Origin: Fructobacillus sp. EFB-N1 | GTDB lineage: Bacteria; Bacillota; Bacilli; Lactobacillales; Lactobacillaceae | NCBI RefSeq assembly: GCF_001038455.1 | Contig: NZ_LDUY01000006.1 | Coordinates: 1-64,000, forward strand | Direction: 5' to 3' | Length of the DNA stretch: 64,000 nt | In this document: positions 1 through 64,000 of the stretch, piece by piece | Layout of the letters: each line of letters starts with the position of its first letter | How positions within the stretch are numbered: position 1 is the stretch's first letter | Made by a program: the position numbers and the translations under genes | Notes under the pieces: generated by a model | Told to the model about the DNA's origin: nothing | Seen by the model: only the letters and a program-made list of their open reading frames with translations | Database searches by the model: none

Positions 1-144
1 ACCACGGTCATAAGATGATAAAATTAAATGGCTCAAAGAATTTCTCCTTTTGGTTGGTCTAATCAACTACCATTGTAAAGAAATTCTTTGGGTTTTTATT
101 TTAAATTTTCTCGTTCGAATTAATTATAGAATCTGCCATATTAA

Positions 145-176
145 AAGGCTGAGTGGTCAACACTCAGCCTTTTTTA
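145..176. terminator. bidirectional intrinsic terminator
   Basis: An 11-bp perfect stem (AAGGCTGAGTG at 145-155, CACTCAGCCTT at 161-171) with a short loop has T-rich flanks on both strands. It closes the minus-strand VOC gene and probably whatever plus-strand gene lies left of the window. Confidence 0.85.
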
Positions 177-566
177 ATCCGTAAATCTCAGTAAGTAGCC
201 ATTTGAATCTTGAATTAAAAATTCTTTTTGAACAATCAAAACGTCAGCACCTTCGTATCGGTTGACTGTTAGTTTACGAAATAGGGACACACCACTGCTC
301 ATAATTTCATGATAGAAATTATCAATTGCTGGGATTTCAAATGATAAATTGATACCACGCCCGAGAGGATAAACGAGCTCTGAGGTGTTCCAACCGCTAT
401 CGTGAATTTCTTCCAACATGACCTGGTTACCATCTTTACTTAAGAAAACGAAATGTCCACCTGGTCGTTCATACTCAACTTTAAATTTTAAAGTCTCGAG
501 ATAAAAGCGTTTTGATTGTTCAAGGTTAAAGACTGAAAACTCGGGGATGGTTTTATTAAATTTCAT
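174..566 (-). CDS. VOC (glyoxalase/bleomycin-resistance fold) family protein
   Basis: A 130-residue protein with the beta-alpha-beta-beta-beta plan of a single VOC chain: FSVFNLEQSKRFYLETLKF near the N-terminus, LMLEE-like metal strand (VMLEEIH) in the middle, and a C-terminal FLIQDSNGYLLRF strand typical of the second module. Glyoxalase-fold proteins of this size act as dimers that bind metal, antibiotics or small substrates; the substrate here cannot be read from sequence. The start at 566 has an AAAGGA ribosome site about 8 bases upstream. The gene stands alone and ends in the terminator at 145-176. Confidence 0.75.
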   Translation of the reverse strand: MKFNKTIPEFSVFNLEQSKRFYLETLKFKVEYERPGGHFVFLSKDGNQVMLEEIHDSGWNTSELVYPLGRGINLSFEIPAIDNFYHEIMSSGVSLFRKLTVNRYEGADVLIVQKEFLIQDSNGYLLRFTD

Positions 567-1039
567 TGCTTTTTTCCTTTATTAATCAAGATGTTGTGGA
601 GGATTTAGCCCTTTCTTGAATTATACTGTAAAAGTTGAAGGTGTGCTTTTGTTGATTATAGGGTTTTTGAACGAATGTTTAATCGACAGGAGGAGACAAA
701 ACCTAAAATTTCCTCATCCAATCAATTAATCAAATAATGCCGGGGTAAATGCTGGTTGATAAATTTGTCATGCGTTAGTCGATATAAAATTACTTTTTAT
801 TACAGCCTCTTTGAATATTTATGCACTGATACACATTAGAAAAAAATACTGTAAAATAGAAAAAGGTATAAATTAATATCTAAATGTCTAACGTTTGGAT
901 TGGGTGAAGGTAGAGGTACTAGAGAGAATTTTTTAGCAACGTCTTTAATTGCTAAGAAAATATAATCAATAAATTTAGTATTTTCTTCCATTAACTTGAA
1001 CAACGTGCGCAAAAACACGCTAAGAGCGAGGGAGAAATC
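567..1039. other. intergenic stretch without a convincing gene
   Basis: This AT-rich region separates the divergent VOC and nuclease genes. It contains only short ORFs, the longest being 60 codons on the minus strand (836-1018) without family resemblance or a good ribosome site. Promoters for both neighbours must lie here but no strong -35/-10 pair stands out. Confidence 0.5.
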
Positions 1040-2305
1040 ATGAATGGATTTTTTGTAATGCTATTTTTCGTATCCCTGATTTGGCTAATGGTCGAATGGG
1101 TGAAGGATAAGCGGGCGGGGTTGAAACTGCAAAAGCGAGGTAAGTGGTTACTAGTGGCAACGCTGGCCTTCTTTATGATTGCTGGAGTAACGACACCTGC
1201 CGATCAATCACAGGCGGATGACAAGCCAAAGGCGAAAAAATCAGCTATAAGAGCATCGCAGTCAAAAAAATCGGCTGCTACTTCAAGTAGTGCCACAGCT
1301 ACTCAAAGTTCAAGTGCCAATGTTGACCAAAAACAGCAAACGGATAGTGGCCTCTTAACATTTACCGGCAAGCGGCAAATGGTCATGGGTGACTTGGATC
1401 GATTGGGTCGAGCAACTTATTCTCATATTCAATTGCAGGATAAGGATGAGCCAAAAGTTAAACGGCCAGCAAAATTAAAGTACAACCCGGTCGGGTGGCA
1501 CAACTTTAAATTTTATTATGGTGATGGAACCAAGCAGGCTTGGGTAATGAACCGAGGTCATTTGGTTGGTTACCAATTTAGCGGTTTGAATGATGAACCC
1601 AAAAACTTAGTACCAGAAACGGCTTGGATGAATGCTGGTAATTATAAGGGAATGAACGATAGTAACCAGGATTCGATGCTTTTCTATGAAAATCGTCTTG
1701 ACTCTTGGTTGGCTAACCACCCCAACTATTGGCTAGACTACCAAGTAACACCAATTTACCAGGGGGATGAACTGATCCCTCGACAAGTAAAATTGGATTA
1801 TGTCGGCTTAGATAGCTCCGGTAAGGCACTTACGATTCAACTAGGATCAGGTAAAGAGTCCACTGATAGTAACGGAGTTACTCATGTTGTTCTTGATAAT
1901 GTGACACCAAACGGGACAATTGATTATGCTAGTGGGCGGGCAACAAATACAGTGGCCAAAGCCGGTAGTGGCACTGGAGCCAAGGAAAATAAGACCAGTA
2001 GTAGTAAGTCAAGCGAAAACCAGGAAAAGAAGCAGGAACAAAGTACGGCTGCTGCAACGCAACCAGCCGCTCCAGCGGCATCATCATCACAGCCTGCTGC
2101 CTCGACTTCCCAACCAGCCCAGTCTTCTAATCAAGAAAATGGTGGCGGATCCGATAGAATCGTTTATGTTACTGGTGGTGGTAAGTCAGATGTTTACTGG
2201 TACAGTACCGATTCAATGCCGGCTCGCACTAATAAGGCAAACATCATTACAATGACTGAGGCACAGGCAAAGGCTCTGGGGAAACGTCTTTCGTTAAAGC
2301 AGTGA
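1040..2305 (+). CDS. secreted/membrane-anchored DNA/RNA non-specific endonuclease (EndA/NucA type)
   Basis: A 421-residue beta-beta-alpha-metal nuclease. Two hydrophobic segments at about residues 3-18 and 36-52 point to export or membrane anchoring. The nuclease core (about 105-290) carries the catalytic His in NRGHLVGYQF, the family's DRGH motif with Asn for Asp, followed by NLVPETAWMNAGNY and an ENRLDSWLA helix. A Ser/Gln/Pro/Ala-rich linker (about 305-370) leads to a C-terminal module SDVYWYSTDSMPARTN seen in lactobacillal DNA-entry nucleases. EndA-type enzymes degrade external DNA during uptake or for nutrition. The ATG follows GGGAGAA. A second paralogue lies at 42863-43777. Confidence 0.85.
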   Translation: MNGFFVMLFFVSLIWLMVEWVKDKRAGLKLQKRGKWLLVATLAFFMIAGVTTPADQSQADDKPKAKKSAIRASQSKKSAATSSSATATQSSSANVDQKQQTDSGLLTFTGKRQMVMGDLDRLGRATYSHIQLQDKDEPKVKRPAKLKYNPVGWHNFKFYYGDGTKQAWVMNRGHLVGYQFSGLNDEPKNLVPETAWMNAGNYKGMNDSNQDSMLFYENRLDSWLANHPNYWLDYQVTPIYQGDELIPRQVKLDYVGLDSSGKALTIQLGSGKESTDSNGVTHVVLDNVTPNGTIDYASGRATNTVAKAGSGTGAKENKTSSSKSSENQEKKQEQSTAAATQPAAPAASSSQPAASTSQPAQSSNQENGGGSDRIVYVTGGGKSDVYWYSTDSMPARTNKANIITMTEAQAKALGKRLSLKQ

Positions 2306-2416
2306 TTGGAAACGAAGCAGAAGAACTTCCCCTATTCAACACTATGCCATCTTGCGTGGCTATCTGACTTTGCGTACAATAGCAATTAATAGGAAAAGAG
2401 AAGGAGAACAACACAA

Positions 2417-2892
2417 ATGACTATGGGGGCTTCTTTCAAAAGCTTTTGGAAAAACTATTTTAATTTTACCGGTACTGCGACTAGGGCCGAATATTGGTGG
2501 ATGGTTTTACTTGGCGGCATTTTGGCAATTCTTTGGGTAATTGCGACTGTGATTATGGCTGTTTTTGCCGGCCTGTCACCAGCTAATGAAAAAATGAATA
2601 TTTGGCATTGGTTAACGACCTTGTCGGGTGGTCTAATCCTTTGGCTAGTTGTCTCAACATTGGTTTTTTGGCTATTTTAATTCCTTCGCTATCGTTGGAA
2701 GTCCGACGTATTCGAGATACAGGGTTGAATGCCGTCCTGGTTTGGATTGTTTTTGCCATCGATATGTTGTCTGATGCTTTTGGTTCCACCGGGGTGTTGA
2801 ACGATATCGTGTCCTTATTGATTCTGTTGATCTTAGTCTTTCCAACCGATAAGTTAGCAAACGTTCGAATGATTGGTAAAAATCAGCGCTAA
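2417..2892 (+). pseudogene. DUF805 family membrane protein, interrupted by a -1 type frameshift
   Basis: The first reading frame (2417-2680) gives FKSFWKNYFNFTGTATRAEY plus two membrane segments, then stops. The neighbouring frame continues from about 2660 with the DUF805 core IPSLSLEVRRIRDTG and two more hydrophobic stretches to 2892. The frames meet at a run of six T at 2663-2668; one extra T would restore a 158-residue DUF805 protein of ordinary length. AAGGAGA precedes the start by about 10 bases. Function of DUF805 is unknown. The break could be a true mutation, a phase-variable tract, ribosomal slippage on TTT or a sequencing error. Confidence 0.75.
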
Positions 2893-2930
2893 AGCTTGCC
2901 GACAATAACATCAATTGATACAACTTTGAG

Positions 2931-2960
2931 AAAGCAATTCCAATTCTGAATTGCTTTTTT
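2931..2960 (+). terminator. intrinsic terminator after DUF805 gene
   Basis: A 10-bp stem AAAGCAATTC (2931-2940) with GAATTGCTTT (2948-2957) is followed by a T run. Confidence 0.85.
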
Positions 2961-3066
2961 AGTTTATAATTTATTGCTAGTAAGATAGAAACATTAACAA
3001 ATTTAGACAAATGTCAGGTTTTCTGTTATGGTTGAAATATAAGTGCTTTGACATTTCCTGCCGTTG

Positions 3067-3110
3067 AATCAGCTAGGGTTGCCATCGGGTCGCCCAGGCT
3101 GATTTTTTTG
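3067..3110 (+). promoter_or_regulatory. leader hairpin with T tract (attenuator candidate)
   Basis: AATCAGC (3067-3073) pairs with GCTGATT (3098-3104), extended inward by GGG/CCC pairs, and runs into seven T. It lies only 35 bases before the start codon of the next gene, so it is either the end of a separate short transcript or a transcription attenuator. Confidence 0.5.
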
Positions 3111-3144
3111 GTGGAAAAATAATAAATGAAAGGAAAATTATTAG

Positions 3145-3678
3145 ATGAAATCGTTATCCAAATTTTTACATAAGCTTTTGCACCACCCTAATACCCTTGC
3201 TTGGGTTTTTCCAATCGTGATGGTTGCCATCATGTCCACATATAATACTGTTATTCGTTTTGGTTTTTCTGAACAGAAGCTAGAACGCGTTTGGCTCATG
3301 TACCCCGTTATTGTGGTTTTTATTTATTGCCTGCGAACGTTTGTGACCCTGCCAATTACCATGCGGCTTCATAAGCATTATCCGAAATTTATTAAAAATC
3401 ATTTGTCCGAAAGTTACACGGTCCCATTGACTGTGATGATGCTTAATGTTGCCATCATGATGCTCTGGCTGACCGAAATGTACCATCGTCTTTACCCACA
3501 ATTCTTGCCAGGTTACTTGATGAATTGGGTCAAAACGTTCTTTGTTGCTGTACCGATTTTCTTCTTGATTGTTCGACCAATTATCTTAGCCATTTTTGAT
3601 TACCTCAGAAATCGGTTCCCTGTCGAACCATTAATTGAAAAAATGGAAGATAGATTGGAAACGGGTCACCGGGCCTAA
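3145..3678 (+). CDS. small four-helix membrane protein, DUF2798-like
   Basis: A 177-residue protein with four hydrophobic helices in two similar halves: WVFPIVMVAIMSTYNTVIRFGF and YPVIVVFIYCLRTFVTLP, then PLTVMMLNVAIMMLWLTEM and FFVAVPIFFLIVRPIILAIF. Each half ends in a Pro-x-x motif before a cationic stretch, the pattern of DUF2798 proteins, whose function is not known. AAAGGAAAA precedes the ATG. It stands alone behind the leader hairpin at 3067-3110. The family assignment is by pattern only. Confidence 0.6.
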   Translation: MKSLSKFLHKLLHHPNTLAWVFPIVMVAIMSTYNTVIRFGFSEQKLERVWLMYPVIVVFIYCLRTFVTLPITMRLHKHYPKFIKNHLSESYTVPLTVMMLNVAIMMLWLTEMYHRLYPQFLPGYLMNWVKTFFVAVPIFFLIVRPIILAIFDYLRNRFPVEPLIEKMEDRLETGHRA

Positions 3679-3806
3679 CGACAAGGTTGAAAATCAGGTG
3701 AATTATTTTAGAGTAAAAGCAGAACGTTTGTCTTCTTTTGCTCTTTTTGTTTGTTTTTAGGCGGTCAATATAAGAAAAACCTTAAACTTTTTTCATTCTT
3801 TTGTTA

Positions 3807-3818
3807 TGTTAGCTAACA
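3807..3818. promoter_or_regulatory. perfect palindrome upstream of first Gln-type ABC operon
   Basis: TGTTAGCTAACA is a perfect 12-bp palindrome nested in a wider dyad TTTGTTA (3800-3806) / TAACAAA (3814-3820). It lies about 95 bases before the operon start and would overlap a promoter -10 or early transcript. It is an operator candidate; the regulator is unknown. Confidence 0.45.
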
Positions 3819-3912
3819 AAGTTTGTCAGTTTATAGGACGTTGACCCGTAAGATGGAAATAAGCTTGGCCCACTTACGGTCGACTAGAATAAATGTTGCA
3901 AGGAGAAAAACG

Positions 3913-4650
3913 ATGTCAATGATCGAATTCAAAAATGTACAAAAGTACTATGGTGACTTTCATGCCCTCCACGACATCAATTTAAAAATTGATGCTGGTG
4001 AGACTGTTGTCTTAATTGGCCCTTCTGGGTCAGGAAAGTCGACCTTGATTCGAACCGTCAACGGTTTAGAAGAAATCGAAGACGGGCAGTTGATTGTGGA
4101 TGGTCAAGACCTCCACGACCCCAAAACCGACATTAATAAGATCCGTCGGGATGTCGGGATGGTCTTCCAACACTTTAATTTGTATAACAACAAAACAGCG
4201 TTGGAGAACATCATGTTGGCACCGCGTCTAGTTTTGGGCCGTGAAGAGGCCGAAAACAAGCGAATCGCAATGGAATTGCTTGAAAAAGTTGGTTTGGCTG
4301 ATAAGGCCAACAACATGCCATCTGCCTTATCAGGTGGTCAAAAGCAACGAATCGCCATTGCCCGGTCTTTGGCAATGAAGCCAAAGGCACTCTTGTTCGA
4401 TGAACCAACTTCTGCATTGGACCCCGAAATGATTGGAGATGTTTTGGATGTGATGCGTGATATTGCCAAGGATTCATCCATGACTTTGTTGGTTGTGACG
4501 CACGAAATGGGCTTTGCCAAGGCAGTGGCCGACCGGGTGATCTTTATGGCTGACGGTCGCATTTTGGAAGATAATTCGACAGCTAGTTTCTTTGAAAATC
4601 CTCGAGAACCGCGGGCGAAGAAGTTCTTAAGCCAGGTGGAACACCACTAA
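3913..4650 (+). CDS. glnQ: polar amino-acid ABC transporter ATP-binding protein, copy 1
   Basis: A 245-residue ATPase with Walker A GPSGSGKST (about residues 36-44), Q-loop MVFQHFNLYNN, signature LSGGQKQR and Walker B LLFDEPTSALDPE followed by the switch His in VVTHEMGFAK. It powers uptake of a polar amino acid (glutamine/glutamate/aspartate class) with the binding protein and two permeases encoded next. I place the start at 3913, where MSMIEF follows AAGGAG by 8 bases; the longer upstream frame lacks a ribosome site and the second copy starts with the same residues. It is first of a four-gene operon. Confidence 0.9.
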   Translation: MSMIEFKNVQKYYGDFHALHDINLKIDAGETVVLIGPSGSGKSTLIRTVNGLEEIEDGQLIVDGQDLHDPKTDINKIRRDVGMVFQHFNLYNNKTALENIMLAPRLVLGREEAENKRIAMELLEKVGLADKANNMPSALSGGQKQRIAIARSLAMKPKALLFDEPTSALDPEMIGDVLDVMRDIAKDSSMTLLVVTHEMGFAKAVADRVIFMADGRILEDNSTASFFENPREPRAKKFLSQVEHH

Positions 4651-4675
4651 GAAGACGGGAAAGGGGAATTGCTTT

Positions 4676-5545
4676 ATGGAAAAAGCAAAGAAGCGGCGCT
4701 TTGGCTTAATCGCGACTATTATTTTAGCCCTGGCCATTGTCCTTGGTCTATTTTGGGCGCAACAAACGGTTGCACATAATGCCAAGCACCAAGATACCCT
4801 CACTCGAGTAAAGAAGAGTGGGAAAATTGTTTGGGGAACCAAGGCTGATACGAAGCTGTTTGGTTTGATGGACACGAAGACTGGTCAATCTGAAGGATTC
4901 GATGTCGATATGGCCAAGGCTGTCACCAAGCAAATTGGTAAGCAAATCGGCGAAAAGTTGACACCATCCTTCGTGACGGTTTCAACTGCTTCTAAGATTC
5001 AATTACTGAAGAACACCAATATTGATGGGGTCTTCGGTGTGATGACGATTACCCCAGAACGGGCAAAGATTGTTGATTTCAGTCAACCATATTTCCCAGC
5101 GGGTCAGTCACTGTTAGTTAAGAAGGATTCAGGTATTAAGTCTGTCAATGATTTGAACGACCCAAGCAAGACTGTTTTGGTCGTTGTCGGAACAACCGCA
5201 GCTCAAAACATTAAAAAGTTTGCACCGAAGGCCAAGACGATTGCCTTACAAGACTATGCTTCTGCCATGCAGGCATTGAAGGCTGGTCAAGGACAAGCAA
5301 TCTCAACCGATAACGCGATTTTGTATGGTTTGGCCACGGAAAACCCAGACTACCAGGTTGTTGGTGGTACGTTGACCAACGGTCCTTACGGGGCAGCCTT
5401 TGACCATGATCAAAAGCCAATGGTTGATCAAGTCAATCAGGCAATTAACACCATGAAGAAGAACGGTGTCTACAACCAGTTGATTAAGAAGTGGTTCGGT
5501 CAGGTGCCAGGTTTGGATTGGCATGATTTGGAGGTGCACGAATGA
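4676..5545 (+). CDS. glnH: polar amino-acid ABC transporter substrate-binding protein, copy 1
   Basis: A 289-residue class 3 binding protein of the PEB1/GlnH kind: WGTKADTKLFGLMDTKTG begins the ligand fold, MTITPERAKIVDFSQPYF is the family's hinge-region signature, and VVVGTTAAQNIKK starts lobe two. The N-terminus is a cationic stretch (KAKKRR) and one hydrophobic helix (about 10-27) with no cysteine anywhere in the protein, so it cannot be a lipoprotein and is probably held by an uncleaved signal anchor. AAAGGGG precedes the ATG. It sits between the ATPase and permease genes and overlaps the next gene by four bases (ATGA). Confidence 0.88.
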   Translation: MEKAKKRRFGLIATIILALAIVLGLFWAQQTVAHNAKHQDTLTRVKKSGKIVWGTKADTKLFGLMDTKTGQSEGFDVDMAKAVTKQIGKQIGEKLTPSFVTVSTASKIQLLKNTNIDGVFGVMTITPERAKIVDFSQPYFPAGQSLLVKKDSGIKSVNDLNDPSKTVLVVVGTTAAQNIKKFAPKAKTIALQDYASAMQALKAGQGQAISTDNAILYGLATENPDYQVVGGTLTNGPYGAAFDHDQKPMVDQVNQAINTMKKNGVYNQLIKKWFGQVPGLDWHDLEVHE

Positions 5546-6183
5546 GTTTGTTTGAACAAAATTTCTCGGTTTTCCTCCAAGGATTTGGTCACACCCTGTT
5601 GGCTAGTATCTTTGCCTTGGTGGGATCACTGATTTTAGGAACAATTTTTGCGATTATGCAGGTCACGAATTCAAGAACGGCCCGCTCGATTGGTAATATT
5701 TATGTCCAGGTTTTCCGAAATATTCCTTTGTTGATTATTACACTCTTCTTCTATCTCGCGGTAGCGAAAGTGATTAAGATGACTGGGTTTACGGCTGGAA
5801 CAATTGCCTTGACGCTGTATACGTCAGCCTTTATTGCTGAATCTGTCCGAGCTGGTATTCTTTCCATAGAAGCTGGCCAGATGGAAGGGGCACGAGCAAA
5901 CGGATTGACGTTTGGTCAGGCAATGCGGGTGATTATCTTACCTCAGGCCTTCAAGGTGGCGATTCCGTCATTAGGAAATCAGTTTATTAACTTAGTTAAG
6001 AACTCATCAATTTTGGCCTTTGTCGGTGGATTGGACTTGATGTACCAAGGAAACATCGTGGCAGCGAACTCCTTTGATACCTTTACGACTTACATTATCA
6101 TTGGACTCTTCTATCTGGTAATCACCTTGCCACTCAGTTACTACATCCAACACCTTGAACATAAATTGAAGAAGAACGCATAA
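5542..6183 (+). CDS. glnP: polar amino-acid ABC transporter permease, copy 1a
   Basis: A 213-residue HisM/GlnP-type permease with about five membrane helices. The EAA loop that docks on the ATPase reads EAGQMEGARANGLTFGQAMR. NSSILAFVGGLDLMYQGN is the usual C-terminal part of the family. Its start overlaps the stop of glnH (ATGA), which implies translational coupling. With the second permease it would form a heterodimeric channel. Confidence 0.9.
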   Translation: MSLFEQNFSVFLQGFGHTLLASIFALVGSLILGTIFAIMQVTNSRTARSIGNIYVQVFRNIPLLIITLFFYLAVAKVIKMTGFTAGTIALTLYTSAFIAESVRAGILSIEAGQMEGARANGLTFGQAMRVIILPQAFKVAIPSLGNQFINLVKNSSILAFVGGLDLMYQGNIVAANSFDTFTTYIIIGLFYLVITLPLSYYIQHLEHKLKKNA

Positions 6184-6195
6184 GGAGGCCGCAGA

Positions 6196-6849
6196 ATGTC
6201 AGGATTTTTTAGTGCCTTTACAGAGGCAAACCTCGGCTACCTGATGGGCGGTCTAGGGATTACCGTTGGGGTCTCAATCATCTCGGTTGTTTTGAGTCTG
6301 ATTTTTGGTTCCATTATTGGAATTGTTTTCTTTGAAAAGATTCCTTACTTCTCAAGTTTCGTTGGAACAATCAACAACATCGTCCGTAACTTGCCGTTGT
6401 TGTTAATTATTTTCTTTACCTACTTTGCTTTGCCACAATTAGGCCTGCACTTGCCAATTTTTTGGGCAACGGTCGTGGCCATGACGGTTTTCCAGTCGGC
6501 AATGTTGGCTGAAATTGTCCGTGGTGGTTTGGAAGCTGTTGATGTGGGCCAGTTTGAAGGGGCCCGTGCCAATGGTTTGACGAACATGCAGACGATGTGG
6601 CATATTGTGTTGCCACAAGCCTATAAGAAGATGATTCCGCCAATTATCTCGCAACTGATTTCCTTAGTGAAGGATACGAGTTTGGCATCCGGAATTGTTC
6701 TTGCGGAATTGACTTACCGTGGCCAAATTATCTACGCACAAAACACGAATTTCATCGTGCCCGTCTTGGTCGTGATGACCTTGGTTTACTTCCTGTTAAA
6801 CTACGGCTTGTCATTGATTGCCAAGTGGTTTGATCACAAGTTGGCATAA
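6196..6849 (+). CDS. polar amino-acid ABC transporter permease, copy 1b
   Basis: A 217-residue permease of the same family with EAA loop VGQFEGARANGLTNMQTMWH and KDTSLASGIVLAELTYRGQ near the C-terminus. It differs clearly from the first permease and so makes the second half of a heterodimer. AAGGAGG lies before the ATG, twelve bases after the previous stop. It is last in the operon, followed by the terminator at 6873. Confidence 0.9.
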   Translation: MSGFFSAFTEANLGYLMGGLGITVGVSIISVVLSLIFGSIIGIVFFEKIPYFSSFVGTINNIVRNLPLLLIIFFTYFALPQLGLHLPIFWATVVAMTVFQSAMLAEIVRGGLEAVDVGQFEGARANGLTNMQTMWHIVLPQAYKKMIPPIISQLISLVKDTSLASGIVLAELTYRGQIIYAQNTNFIVPVLVVMTLVYFLLNYGLSLIAKWFDHKLA

Positions 6850-6872
6850 TTGTTTGCCTATTATATATGAAG

Positions 6873-6906
6873 AAAACGATTCACTTTTGAGTGGATCGTT
6901 TTTTCT
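6873..6906 (+). terminator. intrinsic terminator of first Gln-type operon
   Basis: AAAACGATTCACT (6873-6885) pairs with AGTGGATCGTTTT (6890-6902) with one G-T pair and a T-rich tail. Confidence 0.85.
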
Positions 6907-7039
6907 TTTGGACAAATTAGTTGTCTTTAGTTCGGCAACTTAGCAATTAACTAGTAGAACTAGGTCGATTTCAAGTCTTTTAGTCAAAATACCTAACGTA
7001 GAGGGGCTATAAATGGTAAAATGTACGTATTAATCTTAA

Positions 7040-7075
7040 CGCCTTTTCCTGCAGTTAGGAAGAGGCGACTTTTTT
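7040..7075 (+). terminator. intrinsic terminator inside leader of second Gln-type operon (attenuator)
   Basis: An 11-bp stem CGCCTTTTCCT (7040-7050) / AGGAAGAGGCG (7057-7067) is followed by ACTTTTTTG. The T run ends 15 bases before the glnQ2 start and almost touches its ribosome site, so the hairpin can only act as a leader attenuator. CCTAAC at 6992-6997 can pair with GTTAGG at 7054-7059 in the loop and 3' arm and may form part of an antiterminator. Confidence 0.7.
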
Positions 7076-7090
7076 GTGAGGAGAAAAGCG

Positions 7091-7828
7091 ATGTCAATGA
7101 TTGAATTCAAAGATGTACAAAAGTACTACGGGGATTTTCATGCCTTACACGATGTGAACTTGAAAATTGACGCGGGTGAAACGGTGGTCCTCATTGGCCC
7201 TTCCGGTTCCGGAAAGTCAACCTTGATTCGCACAATCAATGGTTTGGAAGAAATCGAAGAGGGACAATTGTTGGTTGATGGGTTTGACCTGCATGACCCC
7301 AAGACGGATATTAATAAGATTCGTAAGAACGTTGGGATGGTTTTCCAGCACTTTAACCTCTACAACAACAAGACAGTTTTGGAAAATATTATGCTGGCAC
7401 CACGCTTGGTTTTGCACCGCGATGAAGCCGAGAACAAGCGGATTGCCATGGAATTGTTAGAGCAGGTTGGTTTAGCAGATAAGGCGAATAGCATGCCGGC
7501 AGCGTTATCAGGAGGCCAGAAGCAACGAGTGGCAATCGCTCGTTCATTGGCAATGAAGCCAAAGGCTTTGCTGTTTGATGAGCCAACTTCCGCCTTGGAT
7601 CCTGAAATGATTGGGGATGTGCTGGATGTCATGCGTGATATTGCGCGCGATTCCGATATGACCTTGCTGGTGGTGACTCATGAAATGAGTTTCGCCAAGG
7701 CGGTCGCTGATCGGGTGATTTTTATGGCCGATGGCCGAATCTTAGAAGATAGTTCAACGGAAGCTTTCTTTGAGAACCCAACAGAACCACGGGCCAAGAA
7801 GTTCTTGAGCCAGGTAGAACATCACTAA
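7091..7828 (+). CDS. glnQ: polar amino-acid ABC transporter ATP-binding protein, copy 2
   Basis: A 245-residue ATPase nearly identical in protein sequence to copy 1 (same GPSGSGKST, LSGGQKQR and LLFDEPTSALDPE motifs) but with many silent codon changes, which shows an old duplication rather than a recent copy. I start it at 7091 (MSMIEF) after GAGGAG; the upstream in-frame start at 7076 would place the ribosome site inside the coding region. It heads a four- or five-gene operon behind the attenuator hairpin. Confidence 0.9.
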   Translation: MSMIEFKDVQKYYGDFHALHDVNLKIDAGETVVLIGPSGSGKSTLIRTINGLEEIEEGQLLVDGFDLHDPKTDINKIRKNVGMVFQHFNLYNNKTVLENIMLAPRLVLHRDEAENKRIAMELLEQVGLADKANSMPAALSGGQKQRVAIARSLAMKPKALLFDEPTSALDPEMIGDVLDVMRDIARDSDMTLLVVTHEMSFAKAVADRVIFMADGRILEDSSTEAFFENPTEPRAKKFLSQVEHH

Positions 7829-7843
7829 AATGGAAGGAAGGGT

Positions 7844-7865
7844 CTAGCTAAATTAACTTAGTTAG
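7844..7865 (+). promoter_or_regulatory. hairpin between ribosome site and glnH2 start
   Basis: CTAGCTAA (7844-7851) pairs with TTAGTTAG (7858-7865), loop ATTAAC. Folding removes 22 bases from the spacer and leaves about 10 bases between the strong site GGAAGGAAGGG and the ATG. Confidence 0.5.
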
Positions 7866-7874
7866 ACAAAGCGT

Positions 7875-8744
7875 ATGGAAAAGATTAGAAAACGCCGTTT
7901 TGGAATCATTGCTTCGCTGGTTTTGGCTGCCCTGATTTTGCTGGGGGCTTTTTGGGCCAGCGTGACGATTGACAAAAACAAAACGCACCAAGATACCCTG
8001 GCCCGGGTTGAAAGGAAGGGGCAAATTACCTGGGGTGTTAAAGCCGATACGAAACTTTTTGGCCTGATGGATACTAAAACTGCCCAACCGGCCGGTTTTG
8101 AAATTGATTTGGCAAAGGCGATGACCGCCCAGATTGCTAAACAAACCAATACGAAACTTTCAGCAGCCTTTGTGCCAGTATCTTCCGCTTCGCGGATTCA
8201 GTTGCTGAAAAATACGAACATCGATGGGCTGATTTCCACGATGACGATTACGCCAGAAAGAGCGAAAATCGTTGACTTTACCAACGTTTACTTTAACGCC
8301 GGTCAGTCATTATTGGTTAAAAAGGACTCTGGCATTCAATCCGTCAAGGATATGAACGATCCGAAGTACACGGTGTTGGTCGTTGTCGGAACGACCGCCG
8401 CCCAAGAAACGAAGAAGTATGCGCCCAAGGCTAAGATTATTGCCTTGCAGGACTACGCTTCTGCGATGCAGGCTTTGAAATCAGGACAGGGACAGGCACT
8501 GTCAACGGATAATGCCATCCTTTATGGTTTGGCGACCGAAAATCCAGACTACCACCTTGTTGGTGGGGTCTTCACCAAGGCACCTTACGGAATGGCCTTT
8601 GACCATAACCAAAAGCCAATGACAAAGCAGGCCAACCGCGCTTTGAAGACTTTGCAGGAAAATGGCACGTACAACCGTTTGGTTGAAAAGTGGTTCCATA
8701 ACGTTCCTGGCTTGGATTGGCATGATTTGGAGGTAAACAAATGA
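7875..8744 (+). CDS. glnH: polar amino-acid ABC transporter substrate-binding protein, copy 2
   Basis: A 289-residue binding protein paralogous to the one at 4676, with WGVKADTKLFGLMDTKTA and MTITPERAKIVDFTNVYF. It again has a cationic start, one hydrophobic helix (about 9-28) and no lipobox cysteine. Differences cluster in lobe one (for example GLISTM for GVFGVM), so ligand preference may differ. There is no ribosome site next to the ATG; GGAAGGAAGGG lies 33 bases away at 7832-7842 with a small hairpin between. An in-frame stop at 7863 excludes an earlier start. Confidence 0.88.
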   Translation: MEKIRKRRFGIIASLVLAALILLGAFWASVTIDKNKTHQDTLARVERKGQITWGVKADTKLFGLMDTKTAQPAGFEIDLAKAMTAQIAKQTNTKLSAAFVPVSSASRIQLLKNTNIDGLISTMTITPERAKIVDFTNVYFNAGQSLLVKKDSGIQSVKDMNDPKYTVLVVVGTTAAQETKKYAPKAKIIALQDYASAMQALKSGQGQALSTDNAILYGLATENPDYHLVGGVFTKAPYGMAFDHNQKPMTKQANRALKTLQENGTYNRLVEKWFHNVPGLDWHDLEVNK

Positions 8745-9382
8745 GCCTTTTAAATCAATATTTTTCAGTGTTTGTCCAAGGATTTGGGCACACGCTTTTA
8801 GCAAGTATTATTGCCCTAATTGGTTCACTAGTTTTGGGAACCCTGTTTGCCATTATGCAGGTCTCATCTTCGAAGACCGGTCGCATCATTGGCAATATCT
8901 ATGTTCAGGTTTTCCGGAATATTCCACTCTTGATTATCACGCTTTTCCTGTATTTGGCAGTAGCGAAGGTGATTAAGATGACTGGTTTTGTTGCCGGAAC
9001 GGTCGGTTTGACCCTGTACACGTCCGCCTTTATCGCTGAATCGGTTCGTGCCGGCATTCTTTCGATTGAAGCTGGCCAAATGGAGGGGGCCCGTGCAAAC
9101 GGGTTGACCTTTAACCAGGCTATGCGGGTGATTATTTTACCCCAGGCCTTTAAGGTGGCGATTCCTTCATTGGGAAATCAGTTTATCAACCTGGTCAAGA
9201 ATTCCTCCATTTTAGCCTTTGTTGGTGGTTTGGACTTAATGTACCAGGGTAACTTAGTGGCGGCTTCATCCTTTGATACCTTTACGACGTACATCATTAT
9301 TGGTGTCTTCTATTTGGTGATTACGATGCCACTGAGTTACTACGTTCAACACTTGGAAACCAAGTTGAAGAAGAAAGCCTAA
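8741..9382 (+). CDS. glnP: polar amino-acid ABC transporter permease, copy 2a
   Basis: A 213-residue permease paralogous to the one at 5542, same length, same EAA loop (EAGQMEGARANGLTFNQAMR) and same ATGA overlap with the binding-protein gene. Conservation of the entire gene order and overlaps shows that the operon was duplicated as a block. Confidence 0.9.
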   Translation: MSLLNQYFSVFVQGFGHTLLASIIALIGSLVLGTLFAIMQVSSSKTGRIIGNIYVQVFRNIPLLIITLFLYLAVAKVIKMTGFVAGTVGLTLYTSAFIAESVRAGILSIEAGQMEGARANGLTFNQAMRVIILPQAFKVAIPSLGNQFINLVKNSSILAFVGGLDLMYQGNLVAASSFDTFTTYIIIGVFYLVITMPLSYYVQHLETKLKKKA

Positions 9383-9394
9383 GGAGGAAAGGTC

Positions 9395-10048
9395 ATGTCT
9401 GAATTTTTTAACGCTTTTACCTCAGCGAACATGGGCTACCTGCTTGGCGGCTTAGGCATTACCGTTGGCGTTTCAGCCATTTCGGTTGTCTTGAGTCTGC
9501 TGTTTGGTTCCATTGTGGGGATTATTCAATTTGAAAAGATTCCATTCTTTTCATCATTTGTTGGCACGTTGAACAACATTGTCCGTAACTTGCCACTGTT
9601 GCTGATTATCTTCTTTACTTACTTTGCCTTGCCACAATTAGGCATCCACTTGCCAATCTTTTGGGCGACTGTGGCAGCGATGACTTTCTTTGAGTCGGCC
9701 ATGTTGGCTGAAATTGTTCGTGGTGGACTGGAAGCGGTTGACCGCGGTCAATTTGAAGGCGCACGGGCAAACGGCTTGTCCAACATGCAGACAATGTGGC
9801 ACATTGTGCTGCCGCAGGCCTATAAGAAGATGATTCCGCCAATTATTTCACAGCTGATTTCTTTGGTGAAGGACACGAGTTTGGCATCCGGAATTGTGCT
9901 GGCTGAAATGACGTACCGGGGTCAAATCGTCTACGCGCAGAATACGAATTACATTATTCCTGTTCTTGTGGTCTTGACGGTGGTATACTTCTTGCTAAAC
10001 TATGGTTTGTCATTAATCGCTAAGTGGTTTGACAAAAAATTAGCTTAA
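9395..10048 (+). CDS. polar amino-acid ABC transporter permease, copy 2b
   Basis: A 217-residue permease paralogous to the one at 6196 with EAA loop RGQFEGARANGLSNMQTMWH. AAGGAGG precedes the start, twelve bases after the previous stop, exactly as in copy 1. No terminator follows directly; a small gene comes next. Confidence 0.9.
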   Translation: MSEFFNAFTSANMGYLLGGLGITVGVSAISVVLSLLFGSIVGIIQFEKIPFFSSFVGTLNNIVRNLPLLLIIFFTYFALPQLGIHLPIFWATVAAMTFFESAMLAEIVRGGLEAVDRGQFEGARANGLSNMQTMWHIVLPQAYKKMIPPIISQLISLVKDTSLASGIVLAEMTYRGQIVYAQNTNYIIPVLVVLTVVYFLLNYGLSLIAKWFDKKLA

Positions 10049-10072
10049 AACACGACAAGAGGACAGTTGTTT

Positions 10073-10300
10073 ATGTTCGATCCAAAGAAAAAATCAAAAA
10101 TTATTGCTGCTGTGGCCTCAGCTTTTTTTGCTGTGTTGATGACCTTTGCTGTGGTTAATCATATGAAGTCACCAGCCGCCTTTGCATCGGATGTGAGTTT
10201 GGCTGTTCAAAAAAGCATCGCTCGGGACCAGCGTGGTCTAAACAATATGGTCGATGAAGTATGGGCGCAAGCTGCTCGTGATAACTTCGATAATGACTAA
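10073..10300 (+). CDS. small single-helix exported/membrane protein, unknown
   Basis: A 75-residue protein: cationic MFDPKKKSK, a hydrophobic helix (about 10-27, IIAAVASAFFAVLMTFAVV), a possible AFASD cleavage site near residue 42 and a short charged tail. I do not recognise it. The ATG at 10073 follows AGAGGAC by about 8 bases; a TTG two codons earlier is less likely. It lies 24 bases after the second transporter's last gene and before the next terminator, so it is probably co-transcribed. The first transporter copy has no counterpart. Confidence 0.6.
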   Translation: MFDPKKKSKIIAAVASAFFAVLMTFAVVNHMKSPAAFASDVSLAVQKSIARDQRGLNNMVDEVWAQAARDNFDND

Positions 10301-10322
10301 GAGCGATTACTGTTAGCATCAA

Positions 10323-10402
10323 AAAAGACATCACCTGATCCATGTGTTACTATCTGAGTTAAAAGATAGTGCTTCCCATGATGACGGTGATGTCTTTTAT
10401 TT
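10323..10402 (+). terminator. long branched intrinsic terminator
   Basis: A 13-bp perfect stem AAAAGACATCACC (10323-10335) / GGTGATGTCTTTT (10386-10398) ends in ATTTTT. The 50-base loop has its own hairpin (ACTATCT / AGATAGT). It would end the second ABC operon; the elaborate loop is unusual. Confidence 0.75.
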
Positions 10403-10886
10403 TTGGGTGAGCTGACAGTGGTTGTTCTAGTAGCTATTGGCTTTTTGATGTTGACAGGTAGGCTAGGTTTGTCGCAGTTCAGTACCGATGCAAGTAAGAT
10501 GATGCTCAAGCTGGCCTGATAGGATTGATATTTTCGAAATGAATTTAATATAACCGCTTACCTGTCAGGACCGCATTTGCGCCATTAAATGCTGATACTT
10601 TGCTTCTAAATTAGTGCTTGTTGAAATAAAAGTAAAATAGTGGTAAAAATGAACTAATGAAAAGCATTATTTTTCCTTGTATATTCTTTCCAAGCGAGTT
10701 AAACTCTCCTTTGATTGGTAGAAAAAAAGTTGCGCGACAAGAGTGCTTCTGATGTTGGAAAAACGATTTGAAAACCAAGAAAATAGATTGAAAAAATACT
10801 TTTATCTAAATTAGATTAGTTCTTTGAGGCACTCAAAAGTCATGAAGAAAGTGACCGTCAATGACTAATTTTATAGGAGAGAAGAA
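10403..10886. other. intergenic stretch upstream of kup
   Basis: About 480 AT-rich bases with no ORF of credible length. It must contain the kup promoter, and AGGAGAG precedes the kup ATG. I looked for a c-di-AMP (ydaO) riboswitch, common before potassium genes, and did not find its conserved blocks. Confidence 0.5.
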
Positions 10887-13004
10887 ATGACGGATTCAGC
10901 AAAGAAGCGGTTAAAGTACGGTGGCTTCCTGATCGCCTTAGGCATTGTCTATGGTGACATTGGAACGTCCCCACTATATACCATGAATGCTATTATTGCC
11001 GGCAATGCACATACCGACAATATGAAGAACTTGGTAATTGGGTCAATTTCCCTTGTTTTTTGGACTTTGATGTTAATTACGACGATTAAGTATGTCTTAA
11101 TTGCCCTGCAGGCGGATAACCACGGTGAAGGTGGTATCTTCTCCCTGTATAGTAAGGTCCGTAATCGCAACATGAAGTGGCTCATCATCCCGGCCATGGT
11201 CGGTGGGGCAGCTCTGCTGGCCGATGGGGCTTTGACCCCGGCTGTGACGGTCACGTCTGCTGTGGAAGGGCTAGAGGGGCAAAAGTTTGGTTCCCTGATG
11301 TTCCCAACGGGAATTGACTTCGTTGTGCCGGTGGTGCTGACGATTTTGTTGGTCGTCTTTACTCTGCAAAGAAAGGGGACAACCAAGATTGGCCGAATGT
11401 TTGGTCCAATGATGCTCATTTGGTTTACCTTTATTGGTTTCTTTGGCCTGTTACAAGTCATTCAATATCCAGAGATTTTAAAGGCCCTTTCCCCTGTTTA
11501 CGCCATACAAACGCTATTTAGTCCGGATAACCGCCTAGGTATTTTTATTTTAGGAAATATCTTCTTGGCCACAACCGGTGCCGAAGCACTGTATTCGGAT
11601 ATGGGCCACGTTGGTAAGCGCAATATTTATTTGAGTTGGCCATTTGTGTATGTCACATTGGTTTTGAACTATATGGGGCAAGGTGCATGGGTGATTATGC
11701 ACAATGCGAGTGGTTCAAACTTGAACCTCTTCTTTGATATCTTGCCAAACCAGTGGCGACTGGTCGGCGTTATCTTGAGTACAATCGCAGCCGTCATTGC
11801 TTCACAGGCTTTGATTACAGGTGCCTTTACTCTGGTATCAGAAGCCATCTCGCTGAAGATTATGCCCCGGTTGCGGATTACTTATCCAAACGATTTCCGC
11901 GGTCAAATGTATATCTCAATTGTCAACTGGATGCTCTTTGTTGCCGGTGTAGTTGTGGTTGTGCTTTTCCAGACTTCTCATAACATGGAATCAGCCTATG
12001 GTCTGGCCATTACAGTTACGATGTTGATGACAACGACGTTGCTGTTCGAGTTTATCCGCTTTAAGACCCGTACAAGCCTGGCAATTTTGTTTGCCGTTCC
12101 ATTCGGATTGCTGGAAACGCTCTTCTTGATTGCCAGTCTTGGTAAGTTCATTCACGGTGGATACTTCACGGTGATCTTGATGTTGCTGATTTTGTCGGTG
12201 ATGGTTTTCTGGTTCTATGGAAACAAGCGCCGCGAAGCACTGTCTTATAACAACGATTATTTGTCCTTGAAAGACTACCGCCGTCAGTTGATGCAGTTGT
12301 CTAACGACTCAGAAGAGCCATTGATGGCGAAGAACCTGGTTTATATTGTTAACGTTCATGACGATTATCAAATTAAGAAATCAGTCATCTACTCGCTCTT
12401 GGGGGCTCGGCCAAAGCGGGCCAAGGTTTACTGGTTCGTCACGATTCGTGAATCCATTAACCCATACGAAAAGAGCTATTCGGTTGATTTGATGGGTAGC
12501 CAAAATATGGTTCGAGTCGTTTTGAATCTTGGTTTCAAGGTTGACCCACAAGTTGAATACTACATTCACCAAATTGCCAAGGTTTTGGTTAAGCAGGGTG
12601 TACTGGAACCACAAAAGATTCGCTACGGACTGGATAAGAACCGGAGTATTGGTGACTTTAAGTACGTGATTACCAATAACTACTATACGGATTTGAAGGC
12701 TATCTCCAAGATTTCATCATGGGACCGGTTCTTAATCGGTGGCCGCATTTGGTTGCAATCCCACTCTGTCCACCTCCGTTACTTCTATCGCTTGCGTTTG
12801 AGTGATACGGTTGAGGAAGTTGTGCCGCTCTTTATTGAACATAAAACCGTTTCGAAGCTACGGCAATTGGAAGTTAAAAATCAGATGCCAAAGATGGATC
12901 GGTGGAACCGCCGCATCGATGATCCGGTGAACCCAATCGATAAGAAGCGTCGTCAAGATGGGGATGAACACCCTCACCGCCACGATGATCACCATCACGA
13001 ATAA
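10887..13004 (+). CDS. kup: KUP family low-affinity potassium:proton symporter
   Basis: A 705-residue transporter with the N-terminal KUP block IALGIVYGDIGTSPLYTMNA, the signature GGAALLADGALTPAVTVTSA and about twelve membrane helices up to residue 450, then a cytosolic C-terminal domain of about 250 residues. It imports potassium driven by protons, important in acid. The C-terminus ends in an unusual His-rich tail (HPHRHDDHHHE), which could bind metal but has no known role in the family. Single-gene unit, terminator at 13021. Confidence 0.93.
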   Translation: MTDSAKKRLKYGGFLIALGIVYGDIGTSPLYTMNAIIAGNAHTDNMKNLVIGSISLVFWTLMLITTIKYVLIALQADNHGEGGIFSLYSKVRNRNMKWLIIPAMVGGAALLADGALTPAVTVTSAVEGLEGQKFGSLMFPTGIDFVVPVVLTILLVVFTLQRKGTTKIGRMFGPMMLIWFTFIGFFGLLQVIQYPEILKALSPVYAIQTLFSPDNRLGIFILGNIFLATTGAEALYSDMGHVGKRNIYLSWPFVYVTLVLNYMGQGAWVIMHNASGSNLNLFFDILPNQWRLVGVILSTIAAVIASQALITGAFTLVSEAISLKIMPRLRITYPNDFRGQMYISIVNWMLFVAGVVVVVLFQTSHNMESAYGLAITVTMLMTTTLLFEFIRFKTRTSLAILFAVPFGLLETLFLIASLGKFIHGGYFTVILMLLILSVMVFWFYGNKRREALSYNNDYLSLKDYRRQLMQLSNDSEEPLMAKNLVYIVNVHDDYQIKKSVIYSLLGARPKRAKVYWFVTIRESINPYEKSYSVDLMGSQNMVRVVLNLGFKVDPQVEYYIHQIAKVLVKQGVLEPQKIRYGLDKNRSIGDFKYVITNNYYTDLKAISKISSWDRFLIGGRIWLQSHSVHLRYFYRLRLSDTVEEVVPLFIEHKTVSKLRQLEVKNQMPKMDRWNRRIDDPVNPIDKKRRQDGDEHPHRHDDHHHE

Positions 13005-13020
13005 AATAATTTTAGCTAGT

Positions 13021-13068
13021 AAAAACGCCTAGGGGGCTTCTTCAGAAGTTGTCCTTAGGCGTTTTTTG
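13021..13068. terminator. convergent terminator between kup and arsC
   Basis: AAAAACGCCTAGG pairs with CCTTAGGCGTTTTTT across a loop of about 20 bases, with A and T runs that serve both strands. The arsC stop codon lies inside it. Confidence 0.8.
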
Positions 13069-13473
13069 TATATCAGTGATGAATGTCTGCATTAATTGCT
13101 TGATTTCTGAAGCGGTTTCTTTGAAAAAAGCAGTAATTTCTTCATCGGAACCGGTTACCCTAGCAGGGTCTGCTAATGGGAAGTGCACTTTTTGGACGGA
13201 ATCCGGAGTAATTGGACAATTGTCGCGCGCATCACCGCAAAGTGTTACGACGTAGTCGGCTGAGTTTAAAAAATCATCATCAATGGCATCTGATGTTAGA
13301 CGACTGGTATCAAAGCCCTCCTGATTTAAGCCCTCGATGGTCTTGGGGTGGACTCCATGGGGATTTGTCCCGGCGCTTTTGATTAGCCAATCGGCCGGTG
13401 CATAGTAGCGGGCGTAAGCCTCGGCAAACTGGCTACGTGATGAGTTACCAGTGCATAAAAAATAAAGTTGCAT
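13042..13473 (-). CDS. arsC: arsenate reductase, low-molecular-weight phosphatase type
   Basis: A 143-residue protein with the P-loop CTGNSSRS near the N-terminus and the pair of resolving cysteines in VTLCGDARDNCP (about residues 79-86), the Cys-Cys-Cys relay of thioredoxin-coupled ArsC of the Staphylococcus/Bacillus type. The Asp in DPARV completes the phosphatase site. It reduces arsenate to arsenite. No arsenite exporter or ArsR gene lies beside it; the CzrA-like regulator at 42227 is far away. Confidence 0.85.
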   Translation of the reverse strand: MQLYFLCTGNSSRSQFAEAYARYYAPADWLIKSAGTNPHGVHPKTIEGLNQEGFDTSRLTSDAIDDDFLNSADYVVTLCGDARDNCPITPDSVQKVHFPLADPARVTGSDEEITAFFKETASEIKQLMQTFITDIQKTPKDNF

Positions 13474-13521
13474 AGCATTTCTCCAAAAATTATCGTATTT
13501 AGATTATACAAAATTTGGGTC

Positions 13522-13553
13522 AAAAAAGCCCGCTCAACTGAACGGGCTTTCTC
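13522..13553 (-). terminator. terminator of methionine operon
   Basis: On the minus strand AAAGCCCG / CGGGCTTT stem (13525-13532 with 13543-13550) followed by six T. Confidence 0.8.
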
Positions 13554-13561
13554 AAAGGTAA

Positions 13562-14482
13562 TCATCTTTCAAAGAGGGCAGTGCGAACTTTCTTTAACTC
13601 TGCGGGAATCATCTCGCAGCAACCACTAATCCACGAAGCGCCGTGACGACGCCAGCTTGGTGCTTTTTCCGAAAAGATTTTTTCGTTTGGCTCGCCCCAG
13701 GTCTTCGTGACGGGGTCATAGTCGGCACCAGCATTGGGAGCGACAGCAATCGCTTTATCGGTTGTGGCAGTTGCCATTACATAGTCCAACGCATCTTCAG
13801 TGAATTCGGGCTTAAAGCAGTTAAAGCCATAAGCGATAACGTTTTCTTGTGCTTCCAATACAGCCTGCACTTCCCGTAAATCAGTACCATCACTGATGTG
13901 CTGACTGTCCTTTAACGAACAGGTAAAGAGGACGTCAACATCTGGGGACTGATTTAACAGTTGGCAGAGCACCTTGATTTCAGCAAAGCTAGGAACTGTC
14001 TGGATGGCAATCAAATCACTACCAGCCTCAACCAGCCACTTAAGCCGATCTTCATGGAAGGCCTTTAAATCGTCATCCGTAGTATCACCATAATCACCGG
14101 TATATTCGGCGCCATTGGTGAGATAGGCACCGTAGGGGCCGATATTGCCGGCCACCCACTTATCTTGCTGGCCAGTGCTATCAAAGCTGGCTTTTTCTGC
14201 CAAGGCAACGGACTGCTTGATTAGTTTTTCAGCCTCGTCTCGTCCCAGACCCTGCTTGGCAAAACCAGCGGTTGATGCTTGGTAAGAATCAGTTGTGGTG
14301 ATGTTGGATCCAGCATTAAAAAAGTCGAGGTGAACTTGGTAGACCTTATCGGGGTCCGTAATCAGCGCTTTTGCTGTCCAGAGGAGGTTATTCGTATCGA
14401 AGCCCTGGTTACTCAGTCCAAGTCCCATTGAACTATCAAATAAAATCGTCTTCTGTTGTTTGGCCCAATCGTGAAAATTCAT
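13562..14482 (-). CDS. mmuM: homocysteine S-methyltransferase
   Basis: A 306-residue zinc methyltransferase that makes methionine from homocysteine with S-methylmethionine or S-adenosylmethionine as donor. Zinc ligands are the Cys of AYGFNCFKPE and the Cys pair of SGCCEMIP near the C-terminus; the N-terminal LFDSSMGLGLSNQG is the family opening. It overlaps the end of the permease gene by 47 bases, and AAAGGAC lies inside that gene, which indicates coupling. Last gene of the T-box controlled operon. Confidence 0.9.
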   Translation of the reverse strand: MNFHDWAKQQKTILFDSSMGLGLSNQGFDTNNLLWTAKALITDPDKVYQVHLDFFNAGSNITTTDSYQASTAGFAKQGLGRDEAEKLIKQSVALAEKASFDSTGQQDKWVAGNIGPYGAYLTNGAEYTGDYGDTTDDDLKAFHEDRLKWLVEAGSDLIAIQTVPSFAEIKVLCQLLNQSPDVDVLFTCSLKDSQHISDGTDLREVQAVLEAQENVIAYGFNCFKPEFTEDALDYVMATATTDKAIAVAPNAGADYDPVTKTWGEPNEKIFSEKAPSWRRHGASWISGCCEMIPAELKKVRTALFER

Positions 14483-15854
14483 GGTGATATTGTCCTTTAC
14501 TTTTAGTTTGAAAAATTTGGTAGTAACCGTACAAAAAGAGTGAAAAGGGAACGCCGATAATCAGGGCAATCCGTTGGTTGGGATCAAAGCCGATGCCAAT
14601 AATGGAAGCCAGGCAGGCGACAATGACGACAATTGGCGTTAACGGATAAAGGGGTGCCCTATATTTCAGGTCCTTGATATCGTGCTCTTTTTGGTAGTGT
14701 TTACGGAAGTTCAACTGCGACCAGGCAATCACAATCCAAACAGCAACAACGGCAAAGGCTGAAAGAGCGTTGAGGGCTAAATAGAGCGTTTGTGCTGCGT
14801 AAATACTGGAGAGGAGGGACAAGGCACCGCCGGCCATTGTTAGGATTAAGCCGTAAACCGGAAGACCATGACGACTTAACTTACCGAACTTAGGGGAAAT
14901 TTCACCTTTATCGGCTAGTGACCAAATCATCCGTGAGGCGGCAAAGACACCAGCGTTTGAAGCGGAGAACAGCGTAATAATTAAAATCGCGTTCATGATA
15001 TCAGCAGCGCCAGGAATACCGGCTTGGCCCAAGATGGCCACAAAGGGACTCGTTGCCAGGGCGTTATCGGAAGGTGCTAAGAGGGCACCCATGATTAAGA
15101 TGGCATCAATAAAGAGCGTAATCAGCAAAACGAGGGTTCTGCGACTGGCCCTTGGAATGGCTTTTTCCGGGTTCTTAGTTTCGCCGGCAGCAACACCAAT
15201 CATTTCGGCCCCAGAATAGGCAAAATTAGCGGTCAAAACGGTAGCTAAAATGGGTCCGATACCGTGTGGAAACCAGCCGTTCTTAGTTAATTCGCCAAAA
15301 TTAGCGGCAGTTTGAATATGGTGACCAGGAATTATTCTTGTGACCATTAAAAAGCCAATAACGATAAAAAAGAGAAGGGCAAACGTTTTGACCCAAGAAG
15401 TGATGGATTCACTCTTGGAGAAACAAGAAAGGTTGCCGATGTTCAAAATAAACATGATGAGGCCAAAAAAGAGGCACCAGAGCCATGTTAGTTCTTGTGG
15501 AAACCAGTGTTGCATTAAGACACCCATCGTTAACAGGTTAGATCCTAATGCAATGGTCCAGGTGAGCCAGTATAACCAGGCGACAACGAAGCCGACACCG
15601 GGGTTGATATACTGGTTGGCGTAATCGTGGAAGGCGCCCGTGGTTGGCTGATGAACAGACAATTCACCGAGACACTGCATGACCAGGCAAACGAGGACGG
15701 CCCCAATCAAGTAGGCAATCACTGTTCCGATGGCACCGGCACTTTTAATGAAATAACCGGGACTCATAAAAATCCCGGTCCCAATTACGCCACCCAGTGA
15801 CAGTGCAATCAGCTGGTTGGTGTTCATCGATTGGTTTTGTTCTGCTGTTTTAAT
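14436..15854 (-). CDS. mmuP: amino-acid permease, MmuP-like (S-methylmethionine candidate), probable AUU start
   Basis: An APC-superfamily permease with about twelve helices; LSLGGVIGTGIFMSPGYFIKSAGA is helix 1 with the unwound GGVIGTG motif. Adjacency to mmuM suggests S-methylmethionine or methionine as substrate. The first ATG (15827) has no ribosome site; the only one, TAGGAG, lies 28-33 bases upstream and is 7 bases from an in-frame AUU at 15854. Starting there adds KTAEQNQS before MNTN, the expected N-terminal length for this family. There is no other ATG, GTG or TTG in frame between, so I annotate 15854 as the start; 15827 remains the conservative alternative. Confidence 0.75.
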   Translation of the reverse strand: MKTAEQNQSMNTNQLIALSLGGVIGTGIFMSPGYFIKSAGAIGTVIAYLIGAVLVCLVMQCLGELSVHQPTTGAFHDYANQYINPGVGFVVAWLYWLTWTIALGSNLLTMGVLMQHWFPQELTWLWCLFFGLIMFILNIGNLSCFSKSESITSWVKTFALLFFIVIGFLMVTRIIPGHHIQTAANFGELTKNGWFPHGIGPILATVLTANFAYSGAEMIGVAAGETKNPEKAIPRASRRTLVLLITLFIDAILIMGALLAPSDNALATSPFVAILGQAGIPGAADIMNAILIITLFSASNAGVFAASRMIWSLADKGEISPKFGKLSRHGLPVYGLILTMAGGALSLLSSIYAAQTLYLALNALSAFAVVAVWIVIAWSQLNFRKHYQKEHDIKDLKYRAPLYPLTPIVVIVACLASIIGIGFDPNQRIALIIGVPFSLFLYGYYQIFQTKSKGQYHHEFSRLGQTTEDDFI

Positions 15855-15897
15855 AATGTTGCTCCTAAAATGAATTGGTTAAATGATTTGCCAAGTG

Positions 15898-17538
15898 TTA
15901 ATCGCGGTAGGCGTGAGTCAAGTCCAGCTGCAGACCGGTTGGGTTCAAGACAACACCCTTCACATTTGGTCGATTCAGGATAATACGCTTCCATGAATAC
16001 AATGGGTTCAAGTTTGCTTGGTCCTTCAAAGCGGCTTCAGCCTTCTTGAAATCAGCGTCTCGGGCTGCCGGCTTATTGGCATCCTGATTTTCCGCTTGAT
16101 TAACAGCGGCTGTAAAGTCATCATTCTTGAATTGGCCACTATTGGTACCAGTTGTTGGCGTTTTGAACATGTTGTAGTAGCTGACGCCATCTTGGTGATC
16201 ACCGGTCCAGTTGGTTAAGGTGATATCGAAGTTGCCGTTCTGGGCATCTTGCATTCGCTGCTTGATTGGGACAACCTTTTCCGTGACAGAGATGTTGGAG
16301 CCAAAGGTTGATTCCCAAGCCTGCTTGAGGTAATCAACGGTACTCTTGGAAACGACTGCATCGGCATCGGTTTCAATCGTCACGTTCATCTTGCCCTTAT
16401 TAACTTCTTGAAGACCTTCCTTAAAGAGCTTCTTGGCTTGCGTTAGATCGTATTTGTAGCCAGGGTTAACGTAGCTGGCCAGGTCTTGGCCGTTCGTGGC
16501 CTTCACCAAGTTCTTTGGCACCAGACCTGTTGCGGCGTAACGAGTACCACCACTGGCCTGATCAGCCAGTGCTTGGCGATTGGTTGCCAGGTTCAACGCC
16601 TGACGAATCTTTTGGTTTGCTAAGAATGGATTCTTGGCCTGGTTGTATTCGAGGTAGGAAGAAACAGCCAGTGGTGTCGTTGTTGCCGCCTTATTATTCT
16701 TATTGGCTTCGTAAATTTCTGGTGTACCGTAGATTTTTGCGCGATCAACTTTCCCTTGCTGATAAAGTTTGATGGCACTTTCTGGATTTTTGATAACCTG
16801 CCAGTTAACCTGCTTGGTTTTGACGTTTTTTTCATCCCAGTAATCGGGGTTCTTGACCATCTTGAAGGACTCGTTGGTTCCATTCCAACCCTCCAACTTA
16901 TACGGACCAGAGTAAATCTGATTTTTCGCAGTGGTACCGTAATGAGAACCCTGATCCTTGACGTAGGATTCCTTCTGTGGCATTAACTGGGCGAAACTCA
17001 GCAGGTACTTGAATTGCTGCATTGGCTTTTCAAGCTTAAAGGTCAACGTATCGCCCTGGGCCGTCACGCCCAATGATGATACTGGCTTTTTGCCCGCCAT
17101 GATATCGTCGGCATTTTTCACACCCGAAGTCAGGGAGGCGTATTGGGAACCGGTTTTTGGATCGGCTAATCGTTGCCAGGAGTAGACGAAGTCTTTGGCT
17201 GTTAGTTCAGAGCCGTCTGACCATTTCAATCCAGATCGTAACTGGACGGTGTAAGTGAGACCGTCGCTCGAAACGCTGTAGGATTTGGCCAAATCAGGAA
17301 CTGGTTCGCCCTTGGCATTCAGCCGCAGCAAGTTCGATTCGGTGTTACCCAAGATGGTGGTGGAGTACTGGTCCGAACTCTTTGAGATATCAAGCGTTTG
17401 AATATCGCTATCTAAAGAGTAATTCAGAACAGAATCTTCCTTAGAGGCATTCGTCTTAAAATGATTAAAGGCTGCCAGTCCTCCACCGACAACCACTACT
17501 AGGGCGGCTGCTACCGGCCATTTTTGCCATTGTTTCAT
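15898..17538 (-). CDS. oligopeptide ABC transporter substrate-binding protein (OppA/DppE type)
   Basis: A 546-residue class 5 binding protein: DSDIQTLDISKSSDQYS at the start of the fold, YTVQLRSGLKWSDGSELTAKDFVYSW as the family signature, and NRPNVKGVVLNPTGLQLDLT at the end. The N-terminus has one hydrophobic helix (about 8-25, VAAALVVVVGGGLAAF) and lacks a lipobox cysteine. No oligopeptide permease or ATPase genes are nearby, so it must dock on a transporter encoded elsewhere. Its place in the methionine operon suggests capture of methionine-containing peptides. Confidence 0.85.
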   Translation of the reverse strand: MKQWQKWPVAAALVVVVGGGLAAFNHFKTNASKEDSVLNYSLDSDIQTLDISKSSDQYSTTILGNTESNLLRLNAKGEPVPDLAKSYSVSSDGLTYTVQLRSGLKWSDGSELTAKDFVYSWQRLADPKTGSQYASLTSGVKNADDIMAGKKPVSSLGVTAQGDTLTFKLEKPMQQFKYLLSFAQLMPQKESYVKDQGSHYGTTAKNQIYSGPYKLEGWNGTNESFKMVKNPDYWDEKNVKTKQVNWQVIKNPESAIKLYQQGKVDRAKIYGTPEIYEANKNNKAATTTPLAVSSYLEYNQAKNPFLANQKIRQALNLATNRQALADQASGGTRYAATGLVPKNLVKATNGQDLASYVNPGYKYDLTQAKKLFKEGLQEVNKGKMNVTIETDADAVVSKSTVDYLKQAWESTFGSNISVTEKVVPIKQRMQDAQNGNFDITLTNWTGDHQDGVSYYNMFKTPTTGTNSGQFKNDDFTAAVNQAENQDANKPAARDADFKKAEAALKDQANLNPLYSWKRIILNRPNVKGVVLNPTGLQLDLTHAYRD

Positions 17539-17552
17539 GAATTAGTGTCCGC

Positions 17553-18695
17553 CTATCCCCAAATTTTTTCGGCCGTGTCGACAACTAATTTAATCTTGGC
17601 CCATTGTTCATCTTCTGTTAGGTGGTTGCCTTCTTCAGTCGAAGCGAAACCGCATTGTGTACTCAAAGCCAAGTTTTCCAAAGGAACGTATTGACTAGCT
17701 TCCTTGACCCGATCAATCAAAACTTGAGGGTCTTCTAGATCAGGCTTCTTTGAAGTCACCAAGCCCAAAACAACTTCTTTGCCGGCAGGAACCTTTGCCA
17801 GTGGTGCGAAGTCGCCAGAACGGTCGTCATCGAATTCCAAGTAGAAGGATTCGACGTTTTCCTGAGCAAACAAGGTATCGGCAACGGCATCATAGCCACC
17901 AGTTGCGGCCCAAGTAGAAGCATAGTTTCCACGGCAAACGTGTGTGCTAACACGGAGGTCTTCTGGCAAGTTTTCTAATGACAGGTTATTGATCTTCAGG
18001 TATTCTGCTTGCAGTTCATCAACGCCCTTTTGGTCAATGTTTTGTTCTGCCCAAAAATCAGTATCGGAGAGCATACCCCAAGTACAGTCATCTAACTTGA
18101 TGTCACGACAACCAGCTTCATAGAGGGCTAGGTAAAGGTCGTGATAGGCAGTGGTCAAATCAATGATAAGGTCTTCGTGATTTGGGTAAAATTCCTTCAA
18201 AACAGCAATGTTTTCCTCACCGCGAACCAACTCAGCATAGGCCTGAGCTGGAGAGGGGATGCTTTGACGGGGGATAACGTCCAAATCCTTGGTGATTTCC
18301 TTCAAGTATAAGAACGCCTGCAAATCAGGATGGTCCTTTGTGAAGCGGATTTTGCCGTCAATTTGGGCTGATTCGGCTCGCGTTTCAATATCGTGGAAAA
18401 GGTAGCCGTGGGCGACATTTGTCTTTTTAATACCTTCAAAACCCCAGAAGGTGTCCAAGTGCCACCAGTGACGACGGAATTCACCATCTGAAACGTAGTG
18501 GAGGCCGGCCTTGACTTCCTTGTCGACGAGGTCTTTGATTTCTTCATCTTGAATTTTAGTCAAATCAGCTTTGGCGATTTTGCCGTCGGCAAAGTCTTGT
18601 TGGGCTTGCTTCAAGCGGGCTGGTCGTAAGAATGAACCCACGATATCAAAATGAACGGGGGCCTTGGTCAATGTTGCTACTGCTGTTTCTGTCAT
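17553..18695 (-). CDS. cobalamin-independent methionine synthase-like protein (MetE C-terminal domain, YxjG/YxjH type)
   Basis: A 380-residue UROD/MetE-like TIM barrel corresponding to the catalytic half of MetE. Zinc ligands are seen in STHVCRGNY (His and Cys) and STQCGFAS (Cys), with DGEFRR near residue 75 as the family's substrate block. Such short MetE homologues transfer a methyl group to homocysteine, often from a corrinoid or folate donor not yet defined. I start it at 18695, eight bases after AAAGGAG; the longer frame to 18719 would place the ribosome site inside the gene. First gene behind the T-box. Confidence 0.85.
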   Translation of the reverse strand: MTETAVATLTKAPVHFDIVGSFLRPARLKQAQQDFADGKIAKADLTKIQDEEIKDLVDKEVKAGLHYVSDGEFRRHWWHLDTFWGFEGIKKTNVAHGYLFHDIETRAESAQIDGKIRFTKDHPDLQAFLYLKEITKDLDVIPRQSIPSPAQAYAELVRGEENIAVLKEFYPNHEDLIIDLTTAYHDLYLALYEAGCRDIKLDDCTWGMLSDTDFWAEQNIDQKGVDELQAEYLKINNLSLENLPEDLRVSTHVCRGNYASTWAATGGYDAVADTLFAQENVESFYLEFDDDRSGDFAPLAKVPAGKEVVLGLVTSKKPDLEDPQVLIDRVKEASQYVPLENLALSTQCGFASTEEGNHLTEDEQWAKIKLVVDTAEKIWG

Positions 18696-18720
18696 GTCTC
18701 TTCTCCTTTTTCTAGACATT

Positions 18721-19020
18721 AAAAAGCGCCTCTAGGTTTAGATTTTTAAATCTGAACCTAGAGGCGCATGTAAACGCTGTACCACTCTACTTCACTGGTC
18801 TTATGACCAGCCTTAGTCGATACACCAATGGGGGCTATATCGCAACATGATAACGGTTGTTAACCGTAGCCAGCTTATCGCAGAGGACTCGCCGCACTAT
18901 GAACCGCTCCTGGACCATTTTCATCCGTAGCCAATCCACCGTGTCTCATCAAATCACGGTTTTCTGTAGAATCGTTTGCGGATTACTCATCCAATCACTG
19001 CAGTTGTTATCTTGGTTATG
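18721..19020 (-). promoter_or_regulatory. T-box leader, predicted Met (AUG) specifier
   Basis: Read on the minus strand, Stem I opens with an AGTA box (GATGAGTAATCC, near 18980) and its 3' side carries GAAAATGG, giving ATG as specifier. The T-box core AGAGTGGTACAGCG lies near 18777-18790, where TGGT can pair with the ACCA end of uncharged tRNA-Met. A 20-bp terminator stem (18725-18766) with T run follows. Low methionyl-tRNA would allow readthrough into the four methionine genes. Confidence 0.88.
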
Positions 19021-19048
19021 AGTATAGCATTAAAAAAATATGAGTCAA
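19021..19048 (-). promoter_or_regulatory. promoter of methionine operon
   Basis: On the minus strand TTGACT (19048-19043), 16-base spacer, TATACT (19026-19021), just upstream of the T-box. Confidence 0.75.
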
Positions 19049-19201
19049 CGGTGAATTTAAAATTTATTTTTTATGTAGGTTCAAAAGTTTATAATAAGCA
19101 CCAAGACAAAAAGCCACGAGAGCTCTTTTGTAATGGACTTTGTTGATCTCGTAAATGGGACTTTTTATTTTTAAGGAGGCTCTCAAATTACTGGAGAAAA
19201 A

Positions 19202-19759
19202 ATGAAAAAAATTGCTGTGATTGTTGGAAGTAATCGAACAAAGAGTGTTAGTCGGCGCTTAGCTTATTGGTTGGCTCCTGTGTTGAGTAACCAAGAGATG
19301 AAAGCTGAAGTAGTCGACCTAGCGAGCGTTGCTTTGCCATTTTTGGATGAACCCGAGCTACCGTCTGAGAGCCATTATCAAAATCAGTCCACGATTGATT
19401 GGTCGAAGCAAATTAAAAGTTATGATGGGGTGGTATTCGTGGCACCCCAGTATAATTGGGGTTATCCTGCTGTTTTGAAGAATGCGATTGATACCCTCTA
19501 TGCCGAGTGGCGGGGGCTACCGGTTGCGACCGTTTTCTTTGGTGGCCACGGTGGCTTTCAGGGTGATTTGGCCTTTTCACTGGTTTTGCAGGGCGTGAAG
19601 GTTAACCGCTTGCCCGTTAATCTTCGATTGAACCTGGCAGTTGGCCAGGTAACGGAGGAAATGCCGGCGACCGAACTTGCTGAACTGCTGTCGCCATACC
19701 AGGATCAGGTGACTTTGTTGCGGTCAGCCTTTCAAAATGAGTTGCATAACCATGAATAA
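19202..19759 (+). CDS. NADPH-dependent FMN reductase-like flavoprotein
   Basis: A 185-residue flavodoxin-fold protein. IVGSNRTKSVSRRLA is the FMN phosphate loop, and FVAPQYNWGYPAVLKNAIDT is the hallmark FMN isoalloxazine loop of the FMN_red family. These enzymes reduce flavins, quinones or azo compounds with NAD(P)H. CTGGAG lies before the ATG; a stronger AAGGAGG is further up in a leader that can fold in two ways (ACGAGA 19116 with TCTCGT 19147, or GAGAGC 19118 with GCTCTC 19179). The next gene overlaps its stop by eight bases. Confidence 0.82.
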   Translation: MKKIAVIVGSNRTKSVSRRLAYWLAPVLSNQEMKAEVVDLASVALPFLDEPELPSESHYQNQSTIDWSKQIKSYDGVVFVAPQYNWGYPAVLKNAIDTLYAEWRGLPVATVFFGGHGGFQGDLAFSLVLQGVKVNRLPVNLRLNLAVGQVTEEMPATELAELLSPYQDQVTLLRSAFQNELHNHE

Positions 19760-20084
19760 ACGCTTTTTTGGTGCCAAACAAGTGGCAATGGTTGGCATTG
19801 ACATTGGTGCTACTGGGACCTGTGCCCATTACCATTCGGATGTTGATATTGTGGGTCTTCGTTGCGCTCAATGTGAAGAATATTTTGCCTGCTACCAGTG
19901 CCATGATGCATTAGAAGACCACCACTTTGTGCCGATGGCCAAAAATTCAGCTGAGCCAGCAGTTCTCTGCGGGCATTGCGGTCAAGAATTAACTTATCAA
20001 GAATATAAGATGGGTGCCTGCCTGAACTGTTTAGCATCCTTTAACCCACGTTGCGAAATCCACGAAGACCGGTATTTCTGCTGA
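19752..20084 (+). CDS. CHY-type zinc finger protein
   Basis: A 110-residue protein packed with metal ligands: CAHYHSDVDIVGLRCAQC, CYQCHD, CGHCGQ and CLNC, the pattern of the CHY zinc finger (Hot13-like) family in which several Cys/His pairs bind structural zinc. Bacterial members have no settled role; yeast Hot13 helps keep mitochondrial import factors zinc-free. The ATG at 19752 overlaps the upstream stop as ATGAATAA, so translation is probably coupled to the flavoprotein. A start at 19788 is also possible. Confidence 0.8.
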   Translation: MNKRFFGAKQVAMVGIDIGATGTCAHYHSDVDIVGLRCAQCEEYFACYQCHDALEDHHFVPMAKNSAEPAVLCGHCGQELTYQEYKMGACLNCLASFNPRCEIHEDRYFC

Positions 20085-20117
20085 GTGGTTTTTTATTTTG
20101 TCTGCTTTTTGGCAATC

Positions 20118-20146
20118 TGGACAGTCATGGTGGCTTCCCCTATAAT
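20118..20146 (+). promoter_or_regulatory. promoter of azlCD
   Basis: TGGACA (20118-20123), 17-base spacer, TATAAT (20141-20146). Confidence 0.65.
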
Positions 20147-20193
20147 AACTTTCTAAGGGAAAAGATTAAAAAAAGATGAAAAGAGGAAGTGGG

Positions 20194-20901
20194 ATGGATG
20201 ATACCTTAACCTCTCGGGCTGGCTGGCGAGATGCCTTACCGACTGTTTTGGGTTACATTGGGATTAGTATGGCTTTTGGGATTGTGGCCAAAGCCGCGGG
20301 TCTGAGTACTTGGTTGATTGTATTGATTTCAGCGATTGATTATGGTGGTTCGGCTCAGTTTGTCTTGGTCACGATGGTTGGCTCTCACAGTTCAATAGTG
20401 GCCATTGCCTTTGCAGTTTTTCTGGTTAATGCGCGGATGATTCTGATGAGCATGACGCTAGCTCCCTATTTTAACCGGTATTCGCTCTGGCGGAATATTT
20501 GGCTGGGAACTTTTGTGACGGATGAAAGCTTTGCATTGGGGATGAGTAAGGTGAATGTTATTCAAAACCGGCTTAGCTTTCCTTGGTTTAACACGGTCAA
20601 CTTGGTCTCGTATGTGAGTTGGTTGTTAGGCACTTTCTTGGGTGCGGTTTTGGGCGGACTAGTAACGGATCCGAGCAAATTCGGCCTGGACTTTGCCATT
20701 ACGGCCATGTTTATTGGCCTCTTAATAGCGCAAATCAGTTCGGATAAGACGATTAAGTTGGCCTTACAAGCAGCTGTGGTTGTCTTTGTGTTGGTGCTGA
20801 TTTACCTCTTTTTGATTTTTGTACCAAAGAATTTTGTTGTTTTACTGGTGACAATCTGCGGCTGCTTATTTGGGATGGTGATGAAACGTGTCTTTGACTA
20901 A
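20194..20901 (+). CDS. azlC: branched-chain amino-acid exporter, large subunit AzlC
   Basis: A 235-residue membrane protein with about seven hydrophobic helices. GYIGISMAFGIVAKAAGLS and DYGGSAQFVLVTMV are typical AzlC blocks, as is NARMILMSMTLAPYF. With AzlD it exports branched-chain amino acids or analogues. I choose the ATG at 20194, preceded by AGAGGAAG; the ATG at 20176 is six codons upstream and less well placed. Confidence 0.88.
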   Translation: MDDTLTSRAGWRDALPTVLGYIGISMAFGIVAKAAGLSTWLIVLISAIDYGGSAQFVLVTMVGSHSSIVAIAFAVFLVNARMILMSMTLAPYFNRYSLWRNIWLGTFVTDESFALGMSKVNVIQNRLSFPWFNTVNLVSYVSWLLGTFLGAVLGGLVTDPSKFGLDFAITAMFIGLLIAQISSDKTIKLALQAAVVVFVLVLIYLFLIFVPKNFVVLLVTICGCLFGMVMKRVFD

Positions 20902-21217
20902 CTATATGCTATTAACAATCATTGCCTGTGGCCTCGTGACCTGGGTATCGCGGATATCTCCCTTTATCATGCTGAAAAAATTTGATTTACCGGAAGGAGT
21001 TATCGAATTTTTAAGCTTTGTGCCAATCACCATCATGGCTGGTCTGTGGTTTGAAAGTTTATTTGTGCAGCATATAGGACACCTTCCTAGCATCAATTGG
21101 CCCAATTTATGGGCTTCTTTACCAACGGTGGCGACGGCTATGGTAACGAAAAATCTCTTGTTGACGGTAGTGGTTGGGGTTCTTTCGTTTGCAGTCTTAA
21201 ACTTAATTGGATCTTAA
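20888..21217 (+). CDS. azlD: branched-chain amino-acid exporter, small subunit AzlD
   Basis: A 109-residue membrane protein with four helices; TWVSRISPFIMLKKFDLPE and VPITIMAGLWFESL are characteristic of AzlD. It starts with GTG and overlaps azlC by 14 bases, consistent with a coupled two-subunit exporter. Confidence 0.88.
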   Translation: MSLTNYMLLTIIACGLVTWVSRISPFIMLKKFDLPEGVIEFLSFVPITIMAGLWFESLFVQHIGHLPSINWPNLWASLPTVATAMVTKNLLLTVVVGVLSFAVLNLIGS

Positions 21218-21240
21218 ATTAAATTTTTCTCATAAAACCC

Positions 21241-21269
21241 TTGACGGCCGTGTTTTGAATGATTATCAT
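21241..21269 (+). promoter_or_regulatory. promoter of L-2-hydroxyisocaproate dehydrogenase gene
   Basis: TTGACG (21241-21246), 17-base spacer, TATCAT (21264-21269). The block just upstream (TTTCTCATAAAA, 21226-21237) recurs before the second tRNA-Asn promoter. Confidence 0.7.
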
Positions 21270-21299
21270 TGGCACAACAACAGAAAAGGGGAAATGTCG

Positions 21300-22226
21300 A
21301 TGCGAAAAATTGGAATTATTGGAATGGGCCATGTTGGTTCAACGGTGGCACATGGTTTGATTGCTGAAGGCGTAGCGGATGAATACGTCTTCATTGATAA
21401 AAACGAGAAAAAAGTCCAAGCAGAAGCTTTGGATTTTGAAGATGCCAAAACGAATTTGAACAATAGTTTTTCTGTGACTGTTAATGACTACCAAGCATTG
21501 GGGGATGCAGATGTCATTATTTCAGCCATCGGTAAGATTGAATTGCAATACGATAACGTCGAACATGACCGCTTTATTGAATTGCCACACAACGTTGAGC
21601 AGGTGAAAGAAGTTTCAGCTAAGTTGAAGGCTACTGATTTTTCAGGGGTCTTGGTGGTTATTACTAATCCTTGTGATGCGATTGCTGCTGTTTACCAGGC
21701 AGAAACTGGTTATCCGAAGGAAAAAGTGCTTGGAACGGGAACACTTTTGGATACCGCGCGGATGCACCGGGCAGTCGGTTCGGCCTTCAATGTTGATCCA
21801 CGTTCGGTTGCGGGTTATAACCTGGGTGAACACGGAAACTCACAGTTTACGGCTTGGTCAACGGTTTCTTTGCAGGGACAACCAATTACCAAATTAGCGG
21901 CTGAAAAAGGGGTTGACTTGGCTGCGATTGAAAAGGACTCTGTGGTCGGTGGCTATACCGTCTTTGATGGTAAAGGCTACACTTCTTATGGAATTGCGAC
22001 GGCTGCCATTCGTTTGGCCAAGACAGTCGTTCAGGATGCGAAGACGGAAATGCCCGTTTCTCATAAGCGTCCTGAATTTGCCTCTTATCTTTCTTATCCT
22101 GCTATTGTCGGTCGTGAGGGGGTTGTTGCCTACTCACAATTGGATTTGACGGAAGAAGAGTTGGCTAATTTACAGAAATCAGCAGACTCGATTCAAACTC
22201 AATTTGAAAAGGTTGTTGCGCATTAG
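21300..22226 (+). CDS. L-2-hydroxyisocaproate dehydrogenase (L-LDH family)
   Basis: A 308-residue NAD-dependent 2-hydroxyacid dehydrogenase that reduces branched 2-oxoacids such as 2-oxoisocaproate. GIIGMGHVGSTVAHGLI is the Rossmann loop, VITNPCDAIAA the substrate-side block, GTGTLLDTARMHRAVG holds the conserved Arg and GYNLGEHGNSQF the catalytic His. The overall sequence resembles the Weissella confusa HicDH. AAAGGGG precedes the ATG at 21300 by 8 bases; the ATG at 21294 is too close. Position beside azlCD fits a theme of branched-chain amino-acid breakdown, though it has its own promoter. Confidence 0.85.
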   Translation: MRKIGIIGMGHVGSTVAHGLIAEGVADEYVFIDKNEKKVQAEALDFEDAKTNLNNSFSVTVNDYQALGDADVIISAIGKIELQYDNVEHDRFIELPHNVEQVKEVSAKLKATDFSGVLVVITNPCDAIAAVYQAETGYPKEKVLGTGTLLDTARMHRAVGSAFNVDPRSVAGYNLGEHGNSQFTAWSTVSLQGQPITKLAAEKGVDLAAIEKDSVVGGYTVFDGKGYTSYGIATAAIRLAKTVVQDAKTEMPVSHKRPEFASYLSYPAIVGREGVVAYSQLDLTEEELANLQKSADSIQTQFEKVVAH

Positions 22227-22280
22227 AACGGCGTTTACACCGATAATGGTTCTAAAAATTAAATAATTTTAATAAAAGGC

Positions 22281-22309
22281 TTGACTAATTATTAGACGTT
22301 ATGTATTAT
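22281..22309 (+). promoter_or_regulatory. promoter of first tRNA-Asn
   Basis: TTGACT (22281-22286), 17-base spacer, TATTAT (22304-22309). The second copy has the same promoter at 22547-22575. Confidence 0.75.
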
Positions 22310-22327
22310 AAACGTATGGTAATTAAT

Positions 22328-22400
22328 TGCTCCGTAGTTCAGTTGGTAGAACGCCGCACTGTTAATGCGAGGGTCGCTGGTTCGAGTCCAGCTGGGGCAG
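22328..22400 (+). tRNA. tRNA-Asn (GTT)
   Basis: A 73-base cloverleaf: acceptor TGCTCCG / TGGGGCA with two G-T pairs, D arm AGTTCAGTTGGTAGAACG, anticodon stem GCACT...with loop CTGTTAA giving GTT, and T arm GCTGGTTCGAGTCCAGC. The CCA end is not encoded. Terminator follows at 22414. Confidence 0.95.
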
Positions 22401-22413
22401 TCCTAGCCAAATC

Positions 22414-22449
22414 AGTGTTGGTTGTCATTTGACAACCAACACTTTTTTA
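22414..22449 (+). terminator. terminator after first tRNA-Asn
   Basis: A 13-bp perfect stem AGTGTTGGTTGTC / GACAACCAACACT with loop ATTT and six T. Confidence 0.9.
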
Positions 22450-22593
22450 TTTTATAAATTAGAATATAAAAGATTGGCAAGAATCTTTTTTCAGAATCGT
22501 TCTCAAAAATAGATGAATGATAAATTAAAAATTTCTCATAAAATACTTGACTAATTGTTGGACGTTATGTATTATGAACGTATGGTAATTAAT

Positions 22594-22666
22594 TGCTCCG
22601 TAGTTCAGTTGGTAGAACGCCGCACTGTTAATGCGAGGGTCGCTGGTTCGAGTCCAGCTGGGGCAG
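22594..22666 (+). tRNA. tRNA-Asn (GTT), second copy
   Basis: Identical in sequence to the tRNA at 22328-22400, with the same promoter 266 bases later. CCA is not encoded. Confidence 0.95.
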
Positions 22667-22679
22667 TAGTGGGTAAAGT

Positions 22680-22720
22680 AAAAAGACGGTGGTTGCATAA
22701 AAGCAACCGCCGTCTTTTTA
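22680..22720. terminator. terminator between second tRNA-Asn and pnuC
   Basis: AAAAAGACGGTGGTTGC pairs with GCAACCGCCGTCTTTTT (one mismatch-type pair), with A and T runs that allow use from both sides. Confidence 0.9.
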
Positions 22721-22743
22721 CGTGCGTGATGTTGAAAACCGAT

Positions 22744-23511
22744 TTATAAGGAAGGTTTGCCGGGCTTGGCCTTCTTGTACCAATACCAAGTTCCGTAGAG
22801 GGCGTTAATTAAGATAATAACCTGCAAGACAAACATGGAACTGGCATAGGCATCATGAATCAAAAAGATATTACGGTACCAGACAATAACCTGGATCACG
22901 TCAGAAGCTAACCAGGCAATCCATTGAGAACGGAAACCATAGGTCATCAGAATCTGGCCAACAATGTTTAATGGAAGAACAGCTGAATCAAGATAAATTT
23001 GCAGACCGTTAAAATGCTTTGAAAAAGTAATGACAGTGATATAGGAAACAAGTGTGATTAAAGTTGTGATGAGGGCGGTGTGCAACGTTAATTTACGGGA
23101 AGGAAGCTCTTCCTCAACGCTACCACGATAGCGGGCCCAGGCCGCAATACCAATGAACTGCATAATAAAGGCGAATCCCTGGGAGGTGAAGTCACCATAA
23201 GTTCTTGAAAAAAGGGCGACAACCATCCATGTTGCTGTCCCAATTAACCCCCAGAAGTAATTGCTTTGTTTCCCCTGGTCGACTAGGGCGAGGTTAATCA
23301 ACGAACTAACGCCAGTTGAGACGGCCAACCAGGCCATCCCATTAAAGCTGCCACCGATTAAAAAGGTGGCGATTTGGGCAACAATCATCAATAATAAGAG
23401 CGCCTTGGTCATCTTACTGAGGCTGACCAAATCTTGTATGATCCGTTTAGGGGCCATTGTCTCCTTAAAAATCAGCCAAAAGCTCGTCTTGTTCTGTACA
23501 TTTTCCATCAT
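22744..23511 (-). CDS. pnuC: PnuC family nicotinamide riboside transporter
   Basis: A 255-residue protein with about seven membrane helices and the PnuC signatures YGFRSQWIAWLASDVIQVIVW and NALYGTWYWYKK. It imports nicotinamide riboside by facilitated diffusion for NAD synthesis. I choose the ATG at 23511, preceded by AAGGAG; a longer frame to 23553 begins upstream of the ribosome site. The 60-base leader on the minus strand can form GGTT/AACC and GGTGC/GCACC pairings and might be regulatory. Confidence 0.88.
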   Translation of the reverse strand: MMENVQNKTSFWLIFKETMAPKRIIQDLVSLSKMTKALLLLMIVAQIATFLIGGSFNGMAWLAVSTGVSSLINLALVDQGKQSNYFWGLIGTATWMVVALFSRTYGDFTSQGFAFIMQFIGIAAWARYRGSVEEELPSRKLTLHTALITTLITLVSYITVITFSKHFNGLQIYLDSAVLPLNIVGQILMTYGFRSQWIAWLASDVIQVIVWYRNIFLIHDAYASSMFVLQVIILINALYGTWYWYKKAKPGKPSL

Positions 23512-23681
23512 TGTTTTCTCCTTGTTGTTTTTTAGGTGCCGTGACGGAAGCAACGCACCGGTTTGTAACCGCCCTAGTATACGCCTGAAAAAAGCGAACG
23601 TATCAACTGATTTTGTGAAAATGTTCGATTTAAATGAAAATTAAATCGCTTTAGGACGGGGCGGAGACGCCCTTTGCGTGC

Positions 23682-23687
23682 TATAAT
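23682..23687 (+). promoter_or_regulatory. extended -10 of nucleoside transporter gene
   Basis: TGCTATAAT is a consensus extended -10 about 50 bases before the start; no strong -35. Confidence 0.6.
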
Positions 23688-23737
23688 TAATATGTTTGAA
23701 GAAACCGTGATTTTTAAATTTAAGGGAGTATCACATC

Positions 23738-25006
23738 ATGTATTTGTTCATCAACATCATCGGTCTTTTGGTGTTTATCGCCTTGGCCGTCTTGTTTTCA
23801 AAAAACCGTTCAGCCATTAATTGGAAGTCGGTTTCAATCATGGTTGTCACCAACTTGGTCTTAGCTTGGCTTTTGACAGGCTTCCCATTGGGTCGGACCA
23901 TCGTCAAAGGAGCCGCTTCTGGCTTTGACAGCTTGATTTCTGCTGCCAGCGCTGGAATCGACTTTGCTTTGAAGCCAACTGGGATGGCTTTGCCATCAAA
24001 CTTCGTTGTTTCAGCGTTGTTGCCAATCCTCTTGGTTGTACCATTGTTCGACATTTTGACTTATATCGGGGTCTTGCCATTTATTATTAAGTGGGTTGGT
24101 CGTGGTTTGTCAAAGCTTTCCGGTCAACCTAAGTTCGAATCATTTTTCTCAGTTGAAATGATGTTTTTAGGAAACACGGAAGCACTCGCGGTTTCTGGTA
24201 TCCAATTGAACCAGATGAAGGCTTCACGTAACTTGACGTTGGCGATGATGTCAATGTCTTGTGTGACGGCTTCAATCCTTGGTTCTTATATGCAAATGAT
24301 GCCCGCACAGTATATCTTGACTGCTGTGCCAATCAATGTCTTAAACGCTTTGATTGTGACGTCAATTTTGAACCCTGTTGAAGTGACAGAAGCAGAAGAT
24401 ACGATTGCAACGATTGGAGCAAATGCTCCTGCAGCTGAAAACGCTGAATCTGGTTCACAAGAATTAGCACAAGAAGAAATCGAAAAGGCTGAAAAGCCAG
24501 CACGTGAACCATTCTTCTCATTCTTGGGCGATTCAATTTTGGGCGCTGGTAAGTTGATCTTGATTATCGCTGCCAACGTGATTGCCTTCGTTGCCTTGGC
24601 CGCTCTTGTTGACAAGATTTTGGCTTGGGTTAACCCTTGGTTGTCATTGGAACACATCTTGGGAATCGTCATGTTCCCATTTGCTTGGTTAATGGGCTTC
24701 GGCAACCAAACAGCCTTTGATTTGGCACAGTTCATGGGAACAAAGTTGGTTACCAATGAATTCGTTGTCATGGGTAAGGTAACCGGTGAAATTGCCCACT
24801 ATGCACCGCATTACAAGGCAGTTTTGACAGTCTTCTTGACGTCATTTGCTAACTTGTCAACAATCGGTATGATTATCGGAGCCTTCAAGGGCTTGGTTAA
24901 CAAGGAAAAGAACGAAGTAATTGCTAAGAACGTTGTTTACTTGTTGTTGTCTGGAATTTTGGTTTCATTATTCTCAGCAGCAATGGTTGGACTCTTTGTT
25001 TGGTAA
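23738..25006 (+). CDS. nupC: concentrative nucleoside transporter (CNT/NupC family)
   Basis: A 422-residue membrane protein. LLPILLVVPLFDILTYIGVLP and SFFSVEMMFLGNTEALAVS hold the conserved Glu of the nucleoside site, and MSCVTASILGSYMQM and GFGNQTAFDLAQFMGTK are further CNT blocks. A Glu/Ala-rich cytosolic loop of about 50 residues (about 220-265) is inserted in the middle. It imports nucleosides with protons or sodium. GGGAG precedes the ATG. Divergent from pnuC, so two salvage transporters share one upstream region. Confidence 0.9.
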   Translation: MYLFINIIGLLVFIALAVLFSKNRSAINWKSVSIMVVTNLVLAWLLTGFPLGRTIVKGAASGFDSLISAASAGIDFALKPTGMALPSNFVVSALLPILLVVPLFDILTYIGVLPFIIKWVGRGLSKLSGQPKFESFFSVEMMFLGNTEALAVSGIQLNQMKASRNLTLAMMSMSCVTASILGSYMQMMPAQYILTAVPINVLNALIVTSILNPVEVTEAEDTIATIGANAPAAENAESGSQELAQEEIEKAEKPAREPFFSFLGDSILGAGKLILIIAANVIAFVALAALVDKILAWVNPWLSLEHILGIVMFPFAWLMGFGNQTAFDLAQFMGTKLVTNEFVVMGKVTGEIAHYAPHYKAVLTVFLTSFANLSTIGMIIGAFKGLVNKEKNEVIAKNVVYLLLSGILVSLFSAAMVGLFVW

Positions 25007-25017
25007 AATTTTGTTTC

Positions 25018-25045
25018 AAAAGCACCCGGAAGGGTGCTTTTTCTT
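25018..25045 (+). terminator. terminator of nucleoside transporter gene
   Basis: AAAGCACCC, loop GGAA, GGGTGCTTTTT. Confidence 0.9.
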
Positions 25046-25289
25046 TTGCTGAAAATTGGCTCTTTTCACAAAAGCCTGCTAAAATGAAAAAGTGAAGCTA
25101 GTTTAGCTAGCCAGAAATTTTCAGACAAACAGTAGCTATTTGTTTGATGATTAGTAGCAATGTCAAGTACAGGATAGCCAAGGACGGCCGAATCATTTCA
25201 GCTGTTATATTTCGATTTAATCCCAAAGTGTTTAGATAAAAAGAGCGGATTTTACGGAAAATGGTTACTGGCAAAGGAAGGTTCTATTT

Positions 25290-25826
25290 ATGTTATCTCG
25301 TTCTCAACGGCGGAAGACGGATAGCCGTAAGCGTCGATTTTATAAGCAATGGTGGTTTTGGTTAATTCTCGTTTTGATTGTCGGTGGGGTGGCCTTTTAC
25401 ATGATTGGGTCAGCTTCATCTAAGAAATCAAGTGATACACCAACACCGGATATTTCGTACTCATCGTCTAAGAAGCATACTTACGACTTTGGTGATTCGT
25501 CATCATCTGATTCTGACGATACAGACGATACAACAACGTCTTCAAGCTCAACTAATAACACGGCGGCATCTAATTCAGCTGCATTAGCAGCTGCACAATC
25601 TTCTGCAGCAGCTGCAGCATCCTCAAAAGCAGCACAAGATGCTGCGAACGCGAAGGCTGCCGCAGATTCATCATCACGGGCAGCGATGTCGCAATCAATT
25701 CTGGATAAACAACAATCGTCATCACAGAGTAGTCAAAGTACGCAGACGAATCAAAACACACAAACCAATCAAAATACAAATACCAACACTAACACTAACC
25801 AAAATACGACACAAACAAATCACTAA
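25290..25826 (+). CDS. single-pass membrane protein with long low-complexity tail, unknown
   Basis: A 178-residue protein. Residues 1-20 are strongly cationic, 21-41 form one membrane helix (WWFWLILVLIVGGVAFYMIG), and everything after is low complexity: Ser/Asp-rich (to about 90), Ala/Ser-rich with heptad-like spacing (about 90-140), then a Gln/Asn/Thr tail with repeated TNQN and NTNT. The orientation is probably N-in, tail outside. I recognise no domain. Similar tails occur in wall-spanning linkers. GGAAGG lies 8 bases before the ATG; own terminator follows. Confidence 0.7.
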   Translation: MLSRSQRRKTDSRKRRFYKQWWFWLILVLIVGGVAFYMIGSASSKKSSDTPTPDISYSSSKKHTYDFGDSSSSDSDDTDDTTTSSSSTNNTAASNSAALAAAQSSAAAAASSKAAQDAANAKAAADSSSRAAMSQSILDKQQSSSQSSQSTQTNQNTQTNQNTNTNTNTNQNTTQTNH

Positions 25827-25832
25827 AATTTT

Positions 25833-25862
25833 GAACCTGGGCGCTCGCCCAGGTTTTTTAGT
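25833..25862 (+). terminator. terminator
   Basis: AACCTGGGCG / CGCCCAGGTT stem with two-base loop and six T. Confidence 0.9.
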
Positions 25863-25873
25863 GTAAAATTAGC

Positions 25874-25902
25874 TTGACTATTTTCATGGTCCTTTGTACA
25901 CT
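25874..25902 (+). promoter_or_regulatory. promoter of valS T-box transcript
   Basis: TTGACT (25874-25879), 17-base spacer, TACACT (25897-25902). Confidence 0.75.
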
Positions 25903-25904
25903 TA

Positions 25905-26097
25905 GAAAAGCTAATGAGGAGTACACAAGCGCAGCTGTGAGAGACCTAGTGGGTGGTGAAAACTAGGACTGTTAATGTGGAAGGTTGCTTTGGCGTTAAA
26001 AATGTTAATGAATGAGTGGCTATCAAAATTGTTGATAGCAATTTAGGTGGTACCACGTGTAAGCGTCCTAATCGAAAGATTAGGACGCTTTTTATTT
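25905..26097 (+). promoter_or_regulatory. T-box leader of valS
   Basis: Stem I opens with GGAGTA near 25918; ACTGTTAA near 25968 offers GTT as a valine specifier. The T-box core AGGTGGTACCACG (26045-26057) carries TGGT for pairing with the ACCA end of tRNA-Val. The terminator stem AAGCGTCCTAATC / GATTAGGACGCTT with T run lies at 26061-26096. Confidence 0.9.
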
Positions 26098-26135
26098 TGG
26101 ACCACAGGCCACATTACTATTAAAGGAGATTTGCT

Positions 26136-28817
26136 ATGCGTGAAGTTGAAATGTCAACCAAGTACGATCCAACAGCCGTTGAGACTGGTCGTTACCAAGA
26201 CTGGTTGGATAATGATTTGTTTGCACCAGAAGCAAATCAGGCCATTCAGGGTCAAGAACCAGAACCTTACTCAGTGGTGATTCCACCACCAAACGTTACC
26301 GGTAAGTTGCACCTCGGTCATGCCTGGGACACGACTTTGCAGGATATGTTAATTCGCCAAAAGCGGATGCAAGGGTTTGACACTTTGTGGTTGCCAGGAA
26401 TGGATCACGCTGGTATCGCCACCCAAGCAAAGGTGGAACAACGTTTGCGCGACCAAGGCGTTTCCCGCTATGACTTGGGTCGTGAAAAGTTTGTTGAACA
26501 AGTTTGGGATTGGAAAAATGAATATGCCTCAACCATCAAGCAACAATGGGGTAAGATGGGCTTGTCATTGGACTATAGCCGCGAACGCTTTACGCTAGAT
26601 GAAGGGTTAAATCAGGCGGTTAATAAGGTCTTTATCGACTTGTACAACAAGGGACTGATTTACCGTGGTGAATACATTATCAACTGGGACCCACAGGCTC
26701 GAACAGCTTTGTCTGATATTGAAGTCATTTATCAAGATGATGAGGGTGCCTTCTACCACGTCAAGTATCCATTTACGGATGGTACAACGTTGAATGGTAA
26801 GGACTATATCGAAATTGCTACAACGCGTCCAGAAACGATGTTCGGAGACGTTGCTGTTGCTGTTCATCCATCAGACGAACGCTACAAGGATTTGATTGGC
26901 AAGACGGTTAAGGTACCGCTTGTTAACCGTGAGATTCCAATTATCGCTGATGAATATGTTGAAAAAGACTTTGGAACTGGAATGGTTAAGATTACGCCAG
27001 CCCACGATCCAAACGATTTCCAAGTCGGAAACCGTCATGATTTGGAACGCATCAACACGATGACAGAAGATGCTCATTTGAACGAAAACGCCGGCAAGTA
27101 TGTTGGCCTTGATCGTTTCGAAGGCCGTAAAGCCATGGTCGCTGATTTGCAAGAACAAGGGTTCATGCTTGAAGTAGAACCACTGGTTCACTCAGTTGGC
27201 CACTCTGAACGGACAGGTGTTCAAATCGAATCACGTCTTTCAACACAGTGGTTCGTTAAAATGGAGCCATTGGCTAAGCAAATTTTGGCCATGCAGCAAA
27301 ATGCTGACGAAAAGGTGAACTTTGTTCCTGGTCGTTTTGAAGATACCTTTACTCGTTGGATGGAAAACATCCGCGACTGGGTGATTTCTCGTCAACTCTG
27401 GTGGGGCCACCAGATTCCAGCCTGGTATAAGAACAAGGGGACGGACCAAGAAGAAATGTACGTTGGGACAGAGGCGCCTGGCGCTGATTGGGAACGTGAT
27501 CCAGATGTTTTGGATACTTGGTTCTCCTCAGCCCTTTGGCCATTTTCAACGATGGGCTGGCCAAACGACTTAGATGGCGATTATGCTAAGTATTATCCAA
27601 CGAATACCTTGGTAACGGGTTATGATATTATCTTCTTCTGGGTTGCCCGAATGATGTTCCAAGGAAAAGAGTTTACTGGCGAACGACCATTTAAGAACGT
27701 CTTGATTCACGGCTTGATTCGTGATGGTGAAGGTCGCAAGATGTCAAAGTCATTGGGTAACGGTGTCGACCCAATGGATGTGATTGAAAAGTATGGTGCC
27801 GATGCCTTACGTTGGTTCCTGGCAACTGGTTCAACACCTGGTCAAGACGTCCGCTTTACTTATGAAAAGATGGATGCGGCCTGGAACTTCATTAACAAGA
27901 TTTGGAACGTTGCTCGCTATGTGATTATGAACCTTGATGATGATACGAAGGCCGAAGTACCAGCTAAGGACCAACAGACGCTAGCCGACCAATGGATTTT
28001 GGACCGCTTGAACGCGACGGTTAAGGAAGTTTCTGAAAACTTCGAGAAGTTTGAGTTTGGTGAAGCTGGTCGTGATTTGTACAACTTCATCTGGTCTGAT
28101 TTGGCTGATTGGTACGTTGAAATGACTAAGGAGTCATTGAACGGTGATGGGGATAAGACAGCCGTTCAACAGACCTTAGCCTCTGTCTTGGATCAAACGT
28201 TGCGCTTGCTCCAACCAATCATGCCGTTTGTCTCTGAAGCCATCTGGCAAGAAATGCCACAACAAAAGGGCAAGGACGAACACCTCGGCATCCAAGCTTA
28301 TCCTGTTTACCAAGAATCTTTGGCAAATGCTGAAGCAGCGGCCTCCTTCAAGTCTTTGCAAGATTTGATTGTTGCTGTTCGTAACATCCGCGCCGAAGCA
28401 AAAGCACCAATGTCAAAGCCAATCAACGTGATTATCAAGGTCACGGATCCAGCATTGAAGTCAATCTTTAATGAAAATGCGGACTATATCGATCGTTTTG
28501 TCAAGCCAGAATCATTGACGATTGATATGGACGTGACTGTGCCGCAATTGGCCATGTCACAGGTCATCACTGGTGCGGAAGTTTATGTCCCATTGGCTGG
28601 TTTGATTGATATTGAAGCGGAAATCAGTCGCCTGCAAGGTGAAGCTGATAAGTTCCAAAAGGAAGTTGCTCGTGCCAATGGTAAGCTTTCAAACGAAAAG
28701 TTTGTCAATTCGGCGCCTGAAAAGGTTGTTGCTGCCGAACGTGAGAAGCTTGCTGACTGGGAAGAAAAGCTTGCTTCAACTCAAAAGCGCATTGCTGATT
28801 TACAAGCGCAAGGGTAA
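26136..28817 (+). CDS. valS: valyl-tRNA synthetase
   Basis: An 893-residue class I synthetase. The HIGH box is [16 protein letters not shown], the editing domain contains [10 protein letters not shown], and the second active-site motif is [10 protein letters not shown]. The C-terminal 65 residues form the tRNA-binding coiled coil. It charges tRNA-Val and hydrolyses mischarged Thr. The ATG at 26136 follows AAAGGAG by 7 bases. Expression is under the T-box upstream. Terminator at 28836. Confidence 0.96.
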
Positions 28818-28835
28818 AATAGGCGAATAGTAATA

Positions 28836-28866
28836 AAAATCCTCACCTTTGGTGGGGATTTTATGT
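28836..28866 (+). terminator. terminator of valS
   Basis: AAAATCCTCACC, loop TTT, GGTGGGGATTTT. Confidence 0.85.
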
Positions 28867-28882
28867 TAGGTTAATATGAGCC

Positions 28883-28908
28883 GTGTAAATTAGTAAGACG
28901 ATTTACAC
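28883..28908. promoter_or_regulatory. inverted repeat upstream of second fabH
   Basis: GTGTAAAT (28883-28890) and ATTTACAC (28901-28908) are perfect 8-base arms with a 10-base spacer, 50 bases before the gene. Operator candidate; it does not match a FabT box. Confidence 0.45.
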
Positions 28909-28958
28909 ATATTGACGAAGTTCCAAGATGGATTGGTTTTATTTATATAGGTAATAAT

Positions 28959-29933
28959 ATGTTTGGAAGTAAAATAATCGCCAGTGGTCATTATGTGCCA
29001 GAAGATGTTGTCACGAACGATGACTTGGCGAAAGTGATTGATACTTCGGACGAATGGATTGTCAGTCACACCGGAATACAGGAACGGCATGTCTCTTTAC
29101 AGGGGGAAAATACGTCTGATTTGGCAACGAAGGCGGCCCAACAAGCACTAAAGAAAGCCGGTGTTTCGGCCGAAGAAGTTGATTTTATCATTGTAACCAC
29201 TTTTACCCCGGATGGACTGGCACCTTCAACGGCAGCTTTGGTGCAACGTAATTTAGGAGCCAAAAAGGCCTTTGGCTTTGATCTATCAACTGCTTGTGCC
29301 GGCTTTGTCTTTGGTTTGACGACGGCCGATAACTTTATGAAGACTGGGCAATACCGGTATGGCTTGGTGATTGCTGCTGAAGTGAACTCGAAGATGATGG
29401 ATTTCCGTGATCGAACGAGTACCGTTTTCTTTGGCGATGGTGCTGGAGCTGTTTTGCTAGCTCCTAACGAACAAGGCGAAGTTTTGGCCACTGATTTGCA
29501 CACGATAGGAGATGCAGATGTTGTTCATTCCGGTCGAATCGAGCCATTAACATCTTTGAGCGCCGACAACTATCCAAAGATTGATGCCTTTTTTCAGGAA
29601 GGACGGATGGTTTATCAAGAAGTGACCACTTTGATTCCAAACCATATTCAACAATTCTTGGCAGACCAAGACTTAACAATTGATGATGTGGACTATGTGA
29701 TTTTGCACCAAGCAAACCTGAGGATGATTGAGAAGGTGGCTGAAGCCTTGAATCAACCAATGGCAAAGTTCATCACGAATGTCGAAAAGTATGGTAATTC
29801 GTCCTCCGCAGGGATTGCGATGGCTTTTGACCAGTTACGAGAAAGTGCGGATTTAGCAGAGAAAAAGGTCTTGTTGACTGGCTTTGGAGCAGGTTTTACC
29901 TATGGATCTTTGCTCTATAAGGGTTCTTTGTAA
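28959..29933 (+). CDS. fabH: 3-oxoacyl-ACP synthase III, stand-alone paralogue
   Basis: A 324-residue KAS III. The triad is Cys in STACAGFVFG (about residue 113), His in LHQANLRMIE and Asn in YGNSSSAG. It condenses an acyl-CoA primer with malonyl-ACP. The same length as the fab-operon FabH at 57972 but clearly diverged. It lies alone between terminators, has a weak ribosome site (TAGGTAAT) and a private inverted repeat, so it is likely regulated apart from the main operon and may use another primer. Confidence 0.88.
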   Translation: MFGSKIIASGHYVPEDVVTNDDLAKVIDTSDEWIVSHTGIQERHVSLQGENTSDLATKAAQQALKKAGVSAEEVDFIIVTTFTPDGLAPSTAALVQRNLGAKKAFGFDLSTACAGFVFGLTTADNFMKTGQYRYGLVIAAEVNSKMMDFRDRTSTVFFGDGAGAVLLAPNEQGEVLATDLHTIGDADVVHSGRIEPLTSLSADNYPKIDAFFQEGRMVYQEVTTLIPNHIQQFLADQDLTIDDVDYVILHQANLRMIEKVAEALNQPMAKFITNVEKYGNSSSAGIAMAFDQLRESADLAEKKVLLTGFGAGFTYGSLLYKGSL

Positions 29934-30074
29934 TTCAAAAGAGTCAAATGTAATGCCTGTGTAACATTACAGAAAGAGGCCAGCAATAACCAGTGTCTAA
30001 AATGAATATATAGATTAAGCGTAAGTTAAGCACTTACTAATCAAACATAAGCAGAAAAAATGGAGATGTCTCTC

Positions 30075-30836
30075 ATGAAGAATAATATTACCAAAACTAT
30101 TTTAGCGACGGTGGCTGGTGCAGCTGCGTTTGCAGGTGCCGGAGCAGTTGCTTCAGCCAACGATATTACTGTTAAGGCAGGGGATACCTTGTCACAAATC
30201 GCTGCCAACAACAACACGACTGTTGATGATTTGGCTTCAAAGAACAACATTCAAAACGTTAACTTGATTTTTGTTGGTGACATCATCAAGACTGATGGTA
30301 CCGCTGCTGGGACAGCCGCAGCCGCAGCTGCTAACACAACTACGGCAACTGCTCAGACAGAAACAGCGGGTACTGCTGCCGCAGCTGCTACTACTTCTTC
30401 AGCAACTACTCAAACACAAGCTACTACAAACACAAACACTCAGGCACAAGCTGCTACTACTTCATCTTCAGCTAACTACAGCACTTACTCAGCTGGTGCT
30501 AGCGGTTCAGTTCAAACAATCATCAACGCTATGAACGCTAAGCGTGCAGCTGCTGGCTTGGCACCTGTATCATACGATGCTTCATTGGCTGCTCGTGCAC
30601 AATCACGTGCTGAAAACGCTGTTGCAAACGGTGGTTTGCCAACTGGTCACATGCAACAAGTTGCTGGACCCGAAGTTGTTGCAATCGACTGGGCTCCAAG
30701 CCAAGTTGTTGATGCATGGTACAACGAAACTGGTATGATTGCTGCACCAGCTCACCGTAACTGGTTGATGAACGCCAGCTTCACAAAGGTTGGATTTGGA
30801 ATCGTTGACGGTACTATCGTTGGTATCGCTGGCTAA
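30075..30836 (+). CDS. secreted LysM - CAP (SCP) domain protein
   Basis: A 253-residue secreted protein. Signal peptide of about 28 residues ending in AVASA, a LysM module (ITVKAGDTLSQIAANNNTTVDDL) that binds peptidoglycan, an Ala/Thr/Gln linker of about 75 residues, and a C-terminal CAP domain with INAMNAKRAAAGLAPVSYD, GHMQQVAGPEVVAI and APAHRNWLMNASFTKVGFG. The start at 30075 follows GGAG by 9 bases; earlier in-frame ATGs overlap that site. CAP domains of bacteria have no single known function. Codon use is highly biased, suggesting strong expression. Confidence 0.85.
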   Translation: MKNNITKTILATVAGAAAFAGAGAVASANDITVKAGDTLSQIAANNNTTVDDLASKNNIQNVNLIFVGDIIKTDGTAAGTAAAAAANTTTATAQTETAGTAAAAATTSSATTQTQATTNTNTQAQAATTSSSANYSTYSAGASGSVQTIINAMNAKRAAAGLAPVSYDASLAARAQSRAENAVANGGLPTGHMQQVAGPEVVAIDWAPSQVVDAWYNETGMIAAPAHRNWLMNASFTKVGFGIVDGTIVGIAG

Positions 30837-30864
30837 TCTTAACCGATTAATCTTAATTTAAACT

Positions 30865-30900
30865 AAAACACTTACATTAGTATGTAGGTGTTTTTTTGTT
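30865..30900 (+). terminator. terminator
   Basis: AAACACTTACAT, loop TAGT, ATGTAGGTGTTT, then T run. Confidence 0.85.
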
Positions 30901-31046
30901 TAAGAAAAAGTTAAATGTGGGTAGTAAGTAGACAGATAGCTCCATATTTTATTGATTCAACTACATTTGTGGTAAGATAGGGAAACATGAGAGCGCAGCC
31001 AGGAAGCGCGCAAATACGGCGAAAAAAATGGAGTGTCGAAGTTCTT

Positions 31047-32210
31047 ATGGCAGATCAAAATAATAATGAATTTTCACGGCAACGGCGGTTTGATGAAGTC
31101 CGTCAAAAAAAGAAAAAGAAGAGTCGCGTGAAACGTTGGATTTTATATATCCTACTTGCCATCGTGGTTGGTGTAATCGGATGGGGTGCTTACCTCTATA
31201 GCGAATATAAAGGTTCCATTGATTCAATTCAAAAATCGGCTAAAATTTCAAAGACCCGAGATGTTTCAAGTTTGATTGCCCAGGGCAAGTCATTCTCAAT
31301 TTTGATTTTGGGAACTGATACTGGAGAACTTGATCGTGATCGAACAGGTTTGAGTGATTCAATGATGGTAGCCACCGTTAACCCAACGGAAAATAAGGTC
31401 ACAATGGTTTCAATTCCACGTGATATTATGACAGCAATTCCAGGTGATGAGGATACCTTCCCCCAGAAGTTAAATGCTGCTTATAGTTTGGATGGCGTTG
31501 GTGCTTCCATGAAGGCTGTTCAAAACTACTTAAACGTGCCAATTGATACTTATGCGCTAGTTAATATGAAGGGCTTGGAAACCTTGGTTAAGAAGGTTGG
31601 CGGTGTTTCAGTTAAATCCCCACTTTCTTTCCAATATAGTCAAGCAACAGCTCATGATTATGGCCCTGATTTGTATCGTTTCCACAAGGGTTCTACTTCT
31701 TACGAGAAGTCAACCGATAACGGTGTGACTTGGTCAGCAAGTAAGACAGTGATGGACGGTGATGCCGCCTTGGCCTTTTCACGGATGCGCTATGATGATC
31801 CGCAGGGTGATTATGGTCGTCAACAGCGCCAACGCTTGGTATTGGAAGCAATGCTAAAGAAGGCAGTGAACGTCAAGACGTTGATGGATCCAAGTTTCGT
31901 TAAGGCAATTTCAAAGAATGCTCAGACTGATTTGTCCTTTAACGATATTGTTAAAATTGCTCAGAAGTACCGTGGCGCTGTGAAGAACCAAGTTTCTGAC
32001 CATTTGCAAGGTGAGGGCGTAATGTACGAGGGTGTTTCTTACCAAATGGTGCCAACCTCTGAAAAGCAACGGATAACCAATCTCTTAAGGTCTCAGCTTG
32101 GTTTGAAACATAAGGAAACCGGTTCCCAGTTTGCTAGTGATGTGCCATCCGATCAGTTGCGTTCAGCAGCCTATGCTCTAGCACAAATTGATGAAAAATT
32201 AGTTCAATAA
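31047..32210 (+). CDS. LytR-CpsA-Psr family wall polymer ligase
   Basis: A 387-residue LCP protein: basic cytosolic N-terminus (KKKKKSRVKR), one membrane helix (about 32-52), then the LCP catalytic domain with ILILGTDTGELDRDRTGLSDSM, VSIPRDIM and ALAFSRMRYDDPQGDYGRQQRQ, which contain the conserved Arg and Asp that bind polyprenyl pyrophosphate. It attaches teichoic acid or polysaccharide to peptidoglycan outside the cell. The ATG at 31047 is 13 bases after GGAG, a long spacing; no better in-frame start exists. Confidence 0.9.
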   Translation: MADQNNNEFSRQRRFDEVRQKKKKKSRVKRWILYILLAIVVGVIGWGAYLYSEYKGSIDSIQKSAKISKTRDVSSLIAQGKSFSILILGTDTGELDRDRTGLSDSMMVATVNPTENKVTMVSIPRDIMTAIPGDEDTFPQKLNAAYSLDGVGASMKAVQNYLNVPIDTYALVNMKGLETLVKKVGGVSVKSPLSFQYSQATAHDYGPDLYRFHKGSTSYEKSTDNGVTWSASKTVMDGDAALAFSRMRYDDPQGDYGRQQRQRLVLEAMLKKAVNVKTLMDPSFVKAISKNAQTDLSFNDIVKIAQKYRGAVKNQVSDHLQGEGVMYEGVSYQMVPTSEKQRITNLLRSQLGLKHKETGSQFASDVPSDQLRSAAYALAQIDEKLVQ

Positions 32211-32224
32211 ATCTTTGAATACAG

Positions 32225-32270
32225 AAGTCAGCTCGCGGTGATAAAAACGCCGTGGCTGGCTTTTTTCTTT
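32225..32270 (+). terminator. terminator of LCP gene
   Basis: AGTCAGC...GCTGGCTT outer stem with inner CGCGG / CCGTG pairing and six T. Confidence 0.7.
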
Positions 32271-32319
32271 CTGATTATTCGTGTTATACTGGGTAATAAT
32301 CAAACGATTGGGGTCTGAT

Positions 32320-33264
32320 ATGCAAGATAAGAAAATTGCCATTATCGACTTGGGCAGTAACTCGACGCGGTTAGTGATCGAACAGTTACATCCAAATGAA
32401 ACCTATACGGAGATTTTACGTGTAAAGGAAGACACAAGGCTTTCACAAAACATGGGGCGCGATCTGATGTTACAAGAGGAGCCAATTGTGCGGACCATCA
32501 AAGTCTTGCAAAAATATCGACAAAAAATTGACGACTACGAAGTTAGCGAGGTCTACGCCATCACAACGGCAGCAGTGCGTTCTGCCAAAAATCAAGCAGA
32601 ATTCCTAGAGCGGGTAAAAGACGAAGCGAAAATCAGCTTTCGAGTCTTGACCGGCCAAGAAGAGGCCCACTACGATTTTCTCGGCGTCAGAGAAGCATTG
32701 CCAGATGTGCTGAATGGTATCATTCTAGATACTGGTGGCGCATCGGTCGAATTAATTCCCTTCAAAAATGGCCAGGCGTTAGCCGAGGTTTCTGTGCCAT
32801 TTGGTGCGGTTAACCTTTCTGAACGCTATCATTTGGCTGACACCATTGATGAAGCCAATATTCGACAGGCGAATGCGGATATTCAGTCTACTTATCGAAA
32901 ATTGCACTTTATCGATGACTGTCAAAATCTGCCCGTCATTCTTTTAGGTGGGGCAAATCGGTCATTAGCAAAGATGGCTGAAGAAAAAGAATTGGTTTAC
33001 CATCCGAAAGCCCTTCATGGGTTTATGATGCCGGCTAACCAGGTTGGCGAAATTTTTCATCAAATTGCTCAGATGTCTCGAACTGAGCGGGAACACCTCG
33101 CCGGCTTAGAGAAAAACCGGGCCGATATTATCATATCGGGCCTGTTGCCGGTATTGAACCTGATTAGTGTTTTAAACGCCCCCCAGGTCATCTTTTCAGA
33201 ATCTGGTGTCCGTGAAGGCCTAATCGAAAGCCTGTTTGAGGAAAAAGAGCAAATCAATGACTAA
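32320..33264 (+). CDS. ppx: exopolyphosphatase / GppA family phosphatase
   Basis: A 314-residue ASKHA-fold phosphatase. AIIDLGSNSTRLVI is phosphate loop 1, TAAVRSAKN the second conserved block with catalytic Glu nearby (LTGQEEAHYDFLG), and ILDTGGASVELI phosphate loop 2. It removes phosphate from polyphosphate or pppGpp. The ATG at 32320 follows TTGGGG. The stop overlaps the mvaA start (ATGACTAA), so these genes are coupled. First gene of a four-gene operon ending at 36196. Confidence 0.88.
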   Translation: MQDKKIAIIDLGSNSTRLVIEQLHPNETYTEILRVKEDTRLSQNMGRDLMLQEEPIVRTIKVLQKYRQKIDDYEVSEVYAITTAAVRSAKNQAEFLERVKDEAKISFRVLTGQEEAHYDFLGVREALPDVLNGIILDTGGASVELIPFKNGQALAEVSVPFGAVNLSERYHLADTIDEANIRQANADIQSTYRKLHFIDDCQNLPVILLGGANRSLAKMAEEKELVYHPKALHGFMMPANQVGEIFHQIAQMSRTEREHLAGLEKNRADIIISGLLPVLNLISVLNAPQVIFSESGVREGLIESLFEEKEQIND

Positions 33265-34495
33265 AAAATTTTACGAATTAACGCCAGAAGAACGACTTGA
33301 CTTATTGAACTTGCCAGAAGAATTGATGGCGCGGTTCGTAAAAGACCAAGAGGTCGCACACCAGGATTTAGTTGAGAATTATTTGACTGATTTTTCCTTG
33401 CCAGAGGGAATGGTTCGGCATTTAGTCTTGGATAACCAGCCCTATCAAGTGCCAATGGTTACTGAAGAACCATCCGTCATCGCAGCGGCTAACAACGGTG
33501 CCCACTTGTTTAAGATGGGTGGTGGTTTTAAGAGTGCTGGTACCAGCCAGGCAATTCTGGGCGGTCAGATTCTCTTTGAACACATTGATTTTGAGCAGCT
33601 ACAGTCCTTTGTAACTGCCAACGAATATGAAATTTTCCAGGCAGCCGAAGAGGCCAAACCAAGTCTCTATCGTCGTGGTGGTGGTTTACGGAGCATTAAC
33701 CTCCGCCATGTTAGTGGGCTTCGAGCAAGCCTTGATATTTTAGTGGATACGAGCCAGTCGATGGGGGCCAATGCCGTTAACACCATTTTGGAGAGTATTC
33801 GATTGATCTTTGAACCCTTTGATGACCAAATTTTAGGGGCAATTTTGACTAATGCAGGTCACCAAAGTGTTGTGAGTGTCACTGGTCGTGTGCCGGTGAC
33901 AGCGCTAGGTGGCTTTGACGCTGCACAGCGGATCGTTGACCTAGCTGATTTTGCCAAAGTTGACCCTGACCGGGCAGTCACTGAAAATAAGGGCATCTTT
34001 AATGGTTTATCCGCCGTTGTTTTGGCCCTTGGAAACGATTGGCGCGCGGTTGAAGCCGCAGGCCATGCCTATGCCAGTCGGACCGGTCAATACCAGGCCT
34101 TAACCAACTGGCGGGTGAGCGATGACCATGAATTCCTGGAAGGGGAGTTTTCTCTACCATTGAACCTTGGTCGTGTTGGTGGGGCCATTGCCGGTCTTAC
34201 TAAAGCACAAGATAATTTAGCCCTATTGGGCAATCCCACATTGGATGAAATGAAGAAAATTGTTTTGTCTGTCGGCCTTAGCTCCAACCTGGCTGCCTTA
34301 AAAGCGATTGCTGGTGAGGGCATTCAGGCCGGACATATGCGGATGCAAGCTCGGTTACTGGCCATTTCAGTCGGTGCAAAGACAGATGAAATCGTGCCGT
34401 TGTCTAAGAAATTAACCAAGGCACCAGCAATTAACGAAGAAAATGCAAAAAAGTTATTAGGAGAACTGCGTCACCATGAATCCGAAGTTAAATGA
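33257..34495 (+). CDS. mvaA: class II hydroxymethylglutaryl-CoA reductase
   Basis: A 412-residue HMG-CoA reductase of the mevalonate pathway. All catalytic residues of the class II enzyme are visible: Glu in VTEEPSVIAAANNGA, Lys in ENKGIFNG, Asp in LGNDWRAVEAAGHAY and His in GIQAGHMRMQ near the C-terminus. It makes mevalonate for isoprenoids. Start overlaps the ppx stop by eight bases, and the next gene overlaps its end by 20. Confidence 0.93.
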   Translation: MTKKFYELTPEERLDLLNLPEELMARFVKDQEVAHQDLVENYLTDFSLPEGMVRHLVLDNQPYQVPMVTEEPSVIAAANNGAHLFKMGGGFKSAGTSQAILGGQILFEHIDFEQLQSFVTANEYEIFQAAEEAKPSLYRRGGGLRSINLRHVSGLRASLDILVDTSQSMGANAVNTILESIRLIFEPFDDQILGAILTNAGHQSVVSVTGRVPVTALGGFDAAQRIVDLADFAKVDPDRAVTENKGIFNGLSAVVLALGNDWRAVEAAGHAYASRTGQYQALTNWRVSDDHEFLEGEFSLPLNLGRVGGAIAGLTKAQDNLALLGNPTLDEMKKIVLSVGLSSNLAALKAIAGEGIQAGHMRMQARLLAISVGAKTDEIVPLSKKLTKAPAINEENAKKLLGELRHHESEVK

Positions 34496-35447
34496 GCTCT
34501 TAGAGCAGGCAAATCAGGTCTATCCTGGTACCGTGATGACTCGCGTGGGGCAGAACCAAGATGGGCTGCTCCGCATGGACCGTGCCGAACAGTCTGCTTT
34601 GGCAGACCGCCTGTTGATTGAAGTGCCCGACCAGACGGAAGCTGATTTTGTCCTGGGAAATGAACTCTTACAGTTAGTTTTGACCTTAAATGGCATTACA
34701 CCACAGATTTATTTCGCTTTGACCTTTAATGATGAGGATTTGGACCAACAGTTAATTACGATTGCGACACGCCTGCATCGAACTGTTCTGCATGCCATTA
34801 CTTATCAAGAATTGGCGAAACAAGGTTTCTTAACAGCGGATACTGTGACGGCTTTCTTGGCCGGCGTTAAGGATGAATTGTCGGTTGAGACTGCTAATGT
34901 CGACGGCGAGGACCTCTTCCGCTTGTTAACGGTTTTGGACGCGCAAGTCTTTTTGGTAGCTGCTGATAAGGCTGGCTTGTCTGATTTGGCAGCGGACGCT
35001 TTCGCAACGTTACAAGAGGATTATCCACGGGCCACTGCCCAGGGCGAGAAATTAGTTGCACCAATTTTGGCGGCTAATTTGAAGGATTCCCGACAAATTC
35101 GTAAGCAAATGGTGCGTTTGTTTACGGGAATGGATGAAAGCTTGACCGAATTAGAATTGCCAACGGTCAACGCTAACCAGTACGTGACTTTGACGCCCGT
35201 TTTGTCACAACGCCAGTTGGATGGACCGGTTGCTAACCTCTATGAAGTCTTCCATTCCGAAATGACTGATTTCCAAACGAAGGAAACGGCTTTTGTTGGT
35301 GTTGGCAAGCAAGACCACCAAAATACTTTTGTGGTGACGCCACCGAAGGATGAGGCTGATCGACCAAAGTTTTTCACCGAACTATACCAAACATCTGTCA
35401 AGGAACTATTAACGAAGTTGGCCTTGCCATATATTTTGCGTCAGTAA
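34476..35447 (+). CDS. IpaB/EvcA-type protein of lactic acid bacteria, function unknown
   Basis: A 323-residue acidic soluble protein without signal or membrane segment. The stretch LGNELLQLVLTLNGITPQIYF followed by FNDEDLDQQLITIATRLHRTVLHA resembles proteins annotated IpaB/EvcA in lactobacilli, a name that reflects weak similarity only. It overlaps mvaA by 20 bases with AGGAG inside that gene, so translation is likely coupled. Function cannot be inferred beyond the operon context. Confidence 0.65.
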   Translation: MNPKLNELLEQANQVYPGTVMTRVGQNQDGLLRMDRAEQSALADRLLIEVPDQTEADFVLGNELLQLVLTLNGITPQIYFALTFNDEDLDQQLITIATRLHRTVLHAITYQELAKQGFLTADTVTAFLAGVKDELSVETANVDGEDLFRLLTVLDAQVFLVAADKAGLSDLAADAFATLQEDYPRATAQGEKLVAPILAANLKDSRQIRKQMVRLFTGMDESLTELELPTVNANQYVTLTPVLSQRQLDGPVANLYEVFHSEMTDFQTKETAFVGVGKQDHQNTFVVTPPKDEADRPKFFTELYQTSVKELLTKLALPYILRQ

Positions 35448-35473
35448 CATTGTGATTGAAGGAGGGGGAGACA

Positions 35474-36196
35474 ATGCTTGTTAGCCCAGCAATTCAAGAA
35501 AATTTTGATCAAGCAAAATCGATTGTTTTTATGACCGGAGCAGGGGTTTCGACCCTTTCTGGTATTCCAGATTATCGATCAAAAAATGGTGTTTATCAGG
35601 GACTCGACCTTGCGCCGGAGTATCTTTTGTCCGACCAGGCCTTTGCTGAAATCCCAGAAATTCAGTACAAATTTATGCAGGAAAATCTGTATTTTCCAGC
35701 TGCTAAGCCAAACTTTATTCATGAAAAGATGGCAGCTTTCACTAAGGTTGGCCGTGGCCGCATTATTACTCAGAATATTGATGATTTGGATATTGCTGCC
35801 GGTGCCCAAAAAGACCGACTGATTCGTTTTCACGGCTCGCTTTACGACTTGTATGTTCCTAAAGATGGCGCTAAGGCAACGTTGGCCGAGTACCAAAAAA
35901 GTCTGTATCGGTCGTCTGACCACGCCAAAATCAGGCCGGATATTACCTTCTATGGGGAGCAACCAAAGCACGTTGAAGAAACGATTTCCTGGGTACAGCA
36001 GGCTGATTTGGTCGTCGTTGTTGGGACGTCCTTTCGAGTCTATCCCTTTGCCGGACTTTTGGCTTATGCCAACCCAGCGGCAAAGTTAATGGCGGTTAAT
36101 TTGACTGCTATCCCGGTGCCGAGTCAGGTTGAGCAAATTGTGGGGGATGCGGGTCAGTTCTTTGAAGAACTGACGGTTAAGACCGCCTCTGAATGA
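35474..36196 (+). CDS. SIR2 family NAD-dependent protein deacylase lacking zinc cysteines
   Basis: A 240-residue sirtuin. MTGAGVSTLSGIPDYRS binds NAD, TQNIDDLD is the ribose block, FHGSLYD holds the catalytic His and VVVGTSFRVYPFAGLL the second NAD loop. Between FHGSLYD and DITFYGEQ, where most sirtuins have four zinc-binding cysteines, there is not one Cys. Activity therefore may be altered or the module is stabilised otherwise. GGAGGGGG precedes the ATG at 35474. Last gene of the ppx operon. Confidence 0.85.
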   Translation: MLVSPAIQENFDQAKSIVFMTGAGVSTLSGIPDYRSKNGVYQGLDLAPEYLLSDQAFAEIPEIQYKFMQENLYFPAAKPNFIHEKMAAFTKVGRGRIITQNIDDLDIAAGAQKDRLIRFHGSLYDLYVPKDGAKATLAEYQKSLYRSSDHAKIRPDITFYGEQPKHVEETISWVQQADLVVVVGTSFRVYPFAGLLAYANPAAKLMAVNLTAIPVPSQVEQIVGDAGQFFEELTVKTASE

Positions 36197-36214
36197 AAGT
36201 AAATGAGTTATTTT

Positions 36215-36246
36215 AAACCTTTGTCTTCAAGACGAAGGTTTTTTAT
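36215..36246 (+). terminator. terminator of ppx-mvaA-sirtuin operon
   Basis: AACCTTTGTCT, loop TCA, AGACGAAGGTT, then T run. Confidence 0.88.
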
Positions 36247-36295
36247 TTGTATTTTATATGAAAAAAGATTAATATGTTTTTCAGGAGGAAGTTTT

Positions 36296-37309
36296 ATGAC
36301 GAATGATCAAGGAGACAACCGGCAAAATGCCGCTGTTCATGCACCAAGAACACCGAGTCAACAAGAAACGCACGAACATCATCATGGGCATGCAGCACCG
36401 CAACAGTTATCACAAAAGCCCTATATTATCGGGATTACCGTAAATTTGATTTTTGTTTTAAGTGAGTTAGTCTTTGCGAAAATTGCCCACTCAACAGCCT
36501 TGTTTGCCGATGCCTTTCACAATCTTTCGGATGTGTTAGCGCTGGTCATTGCCTGGTTAGCGGTCCTCGTTTTTGCGATTAAGGCGACTAAAAAGAAGAC
36601 GTATGGCTGGCATAATGTATCGATTCTAGCTTCAATTTTTAATATGATTTTGTTGCTTTTTGCGGTTGGAACGATTTTTATTGAAGGGGTCCGCGACTTA
36701 ATTGCCCCGGGACAAGTTCATACAAATGGGACAATTATCACCATTGTGGCGGCAATTGGAATTGTGGTGAACTTGTCAACAGCTCTTTTGTTTAAGATTT
36801 CGGGTACGCCCGATGAACATGGCCACCAGCATGGCCAGGATTTAAATGCAAAAACAGCTTATCTACACTTATTATCGGATGCCGGGGTTTCAATTGGTGT
36901 CATCTTAGCTGGTTGGCTGATTGACCTAACTGGTTGGCAGCTGATTGATCCAATTGTATCGTTAATTATTGGGGTCATTATCTTGGCTTCTGCTTGGCCA
37001 GTCATGCGTGAAACGGTCAACCTGGCGATTAACGCGGTACCGGAGACAGTTAATGAGGTTGCCATCAGCGAGTATTTGGTCAACCAAGAAGGGGTGTTGG
37101 CCATGCACGACTTGCATATCTGGCCACTTTCAACTACCGAAACGGCGTTGACGGTCCATTTATCCGTTGATGATTACGTCTTTGATGACGACCACGGCCA
37201 GGATTTTTTAACTCGAATTGAGGATGATTTGAAAGCTGATTTTGCCATTCAACACGTCACAATTCAATTAGAAGCGGCCGAGCACAAAGAAAATTGTAAT
37301 GTGATTTAA
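36296..37309 (+). CDS. cation diffusion facilitator, zinc-type exporter (CzcD/ZitB-like)
   Basis: A 337-residue CDF protein with six helices. The two HxxxD metal sites in TM2 (HNLSDVLAL) and TM5 (HLLSDAGVS) are those of zinc-exporting members. The N-terminus has a His cluster (THEHHHGHAAPQ), and a second HEHGHQHGQD loop lies between TM4 and TM5. The C-terminal cytosolic domain reads MHDLHIWPLSTTETALTVHL. It exports zinc or similar cations with protons in exchange. AGGAGGAAG precedes the ATG at 36296. Confidence 0.9.
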   Translation: MTNDQGDNRQNAAVHAPRTPSQQETHEHHHGHAAPQQLSQKPYIIGITVNLIFVLSELVFAKIAHSTALFADAFHNLSDVLALVIAWLAVLVFAIKATKKKTYGWHNVSILASIFNMILLLFAVGTIFIEGVRDLIAPGQVHTNGTIITIVAAIGIVVNLSTALLFKISGTPDEHGHQHGQDLNAKTAYLHLLSDAGVSIGVILAGWLIDLTGWQLIDPIVSLIIGVIILASAWPVMRETVNLAINAVPETVNEVAISEYLVNQEGVLAMHDLHIWPLSTTETALTVHLSVDDYVFDDDHGQDFLTRIEDDLKADFAIQHVTIQLEAAEHKENCNVI

Positions 37310-37375
37310 GGGTGGTCGATTGGGCTGATTTACCCGATGAAGCCTTGAGTGAAGGTGAAATTTAATAAAAGAGAT

Positions 37376-37415
37376 AAAACGCCAAAATGACTGTTGTTAC
37401 GGCGTTTTTCTTTTG
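37376..37415 (+). terminator. terminator of CDF gene
   Basis: AAAACGCC / GGCGTTTT stem across a 16-base loop with T run. Confidence 0.75.
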
Positions 37416-37454
37416 AAATTTGAATCACTACCTGGCTGAAAAATCATTTTAGGG

Positions 37455-37482
37455 TTGACCTGAGCGCTCACCAGTGTATGAT
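37455..37482 (+). promoter_or_regulatory. promoter of mntH1 with palindrome in spacer
   Basis: TTGACC (37455-37460), 16-base spacer, TATGAT (37477-37482). The spacer holds the perfect palindrome TGAGCGCTCA (37461-37470), a possible repressor site. Confidence 0.7.
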
Positions 37483-37489
37483 TAACGAG

Positions 37490-37610
37490 AACTTAGGAAG
37501 ACCAATCGGGTTAACTAGCTTTCATAAGACTTCAAGTTTGTGCTTGGCGGACGTTATGAAAATTATTTAGCACTTGCATCCTTTTCGGCCAAAAAATTGT
37601 TGGCCTTTTC
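37490..37610 (+). ncRNA. structured leader RNA plus terminator upstream of mntH1 (riboswitch candidate)
   Basis: Shares with the mntH2 leader the blocks ACTTAGGAAGA (37491), TAGCTTTCATAAG (37515) and TTATGAAAATTATTTAGCACTTG (from 37554; written here as family blocks). TTTCATAA (37520-37527) pairs with TTATGAAA (37554-37561) around an inner CAAG/CTTG hairpin. A terminator GGCCAA (37587-37592) / TTGGCC (37600-37605) with T run follows, about 112 bases before the gene. This is the layout of a metal-sensing attenuator, but I know of no named family that it matches. Confidence 0.65.
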
Positions 37611-37721
37611 GGCATTTATTATATTTATACTGGCGCGAAAAGAAAATGATGATTTTCAAGACAATCTAATTCGTTTGACACCTTCCTGAGGAATCTAACT
37701 TTCCAAAGGAGAATCATTATC

Positions 37722-39125
37722 ATGATGGTACAACAAACCGCAGATAATCAGCCACATGGCGCATTGCTCATGCAAGGCGGCACTCAGAATAAAAGCTTGG
37801 AACAGGTGAACGGTACAATCGCCGTCCCGAAGTCCGGTTCGTTCTGGCGCCGCCTCCTCGCATTTTCAGGGCCGGGCGCATTAATCGCTGTCGGCTATAT
37901 GGACCCTGGCAATTGGGTGACATCCGTTCAGGGTGGGGCATCCTACCACTATCTCTTGATGTCGGTCGTGATGCTGTCAGCTGCTATTGGTATGCTGTTA
38001 CAGTATTTGGCTGGTAAATTAGGGATTGTAACCCAAGAAGATTTAGCACAGGCAACGGCTAAAAGAACGAAGAAGGCGACACGATATTTTCTCTGGTTCA
38101 TCACGGAGCTTGCCTTGATCGCAACAGATATTGCCGAAGTAGTTGGTGGGGCGATTGCCTTAAACTTGCTCTTTGGCTGGCCGCTCTTGCTGACCGTCAT
38201 CATGACGGCCTTTGATGTCATCTTATTGCTAGGGCTGATGAAGTTCGGCTTTCGTAAAATTGAAGCGATTGTCATGACCCTGATTTTAACGATTTTATTT
38301 GTTTGCTTATATTTGGTTTTCTTATCAAAACCTGATTTGGCAGGCGTATTTGGTGGCTTACTGCCACAAAAAGAAGTCCTTTCGACGCAGGCAATCCACG
38401 GATTGTCGAGCCCATTGTTCTTGACGGCAGGCATTATTGGTGCCACGGTGACACCGCACAACCTTTACTTGCATTCATCGATTGTTCAGACCCGCCAAGT
38501 TGATAAGGACAATCCTGCCGAAGTTAAAGAGGCGATTAAGTGGATGGCCTGGGATTCAAACGGCCAGTTGACCTTAGCCTTTATCGTCAATGCTTTGCTT
38601 TTAATCGTTGGAGCGGCTCTCTTTTATGGTCATGCCAACGAATTGGCATCATTCAAGGGCATGTACTTAGCTCTACAAAATCAGCAAATGGCGGGTGCAA
38701 TCGCATCGCCATTTCTCTCAACGCTGTTTGCGGTTGCGCTGCTGGCATCCGGACAAAATTCAACCATTACTGGTACCTTAGCCGGTGAAATCATCATGGA
38801 AGGTTTCTTACACTTTAAGATTCCGATGTGGTTGCGTCGCGTAATTACACGTGGCGTCGCGCTCATACCAGTGATTGCTATTGCTGTTTTGTATGGAGGT
38901 AACGAGCATGATTTGGATGCTTTGATTACTGGGACTCAAGTTTTTCTCTCCGTTGTTTTGCCATTTTCGATGGCACCGCTCCTGTATTTCACTTCCTCAA
39001 AGAAAATCATGGGGCAGTTTGTGAATAAAAAGAGCGTGACCGTCATTGGTTGGCTCTGCTTTATTGTTCTAACTGTGATTAATATTTGGCTGGTTTTGGA
39101 ACAAATGGGTCAGTGGTTTGGTTAG
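37722..39125 (+). CDS. mntH: Nramp family divalent metal transporter, paralogue 1 with Met-to-Thr in TM6
   Basis: A 467-residue Nramp protein with eleven or twelve helices. TM1 has the metal motif DPGN ([11 protein letters not shown]). TM6 reads [14 protein letters not shown]: the His is kept, but residue 244 is Thr where manganese and iron transporters have a metal-binding Met. In structurally studied Nramps this Met helps exclude calcium and magnesium, so this copy may have broader or different selectivity. AAAGGAG precedes the ATG. It is a separate unit from mntH2, with its own promoter and leader RNA. Confidence 0.9.
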   Translation: MMVQQTADNQPHGALLMQGGTQNKSLEQVNGTIAVPKSGSFWRRLLAFSGPGALIAVGYMDPGNWVTSVQGGASYHYLLMSVVMLSAAIGMLLQYLAGKLGIVTQEDLAQATAKRTKKATRYFLWFITELALIATDIAEVVGGAIALNLLFGWPLLLTVIMTAFDVILLLGLMKFGFRKIEAIVMTLILTILFVCLYLVFLSKPDLAGVFGGLLPQKEVLSTQAIHGLSSPLFLTAGIIGATVTPHNLYLHSSIVQTRQVDKDNPAEVKEAIKWMAWDSNGQLTLAFIVNALLLIVGAALFYGHANELASFKGMYLALQNQQMAGAIASPFLSTLFAVALLASGQNSTITGTLAGEIIMEGFLHFKIPMWLRRVITRGVALIPVIAIAVLYGGNEHDLDALITGTQVFLSVVLPFSMAPLLYFTSSKKIMGQFVNKKSVTVIGWLCFIVLTVINIWLVLEQMGQWFG

Positions 39126-39265
39126 GAAAAACGACAATGATTCTGATTTAATTTAGAATAATTCCTGTTTTTATTGTGAAAAATCAGAGGAAACCACAAA
39201 AAGATTAAGTGAATTTTAAATCATTGTTATTCGTTAAGCCTTGGTATAAAAGCCTTTTGGCCAAA

Positions 39266-39290
39266 AATGTTGCAATAGGTTTGCAACATT
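39266..39290. promoter_or_regulatory. perfect 10-bp inverted repeat upstream of mntH2 promoter
   Basis: AATGTTGCAA (39266-39275) and TTGCAACATT (39281-39290), spacer 5 bases, 13 bases before the -35. Strong operator candidate; mntH1 has no copy. Confidence 0.6.
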
Positions 39291-39303
39291 ACAAAAATAT
39301 CAC

Positions 39304-39331
39304 TTGACCTTAGAATTGTCAGGTGTAATAT
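39304..39331 (+). promoter_or_regulatory. promoter of mntH2
   Basis: TTGACC (39304-39309), 16-base spacer, TAATAT (39326-39331), same -35 and spacing as the mntH1 promoter. CACTTGAC and GTCAGGTG form a near-perfect dyad across it. Confidence 0.7.
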
Positions 39332-39339
39332 TTACTATA

Positions 39340-39506
39340 GACTTAGGAAGAAGTTATTGAGTTAAGTAGCTTTCATAAGCTTTCAACAACCAAGTTGAAT
39401 GAAATCCTTTATGAAAATTATTTAGCACTTGAAAAAAACAACACGTGGTAGACGGACCAGTCTGCCTAAATTTCAATGAGGTCAGGGTGGCAGACTGCCC
39501 TTTTTG
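39340..39506 (+). ncRNA. structured leader RNA plus terminator upstream of mntH2-usp (riboswitch candidate)
   Basis: Carries the same conserved blocks as the mntH1 leader in the same order. TTTCATAA (39371-39378) pairs with TTATGAAA (39409-39416), and the inner hairpin is TTCAAC (39382-39387) / GTTGAA (39394-39399), different bases but same fold as in mntH1. A terminator CAGTCTGCC (39458-39466) / GGCAGACTG (39489-39497) with CCC and five T follows, 71 bases before the gene. A relation to the published lacto-usp motif is possible because a usp gene follows, but unproven. Confidence 0.65.
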
Positions 39507-39576
39507 CTTTGGTCATTTTTTTCGAGTGAGAATTTGATTGCTTCGTCCCTAAGGAGAATTCCGAAGGAGAGATATT

Positions 39577-40965
39577 ATGGATAATCCCGTAAAGAAGAGC
39601 CATTCTCTTATCGAACACACGGGCGATAAGAGTTTGGAAGAAGTAAACGGCACAATTGAAGTGCCAAAGGGCGCCCCTTTCTGGCGGCGTTTGATGGCTT
39701 TCTCAGGACCTGGGGCCCTGGTTGCCGTTGGTTACATGGATCCAGGTAACTGGGTCACGTCAGTAGCCGGTGGTGCTTCTTACCACTACTTGTTGCTGTC
39801 AATTGTTTTGATTTCTTCACTGATTGCGATGCTTTTGCAATACATGGCTGGTAAGTTGGGTATTGTCAAGCAAGAAGATTTGGCTCAGGCTACTGGAAAC
39901 CGGACGAACAAGTTTGGCCGCTACTCACTCTGGATTATGACGGAGTTAGCGCTGATTGCGACGGATATTGCCGAAGTTGTCGGTGGTGCCATCGCCTTGA
40001 ACTTGCTCTTTGGTTGGCCACTTTTGGTCACAGTGTTCTTGACGGCCTTTGATGTTATCTTGCTGTTGATGCTGATGAAGTTTGGTTTCCGCAAAATTGA
40101 AGCGATTGTTATGACTTTGATTATGACCATCTTGGTTGTCTTCATTTACTTAACAATCTTGTCAAAGCCTGACTGGGCATCATTGTTCTATGGCTACGTG
40201 CCACAACCAAAGGTAATTTCACCTGAATCACTTAAGGGCTTGCAAAGTCCTTTGATCTTGACTGCTGGTATCATTGGTGCCACGGTTATGCCACACAACT
40301 TGTACTTGCACTCATCAATCTCACAAACTCGTAAGGTTGATCACGAAAACCCAGAAGAAGTTCATGATGCTGTGCGTTTGATGACTTGGGACTCAAACAT
40401 CCAATTGACGTTGGCCTTTGTGGTTAACACTTTGCTTTTGGTTGTTGGTGCTGCTTTGTTCTTCGGACATGCTCAAGAATTGGATTCGTTTAAGGCAATG
40501 TACAACGCCTTGGGTGACTCAAAGATTGCCGGTGCAATTGCATCACCAATCTTGTCAACGTTGTTTGCCCTTGCCTTGTTGGCTTCTGGACAAAACTCAA
40601 CGATCACTGGTACTTTGACTGGTGAAATTATCATGGAAGGTTTCTTGCACTTGCGTGTGCCAATGTGGCTCCGTCGTGTTATTACCCGTGGAATCGCCTT
40701 GGTTCCAGTTTTGGCTATTACCATTATTTACGGTGGTAACGAGGCCCAGTTAGATAACCTGATTACTGCCACACAGGTCTTCTTGTCAATTGCCCTGCCA
40801 TTCTCAATGGCACCATTAATCTACTTTACTTCTTCAAAGAAGATTATGGGCGAATATGCTAACAGTAAGTGGATTACTTGGACTGGTTGGATTTGTTTTG
40901 CTGTCTTGACTGCCATCAACATTTGGTTGGTTCTTGACCAATTCTTCCCACAATACTTCGGATAA
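39577..40965 (+). CDS. mntH: Nramp family manganese transporter, paralogue 2
   Basis: A 462-residue Nramp protein with [11 protein letters not shown] in TM1 and the canonical [14 protein letters not shown] in TM6 (Met238), so it should be the ordinary proton-coupled manganese importer. Codon use is markedly more biased (TTG, GGT, AAG) than in mntH1, suggesting higher expression. GAAGGAGAG precedes the ATG. A usp gene follows 56 bases later without a terminator between. Confidence 0.92.
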
Positions 40966-41021
40966 ATCAGTCAAGATAAACGAAGTCGTAACGATGTTCT
41001 AGCATTCACTGGAGGCAAATA

Positions 41022-41483
41022 ATGGCTGAATTAAAATTAGATGTAGAACCAAAGCAATTTAAGACAATTCTTGTTGGTGTTGATGAATCAGAACAAGGCT
41101 ATCACGCCTTGTCGAACGCGATTCACCAAGCCCGTGAAGATGATGCACAATTAATTATTGCAACAATTTTGGAAATGGGTGATTTGTCAACGATTTCCGC
41201 TTTGCACTTAGACTTCATCAAGGAAAAGCGTCAAGAATTGGAAAACAATCTGGCTAAGTACCGTGATTACGCACTTTCAAAAGGTTTGAAGAACGTGAAG
41301 GTTGTCTTCGATGATGGTATCAAGGCTGGTGAAATCTTGAATGATGAAATCGCACCACAGGTTGGGGCTGATTTGATCGTAGTTGGGGCTCACTCACATG
41401 AAGGCTTCTTTGAATCAATCGGTTCACAGGCTGCTTACATTGCCCGCAACGCTAAGATTTCTGTTTTGATCGTTAAGGATTAA
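41022..41483 (+). CDS. universal stress protein A family
   Basis: A 153-residue UspA domain protein. ILVGVDESEQGYHALSNAI opens the fold and VVGAHSHEGFFESIGSQAAYIARNA is the ATP-binding G-2x-G-9x-G(S) motif, so it should be of the ATP-binding class. It is co-transcribed with mntH2, a link between manganese uptake and stress seen in lactic acid bacteria where manganese protects against oxygen. GGAGG precedes the ATG. Confidence 0.88.
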   Translation: MAELKLDVEPKQFKTILVGVDESEQGYHALSNAIHQAREDDAQLIIATILEMGDLSTISALHLDFIKEKRQELENNLAKYRDYALSKGLKNVKVVFDDGIKAGEILNDEIAPQVGADLIVVGAHSHEGFFESIGSQAAYIARNAKISVLIVKD

Positions 41484-41490
41484 TTAGTTA

Positions 41491-41523
41491 AAAACTGGTA
41501 GCTAATGGCTATCAGTTTTTTTG
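41491..41523 (+). terminator. terminator of mntH2-usp
   Basis: AAAACTGGTAGC / GGCTATCAGTTTTT with TAAT loop region and T run. Confidence 0.8.
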
Positions 41524-41533
41524 TCTTCTATAC

Positions 41534-41585
41534 ATGAATAACTTTTCATGTTATTCTAAAACAGAACTTATGAAAAGTTATTCAT
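41534..41585. promoter_or_regulatory. paired ArsR-type operators before cadD
   Basis: A 16-base element (41534-41549, ATGAATAACTTTTCAT) recurs as its exact inverted complement at 41570-41585 with 20 bases between. Each arm is itself a partial dyad like SmtB/CzrA sites. They lie just before cadD and probably bind the repressor at 42227. Confidence 0.7.
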
Positions 41586-41601
41586 ATAAAAGGAGCAGCT
41601 G

Positions 41602-42219
41602 ATGACAGCGACATTGATCACAGGATTTTTTTCATATTTAGGAACAACATCTGACTACTTTGTAATTTTAGTTTTACTGTTTGCCACTTTTCGCAAGAAG
41701 TCGCAGGTGCGGCCGATCATTCTTGGCGCCTACCTCGGCAATGCTCTTTTAGTTGGGGCAGCTTTGCTGATTGGTGGGGTGCTAAAACAAATACCAGCTG
41801 AGTGGATTTTAGGTCTCCTGGGTCTGGTGCCGGTTGCTATCGGTGTAAAAAATTATTTCTCAAATGAGGAAGAAGAGGAGGGTGAGGCTTTTATTACCAA
41901 GGTCCAAGAAACGCCCAATCAGCGGATTGTTTTGACGGTCATTTTGATGACCATTGCTGGCTGTGGTGCCGATAACTTAGCGCTCTACATTCCTTATTTC
42001 TCGCTAGCTAATTGGGCAGCCTTACCAATCATCTTTTTGATGTTTACAGCAATTTTGACAATTTGCATTTTTTCGGCTTACCGATTGGCGAAGGTGCAGA
42101 AGGTTCAAGATCTTTTTGAACGCTATGGTGATTTAATGCAATTGCTAGTCTATGTGGCCCTGGGTATTTACATTTTATTTGATGCTGGAACAGTGACACA
42201 TTTACTTTCCTTGTTATAA
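41602..42219 (+). CDS. cadD: CadD family cadmium resistance transporter
   Basis: A 205-residue membrane protein with about five helices. TTSDYFVILVLLFA and CGADNLALYIPYF are the paired acidic-residue motifs of the CadD/LysE-like family, and an acidic loop (EEEEEGEA) lies in the middle. It confers cadmium (and perhaps zinc) resistance by export. AAAGGAG precedes the ATG. Its repressor gene follows after seven bases. Confidence 0.88.
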   Translation: MTATLITGFFSYLGTTSDYFVILVLLFATFRKKSQVRPIILGAYLGNALLVGAALLIGGVLKQIPAEWILGLLGLVPVAIGVKNYFSNEEEEEGEAFITKVQETPNQRIVLTVILMTIAGCGADNLALYIPYFSLANWAALPIIFLMFTAILTICIFSAYRLAKVQKVQDLFERYGDLMQLLVYVALGIYILFDAGTVTHLLSLL

Positions 42220-42226
42220 TAGGGAT

Positions 42227-42577
42227 ATGAAAAAAGATGTCCAACATGAATTGAGTATAATTTTCAAATTGCTGGGGTCGGAAAGGCGTCTGGCGATTTT
42301 AGCCCTGTTGCGCGAGAAGCCTTGTTCGGTTTCTGAAATCGTGGACCAGCTCTCGATGGAGCAGTCTGCCGTTTCTCATCAGCTACAAATGCTGCGAGAG
42401 GCGCAAGTCGTGACGGTGGAAAAAGTAGGGCGGTCCGTCTACTACCAGCTGAACGATTCCCATATCTTAACCTTACTCAATAATGCCGAGCATCACGTGG
42501 ACCACGTTTTGCGGCAAATGAGCCACGCTGAAGCGGTGGCTGAAGAGCAAGCTGAAACCAAGAAAAATCGTCAATAA
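42227..42577 (+). CDS. ArsR/SmtB family metal-sensing repressor, CzrA-like
   Basis: A 116-residue winged helix protein: CSVSEIVDQLSMEQSAVSHQLQMLREAQVV is the recognition helix-turn-helix and RSVYYQLND the wing. The last helix has Asp-x-His (NDSHIL) and His-x-x-His (AEHHVDH), the alpha5 sensor site of CzrA/SmtB, which detects zinc, cobalt or cadmium. There is no CVC-type alpha3 site. It should repress cadD and itself from the twin sites at 41534-41585. Confidence 0.88.
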   Translation: MKKDVQHELSIIFKLLGSERRLAILALLREKPCSVSEIVDQLSMEQSAVSHQLQMLREAQVVTVEKVGRSVYYQLNDSHILTLLNNAEHHVDHVLRQMSHAEAVAEEQAETKKNRQ

Positions 42578-42659
42578 AATTAATCAAAGAAAATGCATAT
42601 TTTTATTGACAGATCTGTCTGCCGTTGATATACTAATATAGTTGTGAAATACAGCAAAT

Positions 42660-42743
42660 GCCCTTGTGGCGGAATTGGCAGACGCGCTGGACTCAAAATC
42701 CAGTGGTGGCAACACCGTGTGGGTTCGACTCCCACCGAGGGCA
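42660..42743 (+). tRNA. tRNA-Leu (CAA)
   Basis: An 84-base class II tRNA: acceptor GCCCTTG / CGAGGGC, anticodon loop CTCAAAA giving CAA (reads TTG, the dominant Leu codon here), long variable arm TGGTGGCAACACCGT, T arm GTGGGTTCGACTCCCAC. CCA not encoded. Terminator at 42755. Confidence 0.95.
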
Positions 42744-42754
42744 TTCATGAGAGC

Positions 42755-42784
42755 AAACAGCTAACAAAGTTAGCTGTTTTTTTC
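42755..42784 (+). terminator. terminator of tRNA-Leu
   Basis: AAACAGCTAAC, loop AAA, GTTAGCTGTTT and T run. Confidence 0.88.
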
Positions 42785-42802
42785 TTACCCAAATAATCAA
42801 AG

Positions 42803-42842
42803 AGAAAGACCGCAACCATGTCATCATGAGTTGCGGTCTTTT
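42803..42842 (-). terminator. terminator of third ABC operon and nuclease
   Basis: AAGACCGCAAC / GTTGCGGTCTT stem, usable on both strands. Confidence 0.75.
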
Positions 42843-42862
42843 GATTGTAATTCAATTATTGA

Positions 42863-43777
42863 TTAGTTTACTTGGGCATCGCCGGTCTGGTAGTTGATGG
42901 TAACACCAGGCTCGACGTTAAAAATCCAGTAATTCAGGTTTAAAGTCTTGCCGTTGTCTTCAACTGATTTGGCCATATAATGGACACCCTGTGGCAGTCG
43001 GTCGGTGCCATTATAAAGCGGTGTGACCTGGCCGCGAATGCTAATATTAGGGTTGGTTTTCAATGCATTGCGGATATCATCTTCGGGTACCAATTGCCCG
43101 GGATAGGCGTTTTCGACCCGAGTTCCCGTTGTCATATTTTCGGTCACCATGGTGGCCATTCCGAAGAATTGGTAGCCAACGATATGGGACTTATTCCAAA
43201 GAGCTTGTTTGCTACCGCCAAGGTTCACCTGTGGATTTTTATGGTAGCCGCCAACCCAGACACTTCCTGTAAAGTGGTCGTTGATGTACCAACCAGAAGG
43301 GCGAACACTTTCGGGAATGCGGGCGGGCCGCTTAGTGACTGTGTCCATGCTAGCTTTAGTAGCAACAAAGTTTGCTTGGCCGGACCGACCTAGCGAATCA
43401 AGGGCGGATAAGGCTAAACCGTTGGTTGGTCGTAACTTGTTACCGCTTTGAGCTGGGAAGGTCTGTTGTAATTCCTGGCTGGTAAAGGTGGCCTGATTTT
43501 GGTTAATGTGGACGATATCACCGTCGAGCGTGCCGTCCCATTTAATCTTTAAAAGATCTTGGTCGGAATTAGTCGTGGCAGCAGGCCGAGGGACACTCTT
43601 TGACCTATTCAGGCTTTGGCTCGCGGTATTTGTGTTTGTCTTTTGGTAACTTTGATTATGGCCATTTTTACCTGGTAAGAACGACAAAGCCGCCACAACC
43701 AGAATTAAGGCTGTGACGGCCGAACCAAAGTGCTTGGGCCGGTTGGGCCGCCGCTTATAAGAACTTTTTTTTGTCAT
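42863..43777 (-). CDS. DNA/RNA non-specific endonuclease, second paralogue
   Basis: A 304-residue beta-beta-alpha-metal nuclease with one N-terminal hydrophobic helix (about 18-37, AVTALILVVAALSFLPG) for export or anchoring. The catalytic motif is LWNKSHIVGYQFFG, with NKSH for DRGH, followed by GTRVENAYPGQLVPEDDIRN. Unlike the paralogue at 1040 it has no C-terminal extension. Its ATG overlaps the stop of the ABC ATPase gene as TAATG, so it is translationally coupled to an amino-acid transporter, an odd partner. Confidence 0.85.
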   Translation of the reverse strand: MTKKSSYKRRPNRPKHFGSAVTALILVVAALSFLPGKNGHNQSYQKTNTNTASQSLNRSKSVPRPAATTNSDQDLLKIKWDGTLDGDIVHINQNQATFTSQELQQTFPAQSGNKLRPTNGLALSALDSLGRSGQANFVATKASMDTVTKRPARIPESVRPSGWYINDHFTGSVWVGGYHKNPQVNLGGSKQALWNKSHIVGYQFFGMATMVTENMTTGTRVENAYPGQLVPEDDIRNALKTNPNISIRGQVTPLYNGTDRLPQGVHYMAKSVEDNGKTLNLNYWIFNVEPGVTINYQTGDAQVN

Positions 43778-44511
43778 TAGAAAGTCATTGCTCCTAAGAA
43801 TTGTTTGATCCGTGGGTCAGTTGAATGGAAGAAATCCTCGGTTTTGCCATCATAGCCAACGTGACCATTGTCGATAAAGACAATTTTATCGGCCACTTGT
43901 TGGGCAAAGGCCATGTTGTGGGTGACGATAATCATGGAGGTTTCTTTTTGGGCTAATTCGCGCAGAACACGTAGAACTTGGGCTTCTAGCTCAGGGTCCA
44001 AGGCAGAGGTGGGCTCGTCTAAGAGAAGGTATTGGGGCTCCATTGCTAGCGCTCTTAAGATGGCTACTCGTTGTTGTTGTCCACCAGACAACTGGTAGGG
44101 ATAGCGATTGGCTAACTCTTCCATATTGAACTGCTTGAGTAAGGCATGGGCCTTTTCCAAAGCTTGGTCTTGGCTGATTTTTTTAACCTTAGTGGGTCCT
44201 TCAGTTAAATTTTTGAGGACTGTTAAATGAGTAAAGAGGGCTTTTTCTTGAAAGACCATGCCGAAGTGCTTTCGGACATCGAGAACTTGCGCCTTGGTGA
44301 GGGTCTTATCCAAATTTAGGTCAAGTTCATCGACGATCAGCCGGCCGCTCGTTGGTCGCTCAAGCAAATTGAGTGAGTGCAGGAGAGTTGATTTTCCAGA
44401 ACCAGAAGGACCGACAATGGCCGTTGTTTCCTCAGCCGGGAAGGTGACGGAAATGTCATCGAGGGCATTTTTATCGGGGTACTTTTTGCTTAAATTTTCA
44501 ACTTTAATCAT
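43777..44511 (-). CDS. polar amino-acid ABC transporter ATP-binding protein, third system
   Basis: A 244-residue ATPase with GPSGSGKSTLL, MVFQEKALFTHL, LSGGQQQR and LLLDEPTSALDPE. It is more distant from the two GlnQ copies than they are from each other. Overlaps the permease gene by four bases (ATGA). Together with the next two genes it forms an importer of the cystine/arginine/His class; the ligand is not certain. Confidence 0.9.
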   Translation of the reverse strand: MIKVENLSKKYPDKNALDDISVTFPAEETTAIVGPSGSGKSTLLHSLNLLERPTSGRLIVDELDLNLDKTLTKAQVLDVRKHFGMVFQEKALFTHLTVLKNLTEGPTKVKKISQDQALEKAHALLKQFNMEELANRYPYQLSGGQQQRVAILRALAMEPQYLLLDEPTSALDPELEAQVLRVLRELAQKETSMIIVTHNMAFAQQVADKIVFIDNGHVGYDGKTEDFFHSTDPRIKQFLGAMTF

Positions 44512-45206
44512 TGGGCAAACCTCGATGTATACTTTTCTAGGTAGTGTTGGCCAATCGAGAGAATCGACGTAAAGAGGGCATAGACCATGGCTACGAGGAT
44601 GTACATCGAAAGGACCTTATAGTTCGTTGCGGCAATTTGCTGGGACAGGTAAAACATTTCCACAATTGTAATCACGGATGCCAGTGACGTGTCTTTTAAC
44701 AAAGAAATCAGCGAGTTCGACAACGGCGGAATTGAAATGCGGGCCGCCTGTGGCAAGACAACGTAGAGGTAAACCTGCGTGGTTGTCATTCCAAGTGACT
44801 CGGCTGCCTGCTTTTGAACCTCGGAGACCGATGAGATAGCTGCTCGAATGGATTCGGAAGCATAGGCCCCGGTGTTCAGAGAAAAGACCGTGATGGCCGA
44901 AACCCAAGCTGATTGGAACAGGGCAATGTGGGCATTTGGCAAGCCGTAGAAAACAATGAACAATTGTACCAACATTGGCGTTGACCGGAAAAACCAGACA
45001 TAGGTGGCGGCAACACCCTTTAAAATTTTCAAAGCGGCATCAGCCCACTCGTTCTGCGGTGCCTTGGCAACGCGAATCAAAGCGGTCATGATGGCAAAGA
45101 TAATTCCAAAGAAGAAGGAAATGGCCGTCAACGGCAGGGTGTATTGAAAAGCCGCCACTAACAGTCTTGGCAAGTATTTGATTGCCAGATCGATAAAATC
45201 TGTCAT
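44508..45206 (-). CDS. polar amino-acid ABC transporter permease, third system
   Basis: A 232-residue permease with about five helices. EAA loop VQKQAAESLGMTTTQVYLYV and LKDTSLASVITIVEMFYLSQ are the family blocks. Only one permease gene is present, so the channel is probably a homodimer, unlike the heterodimeric systems at 5542-6849 and 8741-10048. Confidence 0.9.
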   Translation of the reverse strand: MTDFIDLAIKYLPRLLVAAFQYTLPLTAISFFFGIIFAIMTALIRVAKAPQNEWADAALKILKGVAATYVWFFRSTPMLVQLFIVFYGLPNAHIALFQSAWVSAITVFSLNTGAYASESIRAAISSVSEVQKQAAESLGMTTTQVYLYVVLPQAARISIPPLSNSLISLLKDTSLASVITIVEMFYLSQQIAATNYKVLSMYILVAMVYALFTSILSIGQHYLEKYTSRFAQ

Positions 45207-45233
45207 GAAAGAGTTCCTCTTTACTTTTATTAA

Positions 45234-46025
45234 TTAGTCGTGGCTCAAGTCCATACCAAAGTACTTCTTAGAAAGCTTTGTCAAGGTACCATCCTTCTTT
45301 AACTCAGAGATGGCCTTGTTCATGTCCTTTTGCAAAGCAGCGTTCTTCTTGTTCATCAAAACACCGGTTGGTACAGATTGGATATCCTTTGAAATATCAA
45401 CTGTGGTCAAATCAGCGTCTGGATTAGCCTTCTTCCAAGCGGCAAAGGCACCTTGGTCATTCAAAGAACCATCGGCGCGGTTCGTTGTAATCAAGTTCAT
45501 GGCTTCAACGATACCGGCAACGGCCTTGATGTTGGCACCCTTTTGTTGGGCCACTTGGCCGTAGTTCGATGTCAATGACTGGGCCATTGTCTTACCCTTG
45601 ATGTCAGCCAATGAATTCAAATCAGTTTCACCGCTACGCTTAATCAAAACTGACTTTGAGTAGAGGTAAGGTTCTGACATTCGGTAATTCTTTTCACGGT
45701 CGGGACGGATACCGATGTTGTTAATCACGGCATCGTAGCGGTCTGAGCCAAGACCGGCAATCAAAGAATCCCACTTTGTTTGAACGAAAGTGACCTTCAT
45801 GTTCAATTTCTTACCGATAGCCTTGGCCATGTCGACTTCGTAGCCAACTAACTTACCAGAGTCATCATGGTAAGAAAATGGTGCGTAGGTTCCTTCTAGA
45901 CCAACGGTTAAGGTTCCTGGCTTGATGGTCTCATCTTTTTTTGGTTGGTTTAGCTGGGCAAAACCAAAGATAGCGCCGATGACCACGATAATCCCGGCCA
46001 GTAAAATCAAAACTTTCTTATTCAT
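45234..46025 (-). CDS. polar amino-acid ABC transporter substrate-binding protein, third system
   Basis: A 263-residue class 3 binding protein. GTLTVGLEGTYAPFSYHDD opens lobe one, VGYEVDMAKAIGKKLNMKV is the amino-acid signature and NNIGIRPDREKNYRMSEPYL the hinge block. The overall look is closest to cystine/polar amino-acid binders. The N-terminus MNKKVLILLAGIIVVIGAI is a hydrophobic anchor without cysteine. The start at 46025 follows GAGGAGAAG; the longer frame to 46088 runs into the leader terminator and is rejected. Confidence 0.87.
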   Translation of the reverse strand: MNKKVLILLAGIIVVIGAIFGFAQLNQPKKDETIKPGTLTVGLEGTYAPFSYHDDSGKLVGYEVDMAKAIGKKLNMKVTFVQTKWDSLIAGLGSDRYDAVINNIGIRPDREKNYRMSEPYLYSKSVLIKRSGETDLNSLADIKGKTMAQSLTSNYGQVAQQKGANIKAVAGIVEAMNLITTNRADGSLNDQGAFAAWKKANPDADLTTVDISKDIQSVPTGVLMNKKNAALQKDMNKAISELKKDGTLTKLSKKYFGMDLSHD

Positions 46026-46063
46026 CTTACTTCTTCTCCTCAAATAGGTAAAACAGTGCAAAA

Positions 46064-46193
46064 TAAAACCGCCCCTAGTGTACACCAAGGGCGGTTTTTA
46101 CGTCTGTAAATCAGATAGACCCACCCTAAAAAAGCGGTAAGTAACACTTTACCGCAGTCATGTTTGGGTTGTTAGTTAAGTTTTTAGCTAACA
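46064..46193 (-). promoter_or_regulatory. leader of third ABC operon with two terminator hairpins
   Basis: Minus-strand order: a 10-bp hairpin (46193-46184 with 46179-46170), a terminator GCGGTAA / TTACCGC with six T (about 46154-46132), then a second terminator AAAACCGCCC / GGGCGGTTTT with T-rich tail (about 46101-46064). GGGTGG between them (near 46118-46123) could pair with CCGCCC of the second and act as antiterminator. Confidence 0.6.
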
Positions 46194-46219
46194 TTAATCT
46201 TCTCCGATTTCTTTCTATC

Positions 46220-46248
46220 AGTGTAACGGGACAAGAAAACTTTGTCAA
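46220..46248 (-). promoter_or_regulatory. promoter of third ABC operon
   Basis: On the minus strand TTGACA (46248-46243), 17-base spacer, TACACT (46225-46220), giving a leader of about 190 bases. Confidence 0.8.
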
Positions 46249-46412
46249 CAGAATTGAACTGATTTTGCTAAAAAAGACAAAATTGGTTTACTTTCAAAAT
46301 AGTCGGTTAAAAGCGATTGTTCGGCTTTTATTGCTGATTTTTCCAAAATGGTTTACTGGAAAGTCTGACTGAATGCTGGTTTGGCCACCTAGTCGGGCTA
46401 GCCGGCTTTTGC

Positions 46413-46418
46413 TATAAT
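46413..46418 (+). promoter_or_regulatory. extended -10 of metG
   Basis: TGCTATAAT is a consensus extended -10, about 43 bases before the metG start; no clear -35 and no T-box in this leader. Confidence 0.6.
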
Positions 46419-46460
46419 GAAAACATGGTATCGGTCATCATTTGACCAGAAAGGACTCAT

Positions 46461-48503
46461 ATGTCAGACAAGAAAACATTTTATATCACAACCCCAATTT
46501 ACTATCCATCGGGAAAGTTACAATTGGGAAATACTTATACGACAGTTTTGGCGGATGCCGCTGCTCGTTACCATCGTCTTTTGGATGAAGACGTCTTCTT
46601 TTTGACTGGAACCGATGAACACGGGGAAAAGATTCAAAAGAAAGCGAACGAGGCCGGTACAAGTGAAATCGAATACTTGGACAAGATGATTAAGGACATC
46701 AAGGACCTGTGGTCATTGATGGGCATTTCATATGATAAGTTTATTCGAACGACTGATGAAGGTCACGAAAAGGCTGTCCAAAAGATCTTCCAGCAATTGC
46801 TGGATCAGGGTGACATCTACAAGGGCCAATACGAAGGTTGGTACTCTGTTTCCGATGAAGAGTATTTCACGGAATCACAGTTGGCTGAAGTTTACCGTGA
46901 CGAAAACGGTAAGATGATTGGTGGTAAGGCACCTTCTGGTCATGAAGTTGAAAAGATTCAAGAAGAATCATACTTCTTCAAGATGTCCAAGTATGCTGAC
47001 TGGTTGGTTGATTACTACAAGTCACATCCTGATTTTGTCCAACCACATGCACGAATGAATGAAATGTTGCAAAACTTCATTTTGCCGGGCTTGGAAGACT
47101 TGGCTGTAACGCGAACTTCTTCAAACTGGGGTGTTCCCGTTCCAGGTGATGAACGCCACGTCATTTATGTTTGGATTGACGCCTTAGCTAACTATATTAC
47201 TGCCTTGGGTTACGATTCAGCTGATGATTCACTTTTGAAGAAGTTTTGGCCGGCTAATGTGCAATTGGTTGGAAAGGAAATTGTCCGTTTCCATATTATT
47301 TACTGGCCAATCATGTTGCATGCGCTTGGTTTGGAATTGCCAAAGGAAATCATTGGCCACGGTTGGCTGGTGATGAAGGATGGCAAGATGTCAAAGTCAA
47401 AGGGAAACGTGATTTATCCTGAAGACTTAAAGGCCCGTTATGGTTTGGATGCTGTTCGTTACTACCTGTTGCGTTCAATGCCATTTGGCAACGATGGGGT
47501 CTTCTCACCCGAAGACTTTGTGTCACGCGTGAACTTTGATTTGGCTAATGATTTGGGAAACCTCTTGAATCGAACGGTGGCCATGATTAATAAGTATGAA
47601 GATGGTGTGATTCCAGCCTTTACAACCGGTAAGACTGATTTTGATGAAGACTTGGACTTGGTTGTTGAAAAGCAGATTACAGAATACAACCAACACTTGA
47701 GTGCTGTTCATACAGCGGATGCGCTTGAAGCTGTTTGGGGTGTTGTTCGTCGTGCCAACAAGTACATCGATGAAACGGAACCTTGGGTTTTGGCTAAGCA
47801 GTCAGGCGAAGACGAAGACGCGAAGGCAGCTTTGCAATCCGTCTTGGCTCACTTGGCTGGAGCACTCCGTGCAGTTGCAGCGATGTTGCAACCGGTCATG
47901 ACGGATGCGCCACGACAAATGTTTGCCCAACTTGGCTTAGATTACCCTGAAAAGGGCGTTTCTTTGGTTGACCTTGCCATCGATCAAGTGCCAGCCGGTA
48001 CGAAGGTGGTTGCCAAGGGTGAACCAATCTTCCCTCGTTTGGACGTGGAAGAAGAGGTTGCCTACATTGCTTCATTGGTTTCAAAGGATACCAAGGGTAA
48101 GGGCCGGGTAGTCAAAGAAGCCGCTAAGCAGGGCGCAAAGGAGCAAGAAGTGAGCGAAGAAATCCAACATAAGGATTTGATTGAGTACGACGATTTTGAT
48201 AAGGTCGAAATTTTGGCGGCTAAGATTACGGCTGCTGAATTTGTGGAAAAGTCAAAGAAGTTGATTAAGTTCACTTTGGATGATGGTTCTGACAAGCCGC
48301 GTCAGATTTTGTCGGGAATTCGTCAATGGTACCCAGAGCCTGAAGTCTTGTTAGGCAAGACAGTGGCAATCGTGGCCAATATGGCACCACGGAAGATGGC
48401 TGGCGAGTTATCAGAAGGAATGATTCTTTCTGCCGAAAAGAACGGCATTGTGACCGTTTCGGTTTTGCCAGAAATCATTGAACCTGGCTCAGGAATTGAA
48501 TAA
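46461..48503 (+). CDS. metG: methionyl-tRNA synthetase
   Basis: A 680-residue class I synthetase with C-terminal tRNA-binding OB domain (from about residue 578, FDKVEILAAKITAAEFVEKS). TTPIYYPSGKLQLGNTYTT holds the HIGH motif in the unusual form QLGN, and DGKMSKSKGNVI the KMSKS loop. TGTDEHGEKI and the Cys-free knuckle region fit the short zinc-less type. It charges tRNA-Met and fMet. AAAGGAC precedes the ATG. Confidence 0.94.
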   Translation: MSDKKTFYITTPIYYPSGKLQLGNTYTTVLADAAARYHRLLDEDVFFLTGTDEHGEKIQKKANEAGTSEIEYLDKMIKDIKDLWSLMGISYDKFIRTTDEGHEKAVQKIFQQLLDQGDIYKGQYEGWYSVSDEEYFTESQLAEVYRDENGKMIGGKAPSGHEVEKIQEESYFFKMSKYADWLVDYYKSHPDFVQPHARMNEMLQNFILPGLEDLAVTRTSSNWGVPVPGDERHVIYVWIDALANYITALGYDSADDSLLKKFWPANVQLVGKEIVRFHIIYWPIMLHALGLELPKEIIGHGWLVMKDGKMSKSKGNVIYPEDLKARYGLDAVRYYLLRSMPFGNDGVFSPEDFVSRVNFDLANDLGNLLNRTVAMINKYEDGVIPAFTTGKTDFDEDLDLVVEKQITEYNQHLSAVHTADALEAVWGVVRRANKYIDETEPWVLAKQSGEDEDAKAALQSVLAHLAGALRAVAAMLQPVMTDAPRQMFAQLGLDYPEKGVSLVDLAIDQVPAGTKVVAKGEPIFPRLDVEEEVAYIASLVSKDTKGKGRVVKEAAKQGAKEQEVSEEIQHKDLIEYDDFDKVEILAAKITAAEFVEKSKKLIKFTLDDGSDKPRQILSGIRQWYPEPEVLLGKTVAIVANMAPRKMAGELSEGMILSAEKNGIVTVSVLPEIIEPGSGIE

Positions 48504-48511
48504 AAATCAGT

Positions 48512-48546
48512 AAAAAGGCGGTTGCGTGAGCAACCACCTTTTTTTG
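48512..48546 (+). terminator. terminator of metG
   Basis: AAAAAGGCGGTTGC, loop GTGA, GCAACCACCTTTTTTT. Confidence 0.88.
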
Positions 48547-48576
48547 TTTGTTTGAAGAAATGCTGGGTACGAAAAA

Positions 48577-48660
48577 TGTTAGTAGTGCGGCATGGTGAAA
48601 GCGCTAGCCACCTAGGAATAAAGCCTTACTTCAATGGCCAAGCCCATGGGTCTTGGTGCC
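48577..48660 (+). pseudogene. possible remnant of a histidine phosphatase/phosphoglycerate mutase gene
   Basis: An ATG followed by LVVRHGES, the catalytic N-terminal motif of the histidine phosphatase family, then FNGQAHG where family members have FxGxxD. After about 30 codons it runs into the 3' end of pyrE on the other strand with no more family features. Either a decayed fragment or a chance match. Confidence 0.35.
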
Positions 48661-49261
48661 ACTTGGCTAGGCGGGTATGGTCTTCATCACTAATCACTTT
48701 CTGGTTGGCCAATAACTTGATTAAACCGGTATAAGTCAAAAGTGGAGCAAAGGCAAAGCCAGCCTCTTGGAAGTTCTTGTCAGCATCGGGGAAACCATAC
48801 GAGAAGATGGAAACCACACCGGCCACGTTGAAACCTTCGTTTTTGACGGCTTTTGCAGCGCCAAGAACGGATCCACCAGTCGAAATCAGGTCATCAATCA
48901 AGACCACTTGGTCATCTGCTTGGATAACACCTTCGACTTGGCGACCGGTACCATGGTCTTTTGGCTTGGAACGAACATAAACCATTGGTAAGTCTAATTC
49001 GGCAGCAACCAGGGCTGCTTGGGGGATGCCGGCAGTGGCAACACCGGCAATCACTGATACTTGAGGGTATTGCTCCTTAATCAATGCAGCTAAGGCTTTT
49101 GCGATGGCGTGGCGTGTTTTTGGATAAGAAATCGTTAGGCGCAAGTCGGTATAAATTGGTGACTGGATGCCAGAGGCGAAGGTAAAGGTGTCGTCGACCT
49201 TCAATTGGACGATTTTGTGATCGATTAAATCTTGGAGAATTGCTTCAGTTGAAACTGTCAT
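48626..49261 (-). CDS. pyrE: orotate phosphoribosyltransferase
   Basis: A 211-residue PRTase. The PRPP loop is DDLISTGGSVLGAAK, and YVRSKPKDHGTGRQVEG is the flexible catalytic loop with Lys and His. FTFASGIQSPIYTDLRLTISYP is the orotate side. It forms OMP from orotate. Follows pyrF in the order pyrF-pyrE on the minus strand, under the PyrR attenuator. Confidence 0.95.
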   Translation of the reverse strand: MTVSTEAILQDLIDHKIVQLKVDDTFTFASGIQSPIYTDLRLTISYPKTRHAIAKALAALIKEQYPQVSVIAGVATAGIPQAALVAAELDLPMVYVRSKPKDHGTGRQVEGVIQADDQVVLIDDLISTGGSVLGAAKAVKNEGFNVAGVVSIFSYGFPDADKNFQEAGFAFAPLLTYTGLIKLLANQKVISDEDHTRLAKWHQDPWAWPLK

Positions 49262-49308
49262 TGGTAAAACCTTTCATTCTTTCTTTAATGGCTTTTTGTT
49301 GGTAAAAA

Positions 49309-50022
49309 TTAGTTTTGCCAAGCACTTTGGTAGCGGAGCCAAGCAGCAACTGGGTCGCTTGCCTTGGTAATTGGCCGGCCAACGACGATGGCCTTGGCAC
49401 CATCCGCAGCTGCTTGGTCGGGACTAGCAACGCGCACCTGGTCATCCGTTTGGTCTTCTTGCATGCGAATGCCGGGGACAACGAAGAGAAAATCAGGACG
49501 CAAATGGGCGTTGAGTGTTGTCAACTCCAAGGCGGAGCAGATAACGCCGTCGCAGCCGGCCTGGTCCGCCATTTGGGCTAAGGCCAAGACCTGGTCCTGC
49601 ATTGGCAGGGCCGCGTGCTGTTCGTTTTTCAGGACTTCATCAGAAATAGAAGTTAGCTCCGTGACTGCCAGGAGGGCAGGCATGTTGACGCTAGCCTTTG
49701 CTGCACCGATTTTCAAACCTTCCTTGGCAGCTTTCAACATGGCAGACCCACCCAGTGAATGAACGGTCACGTAGTCAACGCCGAGTTGGCCGATTTGAGC
49801 CATTGCCTGTCGGACGGTGTTGGGGATATCAAAGAGCTTAAGATCTAAGAAAATCTCGCAACCGCGCTTTTTCAAATCAGTGATAATGGCTGGCCCAGCT
49901 TGGTAGAAGAGCTCCATCCCGACCTTGACGGTTAATTGACTGGGGTCGGGAAAACGATCTAAAAAGGCTGTGACGGCGGCTAAGTCGTCAAAGTCCAAGG
50001 CAATCATTAGTGGTTTTTCCAT
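49309..50022 (-). CDS. pyrF: orotidine 5'-phosphate decarboxylase
   Basis: A 237-residue TIM barrel. IALDFDDLAAV opens, EIFLDLKLFDIPNTV is the catalytic Asp-Lys-Asp-(x)-x-Asp motif and FVVPGIRM the phosphate side. It produces UMP. First gene of pyrFE. GGAGAG lies before the ATG, after the leader terminator. Confidence 0.95.
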   Translation of the reverse strand: MEKPLMIALDFDDLAAVTAFLDRFPDPSQLTVKVGMELFYQAGPAIITDLKKRGCEIFLDLKLFDIPNTVRQAMAQIGQLGVDYVTVHSLGGSAMLKAAKEGLKIGAAKASVNMPALLAVTELTSISDEVLKNEQHAALPMQDQVLALAQMADQAGCDGVICSALELTTLNAHLRPDFLFVVPGIRMQEDQTDDQVRVASPDQAAADGAKAIVVGRPITKASDPVAAWLRYQSAWQN

Positions 50023-50049
50023 GGTTACTCTCCTTCATGGGCAAGAAAA

Positions 50050-50133
50050 AAGACTATTCCCTAAAAAAGTTCAGAGAATAGTCTTATTGTGTTAAAAATT
50101 AAGCGTAATTTAATCATCTGGCTTCTCTGAACC
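50050..50133 (-). promoter_or_regulatory. PyrR-type attenuator of pyrFE
   Basis: Minus-strand RNA: GGUUCAGAGAAGCC (50133-50120) matches the PyrR binding loop. Its GTTCAGAGAA can pair perfectly with TTCTCTGAAC (50078-50069) as antiterminator, which competes with the terminator AAGACTATTC...GAATAGTCTT with six T (50085-50050). PyrR with UMP would hold the first loop and favour termination. Confidence 0.85.
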
Positions 50134-50150
50134 AATTAATGACTAATGAA

Positions 50151-50179
50151 AGTATAAACTATCTGCCGGCTTTCGACAA
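50151..50179 (-). promoter_or_regulatory. promoter of pyrFE
   Basis: On the minus strand TTGTCG (50179-50174), 17-base spacer, TATACT (50156-50151). Confidence 0.75.
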
Positions 50180-50188
50180 ATTTATTTT

Positions 50189-50223
50189 AAAAAAAGCCCG
50201 AAGGAGTGTTTCCTTTGGGTTTC
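50189..50223 (-). terminator. terminator of FAD oxidoreductase gene
   Basis: Minus strand ACCCAAAGGA, loop AACAC, TCCTTCGGGC and seven T. Confidence 0.75.
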
Positions 50224-50239
50224 AAAATCAGTCCTGATT

Positions 50240-51574
50240 TTAAAGGAGGTCGCCGATGGCAGAATAACCAATGGTTGGGAAAATTGTCACCAAACGACTG
50301 AGTTGTGCTGGTGTGTACGCGAATTCAATGGCAGGCAAGAGGGCGTTAATAACATCCTCTGCATGTTCTGAAATTTCGATTGCACCAACCAAGTGCTTTT
50401 CCTTGTCATAAATCAATGAAAGGTGGCCTTCTTTTTCATAGTCGACCATGCGATACCAGTCATCCATGACATCCTTTTCAACGACATCATATTGGTCAGG
50501 GTGAGCGGCAGCTTCATCGAGTGTTACGCCGGCTTGGGCTAAACGAGGGGTCGTGAAGACCGTTGTCCCGATGGCTGGATAGTTGATGACTTTGTCATCT
50601 TGGCCTAAGAGGCGCTTGGCAACATACTGGGACTCAAATGTTGCCGTTGGGGTCAACTTTGGTTGGGCCTTCTTCACTACGTCACCGGTTGCATAAATAT
50701 TCGGCACGGCTGTTTGGAGGTATTCGTTAACCGTAATCCCGGCCTTGTCGAATTCGATTCCCAGATCTTCCAGACCAAGGTCGGCAGTGTTTGGTGTGCG
50801 ACCGGTAGCATCCATGACGTAATCGGCTTCATAGGTACCGGTTGAAGTTTTAACGGCAAAGCCAGAAGTAACTTGTTCGACACTTTCAGTTTGGCTATTC
50901 TTGACGAATGTAATGCCTTGTTTTTCAAGGGCTTGCACCAAGGCATCACTATAGCGTTGGTTAAATTCAGGTAAAGCGCGGTCAGAACGGAGAATAACAG
51001 TGACGGCAACGCCTGCAGCGTTCATCATTGCTGCGCTTTCGAGGCCGATATAGCCTGCCCCAATAATGACCATTTTGTCGGGCGCCTGGTCTAATGACAG
51101 GAAGTCCTTTGAATCATGAAGGTACTCAGCACCGGGGATGTCCAAGCGATTGGAGTGCATACCAGTGGCAATCACGATGTTTTCGGCTGTAACGGTTTGA
51201 TCACCGATTGTCACAGTGTGGGCGTCGGCTAAGCGACCAGCACCGAAGTAGAACTTGATGCCCAATTCTTCCATCCCGCCTTGGATGGCGTTTGGGAAGA
51301 TGGCGATGATTTCCTTTTTACGGGCCATGTTCTTGGTCCAGTCAATGTCGCCGCTACCTGAAACAATGCCGTTTGAAGCACGTAATTCACGTTGTAAGGA
51401 AACTGCGTTTTCCAGGATAACTTTGGCGTTGCAACCCCAGTTTGGACAAGTTCCGCCGACCTTTTCTTTTTCGACAAAGGCGACTGTTTTACCGGCCTGA
51501 GCCAAAAGCGGTGCACCATCAAAGGCCCCGTGGCCGGCCCCGAGGTACAAAACGTCGTAATCGTATGCTGTCAT
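50240..51574 (-). CDS. FAD-dependent pyridine nucleotide-disulfide oxidoreductase (Gor/MerA-like)
   Basis: A 444-residue flavoprotein. LGAGHGAFDGAPLLAQAGKTVAFVE-type FAD loop, redox pair in GGTCPNWGCNAK, NAD(P) loop VIIGAGYIGLESAA, and second FAD block NIYATGDVV. The dimer end, where glutathione and lipoamide reductases carry His-Pro and Glu as catalytic base, reads TIFPTIGYSAIGDLL with no His. It may therefore not be a classical glutathione reductase. Single-gene unit. Confidence 0.85.
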   Translation of the reverse strand: MTAYDYDVLYLGAGHGAFDGAPLLAQAGKTVAFVEKEKVGGTCPNWGCNAKVILENAVSLQRELRASNGIVSGSGDIDWTKNMARKKEIIAIFPNAIQGGMEELGIKFYFGAGRLADAHTVTIGDQTVTAENIVIATGMHSNRLDIPGAEYLHDSKDFLSLDQAPDKMVIIGAGYIGLESAAMMNAAGVAVTVILRSDRALPEFNQRYSDALVQALEKQGITFVKNSQTESVEQVTSGFAVKTSTGTYEADYVMDATGRTPNTADLGLEDLGIEFDKAGITVNEYLQTAVPNIYATGDVVKKAQPKLTPTATFESQYVAKRLLGQDDKVINYPAIGTTVFTTPRLAQAGVTLDEAAAHPDQYDVVEKDVMDDWYRMVDYEKEGHLSLIYDKEKHLVGAIEISEHAEDVINALLPAIEFAYTPAQLSRLVTIFPTIGYSAIGDLL

Positions 51575-51847
51575 TTTCTAGATTCCTCCTAAGTTGAAAG
51601 CTTAATACGATTATCTCACAGTTTCTTTTGGAAATGAAATTTAAACTATACCAAATTGTCGTTTTCTTTACATGTTCAACTCATGATCTCAATAAAGAAA
51701 AAGGGTCTGTAAAGATAAAGATAAAGAGTAAAGAAAAAAGCCCATACCAACGTTAGTAGATGGCCCCATAGTTTCGTTATCCTAATCTTTGGTTTTTCAT
51801 CAGTTGGTCAAGGCTTTTTATTTTTGTTGCTTCTTGTCTTGCGTCAA
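51575..51847. other. intergenic region with long imperfect hairpin
   Basis: No gene. On the minus strand GCCTTGACCAAC (near 51814) and GTTGGTATGGGC (near 51740) pair with two mismatches, followed by six T at about 51737-51732, forming a terminator for the ECF gene with a loop of about 50 bases. Confidence 0.5.
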
Positions 51848-52339
51848 TTAGTTTAAGGCCAGGCGTTTTGACAAAGCGGGACGAACGACTAGGGCAATGA
51901 TTAGACCAAAGGCACATTGGGCTATGTTACCGATGATCGAAGCAAAGCCTGTCGCCCAGCTGTGTGAAAGGAAGGCTGTGGCAAAGAAGTAGCCGACAAC
52001 CATGACAAAGGAAGCCACGATAACGGCAATCGTTTGGCTCATCACTGATTTCTTAGTGCCAATCAATCCAGCCAAGTAACCCTCTAAGCCGTGAATGACC
52101 AAGGAGAAGGGAGCCCAGGCAGCATAGCCAGCTAAAAGATCCAAGAGCAAACCGGATAAACCACCAACAATCATTCCTGAACGGGCACTACCCAATAGCG
52201 CCACTAAGAAAATGCCGGCTTCCACTAAGTTGACATAGCCACCTGGCGTTGGAATTCGCACCACATAAGAAAGGGCGAGGTTTAAAGCAGTAATCACGGC
52301 CAAAGTCGTGATGGTTTTGGTAGTAAAGTATTTATTCAT
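51848..52339 (-). CDS. ECF-type transporter S component (vitamin uptake)
   Basis: A 163-residue protein with about six helices. RIPTPGGYVNLVEAGIFLVALLG and GGLSGLLLDLLAGYAAWAPFSLVIHGLEGYLAGLIG are typical S-component patterns, with helix 1 Ala residues for docking on the shared EcfT. The vitamin cannot be read from sequence; no riboswitch is visible before the gene. The start at 52339 follows GGAGAG by 9 bases; 52345 is too close. The shared ECF module is not in this window. Confidence 0.78.
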   Translation of the reverse strand: MNKYFTTKTITTLAVITALNLALSYVVRIPTPGGYVNLVEAGIFLVALLGSARSGMIVGGLSGLLLDLLAGYAAWAPFSLVIHGLEGYLAGLIGTKKSVMSQTIAVIVASFVMVVGYFFATAFLSHSWATGFASIIGNIAQCAFGLIIALVVRPALSKRLALN

Positions 52340-52504
52340 AATCATCTCTCCATGTATTTCATAATAATAGGAATATTATAGCAAGGATTTCAATGAATAA
52401 AAAAGACAGTTTTCTTTCAGTTATCCGACAAAATCAGGAAATGGTATGGTTAATTTTTCAAACAATTTCTAGTGAACACTTGCACTGGTTTCTAGCCTTT
52501 GTGT

Positions 52505-52510
52505 TATAAT
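52505..52510 (+). promoter_or_regulatory. extended -10 of gapA
   Basis: TGTTATAAT is an extended consensus -10 (TATAAT 52505-52510), about 45 bases before the gapA start. Confidence 0.65.
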
Positions 52511-52555
52511 GTCCTTGTTGACATAAGTCAAAAAATTAATTGGAGGTCTACACAC

Positions 52556-53566
52556 ATGACTGTGAAGATTGGTATTAATGGATTCGGTCGGATTGGTCGT
52601 TTGGCATTCCGTCGTATCTTGGAACTTGGCGACTCAGCAGCTGATGTTGAAGTTGCAGCCATCAACGATTTGACTAGCCCATCAATGTTGGCATACTTGT
52701 TGAAGTATGACTCAACTCATGGAACTTTGGATGCTGAAGTTTCTGCTGATGAAACTGGTATCGTGGTTAACGGTAAGCATTACACTGTTTATGCAGAACG
52801 CGATGCAAAGAACATTCCTTGGGTTAAGAACGATGGTGTTGAATATGTATTGGAAGCTACTGGTTTCTATACTTCAGCCGAAAAGTCACAAGCCCACTTG
52901 GACGCAGGTGCTAAGAAGGTTTTGATCTCAGCTCCAGCTGGTGATGTACCAACTGTTGTTTATGGTGTAAACCAAGACATCTTGAAGGCTGACGACAAGA
53001 TCGTTTCAGCTGGTTCATGTACTACACAGTCATTGGCTCCAATGGCTCGTGTATTGCAAGACCAATTTGGTGTTGAAGTGGCAACGATGACTACTATCCA
53101 CGCCTTTACTTCAACTCAAATGATTTTGGATGGACCTAAGTCAAAGAAGTTCCGTTCAAACCGTACTGCTTCAGTAAACACTATCCCTCACTCAACTGGT
53201 GCTGCTAAGGCTATTGGCCTTGTTGTTCCAGAATTGAAGGGTAAGGTTGACGGTCACGCACAACGTGTTGCCGTTGTTGATGGCTCTGTTACTGAATTGA
53301 CTTCTGTTTTGTCAAAGAAGGTTTCAGCAGACGAAATCAACGCAGCTATGAAGGCAGCTTCATCTGACTCATTTGGTTACAATGAAGACGAAATTGTTTC
53401 ATCAGACATCATTGGTGACACTCACGGTGCTACTTTCGATGCTACTCAAACACAAATCGTTGAAGCCGGTGACAAGCAATTGGTTAAGACTGTTTCATGG
53501 TACGACAACGAATACGGTTTCACTTCAAACATGATCCGTACTTTGTTGCACTTTGCAAACGTATAA
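52556..53566 (+). CDS. gapA: glyceraldehyde-3-phosphate dehydrogenase, type I
   Basis: A 336-residue glycolytic enzyme. [13 protein letters not shown] is the NAD loop, [14 protein letters not shown] holds the catalytic Cys, HAFTSTQ the catalytic His and [12 protein letters not shown] the C-terminal NAD block. The almost universal SCTTN motif has Gln for Asn here. Codon use is the most biased in the window, as expected for a very highly expressed gene. GGAGG lies 9 bases before the ATG at 52556. Terminator follows. Confidence 0.95.
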
Positions 53567-53581
53567 TCATTTATATAAAGG

Positions 53582-53608
53582 AAGAACGCTTCGGCGTTCT
53601 TTTTTTGT
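53582..53608 (+). terminator. terminator of gapA
   Basis: AAGAACGC, TTCG tetraloop, GCGTTCTT and T run. Confidence 0.92.
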
Positions 53609-53746
53609 GCAAACAATCTAATTTAAACAGATACAATAGAAACAAATGTGTACATAAAGAAATATATTTGATACAATGTTCTCGAGTTAACAAGGAGAAG
53701 TTTTAAAATGATGATGATTCATTAGTTGAAATGGAGGGCTATTTTC

Positions 53747-55850
53747 ATGAAGTATAACAAGATGCAATTGACGAAAGTTAACGAACGTAAGGTTCTGAAA
53801 AAAGTCAAGAAGAATTGGGTAGTGCTTTCAATATCAGCTTTTGCCGTTGCTGGTGGCCTTACTTTTGCTAGTGAGGGGTTGACCACACCGGCTTTTGCTG
53901 ATGGAAATGCATCCATTCAGACTAACAATCAGGTACAAACTTTTAATTATACTGATTTAGCCAAAGAAGGAATTGTGAAGACCGATAGTATTACGTGGTC
54001 ATACCAAGACGGACAACAAATTCCAACCGGGACTTTTGATTCATTGCGTGGCAATGGTGGCACTTCTTCGGTGACCTTTACAATCAATGCCAATCAGACT
54101 CTGAAGCAAGGTGATACCATCAGCATCCCACTTTCGACCAATATCGCTAATCAGCCAGATATGCAGACTTTTAGCGTGTCAAATTTTAATAGTCAGGTTA
54201 TCGAAAGTGCAACGAAATCGGTATTATCAACTAGTGTCTCTTATGATGCGGCTAGTCAAACGATTCGATTGCCCTTGAATGGATCTAGCTATGACTCCAG
54301 TCGTGCTCATCAGATTACTTTGAACTTTAATACGGTTTCTGGATCAGTTTTTCCAAAGTCCGCTGGCAATGGCACTGATTTATCCATTAGCGAAACGGTG
54401 GCGGATCAAACACATACCTATTCCTGGGCTGCTAAGCCAACACAAGCAAACTACCAGGAAAATAATACGCCACAGCAGATGAAGGGTAACGTTGCTGATG
54501 TGAGTTCAAGTGGTGTTTCAGCGCGGACAACGATTACGAATACAGATGGACTGCCCTTTACTCAGCCAGTTATTCTAAATGACGGAAAAGATTATATTCA
54601 AACAATCGATATTAAGGCAACAGCCTCTTCTCAGGGAAAGGTGACACCGGTCTATATCGAAGATGGTGGCTATTTCTGGCCTCATTTGGCATCAGCTAGT
54701 GGCTACGGACCAGCGACCGAGGAAGCGGGTTGGACCGATCAGGCAGCAAGTAATAATGGTAGCACCTCAAATGCGGTTGGGGGTGCACAGGTTGCGTGGA
54801 CAAGCAAGGTTGACGGGGGTCAACCTGCAGCTAATCAGTATTCAGTATTCAGTGGTACGTGTATCAGATAATGAATTGAAAGTAATTATTAATTATGGCC
54901 CTTCGCAATATTATAAGTTAACGAAAGACCAATTTGAGCACGTAATTAAGTCTCAATATGCCAGTGTTTCTGACGATGTGATCGCACAAATGGAAAGCAA
55001 GTATGGGGATGGCCAGGGAAATGTTTATTTCCCATTTACTGTTTTAAGTAATTTTAAAGCGATTAATCCTAATAACGACAATCAACAGGTTCGCTACGAT
55101 ATTACTTTTTCTGATAACAAGGGTTTCTATGATAAGAAAACGCCTGTTTACACTAATGCAATTCTACACAATACTGCGAGTGGTCAGACGATGGTCACAA
55201 CGCGTTACGTGGATGAAAATGGCAATCAATTAGCACCAAATGATGATACCCTTGGCTTTATGACTAAAGATAACTTTTCGGCAGATAGCTTATCGATTGA
55301 TGGTTATACTCTAGACGAGAACAAGCTACCCGAAGGGGCTGTGAAGAATAGCGATGGTTCATACAGTGTCAATGGTACGTATAGCAAGGATGATGCGACG
55401 TATACTTATGTTTATAAGGCTAATACGACGAACACGAACCCTACTCCTGATCCATCAACTAGTACCACACCTTCTAATAATGGGGGTGGATCGGAAAGTG
55501 CTAGTGAATCAGCAAGCACCAGTGCATCAACCAGTACGAGCCAGTCTGAGTCAGCTAGTGCCAGTGCATCAACAAGTGCAAGTACCTCAACCAGTACGAG
55601 TCAACATGAATTAGTGAGTGCCAGTGTTCCAGTACAGACTAGCTCAGTGGCACCGGTGGACAATCCGAGTGCATTAGTCCAACCAGATCAAACAGTGACA
55701 GCTGTGACACCTTCATCTGTTTCACAGGCATCATCAGTTTTCCCACAAACAGGCAAGCAGCATGAGAGTGACAAGGACGCTTTTGCTTTGGCAGCTTTGG
55801 GTTTGTCTTCAGCGGTGTACTTTTTCGCACTAGGCAAGAACAAAAAGTAA
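53747..55850 (+). pseudogene. cell-wall anchored MucBP-type adhesin, out of frame by a 7-bp tandem duplication
   Basis: First frame (53747-54871): long signal with NWVVLSISAFAVAGG and AFA cleavage site, then a beta-rich adhesion region. Second frame (from about 54853): rest of that domain, a MucBP domain (TTRYVDENGNQLAPNDD ... TYTYVYKA), a Ser-rich repeat region (about 55490-55610) and sortase motif FPQTG with hydrophobic tail and GKNKK. The frames part at two adjacent copies of CAGTATT (54836-54842, 54843-54849); removing one gives a 698-residue continuous protein. GGAGGG precedes the start. Confidence 0.85.
54835..54852 (+). repeat. 7-bp tandem repeat that breaks the adhesin frame
   Basis: TCAGTAT is repeated 2.6 times without mismatch. 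A third-frame shift of +1 results from the extra 7 bases. Confidence 0.85.
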
Positions 55851-55867
55851 GATGATAATATTAAATC

Positions 55868-55902
55868 AAAAGAGCACCCGTGCTTTACGGGCGCTCTTTT
55901 TG
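55868..55902 (+). terminator. terminator of adhesin gene
   Basis: AAAAGAGCACCCGT, loop, ACGGGCGCTCTTTTT. Confidence 0.88.
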
Positions 55903-55997
55903 ACTGAACCACTGCAAAATCAGCCTCTTGTAACCGACCTTGCTTGTGCTCTCGTGGTAGACTGGGTTATACGAACAAGAAGAACATGAGGGCCAAG

Positions 55998-56810
55998 ATG
56001 CAAGTTGCTATTTCGTCAGATAATCATTTGGATTTAAATAAGGTTGAAAACGAGTGGGCACTGGAGCAACAAGCCGCCTACCTGCAAAAAAATCAGATTG
56101 AGGTTTATGTCATTGCCGGGGATCTGTTTAATCGCTTTGATAAGACATTAGACTTTGCCCGCGACTTGCAGCGACGGTTAGGGCCGGCCACGGCAATCCG
56201 CTTTTTGGCCGGCAATCATGAAATGGGGGCGGGGGTCAGTTACCAGGAGTTGGAAAGTCCGGTGGATGACCTTTATTTCCACCATAAGACTCTTGATGTG
56301 GGTTCGGCCCGTTTGATTGGTAATAATGGCTGGTATGATTATAGTTTTGACCAAAACCAGCATAGTGTTGCGGAAATCACACGCTTCAAGCGTGAATTTT
56401 GGTATGATCGACGGATTGAACAGCCGATGACCGATCCAGAAAGGTTGGCCATTAACTTAAATCAGATGAAACAGGATATCAAAGAAGCAAAGAAGGTGGG
56501 GAAAACTCCAATCTTAATTAACCATTTTGCCCAGGAACAGGCCTTTATTGATCAAATGCCGTTTCGCATGGAACGGCTGGATGTGCTGCGGTCCTTTCTA
56601 GGCAGCCAGGCCGTTGGCGATTTAGCGGTGGTCAATCAGGTTCAGGCTGCCATTTCTGGCCACTTGCACCTTCATATGCAGGCGTTGCCCATTCAGCAAA
56701 CGACCTTTTATAACGCTTCGGTTGGTTATCGGACTCGTCGAGTCAAAGAATGGTTTAGTCATGACTTTATGACGGAGTGGCAAAATCGTTTGATTGTTCT
56801 CGACGTTTGA
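55998..56810 (+). CDS. metallophosphoesterase family protein
   Basis: A 270-residue calcineurin-like phosphoesterase. The five metal motifs are visible: SSDNHLD (Asp-x-His), IAGDLFNR (Gly-Asp), LAGNHEM (Gly-Asn-His-Glu), ILINHF (His) and SGHLHLH (Gly-His-x-His). The substrate (phosphodiester, nucleotide or protein) is not evident. The ATG at 55998 follows GAGGG; the ATG at 55986 is possible. Transcribed alone, before the fab operon. Confidence 0.82.
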   Translation: MQVAISSDNHLDLNKVENEWALEQQAAYLQKNQIEVYVIAGDLFNRFDKTLDFARDLQRRLGPATAIRFLAGNHEMGAGVSYQELESPVDDLYFHHKTLDVGSARLIGNNGWYDYSFDQNQHSVAEITRFKREFWYDRRIEQPMTDPERLAINLNQMKQDIKEAKKVGKTPILINHFAQEQAFIDQMPFRMERLDVLRSFLGSQAVGDLAVVNQVQAAISGHLHLHMQALPIQQTTFYNASVGYRTRRVKEWFSHDFMTEWQNRLIVLDV

Positions 56811-56953
56811 GGGCAATCAAACGATTTCGAAATGAAATGTGGAATAAGTATCTCTCTCACACTATGTCGGGCATTACAGTACGAGGCTGTGAAAGGGCTG
56901 ATTTTTAATAATTAATATAGGTAGAAAGTGTTAAAATGAGTTGAGAAACGCTA

Positions 56954-56975
56954 ATAGTTTGACTATCGAAATATT
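56954..56975. promoter_or_regulatory. FabT operator over fab operon -35
   Basis: ATAGTTTGACTATCGAAATAT resembles the FabT box (AGTTTGA-n-TATCAAA type dyad). It covers the -35 TTGACT (56959-56964), which pairs with TAGACT (56982-56987) over a 17-base spacer. The repressor is encoded in the operon. Confidence 0.8.
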
Positions 56976-57048
56976 AACTGTTAGACTGTTTTTATTGTGA
57001 ATTGAAGTTAACTAGGGCCATTCTCGGCCATTAAGAAAGGAAACCCTA

Positions 57049-57492
57049 ATGCCAGTACTGACTACGACTGAAATTATGGACCTCATTCCAAACCGTTACC
57101 CAATCATCTATATGGACTACGTTGAAGAAATGGTTCCTGACGAATCAATCGTTGCTGTTAAGAACGTGACGATTAACGAACAATTCTTCCAAGGACATTT
57201 TCCTGGTAACCCAGTGATGCCCGGTGTCTTGATTATTGAGTCATTGGCGCAAGCAGCGTCAATCTTGATTTTGTCATCACCACAATTTAAAGGCAAGACA
57301 GCCTACATGACAGGTATCAATGATGCCAAGTTCAAGAAGATGGTTGTTCCTGGTGATGTTTTGAAGTTACATGTTACATTTGGCAAGGTTCGAGAGAACA
57401 TGGGGACCGTTATGGTCACGGCTAAGGTCAATGATAAGGTCGCAACCAGCGCGGAACTAATGTTCGTGGTGGCACCTGATGAGCAAAACTGA
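57049..57492 (+). CDS. fabZ: 3-hydroxyacyl-ACP dehydratase FabZ (first gene of fab operon)
   Basis: A 147-residue hot-dog dehydratase. The catalytic His is in QGHFPGNPVMPG and the Glu in LIIESLAQAA. It dehydrates 3-hydroxyacyl-ACP; in lactic acid bacteria one of two FabZ copies may isomerise to make unsaturated chains. The other copy starts at 63866. AAAGGAAA precedes the ATG. It overlaps fabT by 14 bases. Confidence 0.93.
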   Translation: MPVLTTTEIMDLIPNRYPIIYMDYVEEMVPDESIVAVKNVTINEQFFQGHFPGNPVMPGVLIIESLAQAASILILSSPQFKGKTAYMTGINDAKFKKMVVPGDVLKLHVTFGKVRENMGTVMVTAKVNDKVATSAELMFVVAPDEQN

Positions 57493-57949
57493 GCTGGCTA
57501 ACCAGCAGGTCAACATCAAGCAAATCAATCATGATTTGATGGAGATGTTTGCCAATGTTGTTTGGGTGGAGGAGTATGAGCTCAAGCAGAGCCCCTTTTC
57601 GGCCTTGACGGTCAAAGAAGTGCACACGATTTATGCTATCTCCATGTACGAGGAAAAAACTGCCTCGCAGGTGGCTAAGGCTGTCCACCTGAGTCCAAGT
57701 GCGATGACCACGGCCATCGATCGCTTAGTTGATAAGGGGTATGTCGAGCGTCGTCGATCAAAGGAAGATAAGCGGGTGGTGAAATTAGGTTTGACCCATC
57801 AAGGGCGAATCTTATACCGGGCGCACCAAGCGTTTCACTTTAAGGTAACCAAGGCTTTGTTGGACGATATGTCCATTGAAGAAGCGTTAGCGATGGAACG
57901 GGCGGTACATAACTTACAAGCTTACTTGAAGGCCTTAATTGATAGTTAG
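57479..57949 (+). CDS. fabT: MarR family repressor FabT of fatty-acid synthesis
   Basis: A 156-residue winged helix protein: LTVKEVHTIYAISMYEEKTASQVAKAVHLSPSAMTTAIDR is the helix-turn-helix and RRRSKEDKRVVKLGLT the wing, typical of MarR. Position as second gene of the fab operon and the FabT box upstream identify it. FabT represses fab genes when bound to acyl-ACP, so the operon is autoregulated. Start overlaps fabZ. Confidence 0.9.
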   Translation: MSKTELANQQVNIKQINHDLMEMFANVVWVEEYELKQSPFSALTVKEVHTIYAISMYEEKTASQVAKAVHLSPSAMTTAIDRLVDKGYVERRRSKEDKRVVKLGLTHQGRILYRAHQAFHFKVTKALLDDMSIEEALAMERAVHNLQAYLKALIDS

Positions 57950-57971
57950 GCGAACGGGATTGTGAAAAATT

Positions 57972-58946
57972 ATGGAAAACATTAAGATTGTCACCACGGC
58001 GATGCAAGTGCCAGAACGAGTGGTGACAAATGATGAACTAACGGAATTGATGGATACCAGTGATGAATGGATTTACCCACGGACTGGTATTCACCAACGT
58101 CACGTTGTGACAACTGAGAATACATCAGACTTGGCAACGAGTGTTGCCAAAAAGTTATTGGAACAATCAGGTTGGGGTGCCGCTGATTTGGACTTTATTA
58201 TCGTGGGGACGATGTCACCCGATGCCCTTTCGCCTCATACAGCTGCGATTGTGCAAGGGAATATTGAAGCACCAAACGCTTTTGCTTTTGATTTGAATGC
58301 GGCTTGTTCTGGCTTCGTTTACGGCATGTCCGTTGCCTCTTCTTTTCTTTCATCTGGTCGTTACCAGAAGGGGATGTTTATTGGAGCGGAAGTGCTGTCA
58401 AAGCTGGTTGACTGGAAAGACCGGACGGTTTCTGTCTTATTCGGTGATGGCGCTGGTGGTGTTTTGCTTGAGAAGACAGACGAACCGGCTGGCTTGATTG
58501 CAGAAGAATTGCGGTCATTTGGTGACCGCGGTCAAGCAATCTTGACTGGCCGCTTCGCCAACAAGAATGCCTTTGCTGGTGAGATTTCACCACTCGATCC
58601 ATACTTCCACCAGGAGGGTCGGAGCGTTTATAGCTTTGCCACGCGTGAAGTGCCTAAGGTGATGAAGAAGGCTTTGGAAAAAGCTGGACTTGAAGCCGAC
58701 GACGTTGACTTTTACTTGGCTCACCAGGCCAACAAGCGCATCGTCGAATCCATGGCGAAAAACTTTGGCCAACCAATGGACAAGTTCCCAACAAACATGG
58801 AAGAATATGGCAACACATCGGCCGGTTCAACGGCCATCCTGCTCGACGAATTGCGTCGCAGTGGTCAGATTAAGCCCGGCATGAAGATTGCCTTTGTCGG
58901 CTTTGGCGGCGGTCTGGCGATTGGCGTCCAAATTTGGCAACTTTAA
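57972..58946 (+). CDS. fabH: 3-oxoacyl-ACP synthase III (operon copy)
   Basis: A 324-residue KAS III that starts fatty-acid chains from acetyl-CoA and malonyl-ACP. Triad: Cys in NAACSGFVYG (about 113), His in LAHQANKRIVE and Asn in YGNTSAGS. Between fabT and acpP as in other Lactobacillales. A second copy is at 28959. Confidence 0.94.
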   Translation: MENIKIVTTAMQVPERVVTNDELTELMDTSDEWIYPRTGIHQRHVVTTENTSDLATSVAKKLLEQSGWGAADLDFIIVGTMSPDALSPHTAAIVQGNIEAPNAFAFDLNAACSGFVYGMSVASSFLSSGRYQKGMFIGAEVLSKLVDWKDRTVSVLFGDGAGGVLLEKTDEPAGLIAEELRSFGDRGQAILTGRFANKNAFAGEISPLDPYFHQEGRSVYSFATREVPKVMKKALEKAGLEADDVDFYLAHQANKRIVESMAKNFGQPMDKFPTNMEEYGNTSAGSTAILLDELRRSGQIKPGMKIAFVGFGGGLAIGVQIWQL

Positions 58947-59001
58947 CTAAAAAATAAAAAATCAGAATTGCGGTGTAGTAGACTGCACCGTAAAAATCCA
59001 A

Positions 59002-59015
59002 CGTATTGCAATACG
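59002..59015. promoter_or_regulatory. 14-bp perfect palindrome before acpP
   Basis: CGTATTGCAATACG reads the same on both strands, 26 bases before the acpP start. Could be an operator or a small RNA hairpin; a further GGTG/CACC pairing lies just upstream. Confidence 0.4.
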
Positions 59016-59040
59016 AACATCTATATAGGAGAGCATGCTC

Positions 59041-59283
59041 ATGACTAACGAAGAAATTTTTGACAAGGTTAAGGAAATTTTGATCGACCAATTCGATTTG
59101 GAAGATTCAGAAGTTTCATTGACTACTAACATGACTGATGACATCGATGCTGATTCATTGGACTTGTTCGAAGTTTTGAACCGTGTCGAAGACGACTTCG
59201 ACATCAAGTTGGAAGAAACTGAAGAAGTTAAGACTGTTCAAGACTTGGTTAACAAGATCAAGGACCAACTTGACAAGAAGTAA
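59041..59283 (+). CDS. acpP: acyl carrier protein
   Basis: An 80-residue acidic four-helix protein. The phosphopantetheine Ser is in DIDADSLDLFEV. It carries growing chains through the pathway. The ATG at 59041 follows AGGAG by about 8 bases; 59035 is too close. Strong codon bias. Confidence 0.94.
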   Translation: MTNEEIFDKVKEILIDQFDLEDSEVSLTTNMTDDIDADSLDLFEVLNRVEDDFDIKLEETEEVKTVQDLVNKIKDQLDKK

Positions 59284-59341
59284 GCATCAAGCGGTTTTTA
59301 ACCGCATACATACAGATAGATAAAATAAAGAGGCAGAGATT

Positions 59342-60307
59342 ATGACATTTAAAATTGACAACCCCATTTTTGATAAATTAGGGATGAAGTACCCACTCGT
59401 TGAAGGTGGGATGACTTGGGCCGGTACAGGTGCCTTAGCTGCCGCTGTATCTGAAGCTGGTGGACTTGGTTTTATTGGAACTGGTTACTGGCATGGTGAC
59501 GAAGTTCGTCGTGAAGTTCGTCGTGCCAAGGAATTAACGGACAAGCCTTTTGGGGTCAACGTGATGTTGATGTCTCGTCATATTCGTGAAGTCTTCGATG
59601 TGATTTTGGAAGAAGGCGTGAAGGTTGTGGCTACTGGTGCAGGTGATCCATCACCATTCTTGGAAGAATTGCATGCCGCAGGCGTAACGGTTATCCCTGT
59701 TGTCCCATCTGTTTCAATGGCCAAGATGATGCAACGTAAGGGTGTTGATGCTGTAGTTGCCGAAGGAATGGAATCAGGTGGTCACATTGGTCAAATGACA
59801 ACAATGGCTTTGGTACCACAAGTTGTTGATGCCGTTGATATTCCCGTTATTGCCGCTGGTGGAATCGGTGATGGCCGTGGTGTTGCCGCTGCCTTTGCCT
59901 TGGGTGCCTCAGGGGTTCAGATGGGAACTCGTTTCTTGACGGCGACTGAGTCTGAAGTTCACCCAAACTACAAGGCCAAGGTCTTGAAGGCCCGTGATAT
60001 TGATACGATTATCACTGGTAACATTGTTGGTTCACGTGTCCGTGTCTTGAAGAACAAGATGGCCAAGGAATACGTGAAGCGCGAAGTAGAAGAAATCGGT
60101 AAGCCAGAGCCTGATTACGAAACAGTTGAAAAGCTTGAATCAGGGACCTTGCGTGCCGCCGTTGTCGATGGTGACAAGAACGGTGGGGCCTTCATGGCTG
60201 GACAAATTTCAGGAATGGTCAATGATGAAAAGCCTGTTGCTGAAATCTTGGCCGAAATTTGGGCACAAGCAACGGACATCATGGGCATTGAAAACAAGGC
60301 AAAATAA
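59342..60307 (+). CDS. fabK: enoyl-ACP reductase II (FMN-dependent FabK)
   Basis: A 321-residue FMN TIM barrel of the nitronate monooxygenase/FabK group. PLVEGGMTWAGTGALAAAVSEAGGLG opens, EGMESGGHIGQMTTM holds the catalytic His and AAGGIGDGRGVAAAFALGASGVQMGTRF binds FMN phosphate. It reduces enoyl-ACP; FabI is not seen here, and FabK makes cells insensitive to triclosan. GAGG-type ribosome site precedes. Confidence 0.94.
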   Translation: MTFKIDNPIFDKLGMKYPLVEGGMTWAGTGALAAAVSEAGGLGFIGTGYWHGDEVRREVRRAKELTDKPFGVNVMLMSRHIREVFDVILEEGVKVVATGAGDPSPFLEELHAAGVTVIPVVPSVSMAKMMQRKGVDAVVAEGMESGGHIGQMTTMALVPQVVDAVDIPVIAAGGIGDGRGVAAAFALGASGVQMGTRFLTATESEVHPNYKAKVLKARDIDTIITGNIVGSRVRVLKNKMAKEYVKREVEEIGKPEPDYETVEKLESGTLRAAVVDGDKNGGAFMAGQISGMVNDEKPVAEILAEIWAQATDIMGIENKAK

Positions 60308-60319
60308 GCGAGGTTTCTA

Positions 60320-61261
60320 ATGAAAGTAGGACTGCTATTCAACGGTCAGGGATCACAGCAAGCGGGCATGGGGGCTGACCTCTATGAAAACTTGCCGGGC
60401 TACAAGGCTTATATTGATAAAGCTTCTGCCATCTTGGGCTATGACTTAAATGAGTTAGACCAAGACGAAGAAAAAATTCGACAAACACAGTACGCACAAC
60501 CAGCCATTGTGGCAATGGATGCAGCCTTAGCTGCATCATTAAAGGATGCTGGCTTAACGAATGTGGTTGCTGGTTTGGGCCTTTCGTTAGGTGAATATCC
60601 AGCCTTGGTTGCCAATGGCATTCTGACCTTTGAGCAGGCAATCGCTTTGGTTAAAGATCGTGGTCAATACATGCAAGAGGTTGGCGACAAGAACCCTGGC
60701 AAGATGGTTGCGGTTTTGGATGATAACCAAGATATGATTGTTGAGGTTGTTGAAGGTTTGCAAAAAAAGGGCCTACAAGTTTACCCAGCTAATTTTAATA
60801 CCTTTTCACAACTGGTTATTGGCGGTGTCAAAGCTGATGTTGACCAGGCTGTTGAGGCATTGACAGAAGCCGGTGTGAAAAAGCAGGTTGAGTTACCAGT
60901 TGTTGGTGCCTTCCATACGCCATTGCTAAACGAAGCCTCTGAAAAGATGGCAACGCGCTTGGCAGGAGAAGGATTTGGTGCAGGGGCTTATCCTGTTTAT
61001 TCCAACACGACGAAGCAAGCCTTTACAGCTGCAACCGTCAAGGATACCTTGACGAAGCAGATTGTTTCGCCAACCTACTTTGCACAATGCTTGCAGGAAA
61101 TCGTGGATGCCGGAGTTGATACTTTGGTTGAAATCGGTCCTGCTGCTACCCTCGTAAAATTTTCGAAGAAAATTGCGCCAAAGGAAGTTACCAAGTATAC
61201 GGTGACGGACTTTGCTTCCTATCAAAAAGTCGTTGATGCCATCAACGCAGAGAAAGGATAA
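60320..61261 (+). CDS. fabD: malonyl-CoA:ACP transacylase
   Basis: A 313-residue transacylase. FNGQGSQQAGMG is the oxyanion block, GLSLGEYPAL the nucleophile elbow with Ser (GHSLGE in most; Leu replaces His here) and VGAFHTPLL the catalytic His. It loads malonyl onto ACP. 12 bases after fabK. Confidence 0.94.
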   Translation: MKVGLLFNGQGSQQAGMGADLYENLPGYKAYIDKASAILGYDLNELDQDEEKIRQTQYAQPAIVAMDAALAASLKDAGLTNVVAGLGLSLGEYPALVANGILTFEQAIALVKDRGQYMQEVGDKNPGKMVAVLDDNQDMIVEVVEGLQKKGLQVYPANFNTFSQLVIGGVKADVDQAVEALTEAGVKKQVELPVVGAFHTPLLNEASEKMATRLAGEGFGAGAYPVYSNTTKQAFTAATVKDTLTKQIVSPTYFAQCLQEIVDAGVDTLVEIGPAATLVKFSKKIAPKEVTKYTVTDFASYQKVVDAINAEKG

Positions 61262-61267
61262 GAATCC

Positions 61268-61996
61268 ATGGACTTTACTAATCAAACCGTTTTGGTAACT
61301 GGGTCATCACGAGGAATCGGCTTAGCCGTTGCCCACGCCTTTGACAATGCGGGCGCCTGTGTTATCTTGCATGGTCGTTCTGCTATTAAAGAAGAAGTCA
61401 TCAACTCCTTCAAGCAAAAGCCAATGACGTTGCAATTTGACGTTGCTCATGCTGAAACAGTTGAAGCAACTTTCAAAGACTTGTACAAGCAAGAAGGCTT
61501 TGAAGGTATTGATATCTTGGTGAACAACGCCGGGATTACCAAGGATCAGTTAGTAATGGGGATGAGCCCAGCTGATTTTGCCCAGGTTGTGAACACAAAC
61601 TTGAACGGAACGTTCAACGTGACGCAACCCGTCTTTAAGAAGATGATCCGACAAAAGCATGGTGTGATTTTGAACATGGCTTCTGTTGTTGGTCAAATGG
61701 GCAATGTTGGTCAGGCCAATTATGCCGCATCAAAGGCTGGTATCATTGGTTTGACAAAGTCTTTGGCTAAGGAAGGGGCGAAGCGCAATATTCGCGTAAA
61801 CGCCATCGCCCCTGGGATGATTATTTCGGATATGACGGATGCCTTGTCAGACAAGGCGCGTGAAGCCATCTTGAATGAGATTCCTTTGTCACGGTTTGGT
61901 TCAATCGATGATGTGGCCGATGTTGCGCTATTCTTAGCCGGCAACGACTACATGACTGGACAAACGATTACCGTTGACGGTGGCCTTTATATTTAA
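61268..61996 (+). CDS. fabG: 3-oxoacyl-ACP reductase
   Basis: A 242-residue short-chain dehydrogenase. VTGSSRGIGLAVA binds NADPH, NNAG follows and ASVVGQMGNVGQANYAASKAG holds the Ser-Tyr-Lys triad. It reduces 3-oxoacyl-ACP. Six bases after fabD. Confidence 0.94.
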   Translation: MDFTNQTVLVTGSSRGIGLAVAHAFDNAGACVILHGRSAIKEEVINSFKQKPMTLQFDVAHAETVEATFKDLYKQEGFEGIDILVNNAGITKDQLVMGMSPADFAQVVNTNLNGTFNVTQPVFKKMIRQKHGVILNMASVVGQMGNVGQANYAASKAGIIGLTKSLAKEGAKRNIRVNAIAPGMIISDMTDALSDKAREAILNEIPLSRFGSIDDVADVALFLAGNDYMTGQTITVDGGLYI

Positions 61997-62042
61997 TAAT
62001 CATCGTTCATTTTAAGTTACTGAGATTAGAAAGGAAGCGGCA

Positions 62043-63293
62043 ATGACACGAGTCGTAATTACTGGGATGGGGGCTGTTACCCCATTAGGAAACGATACAA
62101 AGACCTTCTTGGATGGCCTTTTTGATGAAAAATTAGGAATTAAGCCAATCACGAAGTTTGATGCAACTGAAACTGGTATTTCAGTTGCCGGACAGGTTGA
62201 CGGTTTTGATCCAGCTTTGCGCGTTGGAAAGCGTGATGCACGTAAGTTGGACTTGTTCTCACAGTATGCTATTGATGCTTCTTACCAAGCCTTGGACCAA
62301 GCAGGTTTGTTGCCTGATGAAGGTTCAGAAGCAAAGTCAAAGGTTGCTAATTCAGAACGTTTTGGTGTTATCTTGGGAAATGGAATTGGTGGTTTGACAA
62401 CTATCCAAGAACAAGTGATTAAGATGCACGAAAAGGGACCACAACGCGTTTCACCATTGTTCGTCCCTGAATCAATTCCGAACATGGTTTCAGGAAACGT
62501 TTCATTGCGCTTCGGTGCTCGTGGCGTGAACTTCACAGTCGTAACGGCTTGTGCCTCAGCTACGAACGCCATTGGTGAAGCCTTCTGGCGTATCCAATCG
62601 GGTCGTGAAGACGTGATGTTGACTGGTGGTTCAGAAGCGACTGTCAACGAAATTGGAATTGCTGGTTTCGCCGCTTTGACTGCTTTGTCAAAGGAAGAAG
62701 ACCCTGCACAAGCTTCAAAGCCATTTGACAAGAACCGTCACGGTTTTGTCTTGGGTGAAGGTTCAGGAATCCTTGTATTGGAGTCCTTGGAACATGCTGA
62801 AGCTCGTGGTGCCAACATCTTGGCTGAAGTGGTTGGATACGGTGCATCATCAGATGCTTACCACATGACTTCTCCTGCCCCTGATGGTGAAGGAGCTGCT
62901 CGGGCAATGAAGGCAGCCTTGAAGGATGCTGATATCAAGCCAGAAGACGTTACTTATTTGAATGCCCACGGTACTGCTACCGGTGCAAACGATTCAGGTG
63001 AAGCCGAAGCCGTTGCTTCTGTCTTTGGTCCAAACTCTGTCTTGGTTTCATCAACGAAGGGCATGACGGGTCACCTTTTGGGTGCCGCCGGTGCCATCGA
63101 AGCCGTTGCTTCTGTTGGTGCTATCGACCGTGGTCAATTGCCAGTTAACGTTGGCTTTGATGAACCAGATGAGCACACAAAGTTGGTGAACTTGGTTAAC
63201 GAAACGAACAAGAATACGGCTCCTGAATATGTTTTGTCTGCTAACTATGGTTTTGGTGGTCATAACGCAGCTGTTGTCTTCAAGAAGTGGTAA
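62043..63293 (+). CDS. fabF: 3-oxoacyl-ACP synthase II
   Basis: A 416-residue KAS II. Cys in VTACASATNAIGEAF, His in NAHGTATGANDSGE and His in KGMTGHLLGAAGAIE are the catalytic triad. It elongates acyl-ACP. AAAGGAAG precedes the ATG. Strong codon bias. Confidence 0.95.
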   Translation: MTRVVITGMGAVTPLGNDTKTFLDGLFDEKLGIKPITKFDATETGISVAGQVDGFDPALRVGKRDARKLDLFSQYAIDASYQALDQAGLLPDEGSEAKSKVANSERFGVILGNGIGGLTTIQEQVIKMHEKGPQRVSPLFVPESIPNMVSGNVSLRFGARGVNFTVVTACASATNAIGEAFWRIQSGREDVMLTGGSEATVNEIGIAGFAALTALSKEEDPAQASKPFDKNRHGFVLGEGSGILVLESLEHAEARGANILAEVVGYGASSDAYHMTSPAPDGEGAARAMKAALKDADIKPEDVTYLNAHGTATGANDSGEAEAVASVFGPNSVLVSSTKGMTGHLLGAAGAIEAVASVGAIDRGQLPVNVGFDEPDEHTKLVNLVNETNKNTAPEYVLSANYGFGGHNAAVVFKKW

Positions 63294-63308
63294 GAGGGAA
63301 GTTCAATA

Positions 63309-63785
63309 ATGAATTTAAATGTCAAAGAAATTCGTGAATTGATGGCAGACTTGGAAAAGTCTACCCTGCGCGATGTTTACATCCAAGATGGTGAATTTTC
63401 ATTGCACTTGTCTAAGAACGAACAGGTTCAAGGCGGTAGCACACCAGCGCCAGTAGCGCCAAGTGCACCCGCAGCGCAACCTGTTGTGAACCAAGAGCCA
63501 GCAGCCCAGGCCTCTGCGCCTGAAGTAGCTGCACCAGCAGCTGCCGGAAAAGAAATCAAGGCACCAATGGTCGGAACGGTGTATCTCCAACCAAAGCCAG
63601 GTGAATCAAACTTTAAGAATGTTGGCGACCACGTCGAGAAGGGCGAAACGGTTGCTATCATTGAAGCCATGAAGTTGATGACTGAAATCAAGTCAGACGT
63701 TTCTGGTACCATTGCTGAAGTTTTGGTTGATAACGAAGAAGTGGTTGATTTTGATAAGCCACTTTACCGTGTCACAACTGATTAA
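63309..63785 (+). CDS. accB: biotin carboxyl carrier protein of acetyl-CoA carboxylase
   Basis: A 158-residue BCCP. N-terminal helix to about residue 38 binds the carboxylase, a Pro/Ala/Gln linker follows, and the C-terminal biotinyl domain has Lys in EAMKLMTEI (the usual AMKM with Leu inserted position-wise as AMKLM). It carries CO2 to make malonyl-CoA. Other acc genes presumably follow fabZ2 beyond the window. Confidence 0.94.
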   Translation: MNLNVKEIRELMADLEKSTLRDVYIQDGEFSLHLSKNEQVQGGSTPAPVAPSAPAAQPVVNQEPAAQASAPEVAAPAAAGKEIKAPMVGTVYLQPKPGESNFKNVGDHVEKGETVAIIEAMKLMTEIKSDVSGTIAEVLVDNEEVVDFDKPLYRVTTD

Positions 63786-63865
63786 GAGATTAGACGGCTA
63801 TTTCGGCCGATCGTCTTGTCCAAGCATTGCTTGGATATACATAGACAGCTAAAAGGAGAAGAGCT

Positions 63866-64000
63866 ATGACCCAATTGAACACAAAGGAAATTCAAGAAAT
63901 TCTTCCACATCGTTACCCAATGTTGATGTTGGACACGGTTGAGGAATTAGTACCTGGTGAGCGCTGCGTGGCTATCAAGAACATTTCAATTAACGAAGAA
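63866..64000 (+). CDS. fabZ: 3-hydroxyacyl-ACP dehydratase FabZ, second copy (partial, cut by window end)
   Basis: The first 45 codons are present: [20 protein letters not shown] then [20 protein letters not shown], the N-terminal hot-dog strand of FabZ, parallel to LIPNRYPIIYMDYVEEMVP in the copy at 57049. AAAAGGAG lies 5-8 bases before the ATG. A spacer of 80 bases with two small hairpins separates it from accB. Confidence 0.9.

Follow-up and report, generated by a model that had tools for sequence, protein, structure and literature searches.

The window, meaning the whole 64,000-nt stretch of DNA analyzed, carries two adjacent paralogous genes, mntH1 and mntH2, whose products are Nramp transporters. 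The two are 75% identical, and each is preceded by a leader containing a conserved core arm (P2/P3) and both strands of a long-range helix (P1) that ends close to the SD sequence. The mntH1 transcript would be expected to start near 37489. A universal stress protein gene lies 3′ of mntH2, as originally predicted, and is probably in one operon with it; the W. cibaria plasmid pNH9449-5 likewise carries an Nramp gene together with a universal stress gene. The features are as follows.

37455 to 37482, + strand: promoter-like TTGACC-16-TATGAT of mntH1, 10/12 matches
37492 to 37509, + strand: P1 5′ strand of the mntH1 leader, CTTAGGAAG at 37492-37500 and CAATCGG at 37503-37509
37510 to 37571, + strand: conserved core arm P2/P3 of the mntH1 leader, type 1, with a distinct P3 and internal loop
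37587 to 37609, + strand: terminator-like hairpin GGCCAA/TTGGCC with TTTT in the mntH1 leader, between the core and the P1 3′ strand; weak, uncalled in the scan
37671 to 37690, + strand: P1 3′ strand of the mntH1 leader, TCGTTTG at 37671-37677 and CTTCCTGAG at 37682-37690
37705 to 37711, + strand: SD AAAGGAG of mntH1, 5/7 SD bases paired in a predicted local hairpin
37722 to 39125, + strand: mntH1, Nramp transporter, 467 aa, Pfam PF01566, E 2.6e-102
39304 to 39331, + strand: promoter-like TTGACC-16-TAATAT of mntH2, 9/12 matches
39342 to 39360, + strand: P1 5′ strand of the mntH2 leader (L022), 16 pairs in the fold
39361 to 39426, + strand: conserved core arm P2/P3 of the mntH2 leader, type 2
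39484 to 39501, + strand: terminator-like hairpin with TTTTTGC in the mntH2 leader, between the core and the P1 3′ strand; consensus match, not conserved
39533 to 39553, + strand: P1 3′ strand of the mntH2 leader, overlapping the anti-SD strand
39563 to 39569, + strand: SD GAAGGAG of mntH2, 4/7 SD bases predicted to pair locally
39577 to 40965, + strand: mntH2, Nramp transporter, 462 aa, Pfam PF01566, E 3.8e-105
41022 to 41483, + strand: universal stress protein gene, Pfam PF00582

The original prediction described sequence blocks shared by both leaders, and these were found in the same order 3′ of the promoter-like elements. CTTAGGAAGA starts at 37492 in the mntH1 leader and at 39342 in the mntH2 leader, TAGCTTTCATAAG at 37516 and 39367, and TTATGAAAATTATTTAGCACTTG at 37554 and 39409. 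The proposed pairing of TTTCATAA with TTATGAAA is present in both leaders, and the inner hairpin does differ in sequence while keeping its pairing (CAAG/CTTG at 37533-37536/37543-37546 versus TTCAAC/GTTGAA at 39382-39387/39394-39399). Overlooked at that stage was the long-range helix P1, of which CTTAGGAAGA forms one strand and a segment adjoining the SD sequence the other. The 22-mer TATGAAAATTATTTAGCACTTG, searched with up to 3 mismatches, matched the two leaders only in the whole 1.64 Mb genome (reversed control, 0). Folding energies were unremarkable in the five stretches folded (z of -0.07 to -1.99) and, since folding energy alone is insufficient, the case for a leader RNA rests on comparative evidence.

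A covariance-model search of Lactobacillaceae, which had been suggested as a check, identified the core in 57 of 397 genomes (67 matches with model R1). Sixty-six loci were built from these matches, the only one left out being mntH1 of the window itself. The same-strand downstream gene is mntH at 64 of the 66 loci, placing the core upstream of many other mntH genes, as would fit a ligand that is Mn2+ or another Nramp substrate; at the other two it is a gene for a DyP heme peroxidase, the sole other downstream gene found, in the W. confusa group. The mntH1 core scored 41.9 bits against R1 (37500-37576, E 2.4e-5) and 56.6 bits (E 6.5e-9) against R2, a model built including the mntH1 row, and the 109.4 bits of the mntH2 core against R1 are by construction, because its row is in the R1 seed. 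A degenerate pattern scan, blind to mntH, returned 53 stretches from 84,980 species genomes, all Lactobacillaceae by record title (Weissella, Leuconostoc, Fructobacillus, Convivina and Paucilactobacillus); 46 lie before mntH and 3 before DyP, and the remaining 4 carry no gene assignment. The search of plasmid records gave one with the mntH2 leader and none with the mntH1 leader; the RNA is present on a 5.6 kb plasmid with four annotated genes. Viral contigs gave 0 exact pattern matches. Marginal R2 matches in two genomes of the order sample, searched with stricter filters (G493 and G630, E 0.01-0.02), look false, comprising a palindromic stretch and protein-gene-like DNA, with neither mntH nor DyP nearby. 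One genome that is 66% complete (G720) contained scrambled core pieces and was excluded.

Covariation was expected on aligning more homologues, and double changes were indeed observed in 7 of 22 P2/P3 pairs. The P2/P3 alignment was fitted to the structure and comprises 80 rows, 56 of them distinct, with 96.7% of cells paired; alignment A4 drew on 79 sources hand-picked from the loci, about one per genome. Only 0 or 1 of 500 shuffles attained the observed values. Shifting the register by +1 gave 28 double-change cells versus 32, but left 39.3% of cells paired. The asymmetric internal loop between P2 and P3 is conserved. An alternative extension of P3 (UUUCA of P2 with UGAAA 3′ of P3) was noted by eye in type 2 and set aside, being absent where P2 starts AGUCAUAA. 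Thus, a conserved structured 5′ leader RNA with compensatory changes, as expected of a riboswitch, was found, and sequence comparison shows a genuine RNA structure common to the two mntH leaders. It is scarcely credible that the similarity is a functionless remnant of the tandem duplication of mntH, which the adjacent, closely related paralogues might suggest, since the core is conserved with covariation over 7 genera, whereas the stretch separating it from the gene has diverged over much of its length. Translation of a leader peptide, MKII, from the P2 3′ strand (ATG AAA ATT ATT TAG) as the means of controlling the gene is very improbable. Nearly all aligned cores retain the ATG and an in-frame TAG or TAA; however, no SD-like sequence was seen upstream by eye, the ATG is paired within P2, and L057 has TTG in place of ATG through a compensatory P2 change that preserves the helix. 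The P2 helix explains this conservation, and the peptide was rejected.

P1 joins the 5′ end of the mRNA to the segment preceding the SD sequence. Leader starts were assigned by script for 67 leaders (L086, with no start, stayed outside the P1 and SD tests), of which 63 were distinct; 51 entered the group tests, with 12 near-copies left out, in 16 groups drawn by the analyst from leader similarity. The energy of P1 in single leaders reached p<0.05 in 13 of 63 against 5′ shuffles and 17 of 63 against 3′ shuffles, and because this test was underpowered, a swap test was adopted. In 118 of 120 group comparisons, pairing was stronger with own than with swapped partners (permutation, 0/20,000). No own-over-foreign advantage was seen for group B2 (L. 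fallax) or group C3 (W. muntiaci). Compensatory changes in P1 were present in four of five leader sets, including the mntH1-type set, with no double change in the Fructobacillus mntH2-type set; these sets hold 51 leaders partly different from those of the group tests, and the Weissella set gave a poor alignment (4 P1 pairs). In the MFE folds, the 5′ segment paired with the post-core segment in all 30 leaders folded, by 17 pairs in the mntH1 leader, and the P1 fold lay 2.3 to 14.2 kcal/mol below the P1-less fold in these 30, energies given without a shuffle baseline.

A local hairpin pairing at least 3 SD bases was predicted in 45 of 51 leaders; the six without it are five W. kandleri-like leaders and L051. 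The SD partners fall in the P1 3′ strand in 41 of these 45 (all but L023, L058, L073 and L083), compared with 0.60 for foreign 5′ segments, and in 42 of 45 the leader's own P1 lies directly against the core, compared with 0.55. In the mntH1 leader, CTTCCT of the P1 3′ strand doubles as the anti-SD strand and all five predicted SD partners lie inside P1, as do three in the mntH2 leader. The mean unpaired probability of the SD sequence was 0.38 versus 0.47 in shuffled upstream sequence and was lower in 42 of 51 leaders, a modest effect. P1 and the SD hairpin are therefore predicted to be mutually exclusive in 41 of the 45 leaders, and since they would compete for one strand, the mechanism with the best support is a translational switch.

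The leaders had instead been read as riboswitch-like attenuators, each with an intrinsic terminator between it and the gene. The covarying riboswitch-like leader was borne out, but attenuation was not. One consensus terminator was found, in the mntH2 leader (39484-39501), whereas the mntH1 hairpin, with its 4-T tail, was uncalled, and the 37380-39600 region holds 3 terminator-like sites compared with 2.5 (sd 1.8) in shuffles. Control of transcription by a terminator hairpin between core and gene would agree with the mntH2 site, with terminators in 4 of 9 Fructobacillus mntH2-type leaders (L035 included) and with the Salmonella mntH leader, which is reported to work in this way in a portion of PMC9315381. 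Nevertheless, a simple rule detected such hairpins in only 4 of 51 leaders, with 0 in the other 15 groups, and a conserved GC-rich hairpin with a U-run was not found among them. Attenuation is thus improbable, although the count of 4 is a lower bound because the rule accepts only uninterrupted stems with loops of 3-8.

On balance, we slightly favor the mntH leader being a cis-regulatory translational switch in which the P2/P3 arm acts as sensor, likely for feedback by Mn2+ or a related divalent metal. Comparison of sequences establishes P1, P2, P3, their conservation and the gene association; the SD hairpin and its exclusion of P1 are predicted, and we infer the switching, the ligand and the direction of control. 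Each leader would be one cis-regulatory RNA spanning the transcript 5′ end to the SD sequence, composed of the conserved arm (P2, asymmetric internal loop and P3), a variable second arm or interval (P4) and P1, which would enclose both and end just 5′ of the SD sequence. The choice between P1 and the SD hairpin would follow from the ability of the distal P1 3′ strand to pair with the SD sequence instead. With P1 formed, the SD sequence would be free and translation on; with P1 open, the SD sequence would be held in the local hairpin and translation off. If so, it would be a compact switch in which the 5′ end of the mRNA itself serves to release the SD sequence. Mn2+ or a related divalent metal is the likely signal, given the controlled genes (manganese importers and, in the W. 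confusa group, the heme peroxidase) and how often MntR is missing. As the P1 fold, presumed to be the ON state, is the predicted default, metal feedback would require a ligand that disfavors P1.

Lactic acid bacteria use Mn2+ as a cofactor and antioxidant. A section of PMC7082583 reports that depleting free manganese is one of the main ways in which lactobacilli exert bioprotection in fermented milk. The DtxR/MntR C-terminal domain was detected in 13 of 57 RNA-bearing genomes, which thus carry both, compared with 279 of 340 genomes without the RNA, and in 0/13 RNA-bearing Fructobacillus and 0/19 Leuconostoc genomes. Because this pattern follows the Leuconostoc/Fructobacillus lineage, it represents few independent events and is confounded by phylogeny. 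Another metal regulator is possible, as 14 of 15 RNA-bearing MntR-less genomes examined have a Fur-family protein (exception G183). Of 121 Lactobacillaceae genomes searched, none had a yybP-ykoY match above cut-off; one other genus gave two weak matches. It is plausible that a sensor of Mn2+ or Fe2+ replaces MntR, and the RNA is a candidate metal sensor where the usual protein sensor is mostly absent, since it recurs in related bacteria of food and seems able to mask or uncover the site where ribosomes bind. With this RNA, control of manganese uptake in RNA-bearing Fructobacillus and Leuconostoc, in which no DtxR/MntR domain was detected, becomes directly testable.

Two other readings of the same RNA were weighed. 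The translational switch may answer a non-metal cue (peroxide, heme, pH or other stress) that raises manganese import and peroxidase, with the ligand stabilizing P1 as an ON switch. P1 resembles an ON fold and is predicted to be the stable one, which is also the case in ligand-ON switches; besides mntH, the RNA was found only before the DyP peroxidase gene; and a universal stress gene lies 3′ of mntH2. We regard this as unlikely, with some weight, as Nramp importer genes account for 64 of 66 loci and it leaves unfilled the metal-sensing gap of the 44 of 57 RNA-bearing genomes without a detectable DtxR/MntR domain. Alternatively, the leader might bind a regulatory protein or small RNA, or act as an mRNA stability element, with no ligand sensing by the RNA itself. 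The P2/P3 arm, with its conserved asymmetric loop, could serve as a protein site; however, the RNA precedes two unrelated genes and the four annotated genes of the 5.6 kb plasmid include no obvious partner, making this rather unlikely.

Returning to the metal-responsive translational switch, a fuller account is possible and offered tentatively. The leader would be a riboswitch of a new class, sensing Mn2+ (or Fe2+) and exerting translational feedback on the importer. It would have taken over or shared the role of MntR in the Leuconostoc-Weissella-Fructobacillus lineage, reached a plasmid and come to be used by a DyP peroxidase gene. Strand exchange would set local hairpins, at the SD sequence and at the mRNA 5′ end, against a long-range helix around the sensor arm. 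The hairpin at the mRNA 5′ end was spotted by eye. No prior description of or experiment on this mntH-leader RNA was found in the open-access PMC text searched.

No Rfam 15 family matched the leaders, which were scanned up to E 5; the window, scanned at the gathering score, gave tRNAs only, and 37300-39600 gave two chance snoRNA matches. The M-box, NiCo and other Rfam metal riboswitches were unmatched in both. The suggested kinship with lacto-usp (RF01710) found no support, this family being absent among the leader matches up to E 5, and the likeness is limited to what part of PMC2864571 states of it, occurrence in Lactobacillales and an uncertain cis-regulatory role. The M-box is likewise a metal-sensing RNA in the leader of Nramp-related genes, but its Rfam model is unmatched here; a passage of PMC4072509 places these Mg2+ riboswitches mostly in Clostridia and Deltaproteobacteria, with the tested genes transporting Mg2+. 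A leader RNA for Mn2+ feedback on an mntH importer has been proposed for the Salmonella mntH 5′ UTR (Shi et al. 2014, as cited in the portion of PMC9315381 consulted), where it involves a Rho-independent terminator, whereas the Lactobacillaceae-only RNA points to translation; the two are set apart by description, not sequence. Like yybP-ykoY (RF00080), the mntH leader is a putative cis-acting RNA before manganese-homeostasis genes, and at mntP, Mn2+ is said to stabilize a yybP-ykoY fold that keeps the ribosome-binding site from being sequestered (same portion of PMC9315381). The original prediction correctly held the two to be distinct, as RF00080 is unmatched in window and leaders, and the mntH leader precedes an importer gene and combines a long-range P1 with one conserved arm.

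Two Nramp-type manganese importer genes stand in tandem in the window, each with promoter-like sequence and a long leader in front:

37722-39125, mntH1, Nramp gene
39577-40965, mntH2, Nramp gene

The mntH2 protein is 99.8% identical over 451 residues to that of G002, a genome of the same genus. The blocks described in the original prediction as shared by both leaders are present in the window sequence, and a 22-mer from the core end occurred only at these two leaders in a whole-genome search allowing 3 mismatches. The neighborhood is one of metal handling: mntH1 is preceded by genes for a SIR2 protein and a CDF cation-efflux transporter (35456-37309), and the usp gene is followed by those for a Cad cadmium transporter and an ArsR-type regulator (41602-42577).

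There is good evidence for the RNA structure. Covariation in the core arm (helices P2 and P3), predicted from the two window leaders, was upheld with more homologs: in an alignment of 56 distinct sequences that had been fitted to the structure before covariation was counted, pairs were standard in 96.7% of cells and 7 of 22 pairs showed double changes, the observed values being reached by 0 or 1 of 500 shuffles. Registers slid off the true alignment paired in 31.5-54.1% of cells, and a +1 slide gave 28 double-change cells versus 32 in the true register. In P2, UUUCAUAA/UUAUGAAA is replaced by AUUCAUAA/UUAUGAAU in the identical L013 and L040, GUCAUAA/UUAUGAC in L020 and UCAAAA/UUUUGA in L057. 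P3 appears as CAAC/GUUG, CAAUC/GAUUG (L085), CAAG/CUUG (mntH1) and CAACUAAC/GUUAGUUG (L076), and its loop varies freely. The conserved feature of type 2 (mntH2-like) cores is an internal loop, AAGCU / YGAAA..YCUU, which would be the natural sensor site. An MKII reading frame (ATG AAA ATT ATT TAG; 37556-37570 and 39411-39425) lies inside the P2 3' strand; almost all homologs retain an ATG followed four codons later by an in-frame stop, probably only as a by-product of helix retention.

A long-range helix unnoticed in the original prediction, P1, pairs CTTAGGAAG at the mRNA 5' end with CTTCCTGAG adjoining the Shine-Dalgarno (SD) sequence, with added pairs extending to the core. Other genera pair the same two places with other sequences, namely AAUAGCCGA/UCGGCUAUU (L036), GUGAGGAG/CUCCUCAC (L076), UAAGCGA/UCGCUUA (L057) and GGCGG/CCGCC (L080, before a DyP heme peroxidase gene). 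In 118 of 120 pairwise comparisons among 16 leader groups that we drew from similarity, own 5' and 3' segments paired better than exchanged ones (double difference -10.4 kcal/mol on average, matched by 0 of 20,000 permutations); the single-leader groups B2 (L040) and C3 (L073) showed no own-partner advantage. Compensatory pair types occurred within four of five leader sets, with one-sided variation only in the Fructobacillus mntH2-type set and poor alignment in the Weissella set. Single-leader energies beat 5'-segment shuffles at p<0.05 in only 13 of 63 leaders, and the case for P1 therefore rests on co-variation, not energy. By eye, a local hairpin seems to be an alternative for the 5' segment of many leaders (for instance Fructobacillus GACUU..AAGUC and Weissella CGGG..CCCG), and many of the Leuconostoc leaders L043-L050, L055, L062 and L063 have an apparent long second-arm helix, AAUACGUGUUUAG/CUAAAUGCGUAUU, between the core and the P1 3' strand.

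The evidence for translational switching is moderate. With the last 70 bases folded alone, at least three SD bases were paired in 45 of 51 leaders, and in 41 of these 45 at least two SD partner bases fall in the P1 3' strand, versus an expected fraction of 0.60 with 5' segments from other groups. The probability of an unpaired SD was 0.38 versus 0.47 with shuffled upstream sequence, and was lower in 42 of 51 leaders. The terminator of the proposed attenuator did not hold as a conserved part of the leader: a strict rule, giving a lower bound, found terminator-like hairpins in at least 4 of 51 leaders, all of one group. The predicted overlap of SD hairpin and P1, together with the rarity of terminators, points to control at translation initiation, with attenuation possible in some Fructobacillus. 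Structurally, P1 formation would be the ON state and the SD hairpin the OFF state. Fewer than three SD bases were also paired in L051. The five W. kandleri-like leaders (L057, L060, L069, L070, L072) have P1, at most two paired SD bases and no predicted SD hairpin; by eye they carry an added conserved post-core domain, GACCG..CGGACAGGUUAG..ACCGGUAGAACUCGC, and so their mechanism must be a different or a less direct one.

The core was modeled as R1, a covariance model of 22 pairs built from 11 sequences, which matched 57 of 397 Lactobacillaceae genomes in 7 of 40 genera, including all 13 Fructobacillus genomes, five of which (G000, G001, G002, G005, G012) carry two copies. The expected recurrence before other mntH genes was borne out, mntH lying downstream on the same strand at 64 of 66 loci made from these matches and a DyP-type peroxidase at two (L080, and L081 in genome G397). 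A degenerate pattern, drawn up from the alignment with mntH left out of consideration, found 53 stretches in 84,980 species genomes, from Weissella, Leuconostoc, Fructobacillus, Convivina, Paucilactobacillus (two) and a few records not named to genus. These preceded mntH in 46 cases and DyP in three (all W. confusa), the four without an assignable gene being three stretches that end too soon and L114 in the scrambled FS54 assembly. In a 395-genome sample of the order, a second model, R2 (80 rows), had matches in 10 genomes. Eight of these are Lactobacillaceae; the two outside the family are marginal and look false. In genus g32, made up of Weissella species, 21 of 28 genomes carry the RNA. The 5.6 kb W. 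cibaria plasmid pNH9449-5 (L020, NZ_CP061507.1) combines it with an Nramp transporter, a universal stress protein gene, a GNAT acetyltransferase and one hypothetical protein.

Several individual loci are worth recording. In Weissella confusa and G411 the gene after the RNA encodes the DyP-type heme peroxidase (L080, L081, L091, L121, L130); at L080, P1 and the SD hairpin contend for the same strand, and at L130 the next gene resembles, by eye, an MFS transporter. The third mntH of G397 (L175, G397:C21:16365-17681) and of G411 (L176, G411:C1:1890819-1892138) is more divergent (63% identity) and has no RNA-model match. In W. confusa DSM 20196 (L111/L191, contig JQAY01000009), the mntH after the RNA aligns to the query over two stretches only, about 6-61 and 231-454, which looks like the loss of an internal portion.

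Evidence for metal sensing is circumstantial. The gene association points to Mn2+/Fe2+ as the signal. The DtxR/MntR C-terminal domain (PF02742), found in 292 of the 397 genomes, occurs in 13 of 57 RNA-bearing versus 279 of 340 RNA-less genomes (Fisher p 2.4e-18, kinship ignored), and in none of the RNA-bearing Fructobacillus (0/13) or Leuconostoc (0/19). Among the 25 g32 genomes of this sample it occurs in 10 of 18 with the RNA and 7 of 7 without (Fisher p 0.057), and none lacks both. Genomes checked for mntH all had it (19 of 19; 13 RNA-less, 6 RNA-bearing). Of 37 genomes searched for Fur-family proteins, 32 had one, among them 14 of the 15 that carry the RNA but no MntR domain, and a protein metal sensor besides MntR is thus possible. 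The presumed ON fold is the predicted stable fold, so that a ligand would have to open P1, which counts against metal feedback. For Streptococcaceae, MntR is predicted to control mntH by a regulon survey whose genomes included two Leuconostocaceae (PMC3616900). In one RNA-less genome (L156, G254:C25), an mntH with one in-frame TAA and a DtxR/MntR-type gene are some 0.5 kb apart.

The element is real, absent from Rfam 15 and, in our searches, confined to one bacterial lineage. Rfam 15 at gathering scores found three tRNAs and nothing else in the window, and at E up to 5 gave only two snoRNA matches, judged chance, in 37300-39600. No earlier description was found in open-access PMC text. The yybP-ykoY model exceeded its cut-off in 0 of 121 Lactobacillaceae genomes and matched weakly twice, in genus g47; control genomes matched as expected. 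M-box RNAs stand before some Nramp-related Mg2+ transporters (PMC4072509); the M-box model matched neither the window nor the leader region. The Salmonella mntH leader is reported to be a Mn2+ riboswitch that forms a Rho-independent terminator (as cited in PMC9315381); going by that description, the terminator sets it apart from the present RNA.
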